Shown here: piece by piece, positions 1-64,000 of the stretch | How the letters are laid out: the number at the start of each line of letters is the position of its first letter | Position numbering within the stretch: position 1 is the first letter of the stretch | Source of the DNA: a virus | Reading direction: 5' to 3' (one strand) | Virus record (IMG/VR): IMGVR_UViG_3300027749_000073 | Span: 1 to 64,000 of that record | DNA length: 64,000 nucleotides | The notes under the pieces: model-generated | What the model saw: the letters and a program-made list of their open reading frames with translations, nothing else | The model's database searches: none | Told to the model about the DNA's origin: nothing | Translations under genes and position numbers: made by a program

Positions 1-2338
1 GATCGATTACTTCGCCTAATGTAAATTCAGAAATTAATTTATTAAACGGATTACTTTGAAGATTAACTGGAATTTCATAATACCCATTTGCGTTAATTGA
101 TTGCGAAGAAAATGTCCTTATTGATAAGACATCAGCCGGTGTTAAATCATTTGCTAATATAATTGTTTTTTTAATTGGAATGTTGTTAGTAGTTACGTCA
201 GTAGCAATTGACCATCGTAATTGATCAAGTCGAATTCCGTTAACATAAACACGGACTACTAAGTCATCGAGAGTTTCAATATCATCATATAAATCAATTT
301 TAAAATTATTTAAATTTGTCGAATTTTTATATACACGCACTGCTGCTTGTGTATTAGGCGATGTACAAATTTGCCATCCGTTAACATACGAAAATGAATT
401 ATTGTAATTTGTTTTAACTAGAAATCCAACATTTGTTGATTTAGTTGTAATTTTTGAGTTTTCTTCGTACTGAAAACTGTCAGTCATTAACGAAAAATTA
501 AAAACAATATCACCGATATTATTAATATTTTTATATGATAACGCAAAACCTAAATTTTTATCAACCTTGCCGCTACCAATTTTATACGAAAACAGATGTG
601 TTCCTAAAAATGTAGATCCCGAATATTTGCTTGTATCACTAAAACTAATACCAGTATCATCAACTATATCAAACAACGGTTGTTGATTTAATTTTGTTTT
701 CTGTTGTCCTAATTTCCAGTCTGTACCGTTAAACCAGTACATTTTTCCTTGATTTTTTGCACCAAAATGAATCAAGGCAGAGTGATATTTTTCAATAGTG
801 TCGTCTAAAACAAGATGAATTTGGCTGCTAGTCGGAACACCATTAGCGTCAGTTTTATTTGTATAAAGATTAACAATTTCAACACGATATATATTATTTC
901 TAACAAAATTATCAGTATCGGCAGTAAACAATATCCGATGGCCGTTAGCGAGATTAACACCGTCAACATTATATCCAGCCGATCCTTCAATAATTGAAAA
1001 TGCATCAGTTGTAAAGTCGTCAATTAAATCAATATCGGTAACTGCATGTGTTCCAAAGTTAAATAGTTTAAGATTATTATCAAATTCAATAATTGGTCGA
1101 ACTGCCCTAGCCGACTGATCAATAGTCGGCGTTATTCCATTTATAGTTGCGCTAATTTCAATAACATCTGTATGAAACCATCGATTATACCTCGACCATG
1201 CATTTCTATCTTTAGATGCACGATCAATCACAACATAATCAGGCGTGCTTGCATAAGAGATTGCATCACTGAATGGTTTCGAATCAAATGGGTTTGAATC
1301 GAATAAAATAGTTTCAGGAAGTGTATAATCAGTTAGAATTTCTAAATCTGATTCGCTAACTAATGTAATTGCAGTACCGACACCTTCGACATAATATTTG
1401 CCTGTTGCATATTTTGCAGGCGACACATTCCCAACAAACGCAATTTTCATGCCATTGCTTAACGGTGTCCCATCTTTTAATATATAAGTTTTTTTACCTA
1501 AAAATTCTGTATCGATATCTAACGACGAGTTTTCATTTAAGTCTAAAATTTGTACAACACCGCCGAGTATTATGTCAGTTTCACTGACATAATATAAAAC
1601 ATCTGGGCAGGTATTAGGAACAGTAAATGTAATAGATCCCACTTCCACAGCTGAATCTAAACCGGCAGTACGATACCGATCAGTAAACCCAGTAGATCGC
1701 TTAGTTTTAAAACTAAACGGGTTTCCTGGGCTTGTAATATTAAAGTTGTAAGTCTGACCGCGATACAATGTTAATGTTGGATTCCTTGACAGGCCGTTTG
1801 GTGTAAATAAATATTCGTTGTTATCGCCTTCGTTTTCAACAACAACCGTGTAAGTACTTTCAACTTTTTGGATATTTCCGTGTACATTAACTGTATTAGG
1901 ACCATTAGGTAACCAATAATAATTTTGAAAATTAACAAATTTATCCCAATTAATATGGGGATCCCAGCTGTAAAATTCTTGCTTATTTAATCGAGCATGG
2001 TTATTAACGTTTCCGCCAAACACGCTAATTTGATTAATATAATCTTGATAATCTTTAAAAAATGTTGTATTATTAAGCGGATCTTTAACAACAAATCCCG
2101 GTTCTAATTGATATTGCTGTCTGGCAGAATTTGCTGCGTCAACAAAAACATCATCGTGTGTTGTAGCTTTAGAATTTTGACGACCAACATATCCGCTAAC
2201 TTTTTGTACAGACCCGGGCTGGACTAATTGATTAACTGTAGCTTGTAAAAACTTTTTATTTGCATCTGTTCTATAAAATCTTGGTAGAAATGTTGCAGAA
2301 AGGTTGTCACTTGCGATTGGATTTGTGCTGTCAGCCAT
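1..2338 (-). CDS. Large virion structural protein, baseplate operon (C-terminus beyond window)
   Basis: The minus-strand frame is open from an ATG at 2338 to the window edge, at least 779 codons, so the C-terminus is missing. The protein begins MADSTNPIASDN and soon has FLPRFYRTDANKKFLQATVNQ and a Trp/Tyr-rich stretch (YSWDPHINWDKFVNFQNYYWLP). I recognise this N-terminus from large virion structural proteins that follow gene 6 in T4-like marine phages; that is recall, not a search. The rest looks beta-rich. Its start codon overlaps the stop of gene 6 (TAATG), which implies translational coupling in the leftward late operon. A baseplate-peripheral or fibre-connecting role is likely, but no enzymatic motif is visible. 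Confidence 0.75.
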   Translation of the reverse strand, partial: MADSTNPIASDNLSATFLPRFYRTDANKKFLQATVNQLVQPGSVQKVSGYVGRQNSKATTHDDVFVDAANSARQQYQLEPGFVVKDPLNNTTFFKDYQDYINQISVFGGNVNNHARLNKQEFYSWDPHINWDKFVNFQNYYWLPNGPNTVNVHGNIQKVESTYTVVVENEGDNNEYLFTPNGLSRNPTLTLYRGQTYNFNITSPGNPFSFKTKRSTGFTDRYRTAGLDSAVEVGSITFTVPNTCPDVLYYVSETDIILGGVVQILDLNENSSLDIDTEFLGKKTYILKDGTPLSNGMKIAFVGNVSPAKYATGKYYVEGVGTAITLVSESDLEILTDYTLPETILFDSNPFDSKPFSDAISYASTPDYVVIDRASKDRNAWSRYNRWFHTDVIEISATINGITPTIDQSARAVRPIIEFDNNLKLFNFGTHAVTDIDLIDDFTTDAFSIIEGSAGYNVDGVNLANGHRILFTADTDNFVRNNIYRVEIVNLYTNKTDANGVPTSSQIHLVLDDTIEKYHSALIHFGAKNQGKMYWFNGTDWKLGQQKTKLNQQPLFDIVDDTGISFSDTSKYSGSTFLGTHLFSYKIGSGKVDKNLGFALSYKNINNIGDIVFNFSLMTDSFQYEENSKITTKSTNVGFLVKTNYNNSFSYVNGWQICTSPNTQAAVRVYKNSTNLNNFKIDLYDDIETLDDLVVRVYVNGIRLDQLRWSIATDVTTNNIPIKKTIILANDLTPADVLSIRTFSSQSINANGYYEIPVNLQSNPFNKLISEFTLGEVID

Positions 2339-5300
2339 TAGATACTCCCGTATGATGAACTAGTAATAAGTTGTTGATCTGCTGAATTTTCAGCAGTAAT
2401 AATATTTGCCGATTTAATTTGGTTTGCAGTAATTCCAGAAATAATTTCAATATCAGTTACTGTTGCTCCATTAATAAAAATTTGGTTGCTAGTTGATTTA
2501 ATTTCAAATAAACTACCAAACGATAGATTAGGTTGGCGAGGTACAATCAAAAAATTTGAAATGTTAGGTGATGTTTTATTCATAACATACGTTGCTAGTT
2601 CTGAAAAATAAAAAGTATCACCAAAATCCCAATTTTCTAAAGCAAAAAATTCGTTAATTGCAGTTATCACTTGAGATTTAATATCGTTATCTGAAATGAC
2701 CTGACCCGAAGTTTTTGTAATTTTAAACACTGCCTGCAATTCTAATGGCGCAGTTGGGCCAAACAAAACTTTATATTGTATAGGATGATATACAACTTCG
2801 TCGGACACTGCTTTAATTAAATTTAAAGACGGTGCCAAGGTGTTGTATAATTCATCAGTACCTGGGGCAAGCGGTTTGTCAATTGCTGCACCAGCAAGCC
2901 ACTGTCTAAATGCAGTATCATAATTCTTTGTAAGAACAAATACATCAATAATGTTACTTGTTCCTGGATCAATTCGAGACTCATAATCTGCACTATGAAT
3001 ATATTGAAATTTAAGATTATCTCGGCCTTGATATACTTTATACATAAGAGAAGGCACTAATTTTCTTGCAGTAGTCAATTGCTTTACTACTGCAGTATCT
3101 GCAAAATAAAAATACTGGCCAATTGTAAAATCTAACAATGTAGCTAATTCGGATTCGGAATTATATATTTTAACAATCTCATTAACGTTATTGATATATC
3201 TAAAATCGTCTTGCCCTAACGAAATTGAGTATTTTTCTTCAACAATATATCGATTTTTAAGAACAATCGTTGAGTTAGTCGGATCAACAATAGTTAAAAA
3301 TAATTCAGGATTATCAACAATACCGTCGTCGTCACTATCTGCAAACGACACTACAATTTTTTTATTATCTACATAACCGTCCAACCCGATATACTCAGAA
3401 TGGATTTCCCATTTATAGTCAACTAAGAATGGCAAAGCACTACCTGCAACTGTATTGATATTTAAAATTTTAATAGAGTCTTTAATTAACGAGTTTGATC
3501 GAGTATCGTATATTTTTTTACTGCTGTCAAAATAAAATCTAAGTTGTTTATCACTTTCAAAAATAAAACGTGTTTCGCGACTAGTTATTTTATAAGATTC
3601 ATTGTCGGTCGTAAACAATAACACCCAACTTGAATCTTGTTGTGTATTTGAAATATCGCCTTGTTTTCCTAAATTAAACGCGCCTTTGCTGTTTAAATTC
3701 ACTTCAAAAATAATTTGCCATTCCTGAACAACTGCACTGTATCGCAGTCCGAAAGGTTTATTTGAAAATATCAAATCAATCATTGTCGAAATAACTGATT
3801 GAGAAAGCGAAGTCGAAAACTTTGGAATAATTTGGCTTACTATTGAAGTAGTCGGAATTGGTGTACTTAGCGTAATAGCACCCATGCCAGATGGTAGCAT
3901 TCCTGTACCCGATGCCGTTCCGTCAGATGCAACTGTTACAACTTCTGCCCATAGATAGGTAACGTACCCAGGTTCTGTCCCAGTTCCTATTACTAATGCA
4001 TTTTTGTTATTAGTATTAAAATACTTACCTTCAGGTGCAACGAATCTAACTAATGCGCCCGGTGAAAAATATTTAAGATCAGTAGCGGTAAATGAACTAA
4101 CTTTGTTAATTTGAAGATCGGACTGGTTACTAATAAATCCAGATGATGACGACGAATCAGTCGAAACAGTAGTCCAAAACACATCTAAACTCAAAGTTAT
4201 TAAATTAATAAATTTTGAATAATAAAAATTTCTCAATTCTATTTTTTTCAAAATATCAATTACTGTATTATAAATCACGGCTTCGATATCAGTCTTGTTA
4301 GCAAACGAAAACTTAACAAATGACTGGTAACTTTCAGTATACAGTACACCATCATCTGCAAATAAATTTGTAGAGCTATATTTTCCGGTAGGGTCAACGA
4401 GGTCAAAATATCGACTAATACCACTTGACGATCTGTTAACTGCTTTTACTTTTAATATTTGTTGATTAACACCCAATGGACTAATGTTATAATCTTCACC
4501 GGTAATCATTCTATTTTGTGTGTAGTACGTTGCAGGAGCATTTGCTTTAATGCTATCATTAGACTCAGTAGTATCTGCATTGCTAACTGAAGTTGCCAAC
4601 GCTAGAGTAACTGTTAATGTTTCGAGCTGGTTAGTTGCCGACATGTATGGAATAGAAATTGAAACATTGCGAATATCTTGCGGTGTAATTTTATAGTTTA
4701 ATCCGTTACTAATTCTATAATACACCCTAAAAGTGCCCAACGGTAAATTACCAAATGTGCCATCGCTAAATGTTAAACTAACTGCGTCACCTGCGCGAGT
4801 AGTAACGCCATATATATTTCTAATGTTTTTGTTTAAACTATTATAGATAATGTTGTTTCCTTCAAAATTAGGAACTTTAGTCCATAATTCACTTTCTGCA
4901 GAATTTTTGTCTAATCGATATAACCATACATCATTGTTGTTAATACCCTGCGATTGTATGTCAACTAATTCACTTGTGCTAGGTTGAGAAATTGTAAACG
5001 ATCCAGTGCTAAGGTTTCCTTGAGTAAAGTTTAAAAAGAAACCAGTAGCCGCGCTACTGTAGCCGCGGCCGTCGTTTTTAAAAATGCAAGCAAGTTTATT
5101 TCCTGCTTTAGGTGGTTCTTCGTAAATATAGTTCTGCCCATTAAACGACGTACTTGTTATTTCAAATGTCGTGTTTCTTCCTGATATTGTTTTTGAAAAC
5201 GCATAAACAGGAACTCCGGAATTTGCGCTTTCAAATCTGTATTGTTCAGAAGGGATGCCATATACAGTCGCTTTATCTACAGGACTACCAAATTGTTGAG

Positions 5301-5799
5301 ATGTATTTAACGCAGCATTAATAACTTTAATAAACTGATCGTACCAATTCGAATTTGAAGCATCGTTCCATGTAATAACCTGACCGGCTAAATTTCGACC
5401 AGTGCTATCAATAACACTTTGACTAGTCTGCACAGTTGAAAATTTTAATAATCCTTGAGCAGCAACATTTCGTTTTGCATTATAACTAATAAGACGTGCT
5501 AATCTTAACACACTATCTCGACGTTCTGCTAGCTCTAAAAAGTTTTCGCGGGCGTTTAAATCAACACGGAACGCAACACTTTGTCCTAAAAATGCAATTA
5601 GATCGATAAGTGCCAAATACTCCGAGCTTTCAATATAATCGTTAAAATCTTCCGGGTAGTTTTGACGAATATAGTCAATCATTGTTCTACGAAGATTCTC
5701 AAAATCATAACTTTGAAAGTCTGCGTTTCTAAAAGATTGATAAATTTTCTTCCAATCTTCTGCTACTAATAATCTATTTTGTCTATCTATTGCACTCAT
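2338..5799 (-). CDS. 6: Baseplate wedge subunit gp6
   Basis: The product is the T4 gp6-type wedge protein, two copies of which form the inner ring of each baseplate wedge. The first 120 residues are diagnostic: EDWKKIYQSFRNADFQSYDF, then IDYIRQNYPEDFNDYIESSE, LIAFLGQSVAFRVDLNAREN and ERRDSVLRLARLISYNAKRN. At 1153 residues it is much longer than T4 gp6 (about 660), as in other marine T4-like phages, with extra beta-rich sequence in the middle. The C-terminal 200 residues include a typical wedge end (LENWDFGDTFYFSEL). The ATG is chosen because a late-promoter-like box lies just upstream. It is followed, with TAATG overlap, by the large structural gene. Confidence 0.93.
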   Translation of the reverse strand: MSAIDRQNRLLVAEDWKKIYQSFRNADFQSYDFENLRRTMIDYIRQNYPEDFNDYIESSEYLALIDLIAFLGQSVAFRVDLNARENFLELAERRDSVLRLARLISYNAKRNVAAQGLLKFSTVQTSQSVIDSTGRNLAGQVITWNDASNSNWYDQFIKVINAALNTSQQFGSPVDKATVYGIPSEQYRFESANSGVPVYAFSKTISGRNTTFEITSTSFNGQNYIYEEPPKAGNKLACIFKNDGRGYSSAATGFFLNFTQGNLSTGSFTISQPSTSELVDIQSQGINNNDVWLYRLDKNSAESELWTKVPNFEGNNIIYNSLNKNIRNIYGVTTRAGDAVSLTFSDGTFGNLPLGTFRVYYRISNGLNYKITPQDIRNVSISIPYMSATNQLETLTVTLALATSVSNADTTESNDSIKANAPATYYTQNRMITGEDYNISPLGVNQQILKVKAVNRSSSGISRYFDLVDPTGKYSSTNLFADDGVLYTESYQSFVKFSFANKTDIEAVIYNTVIDILKKIELRNFYYSKFINLITLSLDVFWTTVSTDSSSSSGFISNQSDLQINKVSSFTATDLKYFSPGALVRFVAPEGKYFNTNNKNALVIGTGTEPGYVTYLWAEVVTVASDGTASGTGMLPSGMGAITLSTPIPTTSIVSQIIPKFSTSLSQSVISTMIDLIFSNKPFGLRYSAVVQEWQIIFEVNLNSKGAFNLGKQGDISNTQQDSSWVLLFTTDNESYKITSRETRFIFESDKQLRFYFDSSKKIYDTRSNSLIKDSIKILNINTVAGSALPFLVDYKWEIHSEYIGLDGYVDNKKIVVSFADSDDDGIVDNPELFLTIVDPTNSTIVLKNRYIVEEKYSISLGQDDFRYINNVNEIVKIYNSESELATLLDFTIGQYFYFADTAVVKQLTTARKLVPSLMYKVYQGRDNLKFQYIHSADYESRIDPGTSNIIDVFVLTKNYDTAFRQWLAGAAIDKPLAPGTDELYNTLAPSLNLIKAVSDEVVYHPIQYKVLFGPTAPLELQAVFKITKTSGQVISDNDIKSQVITAINEFFALENWDFGDTFYFSELATYVMNKTSPNISNFLIVPRQPNLSFGSLFEIKSTSNQIFINGATVTDIEIISGITANQIKSANIITAENSADQQLITSSSYGSI

Positions 5800-5817
5800 G
5801 GTTTGTCCTAATAAGTG

Positions 5818-5825
5818 TATTTATT
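5818..5825 (-). promoter_or_regulatory. Late promoter box upstream of gene 6
   Basis: On the minus strand the 47-bp gap between genes 25 and 6 contains AATAAATA followed by C, close to the T4 late -10 box TATAAATA. It lies about 19 nt before the gene 6 ATG. A dedicated late promoter inside the baseplate operon would boost gene 6 and the large protein after it. Short AT-rich boxes also arise by chance in this genome. Confidence 0.5.
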
Positions 5826-5846
5826 GAATAAAATTATGTGTGTACT

Positions 5847-6293
5847 TTATTGAATTAGCAAGCCACTTGTTTGATCAAACCGTAATTTCATAGATTGAGA
5901 AATATTATACGGATTAAATTGTAATGAACATTCTATTTGTATTCCAGTTTCGTACGCAGTTACTACTACCTCTGATGCATATATTCGCGGATCGTAATTT
6001 ATTATTTTATTAACATCTTGCAAAATCAATTCTTTAACCTGCTCTGTCATTGGTTCAAATAATACGTCCCAAATTATTGTTCCAAACTCCGGCTGCATTA
6101 ATCGCTCGCCTTGCCTAATATAAAAATGATTTATTAAGTCTTGTTTAACTAATTCTATGTCAAATAAACTAAAATTTTGTGTAGTTGTATTAACTGTGCT
6201 AAACCCTTTATACATCTTCGGTGTAATATCAGTTGCTTTAATTGCAACCGCCGGTAACGAAATCCTATGATAAAGATTTGATTTTACGCTCAT
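5847..6293 (-). CDS. 25: Baseplate wedge subunit gp25 (lysozyme-like fold family)
   Basis: This 148-residue protein matches the gp25/W family of baseplate wedge proteins, which nucleate sheath assembly and form the wedge core with gp6 and gp53. The family signature is visible at about residues 59-100: YIRQGERLMQPEFGT, then IWDVLFEPMTEQVKELILQD and INYDPRI. T4 gp25 is 132 residues, so the length fits. Its ATG overlaps the stop of gene 5 as ATGA, indicating coupled translation. No separate promoter is apparent. Confidence 0.93.
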   Translation of the reverse strand: MSVKSNLYHRISLPAVAIKATDITPKMYKGFSTVNTTTQNFSLFDIELVKQDLINHFYIRQGERLMQPEFGTIIWDVLFEPMTEQVKELILQDVNKIINYDPRIYASEVVVTAYETGIQIECSLQFNPYNISQSMKLRFDQTSGLLIQ

Positions 6294-7795
6294 TTTTGTT
6301 TCTCCTCGCCTTTAACTTTAGCGAAAGTATCTGTTTTTGTTGTGTATTTTTTAAAGAAATCCGGTGTTGCATTTCCTCGACTAGCAGTCGGGTCACTAGC
6401 TTTAGTTTGCTCAGGTATAACTTTAGTAGGATCTAAATTTTCATGTCCACTATAAGGCTCCTGCGTCGGAACCCTAATAGGAATATATGCTTTAGTGGCT
6501 GCAACTGCAGCAGCGCCGTTCATATCAATTTTAGTTGCAGATTCGATATGGTTAGTACTTTTTAAATTTAAATTATTTTTAACTGTTATGTTACCGCTGC
6601 CGGCATCGGCGAGTATTTCTAAATCACCAAATGTTGCAGTAATTTTAACATTTCGTCTAGCTGTAATATTAACCCATCCGTCAGTGTCTGCAGTAAATTT
6701 TCCAACAGTTTTACCCGGAGTATCTGCACCTGCATGTAAATTAATATCTCGAGCAGCACTAAAGTTAATATCTACATCAGATCTAAAACTAATGCTGTCT
6801 GATGCATATATATCGATTTTTCCGTTGCTGGTCATTTCAATCCATGCAGTTCCTCTAGAATTTGTAATGTAAATTAAATCTTCACTGTTATGCAACAGGA
6901 TTTGATGTCCAGTCCGTGTTCGGATTCTAACAAGTTCGTTATGCGGTATTGTTACATCACCCCCGGTTTCGCCTTGTTCAATTGCCATATACTCCGGACC
7001 TGCTTCGCTGGGTTTTTTCTTACGAAGAAACTTGTCATCGCCGTCGTCCATAACAAACGTACTACCGCCTAATCTACTCACAAACGCATTTGGAATTTTG
7101 TGTTCATCTTTGCCAATTGGTCCAGTCTTTGCTCCTGATCTTTTATCAAGAGGGCCAGGTGTTGAAATCCCAAACACCATACTAGGCGTTTCGCGTCTTG
7201 CACTACTAGTCGTAATTCCACGAGTGTCATCATACAACAAACCGCCGTCGTTTGCGCCAAGGTTCCCTTGATTTTCTAAAACTACTGCAAATGGATGTGC
7301 AGGTTTTTTAAATTTAGAAGGATCAGACGTTGCTGTGTTAACTTTAGAATTAAATTCGGCAACTGGTCTGCGCTGTTTGCTATCAAGCACATATTCTGTT
7401 GCAGCAAGCCCAGGAATCATAAAATTTTTATTTTCTTCAAACACGCAGCCTATCCAGTAACCGTATTTTGGATCACCGTTAATAAAAAAAACAATTACTT
7501 TTGATCCTACATCAGGTGGGACCATCCAAAAGCCATAACTTTTTTGTGTGTTGTTAAAATCGTTCGGATCTTCAGCAACAAATTCTTTACTTGTTATTCC
7601 GCCAAAGGGACTCATGTAATTAACACGGTGCAACTCTCCCTCTTTGCTCGTGCCGCCAGTGGGTCGATCAAGTTCTACTTCAAGGATGCCCATATATGTA
7701 CCATCCTGATGACTTACTACCGTTGCTAAGAACGGTCCTGGTTCTGGTTTTGATCCCGATGATGAAATGAATCCACCTTGTTTATTATCAGCCAT
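6290..7795 (-). CDS. 5: Baseplate hub and tail needle protein gp5 (no lysozyme domain)
   Basis: This is the central hub/spike protein. Residues about 20-135 look like the gp5 OB-fold domain (GPFLATVVSHQDGTYMGILEV, later FWMVPPDVGSKVIVFFINGD and YGYWIGCVFE). Residues about 270-430 carry short alternating repeats (IDIYASDSISF, DINLHAGAD, VNITARRNVKITA, NITVKNNLNLKST) typical of the triple-stranded beta-helix that forms the needle. T4 gp5 (575 residues) has a lysozyme domain between these parts. Here the linker shows no such domain, as in cyanophage-type gp5. The C-terminal 60 residues are polar. Gene 25 follows with ATGA overlap; 8 bp separate it from the upstream 741-residue gene. Confidence 0.88.
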   Translation of the reverse strand: MADNKQGGFISSSGSKPEPGPFLATVVSHQDGTYMGILEVELDRPTGGTSKEGELHRVNYMSPFGGITSKEFVAEDPNDFNNTQKSYGFWMVPPDVGSKVIVFFINGDPKYGYWIGCVFEENKNFMIPGLAATEYVLDSKQRRPVAEFNSKVNTATSDPSKFKKPAHPFAVVLENQGNLGANDGGLLYDDTRGITTSSARRETPSMVFGISTPGPLDKRSGAKTGPIGKDEHKIPNAFVSRLGGSTFVMDDGDDKFLRKKKPSEAGPEYMAIEQGETGGDVTIPHNELVRIRTRTGHQILLHNSEDLIYITNSRGTAWIEMTSNGKIDIYASDSISFRSDVDINFSAARDINLHAGADTPGKTVGKFTADTDGWVNITARRNVKITATFGDLEILADAGSGNITVKNNLNLKSTNHIESATKIDMNGAAAVAATKAYIPIRVPTQEPYSGHENLDPTKVIPEQTKASDPTASRGNATPDFFKKYTTKTDTFAKVKGEEKQK

Positions 7796-7803
7796 TACTT
7801 TAC

Positions 7804-10029
7804 CTATAATACCTTGCTAACTACACTAGTCACTGCGTCAGTTACTGCACCAACTGCATCACCTGCAATTTTTGCTGCAGCATCAACAACGCCTGATGCT
7901 AGATTTGCTATATTAAATGTGCCACTCGGTGCAACATTTGTACCTTCTTGCATTGGTAATCTATATGCATCGAGTTCTTGTGTAAATTGCCCGCCGTTAA
8001 ACGAACTTTTAACAGTAATAACATTATACAATCCGTTAAACTGCATCAGCGGTGCAGTCGCAGAACCAAATGAATACATTCCAGTTGTTTGATTAATGTC
8101 AATTGGAGTTCTAAAAAAAATGCTAATAACAACTTCACCGTTTTGGTAGTTTACTGATCCGTCAGATGTTAAATTACTGTACTGTGTTGAACTTGCTGTG
8201 TAATTTCCCATTCCACTTTGCACAACAAAATAGGGATCACCGACAATTTTTAATTTTATGTTATACATATCAAGCCCCGATGTAACAGAGTCCATAAAAA
8301 ATCTAGCAGCGCGGGTGCCTTTTGTTTCTGTACCACCACCGCCCATTTTGTCAGACCCGGTTAATGTTCCGATATATTTTACAATTGTCGAACCTACTCC
8401 TAACTCCTGTTCGGGCGCAAACCCTTCAGCAAGCGGCGAACCACCTTTTGGTTTAACATTCCCAATTTCAGAATCTTTAACATCACCGCCGTCTTCTAAT
8501 CCATCGGCAGCCATAATTGTTTGGAAGCCATTATTAATCTTAATATCAAAATTTAAAATATCGACATTTTTTCCAGTATAAATGTAGTTGTATTCTTTTA
8601 CTGCTTGCATTGCTAAATTATCAAACCCTGGAACCTGTGCATTAGGCGGAGCCATTTTACTAGAATGCACGTCGTATGGTACTACCCTATACACAATTAG
8701 CTTTGGGTATGATCCGGTTGATTTCATGTTGTCTGTATTAGGGATAATATAAGTTTGGACATCAATTCGCCACCATCCTATGTACCCCTCTGGACTTAGA
8801 TTATCTGGGTTAAATGCGTCAGTAACAAAATTACTTTGTAAAATGACTTGATTAATTGCATTCGGAATATCAGTGTCTTGTCTAAATCTAAAATCACTTT
8901 CTGCAGCATTGATAGTATTATTCGCACGCACATTAACTTTTAGTTTATCATCGTAAATAACATTATCTTTTCCGACAGGAGCATCGCCTTTGCGCTTTTC
9001 GTCAAAACCTAATTTTGCTTTGCCTAGATCATTACAATTTTTAGGATCTTGTTCTAATGATTGGGTGTCTTTGTTTCGAGAAACACCTATTTTATCAAAC
9101 AATGCCTGTTGTGTTGCATCAGTAGTTGCGCCATCTTTATTTTCGGTACTGCCTGAGCCTCCGCCCGATGCCTCAGACGAAGTATCAATCGGAAATAAGA
9201 TTAAAATTTCATCTGGAACTGATACAATTTTTTTATCTTGTAGTGTTTTTAATCGTTTATTAACTACAGTTTGTAAACTCTTTTCGCCTGTTTGTAATGT
9301 TTCTTGTACAGTTGTTCCTTTGATCGATACATCAGTTTTTAATGTTGCATGCTCGTCACTTAACCCTAGTTGATTATACGGCTGTGCAGTTACTGTATAT
9401 GAACTGCCGCTTGCATCAACTGACATGTTGATCTCATTAAACATAAACGGTATGCGTTTTTCTAAACCAGGAATAGGAACCATTGATCCGTTTTCTTTAT
9501 TACCTCTAAAATCAATAGTTAATAAAAACGGTGCATCACGCCACGCATTCCACCCTTGTTCTTGAGCTGCTTGCTGGATCGAAATCATAAACAGGCCCAT
9601 GCTAAACGGTTCTCTAACTTTAAAAGAGATAGATGAAACGTTTGTATTAAATCCAAACTGTAAACCTATTTGGCTATCTAATTGTAAATCTTCAACAAAG
9701 AAATCAAACTTACCATACGGTGTGTTTACGCGATTATTCGGGTCGGCATTAGCTGATTTACAAATTAGTGGAATTCGTTTCCCTGCAAGATATGTTGAAT
9801 CCGGATAGTTGCAGTCTTCTGCGGTTAACGATCCTATGCCGATCACGTAGTCATAGGTAGCATACCCGTGTAGTGCATTGGCAATTGGAAATTTTTGTGG
9901 TGCAATTTCTTTAAATGCAGAGGTAACTGCACTAATAGTGCTGTCAATTGCCGCTGCAACTCCTGTTGCTGCACCTATACCTGTTAACACAGTAGTTGCC
10001 ACCGATGATGCTGTAGTTGCTCCTGCCAT
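7804..10029 (-). CDS. Baseplate structural protein, candidate hub (gp27 position)
   Basis: This 741-residue protein has an Ala/Gly-rich N-terminus with a hydrophobic stretch at about residues 10-40, then a conserved-looking block (KFPIANALHGYATYDYVIGI, GKRIPLICKSANADPNNRVN, EPFSMGLFMISIQQAAQEQG, RDAPFLLTIDFRG). I recognise this block from virion proteins beside gene 5 in marine T4-like phages, but no T4 gene name is secure. It lies directly upstream of the gp5 needle gene and downstream of gene 53. An identifiable gp27 is otherwise missing from the window, so a hub role by position is my inference. The middle (residues about 285-340) is low-complexity Gly/Asp/Lys linker. Its ATG overlaps the gene 53 stop as TAATG. 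Confidence 0.7.
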   Translation of the reverse strand: MAGATTASSVATTVLTGIGAATGVAAAIDSTISAVTSAFKEIAPQKFPIANALHGYATYDYVIGIGSLTAEDCNYPDSTYLAGKRIPLICKSANADPNNRVNTPYGKFDFFVEDLQLDSQIGLQFGFNTNVSSISFKVREPFSMGLFMISIQQAAQEQGWNAWRDAPFLLTIDFRGNKENGSMVPIPGLEKRIPFMFNEINMSVDASGSSYTVTAQPYNQLGLSDEHATLKTDVSIKGTTVQETLQTGEKSLQTVVNKRLKTLQDKKIVSVPDEILILFPIDTSSEASGGGSGSTENKDGATTDATQQALFDKIGVSRNKDTQSLEQDPKNCNDLGKAKLGFDEKRKGDAPVGKDNVIYDDKLKVNVRANNTINAAESDFRFRQDTDIPNAINQVILQSNFVTDAFNPDNLSPEGYIGWWRIDVQTYIIPNTDNMKSTGSYPKLIVYRVVPYDVHSSKMAPPNAQVPGFDNLAMQAVKEYNYIYTGKNVDILNFDIKINNGFQTIMAADGLEDGGDVKDSEIGNVKPKGGSPLAEGFAPEQELGVGSTIVKYIGTLTGSDKMGGGGTETKGTRAARFFMDSVTSGLDMYNIKLKIVGDPYFVVQSGMGNYTASSTQYSNLTSDGSVNYQNGEVVISIFFRTPIDINQTTGMYSFGSATAPLMQFNGLYNVITVKSSFNGGQFTQELDAYRLPMQEGTNVAPSGTFNIANLASGVVDAAAKIAGDAVGAVTDAVTSVVSKVL

Positions 10030-10331
10030 TATATACCTAACGCCTCTCTTAATTTTGAATTTTTCGGAACATATATTTTAGTGCCTGCAGTAAAATCAAA
10101 TATCGGATCACGAAGCACATCTAAGTTACGTTGGATAAACACCCACCACAAACTAGCGTCTCCGTACAAGTCAAACGCTAACAAATCTGGACGATAAGTA
10201 TACTGTGCCTGAATAGTATACAGAAAATCATCCACTTCTGCGCTAACAGGCCGGATAGTTAAGATGTCTAAATAATCTTGTTTTGTTTTTGTTTTATACC
10301 ACGGACTAGTATTACTGTATTTTGCTATCAT
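10029..10331 (-). CDS. 53: Baseplate wedge subunit gp53
   Basis: This 100-residue protein shows the gp53 core: YTYRPDLLAFDLYGDASLWWVF followed by a C-terminal IYVPKNSKLREAL, which reads like a LysM-type strand. In T4, gp53 joins wedges around the hub. T4 gp53 is 196 residues; this compact form lacks the long C-terminal part, as in other marine members. The ATG overlaps nothing: gene 48 ends one base upstream (10333). Downstream the frame ends in TAATG with the 741-residue gene. The conserved Leu-Trp-Trp segment and the position in the operon make the call firm. Confidence 0.85.
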   Translation of the reverse strand: MIAKYSNTSPWYKTKTKQDYLDILTIRPVSAEVDDFLYTIQAQYTYRPDLLAFDLYGDASLWWVFIQRNLDVLRDPIFDFTAGTKIYVPKNSKLREALGI

Positions 10332-10332
10332 A

Positions 10333-11256
10333 TTAAATATATCCTACGCCACTATTTAAATAACCACCAGTAACAAACATATCTAAACTAAATTTACGAA
10401 TACTATCCCTACTATAGACAGGCTGAAGAGTAATGCTAAACGAACTCTTAGTCGGAACTCGAGTTGTTCCGCCGCTAGTAGTACCGCCTAGTCCAAACGT
10501 GTTTAATGCACTTGCTGCTAGTCCTACTCCGCCTGCAAGTCCTGTAATTGCATTTGCGACACCTGCAGCTCCTGCAATTGTGCCGCCTACTGAACTAGCA
10601 AGTCCGCCTACTGATCCTGCAATGCCTGCAATTTCTCCTGCAAGGCTACCTGAAACTTTTACAGGGATATAGTCGCATTCTTCGTTCAATGTTAAATCAA
10701 ATGAAGTGATAACCACTGGTACATTTTTAAAAACATAGCCGCCGTATCCGTTTAAATATACAATCGGAGGAGGATTACCCGCTTTCGGATCATATCCCGA
10801 GAACATTTTAGTTGCTGATCTAAGATAATGAAGAACTGCTAGCCAATATGCTGCTTGTACAGGATCTTCAACATGCATTGGGGCAGTGATTGAAATTTTT
10901 CCCGGGTCACTATGTTGATAAGCTTGAAAACCATAGTTTGAATGCGTTGTCGGGACTGGTGAATATGATGCAGTTTGTTGTATTTTAATCACTGGAGTGT
11001 AAGGAAAAACTAACCCACCTGCAGCCTTAAGCGGAGCAAGCACCGAACTTGATCTAAAGCTTATCCATGTTGGTAAACTTAGTCTAACTCTCCAGTCATT
11101 TGAATTGCCATCACTGAATGCAGCAACGGCGCTTAGAATATCACCAACTGCTTCGCCTGCGCGAGGTAAATCCTTAGACCGTAGGGCACTTAAGAAGTTC
11201 CCGCCTGCGGCTAACCCCGATGCTGCTGCGCCTATTTGACTCGATATATCTGCCAT
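10333..11256 (-). CDS. 48: Baseplate tail-tube cap protein gp48 (gp48/gp54 family)
   Basis: This 307-residue protein sits where the tube joins the baseplate. Family signals are NDWRVRLSLP (about residues 54-63), LKAAGGLVFPYTPVIKI, a YWLAVLHYLRSATKMF helix around residue 140, and GYGGYVFKNVPVVITSFDL. These match gp48 of T4-like marine phages; T4 gp54 is a related alternative. A Gly/Ala-rich linker follows (about residues 210-265), then a C-terminal strand with SFSITLQPVYSRDS. It is the first gene of the leftward operon. Its ATG lies about 25 nt from a late-type CTAAATA box on the minus strand, with a GGAAG ribosome site between. Confidence 0.85.
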   Translation of the reverse strand: MADISSQIGAAASGLAAGGNFLSALRSKDLPRAGEAVGDILSAVAAFSDGNSNDWRVRLSLPTWISFRSSSVLAPLKAAGGLVFPYTPVIKIQQTASYSPVPTTHSNYGFQAYQHSDPGKISITAPMHVEDPVQAAYWLAVLHYLRSATKMFSGYDPKAGNPPPIVYLNGYGGYVFKNVPVVITSFDLTLNEECDYIPVKVSGSLAGEIAGIAGSVGGLASSVGGTIAGAAGVANAITGLAGGVGLAASALNTFGLGGTTSGGTTRVPTKSSFSITLQPVYSRDSIRKFSLDMFVTGGYLNSGVGYI

Positions 11257-11280
11257 AACTATTCTTCCTTTTTGGTATAA

Positions 11281-11287
11281 TATTTAG
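11281..11287 (-). promoter_or_regulatory. Late-type promoter for the leftward baseplate operon
   Basis: Read on the minus strand, CTAAATA lies 25 nt before the gene 48 ATG and is followed by AAAAAGGAAG. It deviates by one base from the T4 late core TATAAATA. Its position at the head of a late structural operon supports function. It directly abuts the rightward sigma70 -35 box of gene 55, so the two polymerase forms could interfere. Confidence 0.4.
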
Positions 11288-11316
11288 TTGACTTTTTAAT
11301 GTGCGTAGTTTATAAT
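11288..11316 (+). promoter_or_regulatory. Sigma70-type promoter for the gene 55 operon
   Basis: TTGACT (11288-11293), a 17-bp spacer and TATAAT (11311-11316) give a near-perfect host sigma70 promoter. It is followed 10 bp later by an AAGGAG ribosome site (11327-11332) and the gene 55 ATG at 11339. This would let unmodified host polymerase transcribe the late sigma factor and recombination genes early, before the gp55-dependent boxes can work. Confidence 0.8.
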
Positions 11317-11338
11317 ATGAATACATAAGGAGTTTTAA

Positions 11339-12169
11339 ATGCTTACACCCAAAGTAAATTACCTAAATAACAAGGATATGTTATTAGAAATACACAGATC
11401 AAAAAGTTCATACTGCGTTTTTACTGATCCATCATACCATCAATACGATCTAATACTTCCTAGTTTGGATAAAATTAATATTAGAACACTAGCACAAGCA
11501 AAACGAAATCAAGCAAAACGTATAGGCGATGCCGAATATGCCAAAAGAAAAGCACTAGGTGAAAAAGTCAAGCAAGCAGAGTGCGAACACGATTACAAAA
11601 AAGTCACAAAACTTGATATAGTCTTTAGGGTCATGTCATATGACCACATTCCAATGGCGTTCGGCCGTAAGAAGAATCCAAAAACAGAAGCAGACAAGCA
11701 TGAAAAAGTAAATTTTCCTCCATTTCAACATTGGAAATACAACGAAAACGACGAATTAGTGTGTGTAGGTAAAAGTCATTGGAAGGGTGATTTAGAAACT
11801 GGTGAATTCAATAAGCACGCAGGGAAAATTTCCGATACTCTTGCACGTATGATGTTAAAACTATGTGAAAGATATGCAACTAGAGGAAATGTACGCGGTT
11901 ATACCTATAATGACGAAATGAAAGGTCAAGCAATTCTGCAGTTAACTCAAATTGGCTTACAATTTGACGAATCAAAATCGGATAATCCATTTGCATACTT
12001 TACAGCAGCAGTAACCAATTCTTTTGTTAGAGTTATTAACATAGAAAAAAGAAATCAAAACATACGCGATGATATTCTTGAAATGAACGGATTAAATCCT
12101 TCTTATACTAGAACAAGTGCAGGTGAGTTTGAAGCAGCACAAAGACGGCATAACGAGGATACAGAATGA
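11339..12169 (+). CDS. 55: RNA polymerase sigma factor for late transcription gp55
   Basis: In T4, gp55 replaces sigma70 on host RNA polymerase and reads the TATAAATA late box. The 276-residue protein carries the gp55/sigma region-2-like segment at about residues 165-245: ISDTLARMMLKLCERYATR, GYTYNDEMKGQAILQL, then NPFAYFTAAVTNSFVRVI and NIEKRNQNIRDDIL. T4 gp55 is 185 residues; the extra sequence is a Lys-rich N-terminal part (about residues 50-130). A strong AAGGAG and a sigma70 promoter precede it. It heads an operon whose next gene overlaps by ATGA. Several TATAAATA-like boxes in the window are its probable targets. Confidence 0.93.
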   Translation: MLTPKVNYLNNKDMLLEIHRSKSSYCVFTDPSYHQYDLILPSLDKINIRTLAQAKRNQAKRIGDAEYAKRKALGEKVKQAECEHDYKKVTKLDIVFRVMSYDHIPMAFGRKKNPKTEADKHEKVNFPPFQHWKYNENDELVCVGKSHWKGDLETGEFNKHAGKISDTLARMMLKLCERYATRGNVRGYTYNDEMKGQAILQLTQIGLQFDESKSDNPFAYFTAAVTNSFVRVINIEKRNQNIRDDILEMNGLNPSYTRTSAGEFEAAQRRHNEDTE

Positions 12170-12387
12170 TAGAAATTAGCTTACTAGATCCAAGAGTATC
12201 AGCAGCAGTGAGATTAATAAAAGACTCAGGGTGTAAAGAAGAAGAAATTGCAGTCGATTACTTATTCGAAAACAAGTATCATTGCAAAATAGAGTGCAAT
12301 GACCCGTGGGATATTCAAGGTAAAGTGATATTTTCTGAAGAAAAGTATGCGAACTGGTTTATATTACAGTTTGGAGTAGGTAGTTAA
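12166..12387 (+). CDS. Small protein of unknown function between 55 and 47
   Basis: I do not recognise this 73-residue protein. It starts MIEISLLDPRVSAAVRLIKD, then has a probable helix-loop and beta-strands containing two Cys (YHCKIECNDPWDI), ending in an aromatic strand. It is acidic and has no membrane segment or signal peptide. The start overlaps the gene 55 stop as ATGA, so it is very likely translated. It is followed by a 35-bp gap before gene 47. Its place in the sigma/recombination operon suggests a regulatory or accessory role, but nothing in the sequence shows one. Confidence 0.7.
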   Translation: MIEISLLDPRVSAAVRLIKDSGCKEEEIAVDYLFENKYHCKIECNDPWDIQGKVIFSEEKYANWFILQFGVGS

Positions 12388-12422
12388 GAGATCCGTTAGT
12401 GGATTGTAGATAAAAGGAACAA

Positions 12423-13436
12423 ATGGGGAACTTATTTAAGAAGGTAGCAGTATTTACAGATTTGCATTTAGGATTAAAGTCTAACTCGCAAACACATAAT
12501 CAAGATTGCGAAGAATTTATAGACTGGTTTATAGAAAGAGCAAAAGAACACGGATGCGAGACCGGAATGTTTTTAGGTGATTACCACCATAATAGAAATA
12601 CATTAAATGTAGTAACTATGGCTTATTCGTTAAGAATATTAGAAAAACTAGGAAAAGCATTTGATAACTTCTACTACTTCCCAGGAAACCATGATTTATA
12701 CTACAGAGATAAGCGAGATATTCATTCTGTAGAGTTTGGAAAGTATATTCCGGGCATTACAGTAATTGATCACCCTACAACTATCGGTAATGTAACACTG
12801 TGCCCATGGTTAGTAGGAGATGAATGGAAAACAATTGGTAAGAAAGGCGGCAAATATATCTTTGGACACTTTGAATTACCTAATTTCTTTATGAATGCAA
12901 TGGTACAAATGCCAGATCACGGTGAAATACAAGTAGATCACTTTAACAAGTACGAATTAGGGTTCAGCGGGCACTTTCATAAACGTCAACAACGTCAAAA
13001 CATTCATTATATCGGAAATGCGTTCCCGCATAACTATGCAGATGCATGGGATGACGATAGAGGCATGATGATCATGGAGTGGGACGGCCAGCCTGAATAC
13101 ATTGCTTGGCCAAACCAACCTACATTTAGAACATTGAAGTTAAGTAGACTAATAGACGAAGCAGATACCTTGCTAAAGCCAAAGCAGCACCTAAGAGTAG
13201 TATTAGATATTGATATTACCTACGAAGAAGCAAGTTTTATCAAAGAAAAGTTTATTGCAGACTATAATCTAAGAGAAATAACACTGATAGCCGAAAAAAG
13301 GGTAATCGAAATAAGCCAAGAGATCGATATTCAGCAATTTGAGAGTATCGATGAAATTGTGTCCAATCAGATTGTAAGTATTGACTCAGACATGTATAAT
13401 AAAAACACATTACTATCGATCTATAGCAACCTATGA
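12423..13436 (+). CDS. 47: Recombination endonuclease subunit gp47 (Mre11/SbcD-like)
   Basis: This is the nuclease subunit of the gp46/47 complex that resects DNA ends for phage recombination-dependent replication. The 337 residues carry the metallophosphatase motifs in order: FTDLHLG (D13, H15), LGDYHHN (D53), PGNHD (N89, H90), GHF (148-150) and SGHFH (183-186). T4 gp47 is 339 residues, so the length matches. The start follows AAAAGGAAC. Its stop overlaps the gene 46 start as ATGA, consistent with a stoichiometric complex. Confidence 0.95.
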   Translation: MGNLFKKVAVFTDLHLGLKSNSQTHNQDCEEFIDWFIERAKEHGCETGMFLGDYHHNRNTLNVVTMAYSLRILEKLGKAFDNFYYFPGNHDLYYRDKRDIHSVEFGKYIPGITVIDHPTTIGNVTLCPWLVGDEWKTIGKKGGKYIFGHFELPNFFMNAMVQMPDHGEIQVDHFNKYELGFSGHFHKRQQRQNIHYIGNAFPHNYADAWDDDRGMMIMEWDGQPEYIAWPNQPTFRTLKLSRLIDEADTLLKPKQHLRVVLDIDITYEEASFIKEKFIADYNLREITLIAEKRVIEISQEIDIQQFESIDEIVSNQIVSIDSDMYNKNTLLSIYSNL

Positions 13437-15208
13437 AGTTAAAAACAATAACAGCAAAAAATTTCTTATCAATCGGAAATCAAACACAGGGAATCGACCT
13501 AACTGCTAGTAATATGACACTAGTACTAGGCGAAAACCTAGACATGGGTGGAGATGATAACGGTAGCAGAAACGGTGTGGGTAAAACTGCACTGTTAAAT
13601 GCAATTAGCTATGCGTTATATGGTACTGCACTTACAAATATCAAGAAAGATAACTTGATTAATAAAATTAACAACAAAAACATGTTAGTTACGCTTTCGT
13701 TTGAAAAAGACGGTACTGAATATCGTATCGAGCGAGGACGTAAACCTACTATTTTTAAGTTTTATGTTAATGACATAGTGCAGGACTCAACAGAAGTTGA
13801 CGACGCCCAGGGCGATATGCGAGAAACACAAAAAGAATTACACGCTCTCTTAGGTATGAGTCACGACATGTTTAAACATATCGTAGCGTTGAATACCTAC
13901 ACCGAACCGTTTCTTGCGTTACGCGCTAACGATCAACGAGAAATTATCGAACAATTATTGGGTATTACGTTACTAAGTGAAAAAGCAGAGAAGCTCAAAG
14001 AGCAAATACGTCAATCTAAAGACAGTATTAGCCAAGCAACTGCAAATATTGAAGCAACTAAAAAAGCAAATGAGAAAATCCAACAAAGTATTAACACATT
14101 AACCTTGCGGCAAACTGCATGGAACTCTCAAAATGAGTTAGACGTTGAAAAAATTGCACGAGCAATCGTTGAATTAGAAAGCGTCAACATCGAACTTGAG
14201 ATTTCTAACCATTCTCAATTAAAAGAATACTTAGAACAACGTGCAAAAATAGCAAGTCTAAACAAAGAAAAAGCAACTTTAGAGTCTGCAATAGCACAGG
14301 CTCTTAAAACTCGTGACAAATATACAAAAGAAGTTGCTGCCTTAGGAAATAAAAAATGCCACGCTTGTGATCAAGAGCTGCACGACCATAAACATGAAGA
14401 ATTATTAGCACTAGCCAATCAACATTTAGCCGAATCACAGCAGTATCACGATAAAGTTGAAGTTAATTATACTAAAATCTGTGATGAACTAACTGGATTT
14501 ACTGTAATTAACGTACGTCCAGACACATATTATGACACGGTTGAACAAGCATTAACTCATCAAAACAACTTACAGACATTAGAAACACAATTATTAATCA
14601 AAGCAGCTGAGACAGATCCATATCAAGAGCAGATTGACGAGCTTAACAACACTGCTATGCAAGAAATTACATGGGACGAAATCAATAGTTTAACCACTGT
14701 TAAAGATCATCAGGAGTTTTTACTTAAACTGCTAACCAATAAAGATAGTTTCATCCGTAAAAAGATCATCGACCAAAACCTTGCATACTTAAACAACAGA
14801 CTTACGTATTATCTCGATAAGATGGGATTGCCGCACACCGTAGTGTTCCAAAATGATCTTAACGTTGAAATTACGCAGTTAGGGCAGGACTTAGACTTTG
14901 ATAACTTGTCTAGAGGCGAACGTAACAGATTAATTTTAGGTCTGTCGTGGGCGTTCCGTGATGTATGGGAAAGTTTATATCAACCAATTAATTTATTGTT
15001 TGTTGATGAATTAATCGATAACGGATTAGATGCAAGCGGAATCGAAAATGCACTAGCAGTACTTAAGAAAATGGCGCGAGAGCGTAATAAAAACATCTTT
15101 TTGATAAGTCATAAAGATGAATTAGTAGGACGAGTTTCTAACGTGTTAAAAGTAATAAAAGAAAACGGATTTACATCATTTGCAACTGATTTGGAGATCA
15201 GCGAATGA
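13433..15208 (+). CDS. 46: Recombination endonuclease subunit gp46 (Rad50/SbcC-like ATPase)
   Basis: This SMC-like ATPase partners gp47. Visible parts are a Walker A motif GSRNGVGKT (residues 44-52) in an N-terminal ATPase half; long coiled-coil arms (about 170-310 and 320-440, Lys/Glu/Gln-rich); a zinc-hook CHAC (C309, C312) at the arm tip; an ABC signature LSRGERNRL (about 492-500); and Walker B LLFVDEL (D525, E526), followed by a switch His in FLISHKDE. The first loop before Walker A is longer than in T4 (GENLDMGGDDN). Length is 591 against 560 in T4. It overlaps both neighbours by four bases. Confidence 0.95.
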   Translation: MKLKTITAKNFLSIGNQTQGIDLTASNMTLVLGENLDMGGDDNGSRNGVGKTALLNAISYALYGTALTNIKKDNLINKINNKNMLVTLSFEKDGTEYRIERGRKPTIFKFYVNDIVQDSTEVDDAQGDMRETQKELHALLGMSHDMFKHIVALNTYTEPFLALRANDQREIIEQLLGITLLSEKAEKLKEQIRQSKDSISQATANIEATKKANEKIQQSINTLTLRQTAWNSQNELDVEKIARAIVELESVNIELEISNHSQLKEYLEQRAKIASLNKEKATLESAIAQALKTRDKYTKEVAALGNKKCHACDQELHDHKHEELLALANQHLAESQQYHDKVEVNYTKICDELTGFTVINVRPDTYYDTVEQALTHQNNLQTLETQLLIKAAETDPYQEQIDELNNTAMQEITWDEINSLTTVKDHQEFLLKLLTNKDSFIRKKIIDQNLAYLNNRLTYYLDKMGLPHTVVFQNDLNVEITQLGQDLDFDNLSRGERNRLILGLSWAFRDVWESLYQPINLLFVDELIDNGLDASGIENALAVLKKMARERNKNIFLISHKDELVGRVSNVLKVIKENGFTSFATDLEISE

Positions 15209-15486
15209 TGCCCAACGAAGAACTCCACGACGAGTTAATGTTAGCTCTTAGGGAGTACTTCAAAGCAAACCAACAGTGGGCAACATTGCGGACAAGAAGG
15301 TCCGCAATTAACTTGCGTCATTGGTTAAATGAAATTAGGAGACTGTGTCACTTGCAACGCATAGTAGTACAAGACTGGCGTTACGAAACATTTTCTCCTC
15401 TTAGGCCAAGTAAAAGAGCAAAAAACTTAATAGACAAAAAGGCAAATCAAAACGGCAGTGGCTCAGATGATAGCGATGCTAACTAA
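15205..15486 (+). CDS. Small basic protein of unknown function after 46
   Basis: This 93-residue protein starts at the ATGATG overlapping the gene 46 stop. Residues 8-60 are predicted helical (ELMLALREYFKANQQW, then RTRRSAINLRHWLNEIRRL), strongly basic and rich in Arg. The last 25 residues are a low-complexity Lys-then-Ser/Asp tail. A small helical protein with an AxxLRxWLxxIRxL pattern in this position is common in T4-like marine phages, but I know no function. It might bind nucleic acid, judging only from charge. It is coupled to gene 46 and followed 5 bp later by the nuclease gene. Confidence 0.7.
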   Translation: MMPNEELHDELMLALREYFKANQQWATLRTRRSAINLRHWLNEIRRLCHLQRIVVQDWRYETFSPLRPSKRAKNLIDKKANQNGSGSDDSDAN

Positions 15487-15491
15487 TATAC

Positions 15492-16013
15492 ATGAGTTCG
15501 AAAAGTAAAAACAAAGGAAAAAGTTGGGAAAATGATGTTGCAAAACATCTATCAGCTCTCTACAACGAGAGCTTTATACGTGTCCCTTTTAGCGGTGCTT
15601 ACATTGGTGGCAAGAATTCTGTTCGTAAAGATTTTTTGCACGAAGGCCAGATACGCGCAATGAAGGGTGACATTGTTCCTCCTGCAGATTGGAAACACTT
15701 TAATGTAGAGTGCAAATCATATGCAGAATTTCCATTCCATCAGTTGTTTACTGAAGGAAAAATTAATTTACTCGACTCGTGGATTTCACAAACACTTGAT
15801 GTTGCCGACCAAGGCGACTTCAATATCATTATCATGAAGTTTAACCGCAAAGGCGCTTATATAGCATTTGAATATAAACACATCAACACACTGCAAACAC
15901 ACAGGCACATCAAATATACATCAGAAAAACACGGAGACTGGGCATTTACCAGCTTTGAAGATTTTTGGCAATTAAACAAAGACGAAATTAAAAACCTTTC
16001 ACTAGGCAAATAA
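15492..16013 (+). CDS. PD-(D/E)XK nuclease, Holliday-junction-resolvase-like
   Basis: The 173 residues read as a compact restriction-like nuclease. E13 lies in the N-terminal helix (KGKSWENDVAKHL), followed by RVPFSGA, then GD60 in MKGDIVP and E73-C-K75 in FNVECKSYAEF. These are the E, D and ExK positions of the PD-(D/E)XK fold as seen in archaeal-type resolvases. It closes the 55-73aa-47-46-93aa operon, so cleavage of recombination or replication intermediates is a reasonable role, replacing or adding to T4 gp49. The start has only a weak ribosome site; MSSKSKNKGK is a typical basic leader. Exact substrate is unknown. Confidence 0.72.
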   Translation: MSSKSKNKGKSWENDVAKHLSALYNESFIRVPFSGAYIGGKNSVRKDFLHEGQIRAMKGDIVPPADWKHFNVECKSYAEFPFHQLFTEGKINLLDSWISQTLDVADQGDFNIIIMKFNRKGAYIAFEYKHINTLQTHRHIKYTSEKHGDWAFTSFEDFWQLNKDEIKNLSLGK

Positions 16014-16050
16014 TACAGTAATGGCTTGCACCGGCTAACTTCGGGTGCCT

Positions 16051-16158
16051 ATGAAAACAGGACTAACAGTCACTGGGACGGAAATCTCTGCTGTACAGAG
16101 TACTCAATCACTATCCTTAACAGGACGACGATCGGATATGCCTAATAAACCGGTTTGA
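16051..16158 (+). CDS. Candidate 35-residue small ORF
   Basis: ATG at 16051 opens 35 codons to TGA at 16156-16158. The product has alternating polar/hydrophobic Thr-Gly-Ser-rich sequence (GLTVTGTEISAVQSTQSLSL, then TGRRSDMPNK). The composition is like that of phage coding DNA here rather than random AT-rich spacer. There is no clear Shine-Dalgarno; GGGTGCC precedes it, and a GCACC/GGTGC inverted repeat could hide the start. It could be a real micro-protein or chance reading of a structured RNA. Function unknown. Confidence 0.4.
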   Translation: MKTGLTVTGTEISAVQSTQSLSLTGRRSDMPNKPV

Positions 16159-16474
16159 TTGTTTTAAGAAAAAAGATTTAAAAAAGGCTAAAAGAAGGGA
16201 CTGTGTTCCCTACGTTTGTAAGTATGTTAGCGTATATTTGCAAGCCGCCGTCAGATAAAGACGCAACTCGAGGTACCGGCTGACCGCCTCTGTAATGTTG
16301 TAACGCTAAGTGACAAAGGTCCACTCAGATAATGTCATCTTTGCCCTGCCTGGGCAAAGTGTGAGCGATCCATCTAGATAATATCTAAAAGAACGTGCTT
16401 CGCACGCTATGCTATATTATATTAAGATAAAAGTGTTTGAGTGAAAACGAAAACACAGTTGAACGTAGTTCAAC
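16159..16474 (+). ncRNA. Highly structured intergenic region, candidate noncoding RNA
   Basis: The 494-bp gap 16014-16507 has no long ORF but many plus-strand hairpins. They include AGGGA/TCCCT near 16196; GAGG..CGG-CTGA-CCG..CCTC (about 16270-16292) with a 3-nt bulge and a CAAC/GTTG outer pair; TGACA/TGTCA (about 16311-16336); an 8-bp CTTTGCCC/GGGCAAAG stem (16339-16359); TAGATA/TATCTA (about 16374); CGTGC-TTC-GCACG (about 16393-16405); and GTTGAAC/GTTCAAC (16458-16474). AGATAA recurs three times in unpaired-looking positions. The base composition is richer in GC than the flanks. No tRNA, tmRNA or RNase P signature is seen. It may be a small RNA or a long late-transcript leader. Confidence 0.45.
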
Positions 16475-16477
16475 ATT

Positions 16478-16485
16478 AATAAATA
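16478..16485 (+). promoter_or_regulatory. Late promoter box before the internal-protein gene
   Basis: AATAAATA, with flanking T before and AG after, lies 23 nt upstream of the ATG at 16508. It comes just after the GTTGAAC/GTTCAAC hairpin. One base differs from the T4 late core. Confidence 0.45.
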
Positions 16486-16507
16486 AGCTTAATATGAGAT
16501 TATCACA

Positions 16508-17446
16508 ATGAAGATAAATGAAATAACAAAACAAAGCAATCAGTTAGATGAAGGGATATTAGCAAAGTTGTTTTCTCCTGTAGTAGGAAAGTTAGCAAAA
16601 TTTGTAAAAGGAAAACCTAAAACTGCTCAAGAAAGAAAATTTGCAAGAGATCTCGATACTGTTGCCAGTTATGCATCTAAAAAATTAAGTTCAGCTAAAA
16701 AGTTCATGACGACTATAGGTACGTGGGGTCTAAAAGGATCGATGTTGTATTCTGTATACACACCTCTAGACGACTATCTCAAAAATGTTGAGTACGGCCA
16801 ACAACAAGTTGAACAAGGTAGATGGACCGAAGAACAATTTAAACAATTTGAACAAAGCGAAATGGCTGCGTTAACTGGTAAATGGGCAGAGGCTTTTTTA
16901 GCAAATAAATTAACTAAACTTGGCTTTAAGCATGTGGTTAGACCAGTTCTTACCTTAGGCGGACAGTGGAAAGCACTCTCGGGATTAGTTGACGGCATGA
17001 GCCTTGCAGGACAAGCTGCTATGTTGCATTGGATTGCAAGTCCGGAAGGAGCAAAGCATGTTGCAAATTGGCTTGCTTATCAAATTGACATCCCAGTAAT
17101 AGGAAGTATAAGCGCAGGCGATGTAGCTGGAGCTACAGGTGAACTTGCAAAAAAAGCAATATTAGCTGCAGCAACTAATGCAGCTAAAATGATATCAGAT
17201 AAACCTGCAGACCCTACTGCTACTACAACGTCTCCAGAAAAACCTGCAACTACAGCTGATCCTAATTCAACTACTACTGCTACAGACAAACCAGTTGATC
17301 CAGCAGCAACTGCTAATACACAAACACCTGAAAAGCCAGTAGACAAAAAACCTGCAGTTGATTTTTCAAATGGAGATTGGGAATTTCATCGTCCTGGCTT
17401 TTTAAGAAATACAAAAACTGGTGAAATTAAACGTGGCGAAGCTTAG
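16508..17446 (+). CDS. Putative capsid-targeted internal protein (prohead-protease substrate)
   Basis: The 312-residue protein starts MKINEITKQSNQLDEG. This resembles the short capsid-targeting peptides of T4 internal proteins (Met-Lys start, cleaved after a Glu by gp21), and both INE and LDE fit the (I/L)xE cleavage rule. Residues 20-230 are helical, amphipathic and basic at first, with Ala-rich hydrophobic helices (about 150-230). Residues 230-285 are a Pro/Thr/Asp/Ala low-complexity linker. The last 30 residues (FSNGDWEFHRPGFLRNTKTG) look like a small folded end. A late box precedes it. Whether it is packaged or injected is inference. Its TAG overlaps the stop of the convergent 51-like frame. 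Confidence 0.55.
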   Translation: MKINEITKQSNQLDEGILAKLFSPVVGKLAKFVKGKPKTAQERKFARDLDTVASYASKKLSSAKKFMTTIGTWGLKGSMLYSVYTPLDDYLKNVEYGQQQVEQGRWTEEQFKQFEQSEMAALTGKWAEAFLANKLTKLGFKHVVRPVLTLGGQWKALSGLVDGMSLAGQAAMLHWIASPEGAKHVANWLAYQIDIPVIGSISAGDVAGATGELAKKAILAAATNAAKMISDKPADPTATTTSPEKPATTADPNSTTTATDKPVDPAATANTQTPEKPVDKKPAVDFSNGDWEFHRPGFLRNTKTGEIKRGEA

Positions 17447-17682
17447 AGTAACGGTAATCTAGTTTCTTTAGTTGCTTCTATATTGTCTTTAATCACAGAG
17501 TAAATCATTTCTCTATCCTCAAAACTATAATACATGAGGAGGTCATTCATGCTAATACCTCCTCGCATATACCAACTGATTCTAAATAATTCTAATTTAA
17601 ACTGTTTAATTTCATTATCAACCCTAATTAGATATTCTTTGATCTCGTCGTCGGATAATCTAATTAGGAGTTGACGAAAAAA
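17443..17682 (-). CDS. 51: gp51-like baseplate hub assembly frame, no standard start codon
   Basis: This minus-strand frame is open from just after a TAA (17685-17683) to TAA at 17445-17443. It encodes about 79 residues reading LIRLSDDEIKEYLIRVDNEI, then KLELFRISWYMRGGISMNDL and a YYSFEDREMIYSVIKDNIEA end. The ISWYMRGG and SFEDRE blocks resemble the small gp51-type hub assembly protein encoded after gene 26 in T4-like marine phages. No ATG, GTG or TTG precedes the conserved part; the first ATG is the Met inside WYMRGG. It overlaps the 3' end of gene 26 in the -1 frame, so synthesis as a gene 26 frameshift extension or from an ATT start are the options. Confidence 0.65.
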   Translation of the reverse strand, partial: FFRQLLIRLSDDEIKEYLIRVDNEIKQFKLELFRISWYMRGGISMNDLLMYYSFEDREMIYSVIKDNIEATKETRLPLL

Positions 17683-18491
17683 TTAGATTGATCTAACTCA
17701 ACTGATACTTCAGTTTCAGTTCCACACTCGTCACATTTGATCGGAAATGCAGGTATCGCCCAAATTTTTCTATGCTTTTCGATCTGTGTCTTAATAGCAT
17801 CAATAACTTGCTTATCTGATTCTTCCAACCATTCTTGGATAAATCCTCGTTCAGTTACGATTGTGTCAGGCGTTTCGACACTGTCGATGCTAAGTGCAAA
17901 CGTATCTTTTTGCACCTGGGCAAGATCTTGCCATAGCTGATCGACTAAACGTTGTTGTTCTTCAGTATCTTCGATTTTTGATGCATGCGTTAATTTCTTT
18001 TGTAATTCAAAATGTTTTAAATTAAATTCTGTTGACTGTTTGTAGTTTAACGGCCGCAGTTTAATTACAAGGTTACCTAATACGATTTTATTATCATACT
18101 TTGCAGCATTAAAATGATCGATTACCTTGTTTAAATCTAACTCATAGTCATTTGTTGTCGAACATTTTTGGCAAGTGTGCGATACTCCGAGCGTGTCTCC
18201 AAATGTTGCAATTTTAATTGCAGCAAATATTAAATTTGAATCTAAAACCGATAGCTGCCATGCATCTGTTAATGCAGGAACACAACTTTCAATTACCTTA
18301 ACAATGCTTTCGCCTGTAAGTAACGCATCGGGTGTCTTAACAATAATTTCATCCATGCCAGTCATGCTGTAGACTGGCAGCGAGGTTACTTCGCCGTCGA
18401 TCGAGCCTGGCTTATTATACACACCTTTGCTAGGTAAGCTAATGTAAATCTTTGGTTGTCTAAAATATTGTTGTAATGGATTTCCTGCCAT
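17664..18491 (-). CDS. 26: Baseplate hub subunit gp26
   Basis: The 275-residue protein opens MAGNPLQQYFRQPKIYISLP, has SMTGMDEIIVKTPDALLTGE and KVIESCVP, and matches the gp26 hub protein of T4-like marine phages. Two CxxC pairs, C107/C110 (HTCQKC) and C253/C256 (KCDECG), could form a split zinc ribbon. The middle is helical (about 150-200, Glu/Gln-rich). T4 gp26 is 208 residues. The ATG has a GGAGA ribosome site and a late TATAAATA 30 nt upstream on the minus strand. The last codons contain T TTT TTC, a possible -1 slip site leading into the 51-like frame. Confidence 0.85.
   Translation of the reverse strand: MAGNPLQQYFRQPKIYISLPSKGVYNKPGSIDGEVTSLPVYSMTGMDEIIVKTPDALLTGESIVKVIESCVPALTDAWQLSVLDSNLIFAAIKIATFGDTLGVSHTCQKCSTTNDYELDLNKVIDHFNAAKYDNKIVLGNLVIKLRPLNYKQSTEFNLKHFELQKKLTHASKIEDTEEQQRLVDQLWQDLAQVQKDTFALSIDSVETPDTIVTERGFIQEWLEESDKQVIDAIKTQIEKHRKIWAIPAFPIKCDECGTETEVSVELDQSNFFVNS
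17676..17682 (-). other. Candidate -1 ribosomal frameshift heptamer at the 26/51 junction
   Basis: On the minus strand, gene 26 codons AAT-TTT-TTC present T TTT TTC, which fits the X XXY YYZ slip rule. Slipping back one base re-pairs both tRNAs perfectly in two and nearly in the third position and enters CGT CAA CTC of the 51-like frame. The gp26 stop follows 9 bases after the heptamer. The fusion would be about 349 residues. TCTAATT/AATTAGA flank the site as an inverted repeat. Confidence 0.45.
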
Positions 18492-18502
18492 GTTTATCTC
18501 CG

Positions 18503-18510
18503 GATAAATA
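18503..18510 (+). promoter_or_regulatory. Rightward late promoter box for the tape-measure/head genes
   Basis: GATAAATA in the 62-bp divergent gap lies about 44 nt before the ATG at 18554. The same GATAAATA form is found ahead of 27760 and 34262, which supports it as a variant late box. Confidence 0.5.
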
Positions 18511-18520
18511 TAATTAACGT

Positions 18521-18528
18521 TATTTATA
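18521..18528 (-). promoter_or_regulatory. Leftward late promoter for genes 26 and 51
   Basis: The minus strand reads TATAAATA followed by ACG, a perfect T4 late core, 30 nt upstream of the gene 26 ATG. It faces away from the rightward GATAAATA only 10 bp away, so the two late promoters are divergent and nearly overlapping. Confidence 0.65.
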
Positions 18529-18553
18529 TACGCATATTTTTAGGATTTTTATT

Positions 18554-21500
18554 ATGGCAGACATTGATCTTGACAAGCTAGCAACTGTACTCGGCGAAAA
18601 AATTAGAGGTGGGAATTCAACTATGAAATCCGACTCATCTGGTTTAGATCTTTCAACATTAAAAGGCCAATTTACTGAGCTAGTCGGAACTATTGGTCCA
18701 GTTATTACAGGGTTTTCAAACGTAGGCAAAGGTGCAGACGCGTTATCATCGTCTTTACATCAAGCAGGAAATACAGTTGGCGATTCATTAGGCAAAGGAT
18801 TTAACACGTTTGTTGATACACTTGACGACGGTCGGAACAAACTTCGCAATCAATCAGAAACACTTGGTCAAGACTTTTATGGTCTTAATTCAAAAATAGC
18901 AGGTGCTGGCACTACTTTTGAAGACCATTCAAAGTTAATGCAAGAAGCTAACGGATCATTAAATGCAATGGGTCGCAACTCCGAAGCAGTTAATAATTCA
19001 TTCTTAACTCTACAAGGTAAAGTTCAAGAAAATCCTATTGCAGTAGGTCTCAAAGCAACAAACAACATGAATGAAGCACAGCTCAACAAAGCTGCTGTAA
19101 TATATGCAACTACAAATAAATTAAGTTTACGAACACAAGAAGATTATGATAAAGCTGCTGCAGCAGTTGCTGATTTTGCAAGAGAAGTTGACGAAAATGC
19201 TAAATTAACCGGAAAAAGTCGCGATCAAATCCTTGACGAAACTGCAGCACGCAATCAGTCAATCGAAAGTCAACTTTCGATGAACTTACTTTCTGAAGCC
19301 CAGCAAAAAGGATACGCTCAGACCCAAGGCGCATTAGCAGGAATGGGTAAAAGCATCAATGATGCCGCGTTAAATGTAGCATCTGGTACACGATTAAGCG
19401 AAGAATCTAGATTAACCTTGCAATCAATGGGACCTGCAGGCGCTGAATTTCAACGCGCAGTTAAAATGCAAACTAATGCAACTGACGAAGCTAGCAAAAA
19501 AGAAGCAGCAATTGCAATGGAAAAAGCAAAAGCTGATATCGCTGCTTATCAAAGCACTAAGCAATATGCACAAATGGCAATCAGCGGTAACTCTGATCTT
19601 TCTACACAAATGAAAAAAGTTGCCGGCGAAACACAAGCATTTACCAAGCATGCCGAAGGTGCAAAAGCCGATATATCTGCAGAAAAAGGCGAAAAAGTCA
19701 GTACAGCTGATGCACTTGCTATTGCTAAAAAAGAAGCGCAAGCAGCCCAAGAAGGCAAAGCTACTGACATTAAAACAGGAAAAGAAACAGAGCGTCCTGA
19801 ACTAAAAATGCTCGAAAGCTATAATACCGTTGCTGAAAAAGCTAGAATATCAGCTGCTGGTGCAACTGATGCAATTAGCAAGTACAATACAAAACTCGGC
19901 GAACAACCTGAACTTCTTAACAAAGCAACTGCTGCACTAGAAAAAGTATTTGGTACTGCTAACTCGCAAGCAGAAGCATCAAAAAACATTACCGGTGTCG
20001 TCGATAAAGGAACCGAGGCTGCAAAATCACTGTTACCAAGTAATTCTACTGTTATGCAACCGACAGGTAAACAATCGCTGCCTGGGTTAGAAGATCATGT
20101 CCCTGGTACACCGATTGGCCGCGACACTGGGTCATTAGGTAAAACCGGCAAGTTTATGGAAGACTTTGGTAGTGGCACACTTGCTATGTTACACGGCAAA
20201 GAAGGTGTTATTACCGAAGATCAGTTCAACGAACTTACAAAAGCTTTAGATCCTAAAGCAATGACCGATATTATCAAGCAGTATGCACCGGAACCTAAGC
20301 CAGCAGTCCTGCCAGAATTAAAATTACCCGAAATGCCTGGTGTAAATGCTAAAGAATCTAAGCTCGAACCAATGTTTAAGATGCCAGATATCAGCAAATC
20401 TTTTGATACAATCGCTGAAGATTTTAAATCTTCACTACCAAAAGAAATGCCAGATCTCAGCAAAACATTTGACACTGCACTTAGTGGTTTATCAGATATA
20501 TTGCCCTCGGAGTTTCCTGATCTCAGCAAAACATTTGACACTGCACTTAGCGGCTTATCAGATATCTTACCTACAGAATTTCCTGACATAGGTGATTCAT
20601 TTGATTCGGTAATAGATGATTTTTCTGATATATTACCCACGGAGTTTCCTGATCTAAATAAAACATTTGACACTGCACTCAGTGGCTTATCGGATATAAT
20701 GCCTACAGAGTTTCCTGACATAAGCGATTCATTTGATTCAGTAATGGATGGATTTTCTGATATAATACCCACAGAGTTTCCTGATCTAAATAAAACATTT
20801 AGTACAGTTTCTGACAACCTTACTTCGCTGCTGCCAACTGAATTCCCCGATCTAAATAAAACATTTGACACAACACTTAGTGGCTTATCAGATATTTTAC
20901 CGACTGAGTTTCCTGATATCGGAGGAACATTTAGCACTGCACTTAGTGGTTTGTCGGATATTTTACCAACTGAATTCCCTGATCTAAATAAAACATTTGA
21001 CACCGCACTTAGTGGCTTATCAGATATTTTACCAACTGAATTCCCTGATATAAGTGAGTCTTTTGATTCAGTAATGGATGGATTTTCAGATATTTTACCA
21101 ACTGAATTCCCCGATATAAGTGAGTCTTTTGATTCAGTAATGGATGGATTTTCTGATATAATGCCTACAGAGTTTCCTAACATAGGCGAATCATTTGATT
21201 CGGTAATGGGCGATTTTAAATCTATATTACCTGACGAAATGCCTGACATCGGAGAATCATTTGATTCGGTAATAGATAGTTTTTCTGACATAATGCCTAC
21301 AGAGTTTCCGGACTTGGGTGCAACATTTGATTCTGCAGTCAGTGGAATTTCCGACCTGTTCCCTACAGAAATGCCTGATTTAGGAGACACCTTTGATTCT
21401 GCACTACCTGACTTTGAATCTATGTTCCCTAAAGATTTTAGCATTGGCCCAACGTTTGATAATTTGACTTCGGGATTCGACAAAATGACTGCTGGTATTC

Positions 21501-21757
21501 CTAACGTTAAGGACTTAATACCGTCGTTTGAAACAACACCTCAACCTCCAGAGCCGCCTGTTAAGAAAGCAGAGCCTGCGCCTGTTACACCAGTACAACC
21601 GACTGATCAGATTACTCTAAAAGATGTCCATGCGGCATTATTAGACTTAAATAAGACTATGTCAAAGATGGTATCGCACACTGAATCTATTAGTGATTCA
21701 ACTAAAAAAGGTGCAAACTATGCCGCAAAAAGCACAGGCAATAGAGTAATGGCCTAA
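18554..21757 (+). CDS. Putative tail tape-measure / hub protein with 22-residue repeats
   Basis: The 1067-residue protein is mostly helical. Residues 1-500 are Ala/Gln/Lys-rich with coiled-coil character. At about residues 515-560 a GSLGKTGKFMEDFGSGTLAM segment leads to LHGKEGVITEDQF, similar to the (L)LHGxExV motif near the end of many tape-measure proteins. Residues 625-954 are 15 tandem 22-residue repeats. Residues about 995-1020 are a Pro-rich hinge and the last 45 a helix. It sits between the hub gene 26 and portal gene 20. Tail-length ruler or hub rod is the likeliest role; no hydrolase motif is seen. T4 gp29 is the functional counterpart I have in mind, without sequence proof. Confidence 0.6.
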   Translation: MADIDLDKLATVLGEKIRGGNSTMKSDSSGLDLSTLKGQFTELVGTIGPVITGFSNVGKGADALSSSLHQAGNTVGDSLGKGFNTFVDTLDDGRNKLRNQSETLGQDFYGLNSKIAGAGTTFEDHSKLMQEANGSLNAMGRNSEAVNNSFLTLQGKVQENPIAVGLKATNNMNEAQLNKAAVIYATTNKLSLRTQEDYDKAAAAVADFAREVDENAKLTGKSRDQILDETAARNQSIESQLSMNLLSEAQQKGYAQTQGALAGMGKSINDAALNVASGTRLSEESRLTLQSMGPAGAEFQRAVKMQTNATDEASKKEAAIAMEKAKADIAAYQSTKQYAQMAISGNSDLSTQMKKVAGETQAFTKHAEGAKADISAEKGEKVSTADALAIAKKEAQAAQEGKATDIKTGKETERPELKMLESYNTVAEKARISAAGATDAISKYNTKLGEQPELLNKATAALEKVFGTANSQAEASKNITGVVDKGTEAAKSLLPSNSTVMQPTGKQSLPGLEDHVPGTPIGRDTGSLGKTGKFMEDFGSGTLAMLHGKEGVITEDQFNELTKALDPKAMTDIIKQYAPEPKPAVLPELKLPEMPGVNAKESKLEPMFKMPDISKSFDTIAEDFKSSLPKEMPDLSKTFDTALSGLSDILPSEFPDLSKTFDTALSGLSDILPTEFPDIGDSFDSVIDDFSDILPTEFPDLNKTFDTALSGLSDIMPTEFPDISDSFDSVMDGFSDIIPTEFPDLNKTFSTVSDNLTSLLPTEFPDLNKTFDTTLSGLSDILPTEFPDIGGTFSTALSGLSDILPTEFPDLNKTFDTALSGLSDILPTEFPDISESFDSVMDGFSDILPTEFPDISESFDSVMDGFSDIMPTEFPNIGESFDSVMGDFKSILPDEMPDIGESFDSVIDSFSDIMPTEFPDLGATFDSAVSGISDLFPTEMPDLGDTFDSALPDFESMFPKDFSIGPTFDNLTSGFDKMTAGIPNVKDLIPSFETTPQPPEPPVKKAEPAPVTPVQPTDQITLKDVHAALLDLNKTMSKMVSHTESISDSTKKGANYAAKSTGNRVMA
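20426..21415 (+). repeat. 15 tandem 66-bp (22-residue) coding repeats
   Basis: Unit consensus is SDILPTEFPD(L/I)(N/S/G)(K/E)(T/S)FD(T/S)(A/V)(L/M)(S/D)G(L/F). The 990 bp divide exactly into 15 units of 66 bp, flanked by degenerate partial units. Two sub-types alternate: NKTFDTALSGL and SESFDSVMDGF. Some neighbours (units 10 and 11) are nearly identical in DNA, showing recent duplication; units at the two ends are more diverged. Confidence 0.95.
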
Positions 21758-21771
21758 GGAAAAAAATAAAA

Positions 21772-23493
21772 ATGTCTTGGAAAAAGCACTTTACTCCAGT
21801 TCCGACTGGATCAGATTTAAGCCCGTCGGCTAGATCAAATTCGAAAGCAGGACCTGCTCAGACTAACTATTCAAGTTACTTACCTGATGTATACACAGGT
21901 AGTCCTAACCGAGTAGAAAGGTATCAACAGTACGAAGTAATGGACAGCGATCCTGAAGTTAATGCTGCCCTTGATATCCTTGCAGAATTCTGTACAGAAA
22001 AATTAAAAGATGGCAAAAGTCCGTTTACTGTTAAATGGCGAAGCAGAGCTACTAACTCAGAAGTTAAGATTTTAGGTGAGTATTTACAGCAATGGAACAA
22101 GCTACAGCAGTTTGATACTAGAATATTTCGTATTGTTCGAAATGTTTTCAAATACGGTGATGCGTTCTTCATTCGTGACCCCGAGACACAAAAATGGAAC
22201 TGGGTCGACCCTAGCAAAATTGTAAAAATCATTGTCAACGAAAGTGATGGCAAGAAACCTGAACAGTATGTTATCAAAGATCTTGCACCAAATTTTGAAA
22301 ATTTAGTTGCAACTCAAATAACTCCTAATATCAATCCTCGCCAGTCGCAAGGTGGCATGACTTCGGGTGCAGGATACATGGGATCACCTGGCACACAGCG
22401 TGGTGCATCGGGGCCGTTCCCGTCGAGCAGTTCGGGCAGTAGATTTGGTCTTGCCGAAACAGAGCACGCAATTGACGCCGAACATGTAGTACATTTGAGT
22501 TTATCAGAAGGTTTAGACAATAACTATCCATTCGGTAATAGTTTACTTGAAAACGTGTTTAAAGTCTATAAACAAAAAGAATTATTAGAAGACGCTATCT
22601 TAATCTATCGTATCCAACGCGCACCAGAAAGACGTGTGTTTCACATCGATGTTGGTAATATGCCTAGTCATATGGCCATGGCGTTTGTAGAAAGGGTCAA
22701 AAATGAGATTCATCAACGAAGAATTCCTAGTCAAAGTGGCGGAGGACAAAACGTTATCGACAGTGCATACAATCCGTTAAGCATTAATGAAGATTACTTT
22801 TTCCCACAGACTGCAGAAGGCCGAGGCAGCAAAGTTGAAACACTACCAGGCGGTACAAATCTCGGTGAAATTGACGATTTAAAATATTTTACCAACAAAT
22901 TGTTCCGTGGTTTACGCATTCCGAGCAGCTACTTACCGACAGGTGCAGACGACAGTCAAGCAAGTTTTAATGACGGCCGGGTAGGTACTGCATACATTCA
23001 AGAACTTCGTTTTAACAAATACTGCGAACGACTACAGAACTTAATTACTGAATCATTTGACCTTGAATTTAAGCTGTTTATGTACACACGAGGCGTAAAC
23101 ATTGATTCTAACTTATTTGAAATAGAATTTAATCCCCCAATGAACTTTGCAAGTTCTAGACAAAGTGCATTAGACGGCGAACGTATTAACACATTTAATT
23201 CGATACAAGCAATTCCATTTGTCAGTAATCGTTTTGCATTAAAACGTTTCCTAGGACTCACAGACGACGAGATTGCAGAAAACGAGCGTATGTGGGGTGA
23301 AGAAAACGGAAAAGGACAACCGACATTTACTGACGCTGCCGGCGAACTACGTTCGGCTGGGTTATCAGCAGCAGGAATTGAAGGTGATTTAGGCATGGCC
23401 GGAGATTTAACTGCACCCGACGGTATGGGTATGCCAGACGCACAAGGAGCAATGCCGCCCGCAGCACCACCAGTTGCAGCACCTGCGGCATAA
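21772..23493 (+). CDS. 20: Portal vertex protein gp20
   Basis: This 573-residue protein is the dodecameric portal through which DNA is packaged and to which the neck joins. Typical gp20 blocks are RVERYQQYEVMDSDPEVNAA (residues 48-67), FKYGDAFFIRDPETQKWNWV, DAILIYRIQRAPERRVFHID, SINEDYFFPQTAEGRGSKVE and RIPSSYLPTGADDSQASF. T4 gp20 is 524 residues. The C-terminal 60 residues are Gly/Ala/Met/Pro-rich. A Ser/Gly-rich insertion (about residues 190-225) looks like a surface loop. It starts the head operon 14 bp after the tape-measure gene. Confidence 0.96.
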   Translation: MSWKKHFTPVPTGSDLSPSARSNSKAGPAQTNYSSYLPDVYTGSPNRVERYQQYEVMDSDPEVNAALDILAEFCTEKLKDGKSPFTVKWRSRATNSEVKILGEYLQQWNKLQQFDTRIFRIVRNVFKYGDAFFIRDPETQKWNWVDPSKIVKIIVNESDGKKPEQYVIKDLAPNFENLVATQITPNINPRQSQGGMTSGAGYMGSPGTQRGASGPFPSSSSGSRFGLAETEHAIDAEHVVHLSLSEGLDNNYPFGNSLLENVFKVYKQKELLEDAILIYRIQRAPERRVFHIDVGNMPSHMAMAFVERVKNEIHQRRIPSQSGGGQNVIDSAYNPLSINEDYFFPQTAEGRGSKVETLPGGTNLGEIDDLKYFTNKLFRGLRIPSSYLPTGADDSQASFNDGRVGTAYIQELRFNKYCERLQNLITESFDLEFKLFMYTRGVNIDSNLFEIEFNPPMNFASSRQSALDGERINTFNSIQAIPFVSNRFALKRFLGLTDDEIAENERMWGEENGKGQPTFTDAAGELRSAGLSAAGIEGDLGMAGDLTAPDGMGMPDAQGAMPPAAPPVAAPAA

Positions 23494-23501
23494 ATATTAC
23501 C

Positions 23502-23741
23502 ATGATACTTAGAGAATTATTTTACATTGACCCGGACACTAGAAGAGTTGCAAACGATTTGCGCTATGATGCAGCCCGTGACGATACTACTATGCATAGA
23601 GATGATACTCGCAAAACGCGATTAACTCTAAGACAGATTAATGAGCTTAGAAAATCAAGTGAAGCGCATATTCTCGAACAAGAATCAGAACTTGAGTTTA
23701 TTCATTCTATGTATGCAGCACCACCAGCAGCACCGGCTTAA
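23502..23741 (+). CDS. Small conserved protein between portal and core genes
   Basis: The 79-residue protein starts MILRELFYIDPDTRRVANDL. It has a highly charged middle (YDAARDDTTMHRDDTRKTRL), a helix TLRQINELRKSSEAHILEQE and an Ala/Pro tail. I recall similar small proteins in this position in T4-like marine phages, but the name is not settled. It may be a prohead core or portal-associated component, judging from position. It begins 8 bp after the portal stop; CATAAATA overlaps that stop but is too near the ATG to be convincing as a promoter. Confidence 0.7.
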   Translation: MILRELFYIDPDTRRVANDLRYDAARDDTTMHRDDTRKTRLTLRQINELRKSSEAHILEQESELEFIHSMYAAPPAAPA

Positions 23742-23857
23742 TATTTTTAAATTTAATAAATAAAAAACCGGCGGTTTTATCCCATATTTGTATACTTTTA
23801 TATAAGTAGTATTAAATACAATACAGCCTTGTACAAAATAAATCACAGGAGAATTAA

Positions 23858-24688
23858 ATGACAGATCGCGCACAATTTGAAGCTATGCTAGAAGCTTTGA
23901 TCAATGAAGATCAAGAAGCAGCAAGAGATATATTTCACAACATCGTAGTAGCTAAATCTCGTGAAATTTACGAAGAATTACTATCGGAAGATTTTGGAGC
24001 AGAAGACGATGAAGAATCGGACACTGACTCTGAAGAAGACTCTGAAGAAGACGATAGTGAAGCAGACGATGACGAAGGTGAAGAAAACCCATTCGGCGAC
24101 GAAGAAGAAGGTGAAGACGACTTCGGCGGTGAAGAAGACGACATGATGGGCGGTGAAGATGATGGCGATTTAGAAGATCGCGTATTAGACCTTGAAGATG
24201 CGTTAGACGAATTAAAATCAGAATTTGAACAATTAATGGCCGGTGAAGAAGACGAACCAGAACATGACGACATGTTCGGCGGCGATGATGACATGATGGG
24301 CGGCGACGAATTTGGCGCAGACGATGCTATGAGTGCAGCAGGCGACAAAGAATTCCAAGAATTCATGGAATATGTTAACAAAGTTGCATTGCCTAAACAC
24401 GGTGACAACGGTGTTAATAACAAATCAGTTATCGATAACATGAAAAACGACATGGGCGGTACTACTGCAAACATCTTAAATAGTTTTTCAACTGATAAAG
24501 GTGGTACACAAGGTGGATTATTAGACCCATCTACAAAACCACAAACCGGAAATAACATTAACGTTCCTGGTGCAAAATCAGCTACTAATTTAAAACAAGT
24601 TCCAAAAGGCCATGGTGCTGAGAAAAAAGGTTCAGGTGACAACGGTGTAAACACTAGAGACACTTTACCTAGAAGAGGCAGTAAGTAA
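23858..24688 (+). CDS. 67: Acidic prohead core protein, gp67-like with C-terminal extension
   Basis: Residues 1-42 (FEAMLEALINEDQEAARDIF, then HNIVVAKSREIYEELL) parallel the T4 gp67 N-terminus (short helix, acidic tail). Residues 45-170 are extraordinarily acidic Asp/Glu runs with Gly/Met, interrupted by a helix (EDRVLDLEDALDELKSEFEQ). The last 100 residues are Gly/Asn/Lys-rich and less acidic. T4 gp67 is 80 residues, so this 276-residue form is a long version. It lies where T4 has 67/68, between portal and protease. Acidic core proteins are degraded during head maturation. An AGGAG ribosome site precedes it after a 116-bp gap with an A/T-rich weak hairpin. Confidence 0.75.
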   Translation: MTDRAQFEAMLEALINEDQEAARDIFHNIVVAKSREIYEELLSEDFGAEDDEESDTDSEEDSEEDDSEADDDEGEENPFGDEEEGEDDFGGEEDDMMGGEDDGDLEDRVLDLEDALDELKSEFEQLMAGEEDEPEHDDMFGGDDDMMGGDEFGADDAMSAAGDKEFQEFMEYVNKVALPKHGDNGVNNKSVIDNMKNDMGGTTANILNSFSTDKGGTQGGLLDPSTKPQTGNNINVPGAKSATNLKQVPKGHGAEKKGSGDNGVNTRDTLPRRGSK

Positions 24689-24691
24689 TCT

Positions 24692-25318
24692 ATGTTACAT
24701 CTCCGAGAAAACCTCAGTTTCAACGAAGCACAAATGATCGTTGAATCTGACGATAAAGAAGGCAAAAGTTTGCACATGAGTGGTATCTGCATCCAAGGCG
24801 GTATCCGAAATGCAAACCAACGTGTCTATCCTGTGAGCGAGATTAGCAAGGCTGTTAAGACCCTTAACGATCAGATTCAAAACGGTTATTCAGTACTCGG
24901 AGAAGTTGATCATCCAGATGATCTAAAAATTAACCTTGACCGTGTATCGCATATGATAACTAATATGTGGATGGACGGTCCAAACGGTTATGGTAAACTA
25001 AAAATTTTACCAACCCCAATGGGGCAGCTAATTAAAACAATGCTTGAAAGCGGCGTTAAATTAGGAGTTAGTTCACGCGGATCCGGCAACGTCAAACCAG
25101 ATGGTTCCGGTGAAGTATCAGATTTTGAGATTATCACAGTAGATATGGTAGCTCAACCAAGCGCACCTGGTGCTTATCCTACACCAATTTATGAACACCT
25201 AATGAATTCAAAAGGTGGGCTTAATGCCTTTCGCATAGCGCAAGAGGTCAAGGGTGATCCACAGGCGCAAAAATATCTCAAAGAGAGCTTATTGAATATA
25301 ATAAGCAACCTCCAATAA
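24692..25318 (+). CDS. 21: Prohead core scaffold and protease gp21
   Basis: The 208-residue serine protease cleaves head proteins after (I/L)xE during maturation. The catalytic region is clear: H74 in LGEVDHPDD and S127/S128 in KLGVSSRGSGNV, followed by DFEIITVDMVAQPSAPGAYP, the family's conserved strand and loop. T4 gp21 is 212 residues. It starts three bases after the core gene stop and is followed 15 bp later by the scaffold gene. Likely targets in the window are gp22, gp23 and the protein at 16508. Confidence 0.95.
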   Translation: MLHLRENLSFNEAQMIVESDDKEGKSLHMSGICIQGGIRNANQRVYPVSEISKAVKTLNDQIQNGYSVLGEVDHPDDLKINLDRVSHMITNMWMDGPNGYGKLKILPTPMGQLIKTMLESGVKLGVSSRGSGNVKPDGSGEVSDFEIITVDMVAQPSAPGAYPTPIYEHLMNSKGGLNAFRIAQEVKGDPQAQKYLKESLLNIISNLQ

Positions 25319-25333
25319 TAAGGAGAATCATAA

Positions 25334-26431
25334 ATGTTGGATGCTTTAAAAACATTATTAGAAAACAACGTGATTTCAACAGAGATTAAAGAGTCGATTG
25401 AACAATCATGGGCACGTAAGATTGAAGAAAACCGTGAACAAGTTGGTCAACAACTGCGTGAAGAATTCGCACAAAAATACGAACACGACAAAAACATTAT
25501 GCTTGAAGCAGTTGATCGTATGATCTCTGAACAACTTGCACAAGAAATTGTTGAATTTTCAGAAGACCGTAAAGGTCTAGCAGAAATGAAAGTTAAGCTA
25601 GCTAGAAAAATGACAGAAAGCACACAAATGTTAAACACATTTGTTACTCGTCAACTAGCATCTGAAGTTAGAGAATTGCATGAAGATCAAGTTGCAATTG
25701 CTAACAAGTTCGGCGTTTTAGAAAACTTCATCGTTGAAGCTCTAGCTCAAGAAATTACTGAATTCTATAGAGACAAACAAGACTTAGCAGAAACTAAAGT
25801 ACGTTTAGTCCGCGAAGGTCGTAAAGAAATCAAAAAGGTAAAAGAACAATTTGTTCAACGTGCTGCAACTATGGTTGAAAGTGTTGTTAGTCGATCATTA
25901 CGTGCTGAAATAACTTCATTAAAAGAAGATATCGAATCGGCTCGTCGTACAGATTTTGGACGCAAACTATTCGAAGCTTTTGCTGCTGAATACCAATCTA
26001 GTTACCTCAATGAAAAATCGGAAACTTCTAAATTACTCAAAGTCATAGACATGAAAGATTTAGCTATGCAAGAAGCAGCTGATGCTGTTATAAAAGCAGA
26101 GAAAATACTAGAAAGTAAACAAGCAGAAATCCGTGCGCTGAAAGAATCGCAAGAAAGAAAAGCAATCATGAGTGAACTACTGGCTCCGCTTAATTCGGAA
26201 CAAAGAGCAATCATGGGCGAATTGTTAGAAAGCGTAAAAACTTCTAGATTAAACGAAGGATTCGAGAAGTATCTACCAGCTGTTGTTACGGGGAAAGCTC
26301 CTCAGAAAAGACAGGCACTAGTAGAGGCTAAAGAAATAACTGGAAATAAGACAATTTCCAACACCAATCGTAGCAGCGAGTCAGATGTTAACATCATTGA
26401 TATTCGTAAGCTCGCTGGACTAAAAATTTAA
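25334..26431 (+). CDS. 22: Prohead core scaffold protein gp22
   Basis: The 365-residue protein is almost wholly helical, charged and coiled-coil-like (Glu, Lys, Arg, Gln), as expected for the main scaffold around which the capsid assembles. Two related blocks recur: QLAQEIVEFSEDRKGLAEMK near residue 70 and ALAQEITEFYRDKQDLAETK near residue 137, with RQLASEVRELHEDQVAIANK between. These indicate an internal repeat of about 33 residues. T4 gp22 is 269 residues. It has a strong AAGGAG site. It lies between protease and capsid, the invariant T4 order. Confidence 0.92.
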   Translation: MLDALKTLLENNVISTEIKESIEQSWARKIEENREQVGQQLREEFAQKYEHDKNIMLEAVDRMISEQLAQEIVEFSEDRKGLAEMKVKLARKMTESTQMLNTFVTRQLASEVRELHEDQVAIANKFGVLENFIVEALAQEITEFYRDKQDLAETKVRLVREGRKEIKKVKEQFVQRAATMVESVVSRSLRAEITSLKEDIESARRTDFGRKLFEAFAAEYQSSYLNEKSETSKLLKVIDMKDLAMQEAADAVIKAEKILESKQAEIRALKESQERKAIMSELLAPLNSEQRAIMGELLESVKTSRLNEGFEKYLPAVVTGKAPQKRQALVEAKEITGNKTISNTNRSSESDVNIIDIRKLAGLKI

Positions 26432-26443
26432 GGAGAAATTTAA

Positions 26444-27610
26444 ATGTCAGAACTACTTAATGGCCGTTGGGCAGAAACTAAAGAAGCCCTATTAGAAGGC
26501 TTATCAGGCACAAAAAAATCAGTAATGGGAGTTACATTAGAAAATACTCGTAAGTATTTAATGGAATCACCGACTGCAGGTGCTACTTCTGCTGGAAACG
26601 TTGCAACATTAAACCGTGTAATTTTACCGGTAATCCGTCGTGTTATGCCAACTGTTATTGCTAACGAATTAGTTGGTGTACAACCTATGACTGGCCCAGT
26701 TGGTCAAATTCATACATTACGTGTACGTTATAGTGACACAAATTCAGGTGCAGGTGTTGTAGCTGGTGAAGAAGCATTAAGCCCATTCAAAATTGCAGAA
26801 GCATATTCAGGTAACTCTGCAGGTAAAGCAGCATCAACAGCAACATTAGAAGGACAAGCTGGCAACAGAATGTCGATCCAAATCTTGAAACAAACTGTTG
26901 AAGCTAAAACACGTAAATTATCAGCTCGTTGGACTTTTGAAGCTGCACAAGATGCGCAAGCACAACAAGGTATTGACGTTGAAGCAGAAATTATGGCTGC
27001 TTTAGCACAAGAAATTACTGCTGAGATCGACCAAGAAATTATTGGTTCATTGATTACTTTAGCTGGTTCAGCTACTGAAACTTATGACCAAGCAAATGTT
27101 TCTGGCACAGCAACATTCGTAGGTGACGAACACGCTGCATTAGCAATCCAAATCAACCGTGTGAGCAACTTGATTGCACAACGTACACGTCGTGGTGCTG
27201 GTAACTATGCTGTTGTATCTCCATTTGCATTAACAATTTTACAATCTGCTACTACTTCAGCATTTGCTCGTACAACAGAAGGTACATTCGAAGCTCCTAC
27301 AAATACTAAATTTGTTGGTACATTAAACAATTCATTAAAAGTTTACGTAAACAGCTACGCACAAGATACTACTTCTATCTTAGTTGGTTACAAAGGTGGT
27401 TCAGAATCAGATGCACCAGCATTCTACTGTCCATATATTCCATTAATGTCATCAGGTGTTGTTTTAGATCCATCAACATTTGAACCAGTTGTTTCTTTCA
27501 TGACACGTTATGGTTATGTTGAATTATCAAACACTGCGTCATCTTTAGGTAACGCGGCTGACTACTTAGGTTTAGTTGGTATTACTAGCGGAAACGTTAA
27601 ATTCAGCTAA
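26444..27610 (+). CDS. 23: Major capsid protein gp23
   Basis: The 388-residue protein has the HK97-fold gp23 blocks SAGNVATLNRVILPVIRRVM, PTVIANELVGVQPMTGPVGQ and HTLRVRYSD. The N-terminal delta region contains LME41-S42, a good gp21 cleavage site (also LLE18). T4 gp23 is 521 residues; the surface insertion domain of T4 is absent here, as in marine relatives. An AAGGAG ribosome site lies 8 bp upstream. Codons are strongly biased to A/T-ending forms with little variety, as expected for the most highly expressed virion protein. A strong terminator follows 27 bp after the stop. Confidence 0.97.
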   Translation: MSELLNGRWAETKEALLEGLSGTKKSVMGVTLENTRKYLMESPTAGATSAGNVATLNRVILPVIRRVMPTVIANELVGVQPMTGPVGQIHTLRVRYSDTNSGAGVVAGEEALSPFKIAEAYSGNSAGKAASTATLEGQAGNRMSIQILKQTVEAKTRKLSARWTFEAAQDAQAQQGIDVEAEIMAALAQEITAEIDQEIIGSLITLAGSATETYDQANVSGTATFVGDEHAALAIQINRVSNLIAQRTRRGAGNYAVVSPFALTILQSATTSAFARTTEGTFEAPTNTKFVGTLNNSLKVYVNSYAQDTTSILVGYKGGSESDAPAFYCPYIPLMSSGVVLDPSTFEPVVSFMTRYGYVELSNTASSLGNAADYLGLVGITSGNVKFS

Positions 27611-27636
27611 TTTATACTTAGGTATAACACACTGTG

Positions 27637-27663
27637 GAAAGGCTCTTAGGAGCCTTTCTTTTT
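27637..27663 (+). terminator. Rho-independent terminator after gene 23
   Basis: GAAAGGCTC-TTAG-GAGCCTTTC forms a perfect 9-bp stem with a 4-nt loop, followed by TTTTT. It ends the head operon. Confidence 0.92.
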
Positions 27664-27668
27664 GAGTA

Positions 27669-27676
27669 GATAAATA
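27669..27676 (+). promoter_or_regulatory. Late promoter GATAAATA directly after the gene 23 terminator
   Basis: GATAAATA followed by C begins 5 bp after the terminator T-tract and restarts transcription for the gene at 27760. The same form precedes 18554 and 34262. Confidence 0.6.
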
Positions 27677-27678
27677 CA

Positions 27679-27735
27679 AAGTCTAAATGAGCTTGTAAAC
27701 ACAAGACTTATGCTGTGACCCCACAGCGTAGACTT
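27679..27735 (+). promoter_or_regulatory. Structured 5' leader: candidate three-way junction
   Basis: AAGTCTA (27679-27685) pairs with TAGACTT (27729-27735), enclosing hairpin CTTGT-AAAC-ACAAG (27692-27705) and hairpin GCTGTG-ACCC-CACAGC (27712-27727). A second AGACTT at 27704-27709 can compete for the first strand, which would break the first hairpin. The leader ends 25 bp before the ATG, with AGGAG at 27747-27751. Confidence 0.55.
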
Positions 27736-27759
27736 AAAACGTCATTAGGAGAAAAACAA

Positions 27760-28512
27760 ATGGGACGTCCTTTACATAAAAAATATTTTGGTAACCGTAA
27801 TATCGGTTCGACAACAACAACTGCTGATGATAAAATTGGCGGTGAAGGTGTAGCAAGCGTGGTTGTTACTGGCACATTCTCAGGTAAAACTACTGCAACA
27901 GATTATGCTATTCCAGCATCAGTTATTTCATCACCAGATTTACCAGACGGTATCAAACCGACTCTAACAATTAGATTTTCATCAGCAACTGCCGGTGCAG
28001 TTACTGTTGTAGACAAAGGTTCAGGTTATTCAGCAGCACCTACAATCTCAGGTGCAGCACTTCAAGCATTAGGTGGCGGTGCTGGTACTGTAGTACTAAC
28101 TGCAGCACTTACAGTTAGTACAGGTTTTGTAGGATCTGCAACTAATCAAGAAAATGCAATTTCAATTACTGCATGGGTTCCTGCAACAGGCGCAGCTGGA
28201 AATATTTCAGGTAACGGCACTAGTGCAGTTGTAGGCGATATTAGACGCCAAGTTGGCAGCAAAAAGTATGTAGTCGAAACTGCGCAAGGCGTTGGCCGTG
28301 TGACTTTAGTTGCAGCTACTCCTGCAACAGGACAAGCAACTATTATTGCAACTGATTCTGCTAGTAATACCTATTATGTTACTAAATTAACTGCACACAA
28401 AGCAAAATTAACAAGATTAAGTGGATCTAGTTATTTGTATGCAACAGGACAAACTGCAAACTGGTCATTTGCTACTGCAAGTGGCGCGATTGTTCAAATT
28501 GCAAACGCTTAA
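27760..28512 (+). CDS. Virion structural protein, single-gene transcription unit
   Basis: The ATG at 27760 is preferred over an in-frame GTG at 27715, because it has TTAGGAG 8 bases before it and the GTG lies inside a leader hairpin. The 250-residue product starts MGRPLHKKYFGNRNIG, a short basic motif I recall from structural proteins of T4-like marine phages. The remainder is Thr/Ala/Gly-rich beta sequence. It has its own late promoter, leader and strong terminators on both sides, which implies high, independent expression. A head decoration or abundant tail component would fit, but no domain proves it. No Cys or membrane segment is seen. Confidence 0.7.
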   Translation: MGRPLHKKYFGNRNIGSTTTTADDKIGGEGVASVVVTGTFSGKTTATDYAIPASVISSPDLPDGIKPTLTIRFSSATAGAVTVVDKGSGYSAAPTISGAALQALGGGAGTVVLTAALTVSTGFVGSATNQENAISITAWVPATGAAGNISGNGTSAVVGDIRRQVGSKKYVVETAQGVGRVTLVAATPATGQATIIATDSASNTYYVTKLTAHKAKLTRLSGSSYLYATGQTANWSFATASGAIVQIANA

Positions 28513-28521
28513 TATGCAAGC

Positions 28522-28550
28522 GGAGGGAGATATTTTCTCCCTCCTTTTTT
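28522..28550 (+). terminator. Rho-independent terminator after the 27760 gene
   Basis: GGAGGGAGA-TATTT-TCTCCCTCC is a perfect 9-bp stem with TTTTTT directly following. The next gene's ribosome site begins immediately after the T-tract. Confidence 0.93.
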
Positions 28551-28561
28551 AGGATCTAATA

Positions 28562-29578
28562 ATGTCAAGAATTTTAAAAGTTAACCAAAGTGATTATCGG
28601 GTGCAAGTCCGATCTGGCGGAAATATTACTCTAGATACCGGTGTTGCAGCAGGTGAAGTGCGAGTAACCGGAAATCTAGTAGTTTCGGGAAACTATACGA
28701 CACTCAATGTTTCAGATATGCAAATTGAAGATAACATTATTATCCTTAACAAAGGCGAAACCGGATACGGAGTAACTGAAGGAACTTCAGGTATTCAAAT
28801 CTCACGTGGTGGTCATCTAGCCCAACCTGATGCGCAACTTGTGTTTGACGAAAATGTTTCATTCTACGATCCTATCACTGAATCAGAATTACCCGGAACA
28901 TGGGTATTTAAAAATACTGAAAATCAATTAATTGGTATCTCAGTTAGATCAATCACATCTGACGGAAATAATGATATTGCAATTGACATGCAAAATTCGG
29001 TTTTAACTGTATTTAAGTTAGCAAATGTTGATGCAGACGCATATTCAGATTTATTATTAGCGTTAGATCCAACTGGATATCACGACAACGATATTCCAAC
29101 TAAAAAGTACATTACGCGCTACATGCAATCTGGTGTGTTTACGCCAGGTATGGCTGATGTAGATAAAATTTACAAACGTGACGATATTACACCTTTTACA
29201 GAACGTTCTAGAGTACAAGCGTTTTCAACTAGTATTGATTTTTTAATTAATTCCGGACTAAGTGCAAGACTTGATTCTACTGGATTACAAGTTAACCACA
29301 TTAATATTTTCAACGACACTATATCGAATACCTCAGCAACTCAACTTAAATTATCATCAAGTATTAACCTAGTTGAAGTTGATGCAGTTTTATCATTAAC
29401 TAACCAGTCTACAACTATAACTGCTACTACTTTAAAAAATAAATTATATTCAAAAGCTACAGACGGCCCTGGTCGAACTGGTCTTTATTTTACAAATACA
29501 AACCAGTATAACGGTGCAAATAATAGTGACGAATTAGTAAGCAAAAACAGAGCAGTACTTTTAAGTATGCTTTTTTAA
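28562..29578 (+). CDS. Virion fibre-associated structural protein
   Basis: The 338-residue protein starts MSRILKVNQSDYRVQVRSGG and has the repeat-like strand set GEVRVTGNLVVSGNYTTLNV, then SDMQIEDNIIILNKGETGYG. This short-strand pattern is typical of phage fibre shafts and their anchors in marine T4-like phages. The middle has a KKYITRYMQS helix. No enzymatic motif is present. It begins the fibre cluster, with a GGATC site 8 bases before ATG. It is followed 9 bp later by a small beta protein. Probable role: attachment or shaft of a fibre; partner unknown. Confidence 0.65.
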   Translation: MSRILKVNQSDYRVQVRSGGNITLDTGVAAGEVRVTGNLVVSGNYTTLNVSDMQIEDNIIILNKGETGYGVTEGTSGIQISRGGHLAQPDAQLVFDENVSFYDPITESELPGTWVFKNTENQLIGISVRSITSDGNNDIAIDMQNSVLTVFKLANVDADAYSDLLLALDPTGYHDNDIPTKKYITRYMQSGVFTPGMADVDKIYKRDDITPFTERSRVQAFSTSIDFLINSGLSARLDSTGLQVNHINIFNDTISNTSATQLKLSSSINLVEVDAVLSLTNQSTTITATTLKNKLYSKATDGPGRTGLYFTNTNQYNGANNSDELVSKNRAVLLSMLF

Positions 29579-29587
29579 GGATAACAC

Positions 29588-29920
29588 ATGGCAATTTACA
29601 ATACAGCAGTAACATCTTCAAACACTACACTAAGTACCGGAGCAGGTGATCGTGCAATTACAACTCTTATTTTTTGTAACACATCGACTTATGTACCTGC
29701 AACACCTGCATTAAATCAATCATTATTGTATGTGTATGCAGTACCTTCGGGTGGGACTGCCGGAAATGGTAATATTATCGTTAACGGGTTACCGGTACCA
29801 GCAGGCGAAACAGTAAGCTTTGATCAAGAAAAAATAGTGTTAGGTACGGGTGATTTTATAGTAGCAAAAACAGATTCACTGAGCAATATTACTGCTACAG
29901 TTAGTATTTTGGCGGTATAA
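29588..29920 (+). CDS. Small beta-rich virion protein
   Basis: This 110-residue protein is Thr/Ser/Val-rich with regular short strands (TTLIFCNTS, LLYVYAVPSG, NIIVNGLPVPAGETVSFDQE, FIVAKTDSLSNITATVSIL). Two other small proteins in the window (38306 and 51960) share the layout: an early strand with an Asn or Cys, a central NxxxPxG-like turn and a closing strand pair. They are always beside giant fibre genes. An Ig-like or jelly-roll cap on a fibre is a reasonable guess. GGATAACAC precedes the ATG. Confidence 0.6.
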   Translation: MAIYNTAVTSSNTTLSTGAGDRAITTLIFCNTSTYVPATPALNQSLLYVYAVPSGGTAGNGNIIVNGLPVPAGETVSFDQEKIVLGTGDFIVAKTDSLSNITATVSILAV

Positions 29921-29921
29921 C

Positions 29922-30932
29922 ATGAGATATTTACGTAAACAAGTTTTAAATCGTAGAGCACCGTGGGATCAACGATTATATGTTAATCTTGATGATGCAG
30001 TTGTAATGACCTCAACAAACAACGTAACATTGCCATCCGGTACTACTGCGCAACGACCAGTTAGCCCAGTTAACGGTATGATAAGATACAATACTGACAT
30101 TGTTACCGGCGGTGAAATCGAAGTGTATCAAGCTAGTCAGTGGCGCAGTTTAAGATTTAAAGAACCTACATTAATTACACAGCAAAGTTTAGGTGCCGGC
30201 GATAGTAACAATATATATTTTGGTCCGCTAAATCCTGCACCGCCGACTACCGTACAAAGCAATACAACTTGGGGCGGCCAAAATCTTCTAGTTATAGTTG
30301 AAAATGTAATTCAACTTGCAAACACTAATTACGCAATTGTTCAAAATCCGACTACAATTCCAGCCGAAGTATATACCGGAACACTAAGTAAAGCAGCAAT
30401 ATTAGGTGATACTACTTTGTATTTTAACACTAGTTTAGTAGCAACAGGAGCAACAGGAGCAAGCGGAACTGTAACAATTACCTTTACTAATCGACCTGCA
30501 GCAGTATCGTTTGCAGTTGGATCAACAATTGTTGTTACTGGATTCATACCAACTTCTTATAATGGGACATTTACTGTAACTGGCTCAACGACAAGTTCTG
30601 TAAGCTATGCAAACGCAACTACTACAACTGCAACATTTGCAGGTACAGTATCAAGCAGTAATACAATCTATACTTCAGTTGATTTGACTAGCGCAGTTGC
30701 ATCTGGCCAAGCAAGCATTCCTACCGGTGACACTATTACATCTTTTGTTGCTGATGCAAACACTGATGCGCTAATTAGTATAACTTTAAGCAGTTCTGTA
30801 GGTGTAACTGCAGGTAATTCTAGTATCACTCTTACGAAAAGTAGTTATACAGGAACTGGCTACTATCTAAAATTCAGTTCGCCAGTTCCGCTAGGTAAAA
30901 TGGTAACAGTATTACACGGTTTTGACAAATAA
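29922..30932 (+). CDS. Fibre/structural protein of marine T4-like phages
   Basis: The 336-residue protein has MRYLRKQVLNRRAPWDQRLY at the N-terminus, then PSGTTAQRPVSPVNGMIRYN and TGGEIEVYQASQWRSLRFKE. This block recurs at the C-terminal ends of the 1065- and 1346-residue fibre proteins (TAQRPGTPTNGMVRYNTS and QRPVSAETGEIRYST). A second conserved block is SNNIYFGPLNPAPPTTVQSN and NLLVIVENVIQLANTNYAI. Residues about 150-245 look like an inserted Thr/Ser-rich Ig-like domain (VTITFTNRPAAVSFAVGSTI). The shared block implies that several virion proteins bind a common partner. Confidence 0.65.
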   Translation: MRYLRKQVLNRRAPWDQRLYVNLDDAVVMTSTNNVTLPSGTTAQRPVSPVNGMIRYNTDIVTGGEIEVYQASQWRSLRFKEPTLITQQSLGAGDSNNIYFGPLNPAPPTTVQSNTTWGGQNLLVIVENVIQLANTNYAIVQNPTTIPAEVYTGTLSKAAILGDTTLYFNTSLVATGATGASGTVTITFTNRPAAVSFAVGSTIVVTGFIPTSYNGTFTVTGSTTSSVSYANATTTTATFAGTVSSSNTIYTSVDLTSAVASGQASIPTGDTITSFVADANTDALISITLSSSVGVTAGNSSITLTKSSYTGTGYYLKFSSPVPLGKMVTVLHGFDK

Positions 30933-30941
30933 GGAACCACA

Positions 30942-33900
30942 ATGGGTATAGAAATGGGTAGAATTAGCGGCCAGCTATTATCAGAAAATCTGGTAAGAAA
31001 CGGCGAAAACTTAGCGTTTGATACTACGCTATTATATCTTGATGTTAATTCTGGTTTCGTTGGAATTGGTACTGATTCTCCTACCCGTTCAATTACTGTC
31101 GGTGGTACTTCAAATATTGATAACATTCTTGTTACTACGCAAGCTGATTTTACTTCGCTGACTTTTGTTTCAAATAAAATTCAAAATGTTAGTGGTAACA
31201 TTGTTATTAGTCCTAACCAATCAGTTAATCCGATTGTAACAGTTCGAGAATTACAAACTGCAAATCTAAGTTTTACTAATCAAAAAATTGAAAACTTAGT
31301 TACTAATAGTGACATTAACATTGCAGCAAACGGTACTGGACAAGTTAAATTTTATGCACCTATTGTTAATGTTAATGGAACTTTACATTCTACAGGTGAT
31401 ATTACCTGGGACGGTACTATTACCATCGGTAATGATAACACTGATAGTGTTACATTTAAAGCTGATGTTACAAGTAACATTATTTCAGATGTTAACAACA
31501 CCTACGAATTAGGTTCAGTAAGTAGATTTTGGAAAACGTTATATTCTGTAAATTTAAACTCAACAACAGTTACTACTCCACTAATCACTGCAAATAATAT
31601 TAATCTGCTGTTGACACAAGGACATACCATTTATGTTTCAGTTAATGGCAGTGACAGTAACTATGGAAATCTTTTACATTCGACATATAGAACTTTAAAA
31701 TTTGCACTAAGTGTTGCACAAACCGGTGATGAAGTTGTAATTTTTCCCGGTACTTATACCGAAGTTTTTCCGTTAACAATTCCACAAGGTGTATGTGTGC
31801 GTGGTACCAGTACCCGTTCGGTAATTATTAAACCAACAAATGATACAAATAACAAAGACGCATTTCTATTAAATGGCGATACTACAGTATCTTTCTTAAC
31901 TGTTCAAGATTATTTTTTCGATAGTGCTAACAACACAGGGTATGCATTTAGGTTTGCTAGCAATTTTAAATCATTGTCCCGCAGCCCGTATATTCAAAAT
32001 GTTACAATTTTAACCAAAGGATCAGTAACATCAAATAGTGATCCTTTAGGATTTAATCAAGGTGATGCTGGAGCAGGTATCCTTGTTGACGGTAGTGTTG
32101 CTAATTCAACAGGTACAATTGTACCGACAATGTTATTTTTTGCAATTACTTTGGTAACGCCAAATCAAAATGGTATAACAGCTAAGAATGGTGTTAGAGT
32201 TGAATGGTTAAATTCATTTACCTATTTTGCAAGCAAAGGTATTTACTTAACAAACGGTACTAGTGGATTTGCTAATCTAGGTGTAAAATTTGGCGCTGAA
32301 CTGCGAAGTATCAATAGTGCAAACATCTACGGTAACTACGGTGCAGTTGCAGACGGTGCAAGTACTATTGGTTATCTCGTTGGTCATAATTTTAGTTATA
32401 TAGGATCAGGGTTAGATTCATCAAACGATAGCTCATTAACTATTCAAGCCAATGAAATTGTTGCAACAAATAATGCACAATTATTATACGAAAGTGTTGA
32501 TCAACAAGGTGACTTTCGTATCGGTGATATTTTTTACGTTAACCAAGAAACTGGCATTGTTTCATTTAATGCACAAAGCCTAAATTTTAATGCTTCAGGC
32601 GGACTTGTTTTTGAAAGCCAATACGGTATCACTAGCATTACTCCTCGGGGAGTTCAAACCGGAAATATTCGTTTCGAAAATAACACTATTATTTCACTTC
32701 TTGGCCCTGTTAATGCATTTGCAAAATCAGGATCAACGCGATTAAACACTAATGTATTTGTAACCGGTTTAGTTAACGTTAGCAATGATGTTAATGTTAA
32801 AGGCAATTTAACATTAGGTAACGAAACAACAGACACTATTGCAGTAACTCCAAATCTTACACAGTTAATTAAACCCAACCAAAATAATACTTTTGCACTA
32901 GGACGTAAAGGTGCCGATCCTAAAGTTTGGAACACATTATTTTTAAAGTTAATTGATGTTGACAGTGTTACTCAAATAACTAACAACACTATTTCAACAT
33001 TAACAGCTAATACTGATTTACAGCTGGTTGCATCTGGAACTGGAAAAATACAAGTTTCTACAACTGATGTTCAAATTGATAACAATCTTACAGTTGCAGG
33101 AACAACTACTATCAATGGAAGTAGTTCATTAAAAAATGTAACTGCAGTTGGAACAACAACGATCACAGGTGCGATTAACCAAACAGGCAATACTGGTATT
33201 ACAGGTTTGTTTTCAAATAATAATATTATTATAACTGAGTCAACATCGTATTTTCAAGTTCCTAGTATTAAATTACAAACTAATAAAATTTCCGCAACAT
33301 TATTAAACAGTGATATTGCTTTTTCTGCTAACGGGCTAGGCGGTGTAGTACTAGACAGTAAATTAAAAATCACTGATTCTACAATTAGTAATCGATGGGC
33401 TAGTGCTACTACTGATTCTCAAAAAAGTATAATATTTTCACCTAATGGCACAGGAAATACAGTAATCAATACTACTAGATTTTTAACTATTCCATATGCA
33501 AATGATAGTAATCGAGTTCTATCAACTTACGGCGAGGTGCGACAAAACTCAACAACTACATGGTACGAAGGTTACTTGCCTTCTGGTAATGTTAGTTTTA
33601 ATAATCTTTATGATTTCGATAAAAATACATATATTACCGCAGAGCTAACTCCAGGTACCGATGATAAAATTTTAAGATTTGGAATCGACGGATCTGTGCG
33701 TGCAACTATTGATTCATCCAAATTAACAACTAGTTTGGTTAATATTGACAATGTTCAATTAACTTCAAACAATATTAGTAACACGCTAGCTTCAAACGAT
33801 TTAGAATTTTTACCTAACGGAACAGGGAACACTAGTATTAACGGTGTGTTTGTCAAAGGTTCAAAAGTTATCAATCAATTAAACACTCCTTTAATTTTTA

Positions 33901-34139
33901 CAAATACAGGCACCGGATATGTTAAATTTGACGGTACGTACGGTATAGTAATTCCTGTTGGATCTGATTTACAACGACCTGTTTCAGCTGAAACAGGCGA
34001 AATCCGTTACAGCACTACCCATAGTTATGTCGAAGTGTTTGATGGCACTTCCTGGGCAATCTCAACTGGTGTATCTGGTAATATTTCCGAAAACGATGTA
34101 ACTGAAATTATGAACTTCTGGAGCATCATCCTAGGCTAA
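30942..34139 (+). CDS. Giant tail-fibre-like protein with beta-helix (paralogue A1)
   Basis: The 1065-residue protein begins MGIEMGRISGQLLSENLVRN. The N-terminal 230 residues are short strand repeats (NGTGQVKFYAPIVNVNGTLH, DGTITIGNDNTDSVTFKADV). Residues about 230-520 look like a right-handed beta-helix of pectate-lyase type: VNGSDSNYGNLLHSTYRTLK, PGTYTEVFPLTIPQGVCVRG, then LSRSPYIQNVTILTKGS and WLNSFTYFASKGIYL. The C-terminus again is strand repeats ending in a TGEIRYSTTHSYVEVFDGTS module. It is paralogous along its length with 34262-38302. No catalytic motif is clear. A fibre that binds surface glycans is likely. Confidence 0.72.
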   Translation: MGIEMGRISGQLLSENLVRNGENLAFDTTLLYLDVNSGFVGIGTDSPTRSITVGGTSNIDNILVTTQADFTSLTFVSNKIQNVSGNIVISPNQSVNPIVTVRELQTANLSFTNQKIENLVTNSDINIAANGTGQVKFYAPIVNVNGTLHSTGDITWDGTITIGNDNTDSVTFKADVTSNIISDVNNTYELGSVSRFWKTLYSVNLNSTTVTTPLITANNINLLLTQGHTIYVSVNGSDSNYGNLLHSTYRTLKFALSVAQTGDEVVIFPGTYTEVFPLTIPQGVCVRGTSTRSVIIKPTNDTNNKDAFLLNGDTTVSFLTVQDYFFDSANNTGYAFRFASNFKSLSRSPYIQNVTILTKGSVTSNSDPLGFNQGDAGAGILVDGSVANSTGTIVPTMLFFAITLVTPNQNGITAKNGVRVEWLNSFTYFASKGIYLTNGTSGFANLGVKFGAELRSINSANIYGNYGAVADGASTIGYLVGHNFSYIGSGLDSSNDSSLTIQANEIVATNNAQLLYESVDQQGDFRIGDIFYVNQETGIVSFNAQSLNFNASGGLVFESQYGITSITPRGVQTGNIRFENNTIISLLGPVNAFAKSGSTRLNTNVFVTGLVNVSNDVNVKGNLTLGNETTDTIAVTPNLTQLIKPNQNNTFALGRKGADPKVWNTLFLKLIDVDSVTQITNNTISTLTANTDLQLVASGTGKIQVSTTDVQIDNNLTVAGTTTINGSSSLKNVTAVGTTTITGAINQTGNTGITGLFSNNNIIITESTSYFQVPSIKLQTNKISATLLNSDIAFSANGLGGVVLDSKLKITDSTISNRWASATTDSQKSIIFSPNGTGNTVINTTRFLTIPYANDSNRVLSTYGEVRQNSTTTWYEGYLPSGNVSFNNLYDFDKNTYITAELTPGTDDKILRFGIDGSVRATIDSSKLTTSLVNIDNVQLTSNNISNTLASNDLEFLPNGTGNTSINGVFVKGSKVINQLNTPLIFTNTGTGYVKFDGTYGIVIPVGSDLQRPVSAETGEIRYSTTHSYVEVFDGTSWAISTGVSGNISENDVTEIMNFWSIILG

Positions 34140-34152
34140 TCTGCTAATTGCG

Positions 34153-34160
34153 ATAAATAC
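34153..34160 (+). promoter_or_regulatory. Late promoter GATAAATA before the second giant fibre gene
   Basis: GATAAATA followed by C starts 13 bp after the A1 stop and about 100 bp before the next ATG, giving a long leader. It is identical in form to the boxes at 18503 and 27669. Confidence 0.55.
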
Positions 34161-34261
34161 TTTTACTGCTGGGATTAGACCAAAGATCCTACGAGACGAA
34201 ACTGTGGTAAACCCGCAATGTAAGGTGGTTAGCCGTGAAACGCGGTGGTTAAGGAGAGTAT
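34161..34261 (+). promoter_or_regulatory. Structured leader of the second giant fibre gene
   Basis: This roughly 100-nt leader is more GC-rich than its surroundings. It contains GGAT/ATCC and a TGTGG-TAAAC-CCGCA stem with one wobble. A direct repeat GGTGGTTA (34224-34231 and 34244-34251) surrounds CCG/CGG. The second copy merges with the AAGGAG ribosome site, so pairing there could control access. Confidence 0.4.
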
Positions 34262-37200
34262 ATGGCTGTTGGTCGAATTTCTGGTCCGCTCTTAAAAGCA
34301 AACCTTCTTCGCGACGGTGTGAATTTAGCTTTTGAGACCGACTTATTATTTTTAGATGTAGTAAACGGGCGGATAGGCATTAAGACAGCATCGCCACAAT
34401 ACACACTTGACGTTAATGGTACAACTCGTACTACAAATCTTCAAACAACAACTCAAGCAAATATTGCTTCGTTTACATTTAGTACAAATACTATTGCAAG
34501 CACTAACAGCATTATTAGTTTAGAGCCATCTGGCTCAAACTCTGTTGTTTATCAAAGTAAAGTTTTAGTTAATAATAATCTTCAACTTTATACAAACAGT
34601 ATTCAAACAACTACTACTAATTCTGATTTAGAAATTAGAACCAATGGTACTGGCCAAGTTAATATTAATTCAAACGTCTATGTCACAGGTAATGTGCATG
34701 CAACCGGCAATATTACTGCTGATGGAAATATTACTATTGGTGATGCAAATACTGATGGTGTTACTTTTAACGCAGATATTACAAGTAATATTATTCCGGA
34801 TGTTACCAATTTTTATGACCTAGGAAGTGATCCTACAGCTAGCGGAAAAGCATGGAAAACATCATACATTACAGATGTTAAAACTACAAATATTACCACT
34901 GCTGGCATTACTGCTAATGGCGTTAACCTAGTTTTACCTCAAGGTAATATCCGATATGTTGCAACTACCGGTAGCGATTCGAACGCAGGCGTCCATGAAC
35001 ACAATCCGTATTTAACGTTAAAATATGCACTAAGCCAAGCACAAAGCGGTGATACTATTGTCATATATCCAGGAACATACTCTGAAATATTTCCTTTAAC
35101 GATTCCGCAAGGAGTAACGGTTAAAGGAACAGGAGTTCGTGCGGTTAATATTACGCCTACTGTTGGCACAATTGACAAAGATGCGTTTTTATTAAACGGC
35201 GAAGTTACTATCGAAGATTTAACTATTAGTGGGTTTAGATTTAATTCAACTAATAATACCGGGTATGGTTTTAGATTTGCTAGCAATTTCTTAGTCACTA
35301 CTCGCAGTCCATATATTAGAAATGTAACAGTAATTACAAAAGGATCAACTACATCTACTGCTGATCCATATGGGTTTGACAGCAATGATGCAGGTAAAGG
35401 TGCATTATTAGACGGTAGTGTTGCAAATGTAAACAGTAAAGAAGCTACTGGTTTATTCCATTCTGTAACTTTTATTACACCTAACCAAGAAACATTGATT
35501 GCAACTAATGGTGTCAGGATTGAATGGTTAAATTCATTCACTTACTTCGCAGATATTGGCATATACGCATACAGCGGGACTACAGGTTTTGCAGGTGCAG
35601 GTCAAACACGTCTTAGAATCGATACACGCACCGGAACATGGGCAACTGGTAACACAGTAACATACTATGATACTAATGGAACTACTGTTTTAGGAACAGG
35701 TACAATTGCAAGTATTACTGGAAACTATGTTAACTTAACTGGAAAATGTATTGGTTTTCAAACAATTTCTAATAGAACAAGTAAGTTAATTTATCCAAGT
35801 GGTAATGCATCTTTATCGACTGCTCAAAAGAAATTTGGTACAGCAAGTCTTGCATTGGACGGCACTGGCGATTTTATCACAGTTGCATCGCAGCCTGATT
35901 TTGAATTTGGCACAGGTGATTTCTGCGTTGAAATGTGGATCTATAGAACCGGAAGTCCTGGTGTTAATCAAATCTTAGCCGATTTTCGTTCATCGACACC
36001 GCAGATTGTTCCGACATTTTATTTAAGTACAACATATTACCCTTCGTTAGTTGTTAACGGTGCAACTGTTATTACTGGCACTACCGCTGCTGCATTAAAT
36101 ACATGGACACACGTTGCACTATCTAAAAGTGGAACTAGTACTAAGATTTTTATTAACGGTACTCAAACCGGATCTACATACACCGATACTAATACCTATG
36201 TTCAAGGACCTGTTACTATTGGTGCGCGTTTTGATAATACTACTGCATTCTTTGGCTACATCGACGATGTGAGAATCAGTAAAGGTGTTCCGAGATACAC
36301 CAGTACATTTACAGTACCGGCTGCTGCATTAAGTGGCGATTTAAGCACTGTTCTTTTGCTACATTTTAATGGCACAAATGGTTCAACAACTATTTTAGAT
36401 GACGGTGTTACACTTCAAGATTTAAGAACAAGCGCAGGCGGCACTGCTACTATAATCAATCACGCAGATTATTCTGATTTTGCTGCTGAAATTCGAGCAA
36501 TCGGCAGTGCAAATATTTACGGTAACTATGGCATCAAAGGTGACGGCGATGGTGTTGTTATATACTTAATCTCACATAATTTATCGTATGTTGGCTCAGG
36601 AAAATCTAGTATTAATAACCCTAGCGAACGCATTGATGCCAATGAAATTACAAAATTAAATCGTGCTAAAATCTATTTTTCCTATGTTGACAATGACGGT
36701 AACTTTAACGTAGGCGACAAGTTTTCTGTTAATCAAAAAACAGGAGATGTAACATTTAACGGCCAGACAGTTAACGTTACATCGTTGACCGGTGTAACTT
36801 TTACCGATGGCACACATACTACATCAGTAACTGCTCAAGAAATTGATACTGGCAATCTTAGAATTAGCGGTAACACTATCGAAAGTATTACAGGTGATGT
36901 AAACGTTACTGCAGCAAGTGGTGCAATTAATCTACAAAATAATACCTACGTTTCTGGTAATTTAGATGTTACAGGAAATGTAACTATTGGCGGAAATATC
37001 ACTATCGGTGATCAAACTACAGACACGGTTAGTTTTATTGCAGGTATTAACAGTGATTTAATTCCATCAACTACTGCTACATATAACCTAGGAACAACAA
37101 GTTTACGTTGGAATAATGCGTATCTAAGTAGAGTTGAAATTGACAATTTAGTCATTGACAGCAACACGATTAGCACTACAAATGCTAATGATGATCTTCA

Positions 37201-38302
37201 ACTTATTGCAAACGGCACCGGAAGAATTTACATTCCTAGTAGCAGTGTTCAAATTGATCAGAATTTAACAGTTACTAATAACCTAACAGTAACAACCGGA
37301 ACTACCTATTTAAAAAGCGCAGGAGTTACTGGTACAATTACACAAACTGGTGACATTAACCAAACTGGCAATTTTACAACTAGCGGCAATACAAGTGTTA
37401 CTGGGAATATTACTGGTACTGGTTACCTGCAATTACCGCAAATTACAATTTCAGGTAACACTGTCCAAACTACAGTTACAGACACTGATTTGGAATTACA
37501 AGCAAATGGTACAGGGAATGTTATTATTGAAGGAATCAAAGTTCAAGATAACATCATCCAAAGTATTGTTGCTAACTCTAATATTACACTTACGCCTCAA
37601 GGCACAGGCGGCGTAATAATTAACAGTACTCAAAGCTTACAAATACCAGTAGGTACAACTGCCCAACGTCCTGGAACTCCTACTAATGGCATGGTGCGGT
37701 ATAATACTTCTTTGTTGAGATACGAAGGATACAACAATGGTTATTGGTTACAACTTAGTGGTGTTATCGATAACAGCGGCAACACTAGGATTTTAGCAGA
37801 AGCAACTCCCGGTGCAAATGATAATATTTTATATTTTTATGCTAACAATAATTTAACTGCTACAATTGACAGTACAAAATTATTCACGCAACGATTACAA
37901 ACTAGCAACTTAGATATTAATAATAACACTATTAGTTCAATAACTACAAACAGTGATATTAATTTAACTGCAACCGGGACTGGTCGTATTAGGTTTGGAA
38001 ATCTAGCAGTAAGCAGCAACACAATTGCTAATATTGTTACTGATGCAATTACAGATTTCTCACAGGCAGGGACAGGTTACGTTAAATTTAGTGGCACCTA
38101 TGGTGTCGTAATTCCTAGTGGTAATACTGCAACCGATCGCCCACCTGTAACTGAAACCGGTATGATACGATTTAATACAGTCGACAAAGGTGTCGAAGTC
38201 TTTAACGGTATTTCATGGGGTAGTGTTGCAGGTAGTGCTAACGGAGTGTCAGCATCAACTGCAAATGATATTGGGTTAGCATCTGCATTAATTTTTGGAT
38301 AA
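34262..38302 (+). CDS. Giant tail-fibre-like protein with beta-helix and LamG-like insertion (A2)
   Basis: The 1346-residue paralogue of 30942-34139 has the same order: MAVGRISGPLLKANLLRDGV, strand repeats, beta-helix (TLKYALSQAQSGDTIVIYPG, TIPQGVTVKGTGVRAVNI), then further strand repeats and the TGMIRFNTVDKGVEVFNGIS end module. At about residues 444-742 it carries extra sequence absent from A1. The core of this (about 510-705) reads as a concanavalin/LamG-type domain: FGTASLALDGTGDFITVASQ, FCVEMWIYRTG, TWTHVALSKSGTSTKIFING and FFGYIDDVRISKGVPRYTST. Such domains bind sugars, so an acquired receptor-binding function is plausible. Expression is from its own late promoter. Confidence 0.75.
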   Translation: MAVGRISGPLLKANLLRDGVNLAFETDLLFLDVVNGRIGIKTASPQYTLDVNGTTRTTNLQTTTQANIASFTFSTNTIASTNSIISLEPSGSNSVVYQSKVLVNNNLQLYTNSIQTTTTNSDLEIRTNGTGQVNINSNVYVTGNVHATGNITADGNITIGDANTDGVTFNADITSNIIPDVTNFYDLGSDPTASGKAWKTSYITDVKTTNITTAGITANGVNLVLPQGNIRYVATTGSDSNAGVHEHNPYLTLKYALSQAQSGDTIVIYPGTYSEIFPLTIPQGVTVKGTGVRAVNITPTVGTIDKDAFLLNGEVTIEDLTISGFRFNSTNNTGYGFRFASNFLVTTRSPYIRNVTVITKGSTTSTADPYGFDSNDAGKGALLDGSVANVNSKEATGLFHSVTFITPNQETLIATNGVRIEWLNSFTYFADIGIYAYSGTTGFAGAGQTRLRIDTRTGTWATGNTVTYYDTNGTTVLGTGTIASITGNYVNLTGKCIGFQTISNRTSKLIYPSGNASLSTAQKKFGTASLALDGTGDFITVASQPDFEFGTGDFCVEMWIYRTGSPGVNQILADFRSSTPQIVPTFYLSTTYYPSLVVNGATVITGTTAAALNTWTHVALSKSGTSTKIFINGTQTGSTYTDTNTYVQGPVTIGARFDNTTAFFGYIDDVRISKGVPRYTSTFTVPAAALSGDLSTVLLLHFNGTNGSTTILDDGVTLQDLRTSAGGTATIINHADYSDFAAEIRAIGSANIYGNYGIKGDGDGVVIYLISHNLSYVGSGKSSINNPSERIDANEITKLNRAKIYFSYVDNDGNFNVGDKFSVNQKTGDVTFNGQTVNVTSLTGVTFTDGTHTTSVTAQEIDTGNLRISGNTIESITGDVNVTAASGAINLQNNTYVSGNLDVTGNVTIGGNITIGDQTTDTVSFIAGINSDLIPSTTATYNLGTTSLRWNNAYLSRVEIDNLVIDSNTISTTNANDDLQLIANGTGRIYIPSSSVQIDQNLTVTNNLTVTTGTTYLKSAGVTGTITQTGDINQTGNFTTSGNTSVTGNITGTGYLQLPQITISGNTVQTTVTDTDLELQANGTGNVIIEGIKVQDNIIQSIVANSNITLTPQGTGGVIINSTQSLQIPVGTTAQRPGTPTNGMVRYNTSLLRYEGYNNGYWLQLSGVIDNSGNTRILAEATPGANDNILYFYANNNLTATIDSTKLFTQRLQTSNLDINNNTISSITTNSDINLTATGTGRIRFGNLAVSSNTIANIVTDAITDFSQAGTGYVKFSGTYGVVIPSGNTATDRPPVTETGMIRFNTVDKGVEVFNGISWGSVAGSANGVSASTANDIGLASALIFG

Positions 38303-38305
38303 ACA

Positions 38306-38635
38306 ATGGCTACATTTTTAAGAACAACAGTAAAGAAAAATATCGGAACTACTCCGATCACTGTATTAACAGCAGGTGCAACTAGTAGTTTTACGATTAT
38401 CGGGTGTAATTTATCAAATACAACAGACTACGATGTTATTGTTAACATAACAATTACTGATGCTACTAGTGTAACCGGTAGCTATGTATCTGCACTAACA
38501 ATACGACCGTACAATAGCGCAAAGATAATCACTAACGGTGAAAAATTAATATTAGCAAGTACTTGCACGATGACAATAACTAGTGATACAGATAACAGTA
38601 TCGATGCAATAATAAGTTATGCTGAAGTAATATAA
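38306..38635 (+). CDS. Small beta-rich virion protein
   Basis: The 109-residue protein starts MATFLRTTVKKNIGTTPITV and continues with strands SSFTIIGCNLSNTTDYDVIV, NITITDATS and CTMTITSDTDNSIDAIISYA. It resembles the proteins at 29588 and 51960 in size, strand layout and position next to a giant fibre gene. It begins 3 bp after the A2 stop, so it is translationally linked. A fibre cap or connector is my inference; there is no motif to name. Confidence 0.6.
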   Translation: MATFLRTTVKKNIGTTPITVLTAGATSSFTIIGCNLSNTTDYDVIVNITITDATSVTGSYVSALTIRPYNSAKIITNGEKLILASTCTMTITSDTDNSIDAIISYAEVI

Positions 38636-38644
38636 GGAATTACA

Positions 38645-39001
38645 ATGAGTAATTATTTTTTAGGTAATGAAAAATCTGATATCATAGGTGATAGTGCAAC
38701 ATATTTGTACGGATTACGCAGAACAGATGATGGTGAATTATATTTTGCAAGAGTAAATCAACTAAGCAGAAGCGATTCAATACAAATTAACAAAGAGGGC
38801 GATCCTTCTGAAAATTATCCTGATTTTGAAATGGATGTTGATTTTTTTGAAGGTAGAGATGTGTATCATAATTTAACTTACAAAAACTTAAATTATGAAC
38901 AATATCGGTGGGAAGACAGAAACATATATTACTATATTGATAGTTCAGGCAATTTAGTAATGCGGACTGACACTAAATATCAGTATCCAACTGGAATATA
39001 A
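38645..39001 (+). CDS. Conserved small virion protein
   Basis: The 118-residue protein reads MSNYFLGNEKSDIIGDSATY, LYGLRRTDDGELYFARVNQL, then YPDFEMDVDFFEGRDVYHNL and LNYEQYRWEDRNIYYYIDSS. It is rich in Tyr, Asp and Arg, unlike its Thr-rich neighbours. I recall it as a well-conserved structural protein in T4-like marine phages, usually beside fibre genes. It has an AAGGAAT ribosome site. Probably a linker between fibre and baseplate; no biochemical role is known to me. Confidence 0.7.
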   Translation: MSNYFLGNEKSDIIGDSATYLYGLRRTDDGELYFARVNQLSRSDSIQINKEGDPSENYPDFEMDVDFFEGRDVYHNLTYKNLNYEQYRWEDRNIYYYIDSSGNLVMRTDTKYQYPTGI

Positions 39002-39012
39002 CGAGGTAAGAA

Positions 39013-42000
39013 ATGGCTGAATTTAAATTAGATAAAATTAGATTTACCTGGAAAGGTGATTGGACTACTAGTATTTTTTATACTAAAGACGACATTGTTC
39101 GTTATGGCGGAAAGTCGTATGTATGTCTAGTAGGACACACTGCAAGTTCCAATTTCTATACAGACTTAAACTATATTAATACTGCAACTGAACCTGATAT
39201 TGCTGCTCCAAAATGGACACTATGGTTTGATGGTTATGCATGGAAAAGTAGTTGGAATTATTCAACATTTTATAATCAAGGCGATGTTGTTAGATTTAAC
39301 GGATATTTATATCTTTGTATTACCTCTCACACCTCTACTGCAAATATTAACAGCATGTCAGGGTTAACTACTGATTCATCAAACTGGTCAGTCTATCTTA
39401 AAACTGATTATTGGACAGGTGAATGGATAGTTACTACTGCATACCAAAAAGGCGATATTGCAAGATATGGCGGCACTATTTATAGATGTATAATTACACA
39501 TCAGTCAGATCCACTAATTGGTTTTCCAAGTTGGGGATGGGAAATTGTTACACAAGGTATTGATTATAAATCATCGTGGGCAAGCTCAACTGTGTACAAA
39601 GCATACGACCTTGTAAAATATGGAGCAAATATTTGGAAATGTACTACTGATCATACTTCCGCAAGTACGTTTACACCAGCTAATTGGACAATTTACGTAC
39701 CTGGTGTAACATTTAGAAACAATTGGAATAATGCTACTAGCTATATTCCAGGTGATATTGTAGGATATGGCGGTTACAATTACACAAGTAATACTCACAA
39801 TACAAATTCAGTGCCATCGACTCATCTAGTTGATTGGACATTAGTAACTAAAGGTTTTAGAATACAAGGTGACTGGTCATCTGCTACGCAATATTATGTC
39901 GGTGACGTTGTTAGAAGAAATGGCTATGTGTATGTTAGTATCGCAGATAATTTAAATTTAGAGCCAGCATCAAACGTAAGTTATTGGACTACCTTAATCA
40001 CTGGTACGCAGTGGAATAATCGCTGGGTAGTCGGTACTTCATATTTATTAGGCGATATTGTAATTTACAAATCAATTGCATATCTATGTATTTTAGCCCA
40101 TACTGCGTCATCAGGTAACAATCCAATTTCTGGTATCGGTGTACAATGGAATACATTAATTTCAGGTGATGCAAATGAACCTATGACAACTATAGGTGAT
40201 ACTCTAACCTATAACATAGTTAATACTGCATTGCCGATCGGAACATCCGGCAATGTTCTTAAATCATCAGGAACGATGCCGTACTGGGGAGACTTTGGCG
40301 GTATTACAGTTGTGTATTACGTTGCTCCAAACGGTACAGATACGGTTACTTCTGGTACTACGTTAGCAAACCCGTTTTTAACTATAAAATATGCATGTGA
40401 TTTTATTAGAGGATTAGCAGTACCTAGTGCTACATTGTTTATTAAAACAGGTATTTACACAGAAACATTGCCTATCATTGTTGCTGCTGGATTAGAATTA
40501 GTAGGTGACGAAATTAGAAGCACTGTTGTTCAACCTGCATCTGGATATACAACGTCAAATATGTTCTATGTACGAAATGGTTCTGGTATTAGAAACATGA
40601 CATTAACAGGGCTATCTGGTTCATTAGGCACAGCAAATATTTATGGAACTAGTCGCCCAACAGCAGGAGCGTATGTTAGTTTAGACCCGGGTTCAGGCAC
40701 TAATGATTCTTCGGTTTGGATTACGACAAAATCACCATATGTACAAAATGTATCTACATTTGGAACTGGTTGCACTGGCTTAAAAATTGATGGAACATTA
40801 CATAACGGCGGCAACAAATCAGTTGTTGCTAACGATTTTACTCAGATCTTAAGTGATGGTATTGGCGTTTGGTGTACTGGCTCAAGTGCATTAGTTGAAT
40901 TAGTATCTGTGTTTTCATATTATGGCCACATTGGATACTTAGCAGAAAATGGTGGCAAAATTCGTGCTACAAATGGTAACAGTTCATATGGTACATACGG
41001 TACAGTATCAGAAGGATACGATTCAACCGAAACTCCATTAGCTGGAACTGTTAATAACAGAAATCAATCTGCACAAGTTGCATCTGTTTTTGCAGGTCAA
41101 GCACAAAATAAAATTTTAGCAGTTGAATACTCAAATGCAGGTCAAAATTACTCATTAATCTCTCCACCTACTTTTACATTTGGAGGTGCAGGAACTAACG
41201 TAAGCACATTAGTAGACGAATATAGAGACGGTGCAGTTTTTGAAGCAATGATAACTGGTACAGACGCAAATGCAGGTGGTTTTGGCTATTTAACTGCAGG
41301 AAACCAAGCACAAGGTGGTACTTCGACTACTATTGTTATTGCATCAAATGATACTAACTTAGCTGCAAATTATATAGGAATGCGAGTTATTATTAACAGC
41401 GGAACAGGTGTTGGACAATACGGTTATGTTCAAGCATACAACAGTCTTTCAAAAACAATTTCAGTTTATAAAGAAAGCACGGGTACTGCAGGGTGGGATC
41501 ATGTTGTTCCAGGTACTACTATTGCAACAACTTTAGATTCAACTACGGTTTACAGTATTGAACCTTGTGTTACATTTACTACACCGACGTTTGCATTAGG
41601 AAGTACCGGTACTCCGACTAACGCAAACAGTATTACTTATGGTAATGGAAAGTTTGTAGTTGTAGGTGGATCAGGTACTGGGGTTATGCAATATTCATCT
41701 AATGGAACATCGTGGACTACCGGTACCGGTTCTGTTGCATTTAATAATCCATCAGTTGCATTTGCTGCAGCATCTAATACATTTGTTGGTATTAATGCTA
41801 GCGGAAGTACTTATGGATATTCGGCTAACGGTACATTGTGGACTGCTGGTACATTACCAACATCTGCAACAAATTCCTCTATCATTTCTGCAAGCACTAA
41901 TGTAGCGTATATAAGTTACAGCGGAAGTACTAGAACTAACCTGTTAACTTATAGTGAGAATTTTAGTACCTGGAATACCAGCCTACCAGGAATTTCTAGT

Positions 42001-44613
42001 AATGCAACTACTGCACCTGACGGAACAACTACCGGAACGTTATTTACTTCATCTATTACATCACAATCAGTTTGGTGGAATTATACTATAAACACTAATG
42101 ATACTACTATTAGAACATTTTCAGTATTTCTTAAACCAGGAACTGTAGTATCTACTGGTATTGTTATGGTATATACCGGTTCTGCTAGTTCATACATTCA
42201 ATGCCAGATAACATGGAGTACATTATCTGTTACTTCACAGAATACTGCAGGTAACGTATCAGTCTCAACTCCAGTTGCAGTCGGTAATGGATGGTATAGA
42301 TTGTCAGTAACTGGTAGTAATTTAGTAGCAGCTAATACGTTCATACAACTCCAAATTCAACCAGCTTACACAGGTACTGGAACATGTTACGTATGGGGCG
42401 CACAACTTGAAACAGGAACCAGAGCATCAGGATATATTCAATCAGTTGCTACTCAAGGTACTGCAACCACTGAATTATTAACTTCTTCAGACGGTACGAC
42501 ATGGAATGCACTAGGCTGCCCTGCAGGAAATTTTAAATATCTTGCATATGGCACCGGAGTTTATATAGCTTCTACAGGTACAAATACAAACACAATTGGA
42601 TATAGTTATAACGGTATAACTTGGACTAATATAACATTACCAGAAACTAACTATTGGTCAGCTATCGCATACGGTAATGGCCGATTTGTAATAACTAACA
42701 CTAATGGATACTCGAGTTCATTTTATTCATTGGACGGAATTACTTGGACACGCGCAGATTTACCTACTAGCGGATATTGGAGTATTACTTACGGTCAAGG
42801 TATGTTTATAGCAGTGTCTGGTACTAATGGAGGTTGTAGAAGCACAGACGGAATTAACTGGACGTCATTTACTCCTGGTGCATTTTATAACTATATTGCA
42901 ATCGGTAACCCATCTAATACACCGAGATTTGTAGCAGTTAGCTCAACCGGAAGTCTAACAGGCACGGTTGGAACACCTGCATTAGGTAGAGTTACTGTCG
43001 GATCTGGTAAAATTGGTTCAATTAAATTGTGGAATCCAGGAAGTGGATATCCTGCAACTCCTACTACTGCGCAATTTGTTGCTAGTGTAAATGGAACAAT
43101 ATTATCGTTAACCTTATTAAATTTAGGTTCTATAGTTAACGGTATGGTATTATATGGCGGACGTGGTAATGTTGCAGCTAACACTGTAATTACTGGACAA
43201 AATAACGTAACATTTGTTGGTTTTATTAATGGAACAATATTAACAGTAACATCAGTTAGTGTTGGTTCAATGGCAGTAGGATTAGTTCTTACTAATAGTG
43301 GCGTAGTTACTGGTACTACTGTAATAAGTTCAGATACAGCTGTGTTTAATGGTACTATTGCCGGTTCTACCTTAACAGTAACGACTATGGGATCAGGTAT
43401 TATATATCCGGGTATGGTTTTAACTGGTGGTGCATTACCTGCAGGATTGTATATTGTTTCTAATATTAGTGGAGCAGGTACTAATAGTACATGGCAAGTA
43501 AGTCAATCAGGTTCATATATTGTTTCTAATATTAATGGTATTAGATATCAAGTTGATACTTCTCAAACGATTGCAGTTGGATCTACATTTGGTGGTACTA
43601 GTTACAATATTAGTATTAGCCAAACATTAGCAACTGCTAACTTTTATGCATCACTTGAACCAGGTGCAATCGCTACTATAACTGACCCAAATGCATCGTC
43701 AACTGTGGTTATAAACTGTCGTGTAGGAAATGGAGTTTTAGGTAATCCATCATTTATCAATCGTGGAAATAACTATCAAACATCAACTACTACTTGTACA
43801 ATTACAGGCGGTGCAGGGTATGCTGATATCTACCCAGTTTCAAAGTACTTAACAGTTAGCAATTTATCATATTCTCCAAGTTTAGGTGCAAGTTTAACAA
43901 TTGGAGCAAATCAGACTCAATATAAGATTGTTAATGTTACGAATCTAACCGGCGGAACATATTACTTACAAATTAGTCCAAGTATTTCAAGATCAATTAC
44001 GCCGGCACACGGCACTGCAATTGCAATTAGACAGAAATATAGTCAAGTACGACTAACAGGACATGATTATTTGTTAATTGGTACAGGTAATAAAACTACA
44101 TCAAATTATCCAAATACTGATATAACTACTGCAAAATCATATAATCAAGTAATGGAAAATAATTTAGGTCGTGTATTTGTAACTGCAACTGATCAAGATG
44201 GTAATTTTAAAGTTGGTAATTTATTTGGTGTACAGCAAGCAACAGGAACTGTTACTATATCTGCAGATTTATTTAATTTATCAGGACTTAATCAAATTAC
44301 ATTAGGCGGTGTACAAGTTGGGCAAAACACCGTTACTATTACACAGTTTTCAACTGATCCGTATTTTGTTGCAAACAGTGATAATATTGTTCCAACGCAG
44401 AAAGCAATTAAATCGTACATTGCAAATCAAATTAGTAACGGCGGTGCAAACGCGCAGACATCTATTATTACTGCAGGCACTGTTGGTGTTGGGCCATTCA
44501 GCATATTTTCATCAGCAGGTACGTCGATTAAAATTAACAATAAAATGAATATGACCAAAGGGGTCGACGGTGTAATGTTAGCGTTAGCATACTTTAAATC
44601 AAGTAGAAGATAA
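39013..44613 (+). CDS. Giant modular adhesin/fibre protein (paralogue B1)
   Basis: The 1866-residue protein is modular. Residues 1-380 hold seven or eight modules of about 55 residues with pattern W..WxxxTxYxxGDIVxYGGxxYxCxxxHT, resembling carbohydrate-binding modules of the CBM5/12 type. Residues about 430-680 form a beta-helix (VVYYVAPNGTDTVTSGTTLA, PYVQNVSTFGTGCTGLKIDG, LVSVFSYYGHIGYLAENGG). Residues about 850-1300 have Asp-box-like repeats (YGNGKFVVVGGSGTGVMQYS, SNGTSWTTG), interrupted at about 976-1150 by a separate domain (NLLTYSENFSTW.. to ..YVWGAQLETGTRASGYIQSV). The C-terminus (YSQVRLTGHDYLLIGTGN, TDQDGNFKVGNLFGVQQATG, NIVPTQKAIKSYI) is a fibre end shared with B2. Confidence 0.78.
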   Translation: MAEFKLDKIRFTWKGDWTTSIFYTKDDIVRYGGKSYVCLVGHTASSNFYTDLNYINTATEPDIAAPKWTLWFDGYAWKSSWNYSTFYNQGDVVRFNGYLYLCITSHTSTANINSMSGLTTDSSNWSVYLKTDYWTGEWIVTTAYQKGDIARYGGTIYRCIITHQSDPLIGFPSWGWEIVTQGIDYKSSWASSTVYKAYDLVKYGANIWKCTTDHTSASTFTPANWTIYVPGVTFRNNWNNATSYIPGDIVGYGGYNYTSNTHNTNSVPSTHLVDWTLVTKGFRIQGDWSSATQYYVGDVVRRNGYVYVSIADNLNLEPASNVSYWTTLITGTQWNNRWVVGTSYLLGDIVIYKSIAYLCILAHTASSGNNPISGIGVQWNTLISGDANEPMTTIGDTLTYNIVNTALPIGTSGNVLKSSGTMPYWGDFGGITVVYYVAPNGTDTVTSGTTLANPFLTIKYACDFIRGLAVPSATLFIKTGIYTETLPIIVAAGLELVGDEIRSTVVQPASGYTTSNMFYVRNGSGIRNMTLTGLSGSLGTANIYGTSRPTAGAYVSLDPGSGTNDSSVWITTKSPYVQNVSTFGTGCTGLKIDGTLHNGGNKSVVANDFTQILSDGIGVWCTGSSALVELVSVFSYYGHIGYLAENGGKIRATNGNSSYGTYGTVSEGYDSTETPLAGTVNNRNQSAQVASVFAGQAQNKILAVEYSNAGQNYSLISPPTFTFGGAGTNVSTLVDEYRDGAVFEAMITGTDANAGGFGYLTAGNQAQGGTSTTIVIASNDTNLAANYIGMRVIINSGTGVGQYGYVQAYNSLSKTISVYKESTGTAGWDHVVPGTTIATTLDSTTVYSIEPCVTFTTPTFALGSTGTPTNANSITYGNGKFVVVGGSGTGVMQYSSNGTSWTTGTGSVAFNNPSVAFAAASNTFVGINASGSTYGYSANGTLWTAGTLPTSATNSSIISASTNVAYISYSGSTRTNLLTYSENFSTWNTSLPGISSNATTAPDGTTTGTLFTSSITSQSVWWNYTINTNDTTIRTFSVFLKPGTVVSTGIVMVYTGSASSYIQCQITWSTLSVTSQNTAGNVSVSTPVAVGNGWYRLSVTGSNLVAANTFIQLQIQPAYTGTGTCYVWGAQLETGTRASGYIQSVATQGTATTELLTSSDGTTWNALGCPAGNFKYLAYGTGVYIASTGTNTNTIGYSYNGITWTNITLPETNYWSAIAYGNGRFVITNTNGYSSSFYSLDGITWTRADLPTSGYWSITYGQGMFIAVSGTNGGCRSTDGINWTSFTPGAFYNYIAIGNPSNTPRFVAVSSTGSLTGTVGTPALGRVTVGSGKIGSIKLWNPGSGYPATPTTAQFVASVNGTILSLTLLNLGSIVNGMVLYGGRGNVAANTVITGQNNVTFVGFINGTILTVTSVSVGSMAVGLVLTNSGVVTGTTVISSDTAVFNGTIAGSTLTVTTMGSGIIYPGMVLTGGALPAGLYIVSNISGAGTNSTWQVSQSGSYIVSNINGIRYQVDTSQTIAVGSTFGGTSYNISISQTLATANFYASLEPGAIATITDPNASSTVVINCRVGNGVLGNPSFINRGNNYQTSTTTCTITGGAGYADIYPVSKYLTVSNLSYSPSLGASLTIGANQTQYKIVNVTNLTGGTYYLQISPSISRSITPAHGTAIAIRQKYSQVRLTGHDYLLIGTGNKTTSNYPNTDITTAKSYNQVMENNLGRVFVTATDQDGNFKVGNLFGVQQATGTVTISADLFNLSGLNQITLGGVQVGQNTVTITQFSTDPYFVANSDNIVPTQKAIKSYIANQISNGGANAQTSIITAGTVGVGPFSIFSSAGTSIKINNKMNMTKGVDGVMLALAYFKSSRR
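40896..40988 (+). repeat. 93-bp tract nearly identical to 48003-48095
   Basis: This segment of B1 and the matching segment of B2 (offset 7107 bp) differ at one base (40920 T, 48027 C). The flanking homologous sequence just upstream differs at many third codon positions. It encodes part of the beta-helix end (ELVSVFSYYGHIGYLAENGG and following). Recent recombination or gene conversion explains the abrupt change. Confidence 0.9.
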
Positions 44614-44630
44614 TGCATTGCAATTAAACA

Positions 44631-44638
44631 CATAAATA
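44631..44638 (+). promoter_or_regulatory. Late promoter box before B2
   Basis: CATAAATA, followed by TATACATATAG, lies 27 nt before the ATG at 44665 in a 51-bp gap. It differs by one base from the T4 late core and has a TTGGAG ribosome site after it. Confidence 0.5.
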
Positions 44639-44664
44639 TATACATATAGATCTTGGAGCATTAA

Positions 44665-47600
44665 ATGGCTGAATTTAAATTAGGTAGAATACGGTTTATC
44701 TGGAAAGGTGCATGGGCATCTTCTACAACGTATTTAAAAGATGATATCATACGAAATGGCGGAAAAACGTATGTGTGCGTAGTTGGGCATACAAGTTCTG
44801 CAGATTTCACAACAGATCTTAGTAATGTACCAACAAGGTGGAATCAAGTTTCTGATGGCACTGCATGGATGTCAGATTGGACTGTTAATACATACTATAG
44901 ATTAAATGATGTAGTAAAATACGGTGGTAAGCTGTATATCTGTACAGCAACACATACATCTGCTGCAACTATTACTTTAGGATTAGAAGCAAACATTGCA
45001 AGCTGGGATGTGTATGCAAATGGATTTAAATGGCAGACTACTTGGGCAACTTCTACAAAATACAGAATTAATGAAGTAGTAAAATACGGTGGTATTGTAT
45101 ATGTCTGTAACACCGGACACACATCTGCTGCAACTGCAACTCTTGGTCTTGAAAACGATCAATCAAAATGGGATATTTTTCATAAAGGTCTTGATTATTT
45201 AGGACAATGGAGCGGAAGTTCTGTACGATATAAAGTTAACGATCTTGTTAACTATGGTGCAGATGTTTGGATTTGTACGACTTACCACACATCGGCTGCA
45301 TCGTTTGTTGAGGCAAACTGGGCACGATTTGTAGAAGCATTAACATTTGAAAATACATGGTCAAGTGCTACTATTTACCAACCAGGTGATATCGTCGGAT
45401 ACGGTGGTTACTCATATATCAGTAAAACAATAAACAGCAACGCTACTCCGTCTACAAGCACTGCAAACTGGGGATTATTTACCACTGGGTTTACATTAAT
45501 TGGTGATTGGGCAACTTCTACATCTTACTTAGTTGGAAATATAGTTCGGTTAGGCGGTTATACCTATGTTGCAATCTTAGATCATACATCGAGTGGTTCA
45601 AGTACACCTCCAAATCTAACATATTGGTCAAGATTAAATTATGGTATCAGATGGAATAATACTGCTAAATCATATACCGGGTTAGCTGGTACAAATATCA
45701 CCGGTACAGGAACAACTGCTACATTTAACGTGGCAACTGTCGGTACTGCGTATACTGTTACTGTAAATGCAGTAGGTACAGGATATGCGGCTACTAATAC
45801 AATTAAAATTTTAGGCACTGCAGTTGGCGGGTTAACTCCGTTTAATGATATTATAATTACAGTTGCTACTATTTCAGGTAGTGCAATTGCTACAATTACT
45901 TATACAGGTATTGCATCAACTTGGGCAACTGCTACTGGATATGTTGCAGGTGATACTGTTAGTTTTGGACCAAACAGTTATATTTGTATCCTTGCTCACA
46001 CTAGTGCTGCAGGTAACAGACCTGATGCAGACACAGTAGCAACATACTGGAACATGGTTGCAGCAGGTGCATCTACAAGTGTTTTAACAACAACTGGTGA
46101 TATTCCGTACATGGGAGCAAGTGGTTCTACTAGATTAGGTATAGGTTCTGCAGGACAAGTATTGAAAGTCTCTTCGAGTTTAGTGCCATTTTGGACATAT
46201 TTTGGTATTATTGATCAGGTTTACTATGTTGCACCGACCGGAACAAACACTCCTGCACCTGACTATGGTGTTACTTTAGATCGTCCGTGGCTAACTGTTC
46301 GGTATGCAGCTGAACAAGTTGACGCAGGCCCATTAAATCCAAATGGCTCATATTTGCTTTCAAGAAATAGAAGTTATATCCAAAGTGAGATAATTGCATG
46401 GATTAACTATCAAGTTACAAATAATATTGCGCCATTTGTAGGTTTTACGTATGTGCAAGCAACATGTCAACGTGACGTTGGGTATGTTATCGACGCGTTA
46501 GTATACGATTTATCACATGGCGGTAATGCACGTTCGGTAGCAGTTGCACAAGCATATGTGGGCGGTACATATACTCAATTAGCTAATCAAAAAACACAAG
46601 ATGTTGCAGGTTATAATCAAATGGTGTCTGTTATTAACTCAGTTATTGCAAACTCTGCACCAGGTACAACATATCAAGCAACTGTTACACGGATTAGTGA
46701 TTCTACAAAAACATTAGAAACTGGTGTTACTACATTAGTTACTAACCTAGTTAAAGTAATCACTGATGCAATCACCGCAGGTGTTTCTACAAATATTCCA
46801 GCAGTAGTTAATACTAACTATACAATTTTTGTCAAAACTGGTATTTACTATGAAACATTACCTATTATTGTTCCTGCAAATACTGCAATTGTTGGTGACG
46901 AATTACGTTCATCTAATATTAGACCAAAGAGTACATCAATTGCAACTACTGATACAACTTATAGTATAGCAACGGTAACTAGATTACAAAGTATTATATC
47001 AAACTTAGTACAAAATTTAACAGTTACTCCTACCACAGGCAATCCATTAACTCCAGTTACTACACGTCCTGCAAGTAATTCAACAGTAGGTACGGCGGCG
47101 GCGGCATTATTAACAAATTATATTGCTTATATCAACTGGTATATTAACAGTAGTGGTTCTGCTCCTGCATTAGTTGGCACAAATACACCAACTGCTACAC
47201 AAGCATATTATGATGCAGTAGAAGTGTTAGAAGCAAATAAAGAATTTTTAGCTCAAGAAGCAGTTGCGTATACCAATTATACATACAGTACAACTGTATC
47301 AGCTACTGCTACAAATGGTAATATCACAGTTGCAAACTCTACTAACTTTGCAGTCGGTATGCCTGTAGTGTTTAGTGGTACTGTTGGTTCTTCTGGCATT
47401 GTAGTTGGAACTGTTTATTATGTTAAAACTTCAGCTGCTAACGTGTTAACTGTTGCTGCAACATCGGGCGGTACTGCACTAACATGGACAGCAACATCTG
47501 GCATGTCATTTACCGTTACACTATCATATGTTTCTGCAACGTGTGCGCGTGATGTTAGAGTGTTAGTAAACGCAATAAAATATGACTTAGTTTATACTGG

Positions 47601-50600
47601 CAATTATAAAACATTATTAGCTGCTCGTTATTACAGACGGTGTGTACAAACTTCAATAACTGAAGATATGTTCTATGTTCGTAATGCAACTGGGTTACGT
47701 AACATGACAGTACAAGGGTTAACTGGTACGTTAGGCACTGCAAATACTTATGGAACAAAACGTCCAAGTGCTGGTGCATATGTTAGTTTAGATCCAGGTT
47801 GGGGTGCAGCAGACAATCGCACTTGGATTACATCACGTTCACCGTATATACAAAACGTAACAACTTTCGGAACTGGTTGTACTGGTTTAAAAATTGACGG
47901 AACACTGCATAATGGCGGTAACCGATCAGTTGTAGCAAATGATTTTACTCAGATATTAAGTGATGGTATTGGTGTTTGGTGTACTGGTACTAGTTCATTA
48001 ACTGAATTAGTATCTGTGTTTTCATACTATGGCCACATTGGATACTTAGCAGAAAATGGTGGCAAAATTCGTGCTACAAATGGTAACAGTTCATACGGAA
48101 CATACGGAACCGTTGCAGAAGGAGTTGATTCATCTGAAACTGCATTAACTGCAACCGTTAACAACCGTGCTAATCAAGCATTAATTACTAATGTTGTTAC
48201 TGATTTAGTTAATAAAATTTATCGTGTAGAATATTCAAATGCTGGTACAGGTTATAATACTGCAACTTATGCATTTAGCGGGTCAGGTTATGGTGTTGTT
48301 TCTACAGGAAACGAATTTAGAGATAACGCAGTATTTGAAACAAGACTATTAACTAATGGTGCAAACTATGTAACTTCAACAAATACAGCACAAAATGGTA
48401 ACACTGTTCAAATTACAATTGCTGCGGTTGATAGCGCAATTAGTAGTGCTTATGCAGGTATGAGAATCCAGTTATTAAGTGGCACAGGTGTAGGACAAAG
48501 TGGTTATATTGTTAACTACAACTCAGGTACTAAACTTGCGCTAGTTGCAAAGGAAAGTTTCCCAAGTATGACTGCAACTGCAACAACCGCAAGTTCTGAT
48601 TTAATTACTGTTGCAAGCACAAGTACATTAACCGCAAATATGCCAGTTTATTTTAGTGCTGCTCTTGCTAATATTTCAGCAAATACGTTGTACTATGTTA
48701 AAACTATTTCAAGTACTACACAATTTAGTATTAGTACGATTGCTGCTGGTACTGTATTTGATATTACAAGTGATACATCGGCGCAAACTGTAGCAGTTCA
48801 TGCTGCAGGGTGGGATCATGCAATTAGTGGTACTCCGGCTGTTGCAGCATTAGACGTTACAACTAGTTACATTATTGAACCAAGAATTGTTTTTGCTTCG
48901 CCAACATACAGTACTAATACTAATACAATTGCATCAAATTCATGGGTTGACATAGCATATGGTGATATCTATGCTACTTATACAACTGTTGCAACGGTTG
49001 GCGGTTCTGGTTCTGGTGCAACAATTACTGTAACTAGAACGGGCAACACATATTCTGCTGCGCTTGGTTCAGGTGGAACCAATTATAAAATTGGGGATGT
49101 TGTTACAGTTCTTGGAACAAACTTAGGTGGAGTTGGTCATACCACTGCATTCTCTGCATCTTTTGGTTTACCAAGTTCTGCTAACTGGATATCAGTAACT
49201 TACGGAAATGGTAAATTTGTTGCAGTGGCAAATGGTTCAACTGCAACAGCATATTCAACAGATGGTATTACATGGCTTACTCCTGGCATTGGGCTACCAA
49301 GTTCTACTACTTGGGAATCTGTTACTTACGGAAATGGCAAATTTGTTGCTATTGTAAACGCTTCAACTGCAGCAGCATATTCAACAGATGGTATTACATG
49401 GAATGCAGCTAATGCTTTACCAAGTGCTGCTAGCTGGCAATCAGTTACCTATGGAAATGGTAAATTTGTTGCGGTAGCGTATGGTGCAACTGTAGCAGCA
49501 TATTCAACAGATGGTATTACATGGTTTGCATCTAATGCGTTACCAAGTGCTGCTAGCTGGGGATCTGTTACTTACGGAAACGGTAAATTTGTTGCAGTGG
49601 CAAATAGTTCAACTGCAGCAGCATATTCAACAGATGGTATTACATGGATTGCAGCTAATGCGTTACCGAGTGCTACTAACTGGCAATCAGTTACCTATGG
49701 AAATGGTAAATTTGTTGCAGTGGCAAATGGTTCATCAACTGCAGCAGCATATTCAACAGATGGTATTACATGGTTTGCAGCTAATGCGTTACCAAGTGCT
49801 GCTAACTGGCAATCAGTTACTTACGGAAACGGTAAATTTGTTGCGGTAGCATATAGTTCAACTGCAGCAGCATATTCAACAGATGGCATTACTTGGGTTT
49901 CTGCTACGTCGCCAAGTGCTGCTAACTGGCAATCAGTTACCTATGGAAATGGTAAATTTGTTGCTGTGTCTTATGGTGCAACATCTGCTTCATACTTACC
50001 AGACCTTAGTAACAACTTATACGTTACTGTAACTAACGTAGCAAGTGGTGTAATTAACAACTTTACATATGCAGGACAAGGGGCAGGTGGTAACTTTGTT
50101 GCAGTTCAAGCAAGTACAGGAACATATATAAGTACAACTGGTGCATCATGGTCAGCAGGCGGAGCATTGCCAACAGGATCGTGGACTTCTGTTGCGTACG
50201 GTGTAGTTAGTAGTGTTAGTACATGGGTAGTTGTACAAAATGGATCTAATAATACTGCATACTCAACTAACGGTGGAACAACTTGGACTACTGGGGGTAC
50301 ATTATCTGTATCAGGAACCTGGTCAAGTATTGCATTTGGTAATGGGAAATTTATAACATTACTAGGTAGTGCATCGTCAACCACCGCTAATATTTCATCT
50401 AATGGTGGAACCTCATGGACCGCAACTGGTACATTACCATCTGCTACATGGATTGCCGTAGCATACGGTGCCGGAACATGGGTTGCAATTGGAACAAGCG
50501 GAACTGTTGCTGCATATTCAACTAATGACGGAACATCATGGACTTCGTCAACATTACCTACTAATGCAGGATGGACAAGTGTTACATACGGTAATGGAAG

Positions 50601-51942
50601 ATTTGTTGCAGTAGCAAACGGTACGGCAGCAGCATATTCATTAGACGGTATTACATGGTATAGTGTAACTTTACCCGTAAGTTCAAACTGGTCAAAAGTT
50701 AGATATGGACAAGGTGTATTTGTTACTATACCTAGTTCTACACCAGCTAGCGCATTGTCATCGGAAGATGGGTTATTTTGGATATCTAGATCACTTCCAG
50801 TAAATGCTCTAATGTTTGCAATTGCATTTGGAAATCCTAATAATATTCCAACGTGGCCAATTTTGCCACAAGGAAATACATCAGGTATATACTTAACATT
50901 AGGTGCAACTGCTAAAGGTCGTGTAAAAGTATCAACTGGTTCTATCGGTGAATTTAGAATCGTTGAACCAGGCAGCAGTTATTCATCAGCACCGACATTA
51001 ACTATTACTGATTCAAATGCTACAAGTGCATTTACTTATACAGTTAGAACAGGTGTAGGTGCGCTAGCTAATCCAACTTTTACGAACAGAGGAACGCAAT
51101 TTGCAACTGCAAGTGCAACTGTATCAGGTAATGGTTATGCAGATATGTATCAAACTGGTAATTATATTAACGTATCTGGGTTAACTAGTCAACCAACTGC
51201 TGGATCAAATATAGTATTTACAGGTAACTCAACAGTGTACAAACTAGTAGCAGTTACTAACTATCTAAGTTCAGGCGGTGGCATTGCACCATACAATGCA
51301 ACATTCCAAGTTAGTCCAAGCATGACAATTACACTTGCACCTGCGCATATAACAGATACAACATTGCGTATTAAGTACAGTCAAGTACGATTAACTGGAC
51401 ATGACTTTTTAAATATTGGTACTGGCAACATAACAAATACTAATTACCCAGGTACACCTAGTTTAGCTGTTGATAGTACAAAACAAACTGTTCAATATGG
51501 TGGTGGGCGTGTATTCTTTACTAGTACTGACCAAGACGGTAACTTTAACGTTGGTAACTTGTTCTCAGTACAACAATCAACTGGTGTTGCAACATTAAAT
51601 GCAGACTCGTTTAACATTGCAGGATTAAATCAGTTGACACTAGGTGCAGTAACATTAGGCGGAACAAGTGCTACTATTACTTCGTTCTCAACTGATCCGT
51701 ACTTTACCTTAAACAGCGACAATGTTGTTCCGACACAAAAAGCTATTAAAGCATATATTTCAAGTCAAATAGGTGGCGGTGGTAGCTCTTTGAATGTAAA
51801 TACATTAACTGCAGGTGTTCTTTACCTTTCAGGTAATACAATTTCAACTACAACAGGTGTTCAAATTAACGTAACAACTAAACTTTATTTTATTGGCGGC
51901 GTTGATGGCTCACCAATGGCATTAACATACTTTTTAACATAA
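44665..51942 (+). CDS. Giant modular adhesin/fibre protein (paralogue B2)
   Basis: At 2425 residues this is the longest gene in the window. It has the same plan as B1: CBM-like modules (residues 1-330 and one near 425, e.g. YRLNDVVKYGGKLYICTATH), then VYYVAPTGTNTPAPDYGVTL starting the beta-helix. Inside the helix are two related blocks, ATCQRDVGYVIDALVYDLSH (about 608) and ATCARDVRVLVNAIKYDLVY (about 957), which split the segment FVKTGIYYETLPIIVPANT. Residues about 1500-2060 carry about twelve Asp-box-like units (TYGNGKFVAVANGSTATAYS, TDGITW), as in bacterial sialidase-type propellers. The C-terminus matches B1. It probably binds host surface sugars; enzymatic activity is not shown, as no full catalytic set is seen. 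Confidence 0.78.
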   Translation: MAEFKLGRIRFIWKGAWASSTTYLKDDIIRNGGKTYVCVVGHTSSADFTTDLSNVPTRWNQVSDGTAWMSDWTVNTYYRLNDVVKYGGKLYICTATHTSAATITLGLEANIASWDVYANGFKWQTTWATSTKYRINEVVKYGGIVYVCNTGHTSAATATLGLENDQSKWDIFHKGLDYLGQWSGSSVRYKVNDLVNYGADVWICTTYHTSAASFVEANWARFVEALTFENTWSSATIYQPGDIVGYGGYSYISKTINSNATPSTSTANWGLFTTGFTLIGDWATSTSYLVGNIVRLGGYTYVAILDHTSSGSSTPPNLTYWSRLNYGIRWNNTAKSYTGLAGTNITGTGTTATFNVATVGTAYTVTVNAVGTGYAATNTIKILGTAVGGLTPFNDIIITVATISGSAIATITYTGIASTWATATGYVAGDTVSFGPNSYICILAHTSAAGNRPDADTVATYWNMVAAGASTSVLTTTGDIPYMGASGSTRLGIGSAGQVLKVSSSLVPFWTYFGIIDQVYYVAPTGTNTPAPDYGVTLDRPWLTVRYAAEQVDAGPLNPNGSYLLSRNRSYIQSEIIAWINYQVTNNIAPFVGFTYVQATCQRDVGYVIDALVYDLSHGGNARSVAVAQAYVGGTYTQLANQKTQDVAGYNQMVSVINSVIANSAPGTTYQATVTRISDSTKTLETGVTTLVTNLVKVITDAITAGVSTNIPAVVNTNYTIFVKTGIYYETLPIIVPANTAIVGDELRSSNIRPKSTSIATTDTTYSIATVTRLQSIISNLVQNLTVTPTTGNPLTPVTTRPASNSTVGTAAAALLTNYIAYINWYINSSGSAPALVGTNTPTATQAYYDAVEVLEANKEFLAQEAVAYTNYTYSTTVSATATNGNITVANSTNFAVGMPVVFSGTVGSSGIVVGTVYYVKTSAANVLTVAATSGGTALTWTATSGMSFTVTLSYVSATCARDVRVLVNAIKYDLVYTGNYKTLLAARYYRRCVQTSITEDMFYVRNATGLRNMTVQGLTGTLGTANTYGTKRPSAGAYVSLDPGWGAADNRTWITSRSPYIQNVTTFGTGCTGLKIDGTLHNGGNRSVVANDFTQILSDGIGVWCTGTSSLTELVSVFSYYGHIGYLAENGGKIRATNGNSSYGTYGTVAEGVDSSETALTATVNNRANQALITNVVTDLVNKIYRVEYSNAGTGYNTATYAFSGSGYGVVSTGNEFRDNAVFETRLLTNGANYVTSTNTAQNGNTVQITIAAVDSAISSAYAGMRIQLLSGTGVGQSGYIVNYNSGTKLALVAKESFPSMTATATTASSDLITVASTSTLTANMPVYFSAALANISANTLYYVKTISSTTQFSISTIAAGTVFDITSDTSAQTVAVHAAGWDHAISGTPAVAALDVTTSYIIEPRIVFASPTYSTNTNTIASNSWVDIAYGDIYATYTTVATVGGSGSGATITVTRTGNTYSAALGSGGTNYKIGDVVTVLGTNLGGVGHTTAFSASFGLPSSANWISVTYGNGKFVAVANGSTATAYSTDGITWLTPGIGLPSSTTWESVTYGNGKFVAIVNASTAAAYSTDGITWNAANALPSAASWQSVTYGNGKFVAVAYGATVAAYSTDGITWFASNALPSAASWGSVTYGNGKFVAVANSSTAAAYSTDGITWIAANALPSATNWQSVTYGNGKFVAVANGSSTAAAYSTDGITWFAANALPSAANWQSVTYGNGKFVAVAYSSTAAAYSTDGITWVSATSPSAANWQSVTYGNGKFVAVSYGATSASYLPDLSNNLYVTVTNVASGVINNFTYAGQGAGGNFVAVQASTGTYISTTGASWSAGGALPTGSWTSVAYGVVSSVSTWVVVQNGSNNTAYSTNGGTTWTTGGTLSVSGTWSSIAFGNGKFITLLGSASSTTANISSNGGTSWTATGTLPSATWIAVAYGAGTWVAIGTSGTVAAYSTNDGTSWTSSTLPTNAGWTSVTYGNGRFVAVANGTAAAYSLDGITWYSVTLPVSSNWSKVRYGQGVFVTIPSSTPASALSSEDGLFWISRSLPVNALMFAIAFGNPNNIPTWPILPQGNTSGIYLTLGATAKGRVKVSTGSIGEFRIVEPGSSYSSAPTLTITDSNATSAFTYTVRTGVGALANPTFTNRGTQFATASATVSGNGYADMYQTGNYINVSGLTSQPTAGSNIVFTGNSTVYKLVAVTNYLSSGGGIAPYNATFQVSPSMTITLAPAHITDTTLRIKYSQVRLTGHDFLNIGTGNITNTNYPGTPSLAVDSTKQTVQYGGGRVFFTSTDQDGNFNVGNLFSVQQSTGVATLNADSFNIAGLNQLTLGAVTLGGTSATITSFSTDPYFTLNSDNVVPTQKAIKAYISSQIGGGGSSLNVNTLTAGVLYLSGNTISTTTGVQINVTTKLYFIGGVDGSPMALTYFLT
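48003..48095 (+). repeat. 93-bp tract nearly identical to 40896-40988
   Basis: This is the partner copy inside B2, with a single mismatch (48027). Sequence on both sides is homologous but visibly diverged, so the identity is local. Confidence 0.9.
49168..50010 (+). repeat. Seven near-identical 120-126-bp tandem repeats in B2
   Basis: Units begin at 49168, 49294, 49417, 49540, 49663, 49789 and 49909. Each encodes about 41 residues with LPSxxxWxSVTYGNGKFVAV and AYSTDGITW. Differences are mostly at a few variable residues between the two motifs. One unit has an extra Ser codon and one is a residue shorter. Five more diverged units follow to about 50800. Confidence 0.93.
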
Positions 51943-51959
51943 TTGGAGAATAAATAAAC

Positions 51960-52298
51960 ATGGCATCAGGAAGATTAGGCGTAGCAGACTTAGCGGCAAC
52001 TACATACACAAACGTGTATACTTGCCCTGCTACAACATTTACAGTTGCATCACTTACGATCTGTAACAGAAACGCAACATCAGTTCAAGTTCGTGTAGCA
52101 TTAACAACAACATCAGCAGCAGGTAATACTGCTCCAGTAGATAACGCATTTCTTGAATATGGTGTTACTATTCCTGCTAACTCGGTGTTAGAACGTACTG
52201 GTTTAGTGTTGGATGCAACAAACAAATACTTAGTAGTATATTCAAGTACTACTGGTGTCAATGCTGTAGTGTACGGTATTGAAACAAGCACAGTTTAA
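51960..52298 (+). CDS. Small beta-rich virion protein
   Basis: The 112-residue protein starts MASGRLGVADLAATTYTNVY and has strands TTFTVASLTICNRNATSVQV, RVALTTT, YGVTIPANSVLERTGLVLDA and YLVVYSSTTGVNAVVYGIET. It is the third member of the small family seen at 29588 and 38306, and follows a giant adhesin gene. A fibre-tip or inter-fibre connector is possible. Shine-Dalgarno GGAG lies 11 bases before ATG. The AATAAATA in the same gap is too close to the ATG to be a useful promoter. Confidence 0.62.
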   Translation: MASGRLGVADLAATTYTNVYTCPATTFTVASLTICNRNATSVQVRVALTTTSAAGNTAPVDNAFLEYGVTIPANSVLERTGLVLDATNKYLVVYSSTTGVNAVVYGIETSTV

Positions 52299-52310
52299 TG
52301 GGAGAATAAT

Positions 52311-53924
52311 ATGGGAAGATTTGTCCCAATAACCGTAACAACAGTTATCGCAGAAAAGGCTGTTCCTGTAGTAACAGCTGCAAAGGCTTATTACGATGGT
52401 AAGCAATGTTGGCAATATAAAGTAGTGTATGATCGCCCTGGTAGTTATACCTGGACTGCACCAACTAATGCAGTTTGTGTCAGGACCGTATTAGTCGGGG
52501 GCGGCGGTAAGCCTAAGTGTAGCGGTACTAGCTTTGGCGGCGGAACCTGCTGCTCTTCTGCAGGCTCAGGTGGCGCATACAGTGAAAAATGTCACGGAGT
52601 AACTGCAGGCACAACTACATTTAACCTAGTAGTAGGTAGACAAGAGCAAGATACTACACTAGCGTGTAATTCAGTTGCTGTCCACACCGCCGGCGGCGCA
52701 GCTGGATGTGTTCAAGGAGTAGCTACAGGCGGTGATTGGAACAGCACTGGAGGATTAGGTGGCTGGGGATGTACCTACTGCGGCGGCAGTTATAGTCATG
52801 GTACTCAATGTTTCTATACTTGTTTTGCTAACTGTTGTGGTTATTGCATAGCGTATGTGTGCAACCCTACCGGAACTTGCGGTGATTGCGCAGCGTCATT
52901 TGCAGGCGGCGGATCAGCAGGCTCGCCTCGAGCACTCACTGGAGGATGTGCAAGTTGTATCTGTCAATACGTATCCAGCAGTGTTGCCGGCGGTGGCGCT
53001 GGTATAGGTGACGTATGTTGCAATATTCCAGTTTGGCATTACCCTTGTTGCAATTGTATATGCACTGTCTGGTTTTGTTGCGAAGCCACAAAACCGTGTT
53101 ACAATTACCCTACTAGTAATCAAGGCGGTGGTGGTTCGGAAGCCCGTTGTAATTTTTCATGCCGCAGCACAACGCAAACTTGTACATGGGGTTACTGGAA
53201 ATCAGGTGACGGCGGACCAGGAGGCCTTACTGATGAGAGTAGCACATACGGATGGGAATTTGAATGGGGATATCAGGGAAACTGTGTATATCCATTTGGT
53301 ATCCGCTGTATGGGACAAATTTCTCAACCGAGATGTGCATCTTCTGCACCGCAGAATGTGTGTGTTTTAAATCAACAGCAATGGGATATACAAAATATAT
53401 CAGGATCAGGATCACCCGGAACTGGCTTGTTATATTGCTCATCATGCTACCCTTATGACTCTAACTCGACACCTCGCCCGCGAAATGCAGGCGAAGGCGC
53501 AGGAACAGGTGGTTTTTCATTATACAAGTGTGATGCTGAAAGCATGGATGATTTAGGCATAGGATACATGAGCAGCTCTGGTTATAACATGTTAAATTGG
53601 TTAAAGATTTGCCAATTAGGTATGTGCGGACAATGCGACCAAGCATGGCTTATGCAAGATGGGTTATTTCCATTCTTTATTACGTGTGCAGGTACACTAG
53701 GTGGCAGTGGAGGAGTAGGTATATGCGGTTATACTAGCAAAGCCGGAAAAGGTGGCGGCGGCGGCCAATCTAAAAATCAAATTTTATGTATATGTTACGG
53801 CGGTGCATTTAATTGTTGTAACCAGGTTGCAAGTACACCGTTAGCATTCCCGCCATGTTTACTAGACCAAATGGTAAGCAACGCAGGAACCGGCATGGCA
53901 ATTATATATTACAGGGAATCATAA
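52311..53924 (+). CDS. Cysteine- and glycine-rich adhesin-like protein (C1)
   Basis: The 537-residue protein starts MGRFVPITVTTVIAEKAVPV. It has a fibre-type entry domain (YKVVYDRPGSYTWTAPTNAV, RTVLVGGGG), followed by Gly-rich segments (VATGGDWNSTGGLGGWG, GEGAGTGGFSL, AGTLGGSGGVGICGY, SKAGKGGGGGQ) similar to the polyglycine loops of phage tip adhesins. By my count it has about 50 Cys (about 9 percent), many as CC, CxC or CxxC (CFANCCGYC, PCCNCICTVWFCC). This is extreme for a phage virion protein. Either a disulfide- or metal-stabilised tip is implied. It is paralogous to the next gene; start ATG follows GGGAGAATA. Confidence 0.72.
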   Translation: MGRFVPITVTTVIAEKAVPVVTAAKAYYDGKQCWQYKVVYDRPGSYTWTAPTNAVCVRTVLVGGGGKPKCSGTSFGGGTCCSSAGSGGAYSEKCHGVTAGTTTFNLVVGRQEQDTTLACNSVAVHTAGGAAGCVQGVATGGDWNSTGGLGGWGCTYCGGSYSHGTQCFYTCFANCCGYCIAYVCNPTGTCGDCAASFAGGGSAGSPRALTGGCASCICQYVSSSVAGGGAGIGDVCCNIPVWHYPCCNCICTVWFCCEATKPCYNYPTSNQGGGGSEARCNFSCRSTTQTCTWGYWKSGDGGPGGLTDESSTYGWEFEWGYQGNCVYPFGIRCMGQISQPRCASSAPQNVCVLNQQQWDIQNISGSGSPGTGLLYCSSCYPYDSNSTPRPRNAGEGAGTGGFSLYKCDAESMDDLGIGYMSSSGYNMLNWLKICQLGMCGQCDQAWLMQDGLFPFFITCAGTLGGSGGVGICGYTSKAGKGGGGGQSKNQILCICYGGAFNCCNQVASTPLAFPPCLLDQMVSNAGTGMAIIYYRES

Positions 53925-53925
53925 T

Positions 53926-55542
53926 ATGGGAAGATATATTAGTACAGGGTCAGCACAATCAAACACGTGTAGTACTATTGTAAATACAACTTGTTATCAA
54001 GTTTCTGGACAAAAGTACTCACAGGATAATAACAGTTGCTGGCAAAATAGAATAATTGTTGATACACCGGGAAGTTATACATTTACAGTTCCGGCTGGTA
54101 TAACGTGTTTACGTGCAATTGCAGTTGGCGGAGGAGGGAAAGCTTCTTACGCAGCTTCTGCTACTTACAACTTTGGAGGAGCCGGCGGAGGCTATGTAGA
54201 GCGGACTGACACAGTGGCATCAGGATGCACTGTAACAATCGTAGTAGGTCGTCAGTCTCAAGATACAACCATTGCATATACAAATAGTAGTGCAACTGCT
54301 AGAACTCTAACAGGCGGCGGCGCTGTATGTAATAACCCAGGTGCTGCTACAGGCGGAGATTGGAATAGCAATGGAGGGGCACCAGGTTGTGGATATGCTA
54401 GCGGTACGTATTGCGGAGTTGGCAACTGTTTTAATATAACTACGTGTTGTGGTTATTGTGTAGTTTTCGGTGGTTACGGTATAACATATCAACCTGATAA
54501 TAGTGCAGTATGTTGCACCGGCCACGCGCCCGGAGGCGGATCGGCAGGATCCTGGATTTGGGCATGCGGCGGGAGTGGCGGTACCGCATACTACGAAGAC
54601 CAGATTGTAGGCGGCGGATATGGTCCAGTTGCAGGCGGAGGCGGTGGAATTGGATATATTTGTAAAAAAGGCGTAATGCAGTCAGTGTGTAATTGCATTT
54701 GCACAAACGAACGTTGTAATCAAGGTTATCCAGGCGGACGAAAATTTTATTTTATGGGGACAGCAGACGGTGGTGGCGGTACTAAACTTCAAATGTGCGA
54801 CACATGTTATGCTAGAAATGTAGGGTTTAGGGGAATGTGTGTCGCCGGCCAATATTTTAATGGCAGCGGCGGTTGGGGCGGTTACGATAATGACGAAGGA
54901 CGCGGTTCACGATTTATGTGGTACCACACTGGCTGCTTTGGCGCGGTAAATTATTATCAAGAGCATGGTCCACAGCCAAAGTGTTATACATGGCATGACA
55001 TTCATGCCATGTGCGGCAGCGGTAGCAGCGGTGTGAGCTTTATGGACGGTGCTTGCTATCGTTCATGTAATAACTGGAATCATGGTCCGAGAATTGCAGG
55101 AAACGCATGGCATGACGCAGGCGAAGGTGCAGGTACTGGCGGTATTGCTTATTACTGTTGCGAAGTGACATCAATGAACATACCAAACCAAATGGCTGGA
55201 GCAGCGTGTGCGTCATCTGTAAATTGGAATTTATTGTGTTGTTTAGGGTTATCTGGAAAAATATGTTGTGCAGACAAGATGCAAGATCAATTGTTTCCCT
55301 ACATTACACACTGTGCAGGCACACTTGGTGGCGCCGGCGGAGTTGACATAGGCTGGATGTCAAGTAAAGCTGGAAAAGGCGGAGGAGCCGGCATGGTAAG
55401 ATGTTACTTGCTATGTGTATGTTGGGGCGGATCTTATAACCTGTGTAATGGTACAGGTCCTGCACTTGCATTCCCGCCATGTGATTTAGACTGGCGTGTT
55501 AATACTGCTGGTACAGGTATGGCAATTTTATATTGGAAATGA
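53926..55542 (+). CDS. Cysteine- and glycine-rich adhesin-like protein (C2)
   Basis: The 538-residue paralogue of C1 starts one base after its stop. Shared landmarks in order are TPGSYTFTVPAGITCLRAIA, VGGGGKAS, TIVVGRQSQDTTIAY, ATGGDWNSNGGAPGCGY, GEGAGTGGIAYY and AGTLGGAGGVDIGWMSSKAG, then a LAFPPCDLDWRVNTAGTGMA end. It has about 41 Cys by my count. The Cys positions between landmarks are only partly conserved with C1, while the Gly segments are well kept, so the Gly scaffold looks constant and the Cys-bearing loops variable. A receptor-binding tip is the best guess; no T4 gene corresponds by sequence. Confidence 0.72.
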   Translation: MGRYISTGSAQSNTCSTIVNTTCYQVSGQKYSQDNNSCWQNRIIVDTPGSYTFTVPAGITCLRAIAVGGGGKASYAASATYNFGGAGGGYVERTDTVASGCTVTIVVGRQSQDTTIAYTNSSATARTLTGGGAVCNNPGAATGGDWNSNGGAPGCGYASGTYCGVGNCFNITTCCGYCVVFGGYGITYQPDNSAVCCTGHAPGGGSAGSWIWACGGSGGTAYYEDQIVGGGYGPVAGGGGGIGYICKKGVMQSVCNCICTNERCNQGYPGGRKFYFMGTADGGGGTKLQMCDTCYARNVGFRGMCVAGQYFNGSGGWGGYDNDEGRGSRFMWYHTGCFGAVNYYQEHGPQPKCYTWHDIHAMCGSGSSGVSFMDGACYRSCNNWNHGPRIAGNAWHDAGEGAGTGGIAYYCCEVTSMNIPNQMAGAACASSVNWNLLCCLGLSGKICCADKMQDQLFPYITHCAGTLGGAGGVDIGWMSSKAGKGGGAGMVRCYLLCVCWGGSYNLCNGTGPALAFPPCDLDWRVNTAGTGMAILYWK

Positions 55543-55570
55543 CATATAATTTAATAATTAGGAGATTTAA

Positions 55571-56326
55571 ATGATTTGGGCAAAAATAGTAAACAAAGAA
55601 ATTATGCAAACGCACGATGAGGATCCGGCAGGGTTGTGGCATCCGGATGCAATTGCAAAAAATGATATTTTAGGATATTGGGAAGAAGTTCCGGAGTACG
55701 TTAACGTGGGCTGGAAATTTAAAAATGATGAGTGGATTTCGGGCGGACAGTGGCTAGAAGAGCAGGTGGCAGAAACTCCTATACTGCCACCTGGACCATC
55801 ATCGTGTCGTATAGATGCTTCAATTAGCAATGACCCAATGCTCGATACCTGCGAAGTGTTGTTTGATTCAAATGTTGCAGGAATATATGATTCATGGAGT
55901 ATTACTATTGACGGTGTTAATTATTCTACTAAAGTAACGTCTACTAATAGTGACACTAATGAATTAACTTGTACAACAACGGTGTGGTTATCAGTTGGTG
56001 ACCTAGTAACGTTTATGAATCCAGTATTTGGTGGTGTTGATAAACATACATCGTATGTTGTGCATTCTGTAGTTAGTCCAACGAAATTTAGAATAACTAA
56101 CCTACAAACGCCAATAGAAGAATTCCAGTTAACTACTGGTACCGGTAATATGATGATGTCTAAAGGTCCAAATTTTAAACATACGTTTCAAAAAACCGAT
56201 TCTCCGCAGCATATTGCAGTAGAAATTACAGCAACAAATTCAGACAACAGTGCTACATATTCTATGGAAAATGATTGTGCATTAATTATACCTGAAAAAT
56301 GGGTTCCTTTATTTGCTAGACCATAA
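55571..56326 (+). CDS. Fibre-cluster protein of unknown function
   Basis: The 251-residue protein has an N-terminal aromatic part (MIWAKIVNKEIMQTHDEDPA, GYWEEVPEYVNVGWKFKNDE, WISGGQW), like short domains in phage tail-fibre or chaperone proteins. A Pro linker (PILPPGPSS) follows, then about 165 beta-rich residues with three Cys and a VVSPTKFRITNLQTP strand. No enzyme motif is visible. It has a strong AGGAG site and ends the adhesin cluster before a terminator, the position where some phages have an adhesin or assembly chaperone. Function is unresolved. Confidence 0.6.
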   Translation: MIWAKIVNKEIMQTHDEDPAGLWHPDAIAKNDILGYWEEVPEYVNVGWKFKNDEWISGGQWLEEQVAETPILPPGPSSCRIDASISNDPMLDTCEVLFDSNVAGIYDSWSITIDGVNYSTKVTSTNSDTNELTCTTTVWLSVGDLVTFMNPVFGGVDKHTSYVVHSVVSPTKFRITNLQTPIEEFQLTTGTGNMMMSKGPNFKHTFQKTDSPQHIAVEITATNSDNSATYSMENDCALIIPEKWVPLFARP

Positions 56327-56343
56327 AAAGTAAATTATTCTAT

Positions 56344-56368
56344 AAAAAGGCGAACAATCGCCTTTTTA
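56344..56368 (+). terminator. Rho-independent terminator ending the adhesin cluster
   Basis: AAAAAGGCGA-ACAA-TCGCCTTTTT is a perfect 10-bp stem with a 4-nt loop whose 3' arm supplies the T-tract, followed by ATTTG. Confidence 0.85.
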
Positions 56369-56401
56369 TTTGAGTTGATAAAGTTTATAGTTAAATACAA
56401 T

Positions 56402-57187
56402 ATGACACAACTTTTTAATTTACCAATTCCAATATTATTTGTACAATACCCGGTCGGTGCAGGCGGTTGGTTTTTAACATCATTACTTTATACAGCATTT
56501 AATCCGACTGAGTCTATTAAACAGAATGCGAGAGGGTCAGGGCATGCTAATACTAAAATTACATCGTTAAACAACTTTTGTACAATTTCATTAGACGACA
56601 CGTATCAATCTATTTTATATCAGACTGAATCAACTATGTCTCAGTCTGATAAAATAGAATACCTTAGAAATACATTAATTAGCAATCCTTACAAAGAAGA
56701 AAAAATAATCCATACTATATCTATTCATTGCCAAGATATTAACATATTTTTAGAAGCATTTCCTAATAGTAAAGTAATACAGATTGAAATTAAAGATGAA
56801 CACATTCCGTTATGCACATTTAATTTTATTCATAAAGTATTAAAAGGAAATTTAATATATTTTGAAAAAATATGTAATGATTACTGCAAAAATTTTGATA
56901 TTGAACAGACTTATTTAGAAAATATTGATCTAACGGCACTTACTAATTTAAAATGGATATCTAGTCTAATAGAACTTTCAAACATAAAAAGTGCAATATT
57001 AGAAAAGTTTGCAAGTCGAGTGCTAACTATAGAATATGATCAATATATAAAATATGCTAATGCTAACCACTTAATTGATGTTATTGAAAATTTTTTACAA
57101 GCAGAATGGACTATGCAGATAAAACAACAACTAGTAAATGAATTAGAATTATATCGAATAATTCAACCAACTATGCCAGAAACATAA
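56402..57187 (+). CDS. Sulfotransferase-like protein (tentative)
   Basis: I take the ATG at 56402; a TTG at 56375 would add nine residues. The N-terminus IPILFVQYPVGAGGWFLTSL resembles the PAPS-binding (5'-PSB) loop region of sulfotransferases: strand, small Gly-rich loop, helix. Near the C-terminus, RVLTIEYDQYIKYANANHLI resembles the conserved (I/V)xYE(D)L(V)xxP-type strand and helix of that fold. In between are helices with scattered Cys (ICNDYCKNF). Key residues are not all identifiable, so the assignment is tentative. It follows the terminator, with no Shine-Dalgarno seen. The next gene begins 1 bp after its stop. Confidence 0.45.
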   Translation: MTQLFNLPIPILFVQYPVGAGGWFLTSLLYTAFNPTESIKQNARGSGHANTKITSLNNFCTISLDDTYQSILYQTESTMSQSDKIEYLRNTLISNPYKEEKIIHTISIHCQDINIFLEAFPNSKVIQIEIKDEHIPLCTFNFIHKVLKGNLIYFEKICNDYCKNFDIEQTYLENIDLTALTNLKWISSLIELSNIKSAILEKFASRVLTIEYDQYIKYANANHLIDVIENFLQAEWTMQIKQQLVNELELYRIIQPTMPET

Positions 57188-57188
57188 C

Positions 57189-58298
57189 ATGAATATTATA
57201 ATATTAACACCCGACAGAGTAGGATCAAGTTTACTGCAAAAGTATATTACAGTGACTATGCAACAATATGACTATCAACACCCAGTTATTAATTTACACG
57301 AACTCACTAACGGAATTGAATCATATCATTCAACAAAATATAACCAACAAGTATTAGGAAAACCTGAAAAATCTAATTGGGGATACCATCAAACACTTGA
57401 AGAAATAACACAATTATTAAGTAGTGTAGACCATTACAAAGTATCAAGATTAGCACAATATCATATTTTAAATAGACAAGATTTATTAAAAGATCAACTA
57501 AGTTTTTATCAATATATTAATGACAATTTTTTTATAATTAGTGCCCGTAGACAAAATTTGTTCGAACATGCTTTAAGTTGGTGTATAGCTGCGTTTTCAA
57601 AACACTTAAACGTGTATGACCATCAAGAAAAAATTAGTGTATTTAAGGATTTATACCAACGGAAAATTACTATAGATCAAGAAGTATTTAAAAATTATCT
57701 AGACAAATATGTAAATTATCTAAAATGGACTGATAATCACTTTGCAATAAATTCAATATTTAATTATGAAAAAGATGTAATAGATCTTGAGTCTTACGTA
57801 GACAATCTTGACATATTTCCAATCAACCATCACCGCGTAAGTTGGGCAGATCATTATGGCATTTCTTGGAAAGATTGGAACGCATGCCATTATCTTATCA
57901 GTGATATGAGCGGTTTTTCTACAGAGGTTCCATCCACTCTTCTTTTAGAAAATTCAAATACTATTCACCGGCCATTATTATCGATGAATATGAATCAACT
58001 AATGACACGACCTGGACTAAGTGTAGCTCATCAAGAGTTCTTAACTACAAATTCAACAAATTATTTAAATACCTATAAAACAATATATAATTTAGTAGAC
58101 GACAGAACTTTAATTGCAGGGATGCCTATTAAGTTACAAACGCTAGCAGAAAAATCACTATTAGTAAAGAATTTTAAAGAATGTTTGAATACGTATAATG
58201 ATTGGAGCAATAAATCTTCGATAGGAAAGTTTTTATCCTTAGAAAAGTTAGGTAACACTGCATTAACTGAATTAGAAACTTGGTATAATCATAAATGA
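57189..58298 (+). CDS. Sulfotransferase-like protein
   Basis: The 369-residue protein starts MNIIILTPDRVGSSLLQKYI. The strand-TPDRVGSS-helix fits the PAPS 5'-phosphosulfate loop seen in phage and bacterial sulfotransferases. NFFIISARRQNLFEHALSWC (about residues 113-132) matches the 3'-phosphate loop (R..N..EHALS, Arg and Ser positions). Residues 140-200 are helical; the last 100 are a helical tail. Substrate is unknown. The gene overlaps the downstream SGNH-like gene by ATGA, so the two may act on the same product. The base composition is particularly AT-rich. Confidence 0.55.
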   Translation: MNIIILTPDRVGSSLLQKYITVTMQQYDYQHPVINLHELTNGIESYHSTKYNQQVLGKPEKSNWGYHQTLEEITQLLSSVDHYKVSRLAQYHILNRQDLLKDQLSFYQYINDNFFIISARRQNLFEHALSWCIAAFSKHLNVYDHQEKISVFKDLYQRKITIDQEVFKNYLDKYVNYLKWTDNHFAINSIFNYEKDVIDLESYVDNLDIFPINHHRVSWADHYGISWKDWNACHYLISDMSGFSTEVPSTLLLENSNTIHRPLLSMNMNQLMTRPGLSVAHQEFLTTNSTNYLNTYKTIYNLVDDRTLIAGMPIKLQTLAEKSLLVKNFKECLNTYNDWSNKSSIGKFLSLEKLGNTALTELETWYNHK

Positions 58299-59050
58299 AT
58301 GTATTTAACGAATTTATATTAACTACTACTGCAAACGAGTTTGACGCAACCTGCGGTATTGACAGTTTAGAGCATTGTAGAGACGTTATACATTATAAAA
58401 TGTATGAAAAAAGTATTCTGTATGTGTATAATAGTTTTGGTTATCGAGATGAAGAATGGCCTTTGGATTTAACTGATGTTATTTGGTGTGTAGGTGACAG
58501 TTTTACAGTAGGACTTGGCCAACCGTACAACGAAACTTGGGTCAATCTTGTAGGAGAACAAACAGGAAAAAGAACAGTAAACGTTAGTATGAATGGAGCT
58601 AGTAATGATTGGATTGCGAGACGTGTACACGCTATTATTAATAATTTTAGTCCAAAAATTATTTTAATACAATGGAGTTATTGTCATCGAAGAGAAAGCA
58701 CAGATACCTCGTTGATCGACGAGGATCGAAAAATTCATTTTATTAAGCCTGAAGGCGGTCGAGAACAGTTTGCAGATATGCAGGAATTAGATAAACAAAA
58801 TTGTATAAACAACATACTTAATATCGATAATCATCCGTTTACTCAAATAGTACATTCATTTATTCCTAAATTTGCAAGAACTGATGATGCAGAATTTATA
58901 TACAATAAACTAACAACACACGATATTACCTTTTTTCCCGAACAGCCGCAGATTGATTTTGCAAGAGATCACCACCATTATGATATACAAACTGCTACTA
59001 ATTATGCAAACTTGTATCTAAGTAAATTAGAGATGCAGAATATTACTTAA
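58295..59050 (+). CDS. SGNH/GDSL-like hydrolase or acyltransferase-type protein
   Basis: The 251-residue protein shows the SGNH blocks: GDS (67-69) in VIWCVGDSFTVGLG, giving the candidate nucleophile S69; NGASND (100-105); and DxxH (D225, H228) in FARDHHHYD. Block II Gly is likely in the VNVSMNG region. Such enzymes remove or add acetyl and similar groups on sugars or lipids. No signal peptide is present, so it acts in the cytoplasm or within the particle. It shares ATGA with the sulfotransferase-like gene. Its 3' end overlaps the convergent oxygenase by 8 bases. Confidence 0.7.
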   Translation: MNVFNEFILTTTANEFDATCGIDSLEHCRDVIHYKMYEKSILYVYNSFGYRDEEWPLDLTDVIWCVGDSFTVGLGQPYNETWVNLVGEQTGKRTVNVSMNGASNDWIARRVHAIINNFSPKIILIQWSYCHRRESTDTSLIDEDRKIHFIKPEGGREQFADMQELDKQNCINNILNIDNHPFTQIVHSFIPKFARTDDAEFIYNKLTTHDITFFPEQPQIDFARDHHHYDIQTATNYANLYLSKLEMQNIT

Positions 59051-59561
59051 AGTTAGGACCATACACCCACCCAAAGATAGCATACCTTGAACCTTCTTCA
59101 ACAATTGATACTTTGTGCGGTAAAAAAGAAGGAAAAATTAACAATTTTCCAGACTGGCAGGTTACAGTTGACTCAGTTAGTGTTATAAATTCTCCTCCTT
59201 GAAAGTTATCGTTTAATAACAATGAAAACGATAATTTACGTTGAACATCTCCGGATATACAATCCATGTGCATACTGTTGTAGTGCATACCTGTATCATA
59301 CCTACCAAAAAAACAATCGATATAGTTAAAATCTAAATCAAATTTAAAATGATTGCTGTTAATAAACTTAAGACTATCTATTAAAAACGGAATATCTGTA
59401 ATATCAATGTTTGCAATCCGAACGTTTCTATGTGTCTGTTGTACTACATTTTCTAATTGTATAGTATCATGTTTATCAATTAGTTGATTACATTGTGCAT
59501 TATCTAGTAATGTTTTACTAATTACTACAATTTGTTCATAACTTTGGTTTTGCATTTGCAT
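59043..59561 (-). CDS. 2OG-Fe(II) oxygenase (prolyl-4-hydroxylase-like)
   Basis: The 172-residue protein has a complete iron site: H98-x-D100 (NSMHMDC), H149 (FLPHKV) and R159 (GSRYAIFGW) for the 2-oxoglutarate carboxylate. The strand set RKLSFSLLLNDNFQGGEFIT is typical of the PKHD-type family. Such enzymes hydroxylate proteins, sugars or small molecules. It overlaps the upstream oxygenase by 26 bp; a second ATG at 59555 is the alternative start. It is the last of three minus-strand oxygenases. Host cofactors (Fe, 2OG, O2) would be required. Confidence 0.85.
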   Translation of the reverse strand: MQMQNQSYEQIVVISKTLLDNAQCNQLIDKHDTIQLENVVQQTHRNVRIANIDITDIPFLIDSLKFINSNHFKFDLDFNYIDCFFGRYDTGMHYNSMHMDCISGDVQRKLSFSLLLNDNFQGGEFITLTESTVTCQSGKLLIFPSFLPHKVSIVEEGSRYAIFGWVYGPNFK

Positions 59562-60129
59562 ATATTTTTTCTTCTGTAAAGTAGTTATTTATGCTGGGTT
59601 CAATGCACATTTCCATGTTGATAGCAATTCTATAATTGAAACTACTATGAAATAACGGCTCGTGTACTGTGTGATTTGGCATAATTAATAAATCACCTTC
59701 GTCAGGTTGAAATTGGATAACTTCTGAGTTAGTAGTGTACAAATTCAAACCCCCTTCGGTACTATTAATATCTTTTGGCATTGTTAAATAGTATATTGCG
59801 TTAATAGAACTAGTTTTAATATGATTATGTGCATTAGTTCTAAAAGTTTCTGTATTGTAGACATTAGCCCAACACCATGTTTTATGTATTGGAGATAATT
59901 TTACATTCCCAAATAAAGTTGTAACAGTATCAAAAAAGAAATTATAGAGTATCTTAAAATCACCAAAATTATCCTGTATATGAAAAGTATATCCGCCATG
60001 GTAATTTGCTGTATCTTTTTGCGATATCACTGTATCAATCATACGTGCTTTTACATCTAAATCTAACAACAATTGTGTTTCTAGCACTTGTGGGAAAATT
60101 GGATTAAAAAAAATATTAGTCACTGGCAT
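59536..60129 (-). CDS. 2OG-Fe(II) oxygenase superfamily protein
   Basis: The 197-residue protein has WANVYNTETFRTNAHNHIKT, followed by the SINAIYYLTMP strand, GDLLIMPNHTVHEPLF and NYRIAINMEM. Candidate metal ligands are H101 and H103 (HxH replacing HxD) and H156, with R167 for 2-oxoglutarate. The pattern matches the putative 2OG oxygenase family common in marine phages. It overlaps the neighbouring oxygenase genes by 10 bp upstream and 26 bp downstream, implying coupled translation. The HxH form may affect metal or substrate use; biochemical activity is not proven. Confidence 0.75.
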   Translation of the reverse strand: MPVTNIFFNPIFPQVLETQLLLDLDVKARMIDTVISQKDTANYHGGYTFHIQDNFGDFKILYNFFFDTVTTLFGNVKLSPIHKTWCWANVYNTETFRTNAHNHIKTSSINAIYYLTMPKDINSTEGGLNLYTTNSEVIQFQPDEGDLLIMPNHTVHEPLFHSSFNYRIAINMEMCIEPSINNYFTEEKIYANAKPKL

Positions 60130-60737
60130 AAAATATTAAAACTAATAATAACTCTATCTTCCAACGATAAATTAGGGTTAGTTTCGTGTTTTAAGTATCC
60201 GGGAAAAATTACTAATTTGCCAGGAACTACACTAATAGGAAATGTCATATTTCCTCGCCACTTAGTAAACGATGGTTCGTTACTTAACGCATATTCTTTA
60301 GGATCTAACAGGATTAAATCACCGCAATTTTCAGCAGCATTTACATAATAACTACCGCTCCAATGTGCAGTACCGTGATTGTGATGAGGGACAAATGAAC
60401 CATGCGGATAAACATTGGCCCATGCATTTGTAAAATTCCAAGTTTGATTAAAGTCTAATTGATTAAAAAAATCTGTAATTATTGGAGAAATTGCGGTAAA
60501 AAAATCATTAAAATTTTCATTGTCAATAAGATTTCCGTGATTGAATGAACTATAGCCAACATCTGCTGCAATATCTGTTAAAATATTACTATGCCAATAG
60601 TGACTAAGTAATCGTTTATCATCAATTGTATCAAACAATGTTTGTATTTTAAGATGTAATGATTTATTTAAAGTGCTAGCGTCAGGTATAATTGCTTCTA
60701 ACACAGGCACGGCAAACGCATTTATAATTTTTTTCAT
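60120..60737 (-). CDS. 2OG-Fe(II) oxygenase superfamily protein (TIGR02466-like)
   Basis: The 205-residue protein begins the leftward operon with a GAGGGAAAT ribosome site. WANVYPHGSFVPHHNHGTAH (residues 106-125), followed by WSGSYYVNAAENCGDLILLD and VPGKLVIFPGYLKHETNPNL, has the layout of the TIGR02466 family. Candidate ligands are H119, H121 and H184, with R195 for 2-oxoglutarate. It shares the YxxGSF..H-H block plan with the middle oxygenase, so the two look like distant duplicates. No strong promoter is obvious on this strand in the 157-bp gap upstream. Confidence 0.78.
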   Translation of the reverse strand: MKKIINAFAVPVLEAIIPDASTLNKSLHLKIQTLFDTIDDKRLLSHYWHSNILTDIAADVGYSSFNHGNLIDNENFNDFFTAISPIITDFFNQLDFNQTWNFTNAWANVYPHGSFVPHHNHGTAHWSGSYYVNAAENCGDLILLDPKEYALSNEPSFTKWRGNMTFPISVVPGKLVIFPGYLKHETNPNLSLEDRVIISFNILCQ

Positions 60738-60815
60738 ATTTCCCTCACAAAAATCTAGTAATACAGTATATAGCTATTATTACTGATAAGGAACAATTAA
60801 AATGAAAATTTACTG

Positions 60816-60832
60816 ATTGACACGCAGTCAAT
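60816..60832 (+). repeat. Inverted repeat over the -35 box
   Basis: ATTGAC (60816-60821) and GTCAAT (60827-60832) flank ACGCA. The left arm covers five bases of the -35 TTGACA (60817-60822). It could be a repressor operator, or arise by chance from the -35 sequence. Confidence 0.5.
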
Positions 60833-60845
60833 AGTACTGTATAAT
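60817..60845 (+). promoter_or_regulatory. Perfect-consensus sigma70 promoter of the terminal operon
   Basis: TTGACA (60817-60822), 17 bp, TATAAT (60840-60845). Both hexamers and spacer are the E. coli consensus. It drives the glycosyltransferase/carbamoyltransferase operon at 60895 and indicates early expression by host polymerase. Confidence 0.88.
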
Positions 60846-60857
60846 AAGATATGAGAT

Positions 60858-60865
60858 TATAAATA
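60858..60865 (+). promoter_or_regulatory. Perfect T4-type late promoter box
   Basis: TATAAATA followed by AAATT lies 13 bp downstream of the sigma70 -10 box and about 30 nt before the ATG at 60895. Together with the sigma70 site it would give expression both early and late. Confidence 0.65.
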
Positions 60866-60894
60866 AAATTAACTAAGCATATTAAAAGGATAAC

Positions 60895-61824
60895 ATGAAG
60901 AAAATATTTTTTATTAACGGCGGTGCCGGACGCGTACTTGCTAGCATTCCTGCATTAGAAGAAAGCCACCGTCGTAGTGAGTTAGGCGGCATTATATGCG
61001 AAGGCGGTATGGAATTTTATATGGGCCATCCAATACTGCAACATGTTGCATGGGATGTTAATCACAAAGGACTTTTTGAAAATCTAATTAAGGATAACCA
61101 ATGTGTTAGCCCTGAACCATATCGCGACTACGAATACTATAATCAGAGATCTAGTCTTCAACAAAGTTTTTGGTGGGAAATTATTGGTGAAAGAATTAAC
61201 AAAAATGTTCAACCTACACTAATCTTAAATAAATCAGAAGAAATGATGGCATTAGAGATCATTGGTCAGGTGGTTCAACAGCACAAAAAAGAAAAAACTA
61301 TTGTAATACAGCCATTTGGAAGATCAAGTAGTTTAAGTAACAGCAGTATTGTTTATGATCAAAGTTCTCGTAGTTTAGAACAATCGACATTTATGGAATT
61401 AGTTGCAGAATTATCAAAAGATTATAACATTATGTATATGGGTGAACATAAGTTAAATGTAGTTAATCTTCCAATATTTCAACCTGACCAACAAATGTCA
61501 TTGCGTATTTGGGCAGCAATTATTGAAGCAACTGATTATTTTATTGGCTGTGATAGTGTTGGACAACATATTGCATATTCATTTAATAAACCGGGTACAA
61601 TTGTATGTGGAAGTACGTTCCCTATTAATATTACCTATCCGGAACATTTTAATATTATTGAGAAAAAAGATGCAGTTCGCCAATATAGTCCAATTAGGAT
61701 TGCGGGATTTGCTTCAGAAGAAGCTGATAGAATGAATGATACAATTATGGATTTTAGCAAAGAAGAGCTTAAATCTGTAATTGAAAATATCAAAGCACAT
61801 ATTAAGAAAACAACAAAAGGATAA
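60895..61824 (+). CDS. GT9-like glycosyltransferase (heptosyltransferase fold)
   Basis: The 309-residue protein starts MKKIFFINGGAGRVLASIPA, similar to the GD(A/V)LL(A)xP loop of ADP-heptose transferases. A second half has KTIVIQPFGRSSSLSN (donor-domain start) and DYFIGCDSVGQHIAYSFNKP (residues 214-233), the conserved (G)xDSGxxHxA(xA) acceptor to sugar-nucleotide site of the GT9 family, then VCGSTFP. The family transfers heptose or related sugars to lipopolysaccharide. It has AAAAGGATAAC before the ATG and two promoters upstream, and is followed 3 bp later by the carbamoyltransferase gene. Confidence 0.65.
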   Translation: MKKIFFINGGAGRVLASIPALEESHRRSELGGIICEGGMEFYMGHPILQHVAWDVNHKGLFENLIKDNQCVSPEPYRDYEYYNQRSSLQQSFWWEIIGERINKNVQPTLILNKSEEMMALEIIGQVVQQHKKEKTIVIQPFGRSSSLSNSSIVYDQSSRSLEQSTFMELVAELSKDYNIMYMGEHKLNVVNLPIFQPDQQMSLRIWAAIIEATDYFIGCDSVGQHIAYSFNKPGTIVCGSTFPINITYPEHFNIIEKKDAVRQYSPIRIAGFASEEADRMNDTIMDFSKEELKSVIENIKAHIKKTTKG

Positions 61825-61827
61825 TAC

Positions 61828-63525
61828 ATGTGGTTATTAGGAATTAATGTTGGCCATAATGGGTCAGCAGCATTATATAAAGATAGTAAATTAATCTTTT
61901 ATATTGAAGAAGATCGATTAAGTCGGTTAAAATACGACGGTAATCCGTTTTTAGGTATTGAAAAAGCATTTGAATATACTGATCATATTGATTTCGTTAT
62001 ATTATGCGGCACTAGCAATGCATTTGGGAAAGTACCGTGGACTGCTGAAGATGCATATACGTGTTTAGTTAGAAAAAAACAACCTGGAATTCCTGTAGAA
62101 ACTATCAAATTAGGTGATGATCATCATATGACTCATGCAGTAACTGCGTTTTATAATTCAGGGTTTGATGATGCTGCTGCAATAGTGATTGATGGAGCCG
62201 GTAGCGGAATTAATATTCCAGATTTTGAACAAATACAACATGATACATGGGAAGTAGAATCAATTTGGTCATTGTCGTATCCTGCAGGCATCAAGAAGCA
62301 TTTAGTAAACTATGGCACTAATCTTGTAGATAGTCTGTCGTTACAAGACGACGACTGTGAAATAGAAATTTCAGACGGACACGGCATTACAAAAACATAC
62401 GAAGCAGTTACACAATACTTAGGATTTCATGCTATTGAAGCTGGGAAAACTATGGGTATTGCACCATATGGCAAGCCAAATGACTCTATTAAAATACACG
62501 AAGGCAGATTTAGTAATAGAAACTTAATTAAACCTAAATTTCCTGCAGGTAACGTTATTAGATGTGATTTAAATCCAGAGTTAAAAGAACATGAAGGTGA
62601 CACATCGTGGCATACTGATCCAAATTTAATTGATGATTTTAGAAAAGACTTGGCGTATGCAGTGCAAAAATCAGCCGAAGAACGAGTTAGCAATCTTATT
62701 AGAAAAACGATTGAGATCACTGGTAAAAAACAAATTGTAATGGCAGGTGGTTTTGTATTAAATTGTGTTGCAAACTATGAATTCTTAAAAGAGTTTCCAG
62801 ATGTTGAATTTTATCATGAGCCTGTAAGTCACGACGGCGGTAATGTAATGGGTGCATGCCAGCATGTATACAGAACAATGACACAGGACAGCGTTAAAGC
62901 ACCGTTAACTAGTTTATACATTGGACCTGATAATTCTGCAAATTATACAGACATTGATTTTACTGACTTTGATGTAACTGACACAACTGCAGCAGATATT
63001 GCAAAATTGATTGCAGATGAACATATTGTATGTTTATATCAAGGTAGATCAGAAGCTGGTCCTCGCGCACTAGGTAACAGAAGTATTTTGTTTGATCCAT
63101 CAGTTGTTAATGGTAAAGATATAGTAAATGAAGTTAAACATAGAGAATGGTTTAGACCATTTGCAGGAACAGTATTAGCTGAAAAAGCAAATGATTGGTT
63201 TGATTTTAGATCAAGAACTGATAGCCCATTTATGATGTATGCTGTAAATGTATTAGAAGATAAACAAAGTCTTATTCCTGCAATTACACATGTTGACGGG
63301 ACTTGCAGAATTCAAACTGTAACATCTAAACAAAATAAACATTATTACGAATTAATTAGTGAGTTTGATAAAATTAAAGATATTCCAATCTTGTTTAATA
63401 CTAGCTTTAATCTAGCAGGTGATCCACTAGTCGAAACAGTTAAAGAAGCATTAGACACTTTAAGAAAATCAGATTTAAAATACTTATGGTTACCTGAAAT
63501 TGGAAAATTATTATCTAAACAATAA
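61828..63525 (+). CDS. Carbamoyltransferase (NodU/CmcH family)
   Basis: The 565-residue protein transfers a carbamoyl group to a hydroxyl, often on a sugar. N-terminal landmarks are LLGINVGHNGSAALY, EEDRLSR and the metal-binding DDHHMTHA (H99, H100, H103); then IDGAGSG and AGKTMGIAPYG. The C-terminal part has VMAGGFVLNCVANYE, PVSHDGGNVMGAC, YQGRSEAGPRALGNRSIL (from about residue 406) and ILFNTSFNLAGDPLV, as in the family. All hallmark motifs are present, so it should be active. It lies between GT9-like and sulfotransferase-like genes, consistent with decoration of a glycan. Family members are known in T4-like marine phages. Confidence 0.93.
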   Translation: MWLLGINVGHNGSAALYKDSKLIFYIEEDRLSRLKYDGNPFLGIEKAFEYTDHIDFVILCGTSNAFGKVPWTAEDAYTCLVRKKQPGIPVETIKLGDDHHMTHAVTAFYNSGFDDAAAIVIDGAGSGINIPDFEQIQHDTWEVESIWSLSYPAGIKKHLVNYGTNLVDSLSLQDDDCEIEISDGHGITKTYEAVTQYLGFHAIEAGKTMGIAPYGKPNDSIKIHEGRFSNRNLIKPKFPAGNVIRCDLNPELKEHEGDTSWHTDPNLIDDFRKDLAYAVQKSAEERVSNLIRKTIEITGKKQIVMAGGFVLNCVANYEFLKEFPDVEFYHEPVSHDGGNVMGACQHVYRTMTQDSVKAPLTSLYIGPDNSANYTDIDFTDFDVTDTTAADIAKLIADEHIVCLYQGRSEAGPRALGNRSILFDPSVVNGKDIVNEVKHREWFRPFAGTVLAEKANDWFDFRSRTDSPFMMYAVNVLEDKQSLIPAITHVDGTCRIQTVTSKQNKHYYELISEFDKIKDIPILFNTSFNLAGDPLVETVKEALDTLRKSDLKYLWLPEIGKLLSKQ

Positions 63526-64000
63526 ACGCATATTTTTTACAGGTGTGCCGGGTAGTAGATGGAGTGGTATAGCACGTACTATTGAAGATAGTATTACTAG
63601 CTTTAACACATCGGATAGATCTGTAGATAAACAATATACGCATCATGCATTTAGTGGTCACGTTGGTGCGTATTTTGGAAAAGAAATGGAATATGATTCA
63701 TGTTTAGATGATCCTAATTATTTAGATTCCGCTTGGTTAACTCCGGGCGGAACTAGACTTATTAAAAGTCATGATTGGGCGTATAAATTAGATAGTATTA
63801 AAGAAGTGTATCCTAATGATTGGATTATGTTAGTATATCGACCCGATGCAAGTAGTTATGCATGGTGGTTTGAAGCAGGGGGATTTCAAATTAGTTATCC
63901 TAATTATAGTTGGTATAAAAATCACGCTAAAATGCTAGCAGAGATTACTATACAAAATAATAATATCTTAGAATTTGGATATAAGCATAATGTAACATGG
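63500..64000 (+). CDS. Sulfotransferase-like protein (3' end beyond window)
   Basis: A frame is open for at least 167 codons to the window edge. No ATG is available near the conserved start; a TTG at 63500 is a possible start, overlapping the carbamoyltransferase by 26 bp. The protein reads NNKRIFFTGVPGSRWSGIAR, a clear strand-P-loop-helix of the sulfotransferase fold. It continues HHAFSGHVGAYFGKEMEYDS, PGGTRLIKSHDWAYKLDSIK and DWIMLVYRPDASSYAWWFEA, where (V)YRPDxSSYxW fits the 3'-phosphate loop (Arg, Ser). I recall closely similar proteins in T4-like marine phages. Substrate unknown. Confidence 0.7.
   Translation, partial: MENYYLNNKRIFFTGVPGSRWSGIARTIEDSITSFNTSDRSVDKQYTHHAFSGHVGAYFGKEMEYDSCLDDPNYLDSAWLTPGGTRLIKSHDWAYKLDSIKEVYPNDWIMLVYRPDASSYAWWFEAGGFQISYPNYSWYKNHAKMLAEITIQNNNILEFGYKHNVTW

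Follow-up and report, generated by a model that had tools for sequence, protein, structure and literature searches.

Frameshifting is seemingly conserved in several groups of T4-like phages, as Vladimirov, Gautam and Davidson reportedly found, with T4 said to use genes 26 and 51. The T4-like tail chaperones of their study are presumably the gp26/gp51 family, and the alignment described here agrees. Theirs is the work closest to ours (Vladimirov, Gautam and Davidson 2022, Virology 566:9-15, PMID 34826709), known to us through PMC10885494 and PMC12846349. According to PMC10885494, Vladimirov et al. 2022 identified the T4-like tail chaperones, and some T4-like phages carry one short and one long fused gene instead of frameshifting; in PMC12846349, the same study is cited for poly-T −1 slippery sites at the end of TAC-N genes in T4-like phages. 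T4 gp26 and gp51 were long assigned to the baseplate hub, and gp51 is absent from the virion (PMC3004832).

We analysed a window of 64,000 nucleotides (positions 1 to 64,000 of the IMG/VR virus record IMGVR_UViG_3300027749_000073). Its sequence and its relatives indicate that one gene very probably yields two tail assembly chaperones by −1 programmed ribosomal frameshifting, which is by far the best explanation for the arrangement of the following features:

17664..18491, minus strand: gene 26, TAC-N-like, 0-frame product of 275 aa (open reading frame, PF12322 and phrog_150)
17676..17682, minus strand: slippery heptamer T_TTT_TTC, in frame 0 AAT TTT TTC (sequence and relatives)
17664..17666, minus strand: 0-frame stop TAA of gene 26, within the 5' arm of the stem (sequence and alignment A1)
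17443..17676, minus strand: −1 frame extension, TAC-C-like, 77 codons from the CGT after the slip plus the stop TAA at 17445..17443 (open frame and selection)
17660..17669, minus strand: 5' arm of a conserved 10-bp stem, 6 nt after the heptamer (pairing and covariation)
17622..17631, minus strand: 3' arm of the stem, separated from the 5' arm by a 28-nt loop (pairing and covariation)
18554..21757, plus strand: putative tape measure protein, divergent neighbour, 1067 aa, repetitive (PHROG tail length tape measure families)

Layout and conservation of the gene 26 junction

Gene 26 matches the Pfam family T4_baseplate (PF12322, E 6e-17; 62.5 bits against a curated cut-off of 24.5) and the PHROG baseplate hub family phrog_150 (E 1e-21). 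The 89.5-kb record has no second PF12322 gene, which fits a long form made by frameshifting, with the proviso that the record may be incomplete. The AlphaFold model of its product (pLDDT 85) matched other baseplate hub proteins when compared with viral models by Foldseek; the same comparison with the PDB gave no significant match and hence no similar solved structure. The 3' end of the gene reads AAT TTT TTC GTC AAC TCC TAA in frame 0: the heptamer TTTTTTC (17682..17676) is followed by the 9 nt GTCAACTCC and then by the stop TAA (17666..17664). An earlier note on this DNA, made from the sequence alone, had described a 275-residue gene 26 with an in-phase T TTT TTC 9 bases before its stop and a slip product of 349 aa; the sequence agrees with the former, and recomputing the latter returned the same length.

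The −1 frame is open from 17682 to its stop at 17445..17443 (79 codons). Within the window it contains no ATG, GTG or TTG before codon 39, the Met of WYMRGG, as the earlier note had stated in saying that this gp51-like frame lacks a start before its conserved part. The stop of the extension overlaps that of a convergent plus-strand gene (16508..17446) at 17443-17446, a tight tail-to-tail arrangement that marks the extension's end.

Since TTTTTTC occurs 35 times in the 89.5-kb record, its presence here carries little weight in itself. A search of IMG/VR with gene 26 returned 80 loci; the 78 with a complete junction, together with the window, form a conservation set of 79 contigs, and a non-redundant set of 51 was defined by identity below 90% (median 54%). 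All 79 contigs, the 51 non-redundant ones among them, carry xxT TTT TTC at the junction, the base after the T6 run is C in every contig (79/79), and the heptamer codon columns have a synonymous identity of 1.00. Elsewhere in gene 26, TTC makes up 14% of the Phe codons of the 51 non-redundant sequences, as against 51/51 at the heptamer; this invariance corresponds to a log10 P of about −58 under independent codon choice, a value that is too extreme because the sequences are related. The conservation of the heptamer, not its mere occurrence, exceeds chance. In its conservation and its 0-frame phase the heptamer has the X_XXY_YYZ form of a −1 programmed ribosomal frameshift signal. One further locus outside the 78 (L046) also has the heptamer, and its contig ends inside the extension. 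In another (L031), whose gene 26 lies at 3001, the reading frame breaks off after 193 codons, probably through a sequencing or assembly error, and the slippery site and hairpin downstream are intact.

The lack of a start is shared by nearly all relatives: the stretch from −60 to +36 nt around the heptamer is free of start codons in 72 of the 79 contigs, and in 51 of 79 none occurs anywhere from the preceding −1 stop to the WYMRG motif. In the comparison with relatives that the earlier note had proposed, both the heptamer's conservation and this absence of a start speak for frameshifting. Past the overlap, the extension has a median dN of 0.33 against a dS of 1.58 and a nucleotide diversity of 0.33/0.19/0.51 by codon position. 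It is real coding sequence under purifying selection, and selection acts on both frames of the junction. The extension opens with an invariant Phe-Phe-Arg that spans the slip site. The extension is modelled as helices (pLDDT 88.8); it found no direct family match in Pfam or PHROGs, gp51 included, and Foldseek returned nothing significant for it among viral models.

The stem downstream of the heptamer

We came upon the stem through codons 16-18 after the slip, where synonymous conservation is high. In alignment A1, 98% of its cells are paired and 20 cells are changed on both sides, that is, compensatory. Its covariation score was reached by 0/500 shuffles, and sliding the stem partners by 1-3 columns left at most 59% paired. 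Of all pairs in the 150-nt region, the innermost one of the stem covaries most strongly (GC 34, AU 12, GU 4, UA 1), and RNAalifold recovers the same stem minus one pair. The fold of the window sequence (−20.3 kcal/mol, z −3.86) adds six outer pairs (17675..17670 with 17622..17617) outside the conserved stem. The earlier note had pointed to TCTAATT/AATTAGA flanking the heptamer; these repeats are present, but they are not conserved, and the conserved pairing is that of 17669..17660 with 17631..17622.

The 10-bp covarying stem begins 6 nt after the heptamer, inside the 5-9 nt range for a downstream structure, and it presumably stimulates slipping. By their sequence, heptamer and hairpin together read as a textbook −1 frameshift signal. 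The hairpin was missed in the first reading and adds independent support for frameshifting. A search of Rfam gave nothing at the site near any gathering score. Among cultured phages, the covariance model of the site gave a weak match to 121Q (E 0.02) and no convincing match elsewhere; the exact hairpin is therefore specific to this clade. P-SSM2, S-CAM3 and PA5oct (z below −3), among others, have hairpins of their own after the site, unrelated in sequence, though not all phages do.

With these elements, most ribosomes would read AAT TTT TTC GTC AAC TCC TAA and release the 275-aa short form, TAC-N-like and equivalent to T4 gp26 and lambda gpG. A minority would stall at the hairpin, 6 nt past the heptamer, and the Phe-tRNAs in the P and A sites would re-pair one base back, from TTT TTC to TTT TTT. 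The long form made by continued −1 translation, TAC-NC-like and equivalent to T4 gp51 and lambda gpGT, would have 349 aa and a helical C-terminal domain. At a fixed ratio, the two forms may then act on the tape measure protein, coating or handling it while the tail is assembled.

Cultured relatives, T4 gp51 and the putative tape measure neighbour

A heptamer of the form T_TTT_TTC, T_TTT_TTT or T_TTT_TTG is present in 16 of the 22 cultured relatives surveyed, and those sharing the layout include jumbo phages, cyanophages, a pelagiphage, Aeh1 and nt-1. T_TTT_TTC occurs with the same layout in five jumbo phages of Sinorhizobium, Agrobacterium, Xanthomonas, Escherichia and Pseudomonas (Phosso, Atu_ph07, XaC1, 121Q and PA5oct) and in P-SSM2, S-CAM3, Aeromonas G2, Desulfovibrio 7757, nt-1, Aeh1, XbC2 and Erwinia 47; HTVC008M and phiM7 have T_TTT_TTT, and RHph_I34 has T_TTT_TTG. 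The remaining six (Cygsa01, K362, BX-1, YC, FKP10 and Marshall) keep the −1 extension without a T6 heptamer. Two of these, the Ackermannviridae FKP10 (Klebsiella, L097:2290-2330) and Marshall (Salmonella, L102:2230-2270), have neither T6 nor an ATG, GTG or TTG near the stop, and the context of their extension (ATTTTCATTTAATTTTTGAA) suggests either that ATT serves as the start or that the slip site is a weaker one (N_ATT_TTC).

Both T4 gp26 and T4 gp51 match PF12322. The T4 gp26 sequence stops in the alignment at the slip position, with EFFELL as its last residues; that of gp51 runs on into a short C-terminal region, so by sequence the two are short and long paralogues. For the label "gp51-like" given to the extension in the earlier note, the position is identical and intermediates connect the two, but a direct profile match is lacking. 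The hhalign figures are 99.6% (E 3e-24) for the window extension against the jumbo-phage extensions, 97% (E 1e-11) for the extensions of the cyanophages and HTVC008M against the gp51 C-terminus, and a moderate 69% (E 5e-5) for the jumbo-phage extensions against the cyanophage and T4 set, with a reversed control at 0.2%; the window extension against T4 gp51 directly gave 5%.

The divergent neighbour at 18554..21757 matches PHROG tail length tape measure families (E 1e-21 and 1e-6), values that are optimistic because the protein is repeat-rich and to which we give moderate weight. It contains many imperfect repeats of about 22 residues (TEFPDLNKTFDTALSGLSDILP), and its Erwinia phage counterpart in the same place is annotated "putative tape measure protein". 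The locus combines two hallmarks of a TAC-N/TAC-NC pair, namely short and C-terminally extended forms from overlapping −1 frames and, through the PHROG matches of the divergent open reading frame, an adjoining putative tape measure gene. A chaperone role of the predicted pair is well supported by family, layout and literature; it rests on the 2022 identification and on analogy, because T4 gp26 and gp51 were for long placed with the baseplate hub. The pair would work like lambda G/GT, since T4 gp26 ends at the unshifted end and gp51 is the long-form paralogue, and the likeness to lambda drawn in the earlier note holds on the same ground.

Alternative readings and comparison with known systems

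The extension could instead be a separate small protein with its own start, or come from re-initiation close to the end of gene 26, with ATT or another weak or non-standard codon as the start. Several cultured relatives are suggestive in this respect, with TAATG, ATGA or TGATG in the −1 frame at the gene 26 stop: Cygsa01, K362, BX-1 and YC have TAATG there in place of a T6 heptamer, FKP10 and Marshall have neither, and P-SSM2, S-CAM3, HTVC008M and phiM7 carry a short downstream gene annotated as 51. Eight cultured phages (L083, L084, L086, L092, L099, L103, L104 and L105) combine a slippery heptamer with a −1 frame ATG overlapping the gene 26 stop, so re-initiation or a separate C-terminal-domain protein may contribute in them. 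For the clade of the window we consider a separate protein quite improbable, since 72 of its 79 contigs have no ATG, GTG or TTG near the junction, the heptamer is invariant, the stem sits at frameshift spacing, and an independent product would not need Phe-Phe-Arg to be invariant across the slip site. Slippage of RNA polymerase on the T6 run, adding a base so that a fraction of the mRNAs encode the fusion, would result in the same protein and would likewise involve an invariant T6. Six T is short for transcriptional slippage, however, and the phase constraint, the C after the run in 79/79 contigs and the stem at 6 nt suit ribosomal slippage better; we regard the polymerase as a highly improbable source of the fusion.

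Single-base indels in T runs are common, and an assembly error, or a decayed second gene, could in principle give a similar picture; the chance of this is next to nil, as the same arrangement recurs in 79 contigs from many samples and in cultured genomes, and purifying selection on the −1 frame already contradicts it. A different doubt concerns function: frameshifting may be real and its products parts of the baseplate hub rather than tape-measure chaperones, as the database names (baseplate hub) and the older T4 literature (PMC3004832) have it. This is unlikely given the G/GT-like short and long layout, the neighbouring tape measure gene, the absence of T4 gp51 from the virion (PMC3004832) and the tail chaperones already assigned in T4-like phages by the work that PMC10885494 cites. 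We retain −1 ribosomal frameshifting, with two chaperones as its probable products, as our reading of the locus.

The comparative data confirm that a frameshift-made short/long tail chaperone pair is widespread in T4-related phages outside the T4 group. Because the long form is regularly overlooked in annotated genomes, or its extension entered as a separate "gp51" or hypothetical gene, the result also corrects annotation. Heptamer and covarying stem make up a well-defined RNA signal that can be tested with a reporter.

Like lambda G/GT, the locus has a predicted −1 slip shortly before the short chaperone gene stops, has an overlapping −1 open reading frame without its own start and adjoins the tape measure gene; it differs in sequence family, in the divergent orientation of the tape measure gene and in the heptamer, which is G_GGA_AAG in lambda. 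T4 26/51 shares PF12322 in both proteins, a gp26 that ends where the unshifted product ends and a gp51 with a C-terminal extension, but T4 has two separate divergent genes and no frameshift, and its gene 26 overlaps gene 25. The TAC locus of Vandenendeviridae and Andersonviridae, in the portion of PMC12846349 that describes it, likewise has a conserved poly-T site with an open −1 frame downstream; these are other families, with GTTTTT in place of TTTTTTC, and that portion mentions no hairpin. A partial survey of the literature found no reports of the present clade or of its covarying stem. We lean towards the view that a previously undescribed covarying hairpin, with the gene 26 stop in its 5' arm, became fixed in a large uncultured T4-like clade, that the family-wide frameshift site is older, and that T4 split its chaperones by duplication. 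In summary, tail chaperones made by frameshifting are already known, and the trick familiar from other tail chaperone genes appears unusually clear and conserved in this T4-related virus, where the uncultured clade and the covarying hairpin are new.
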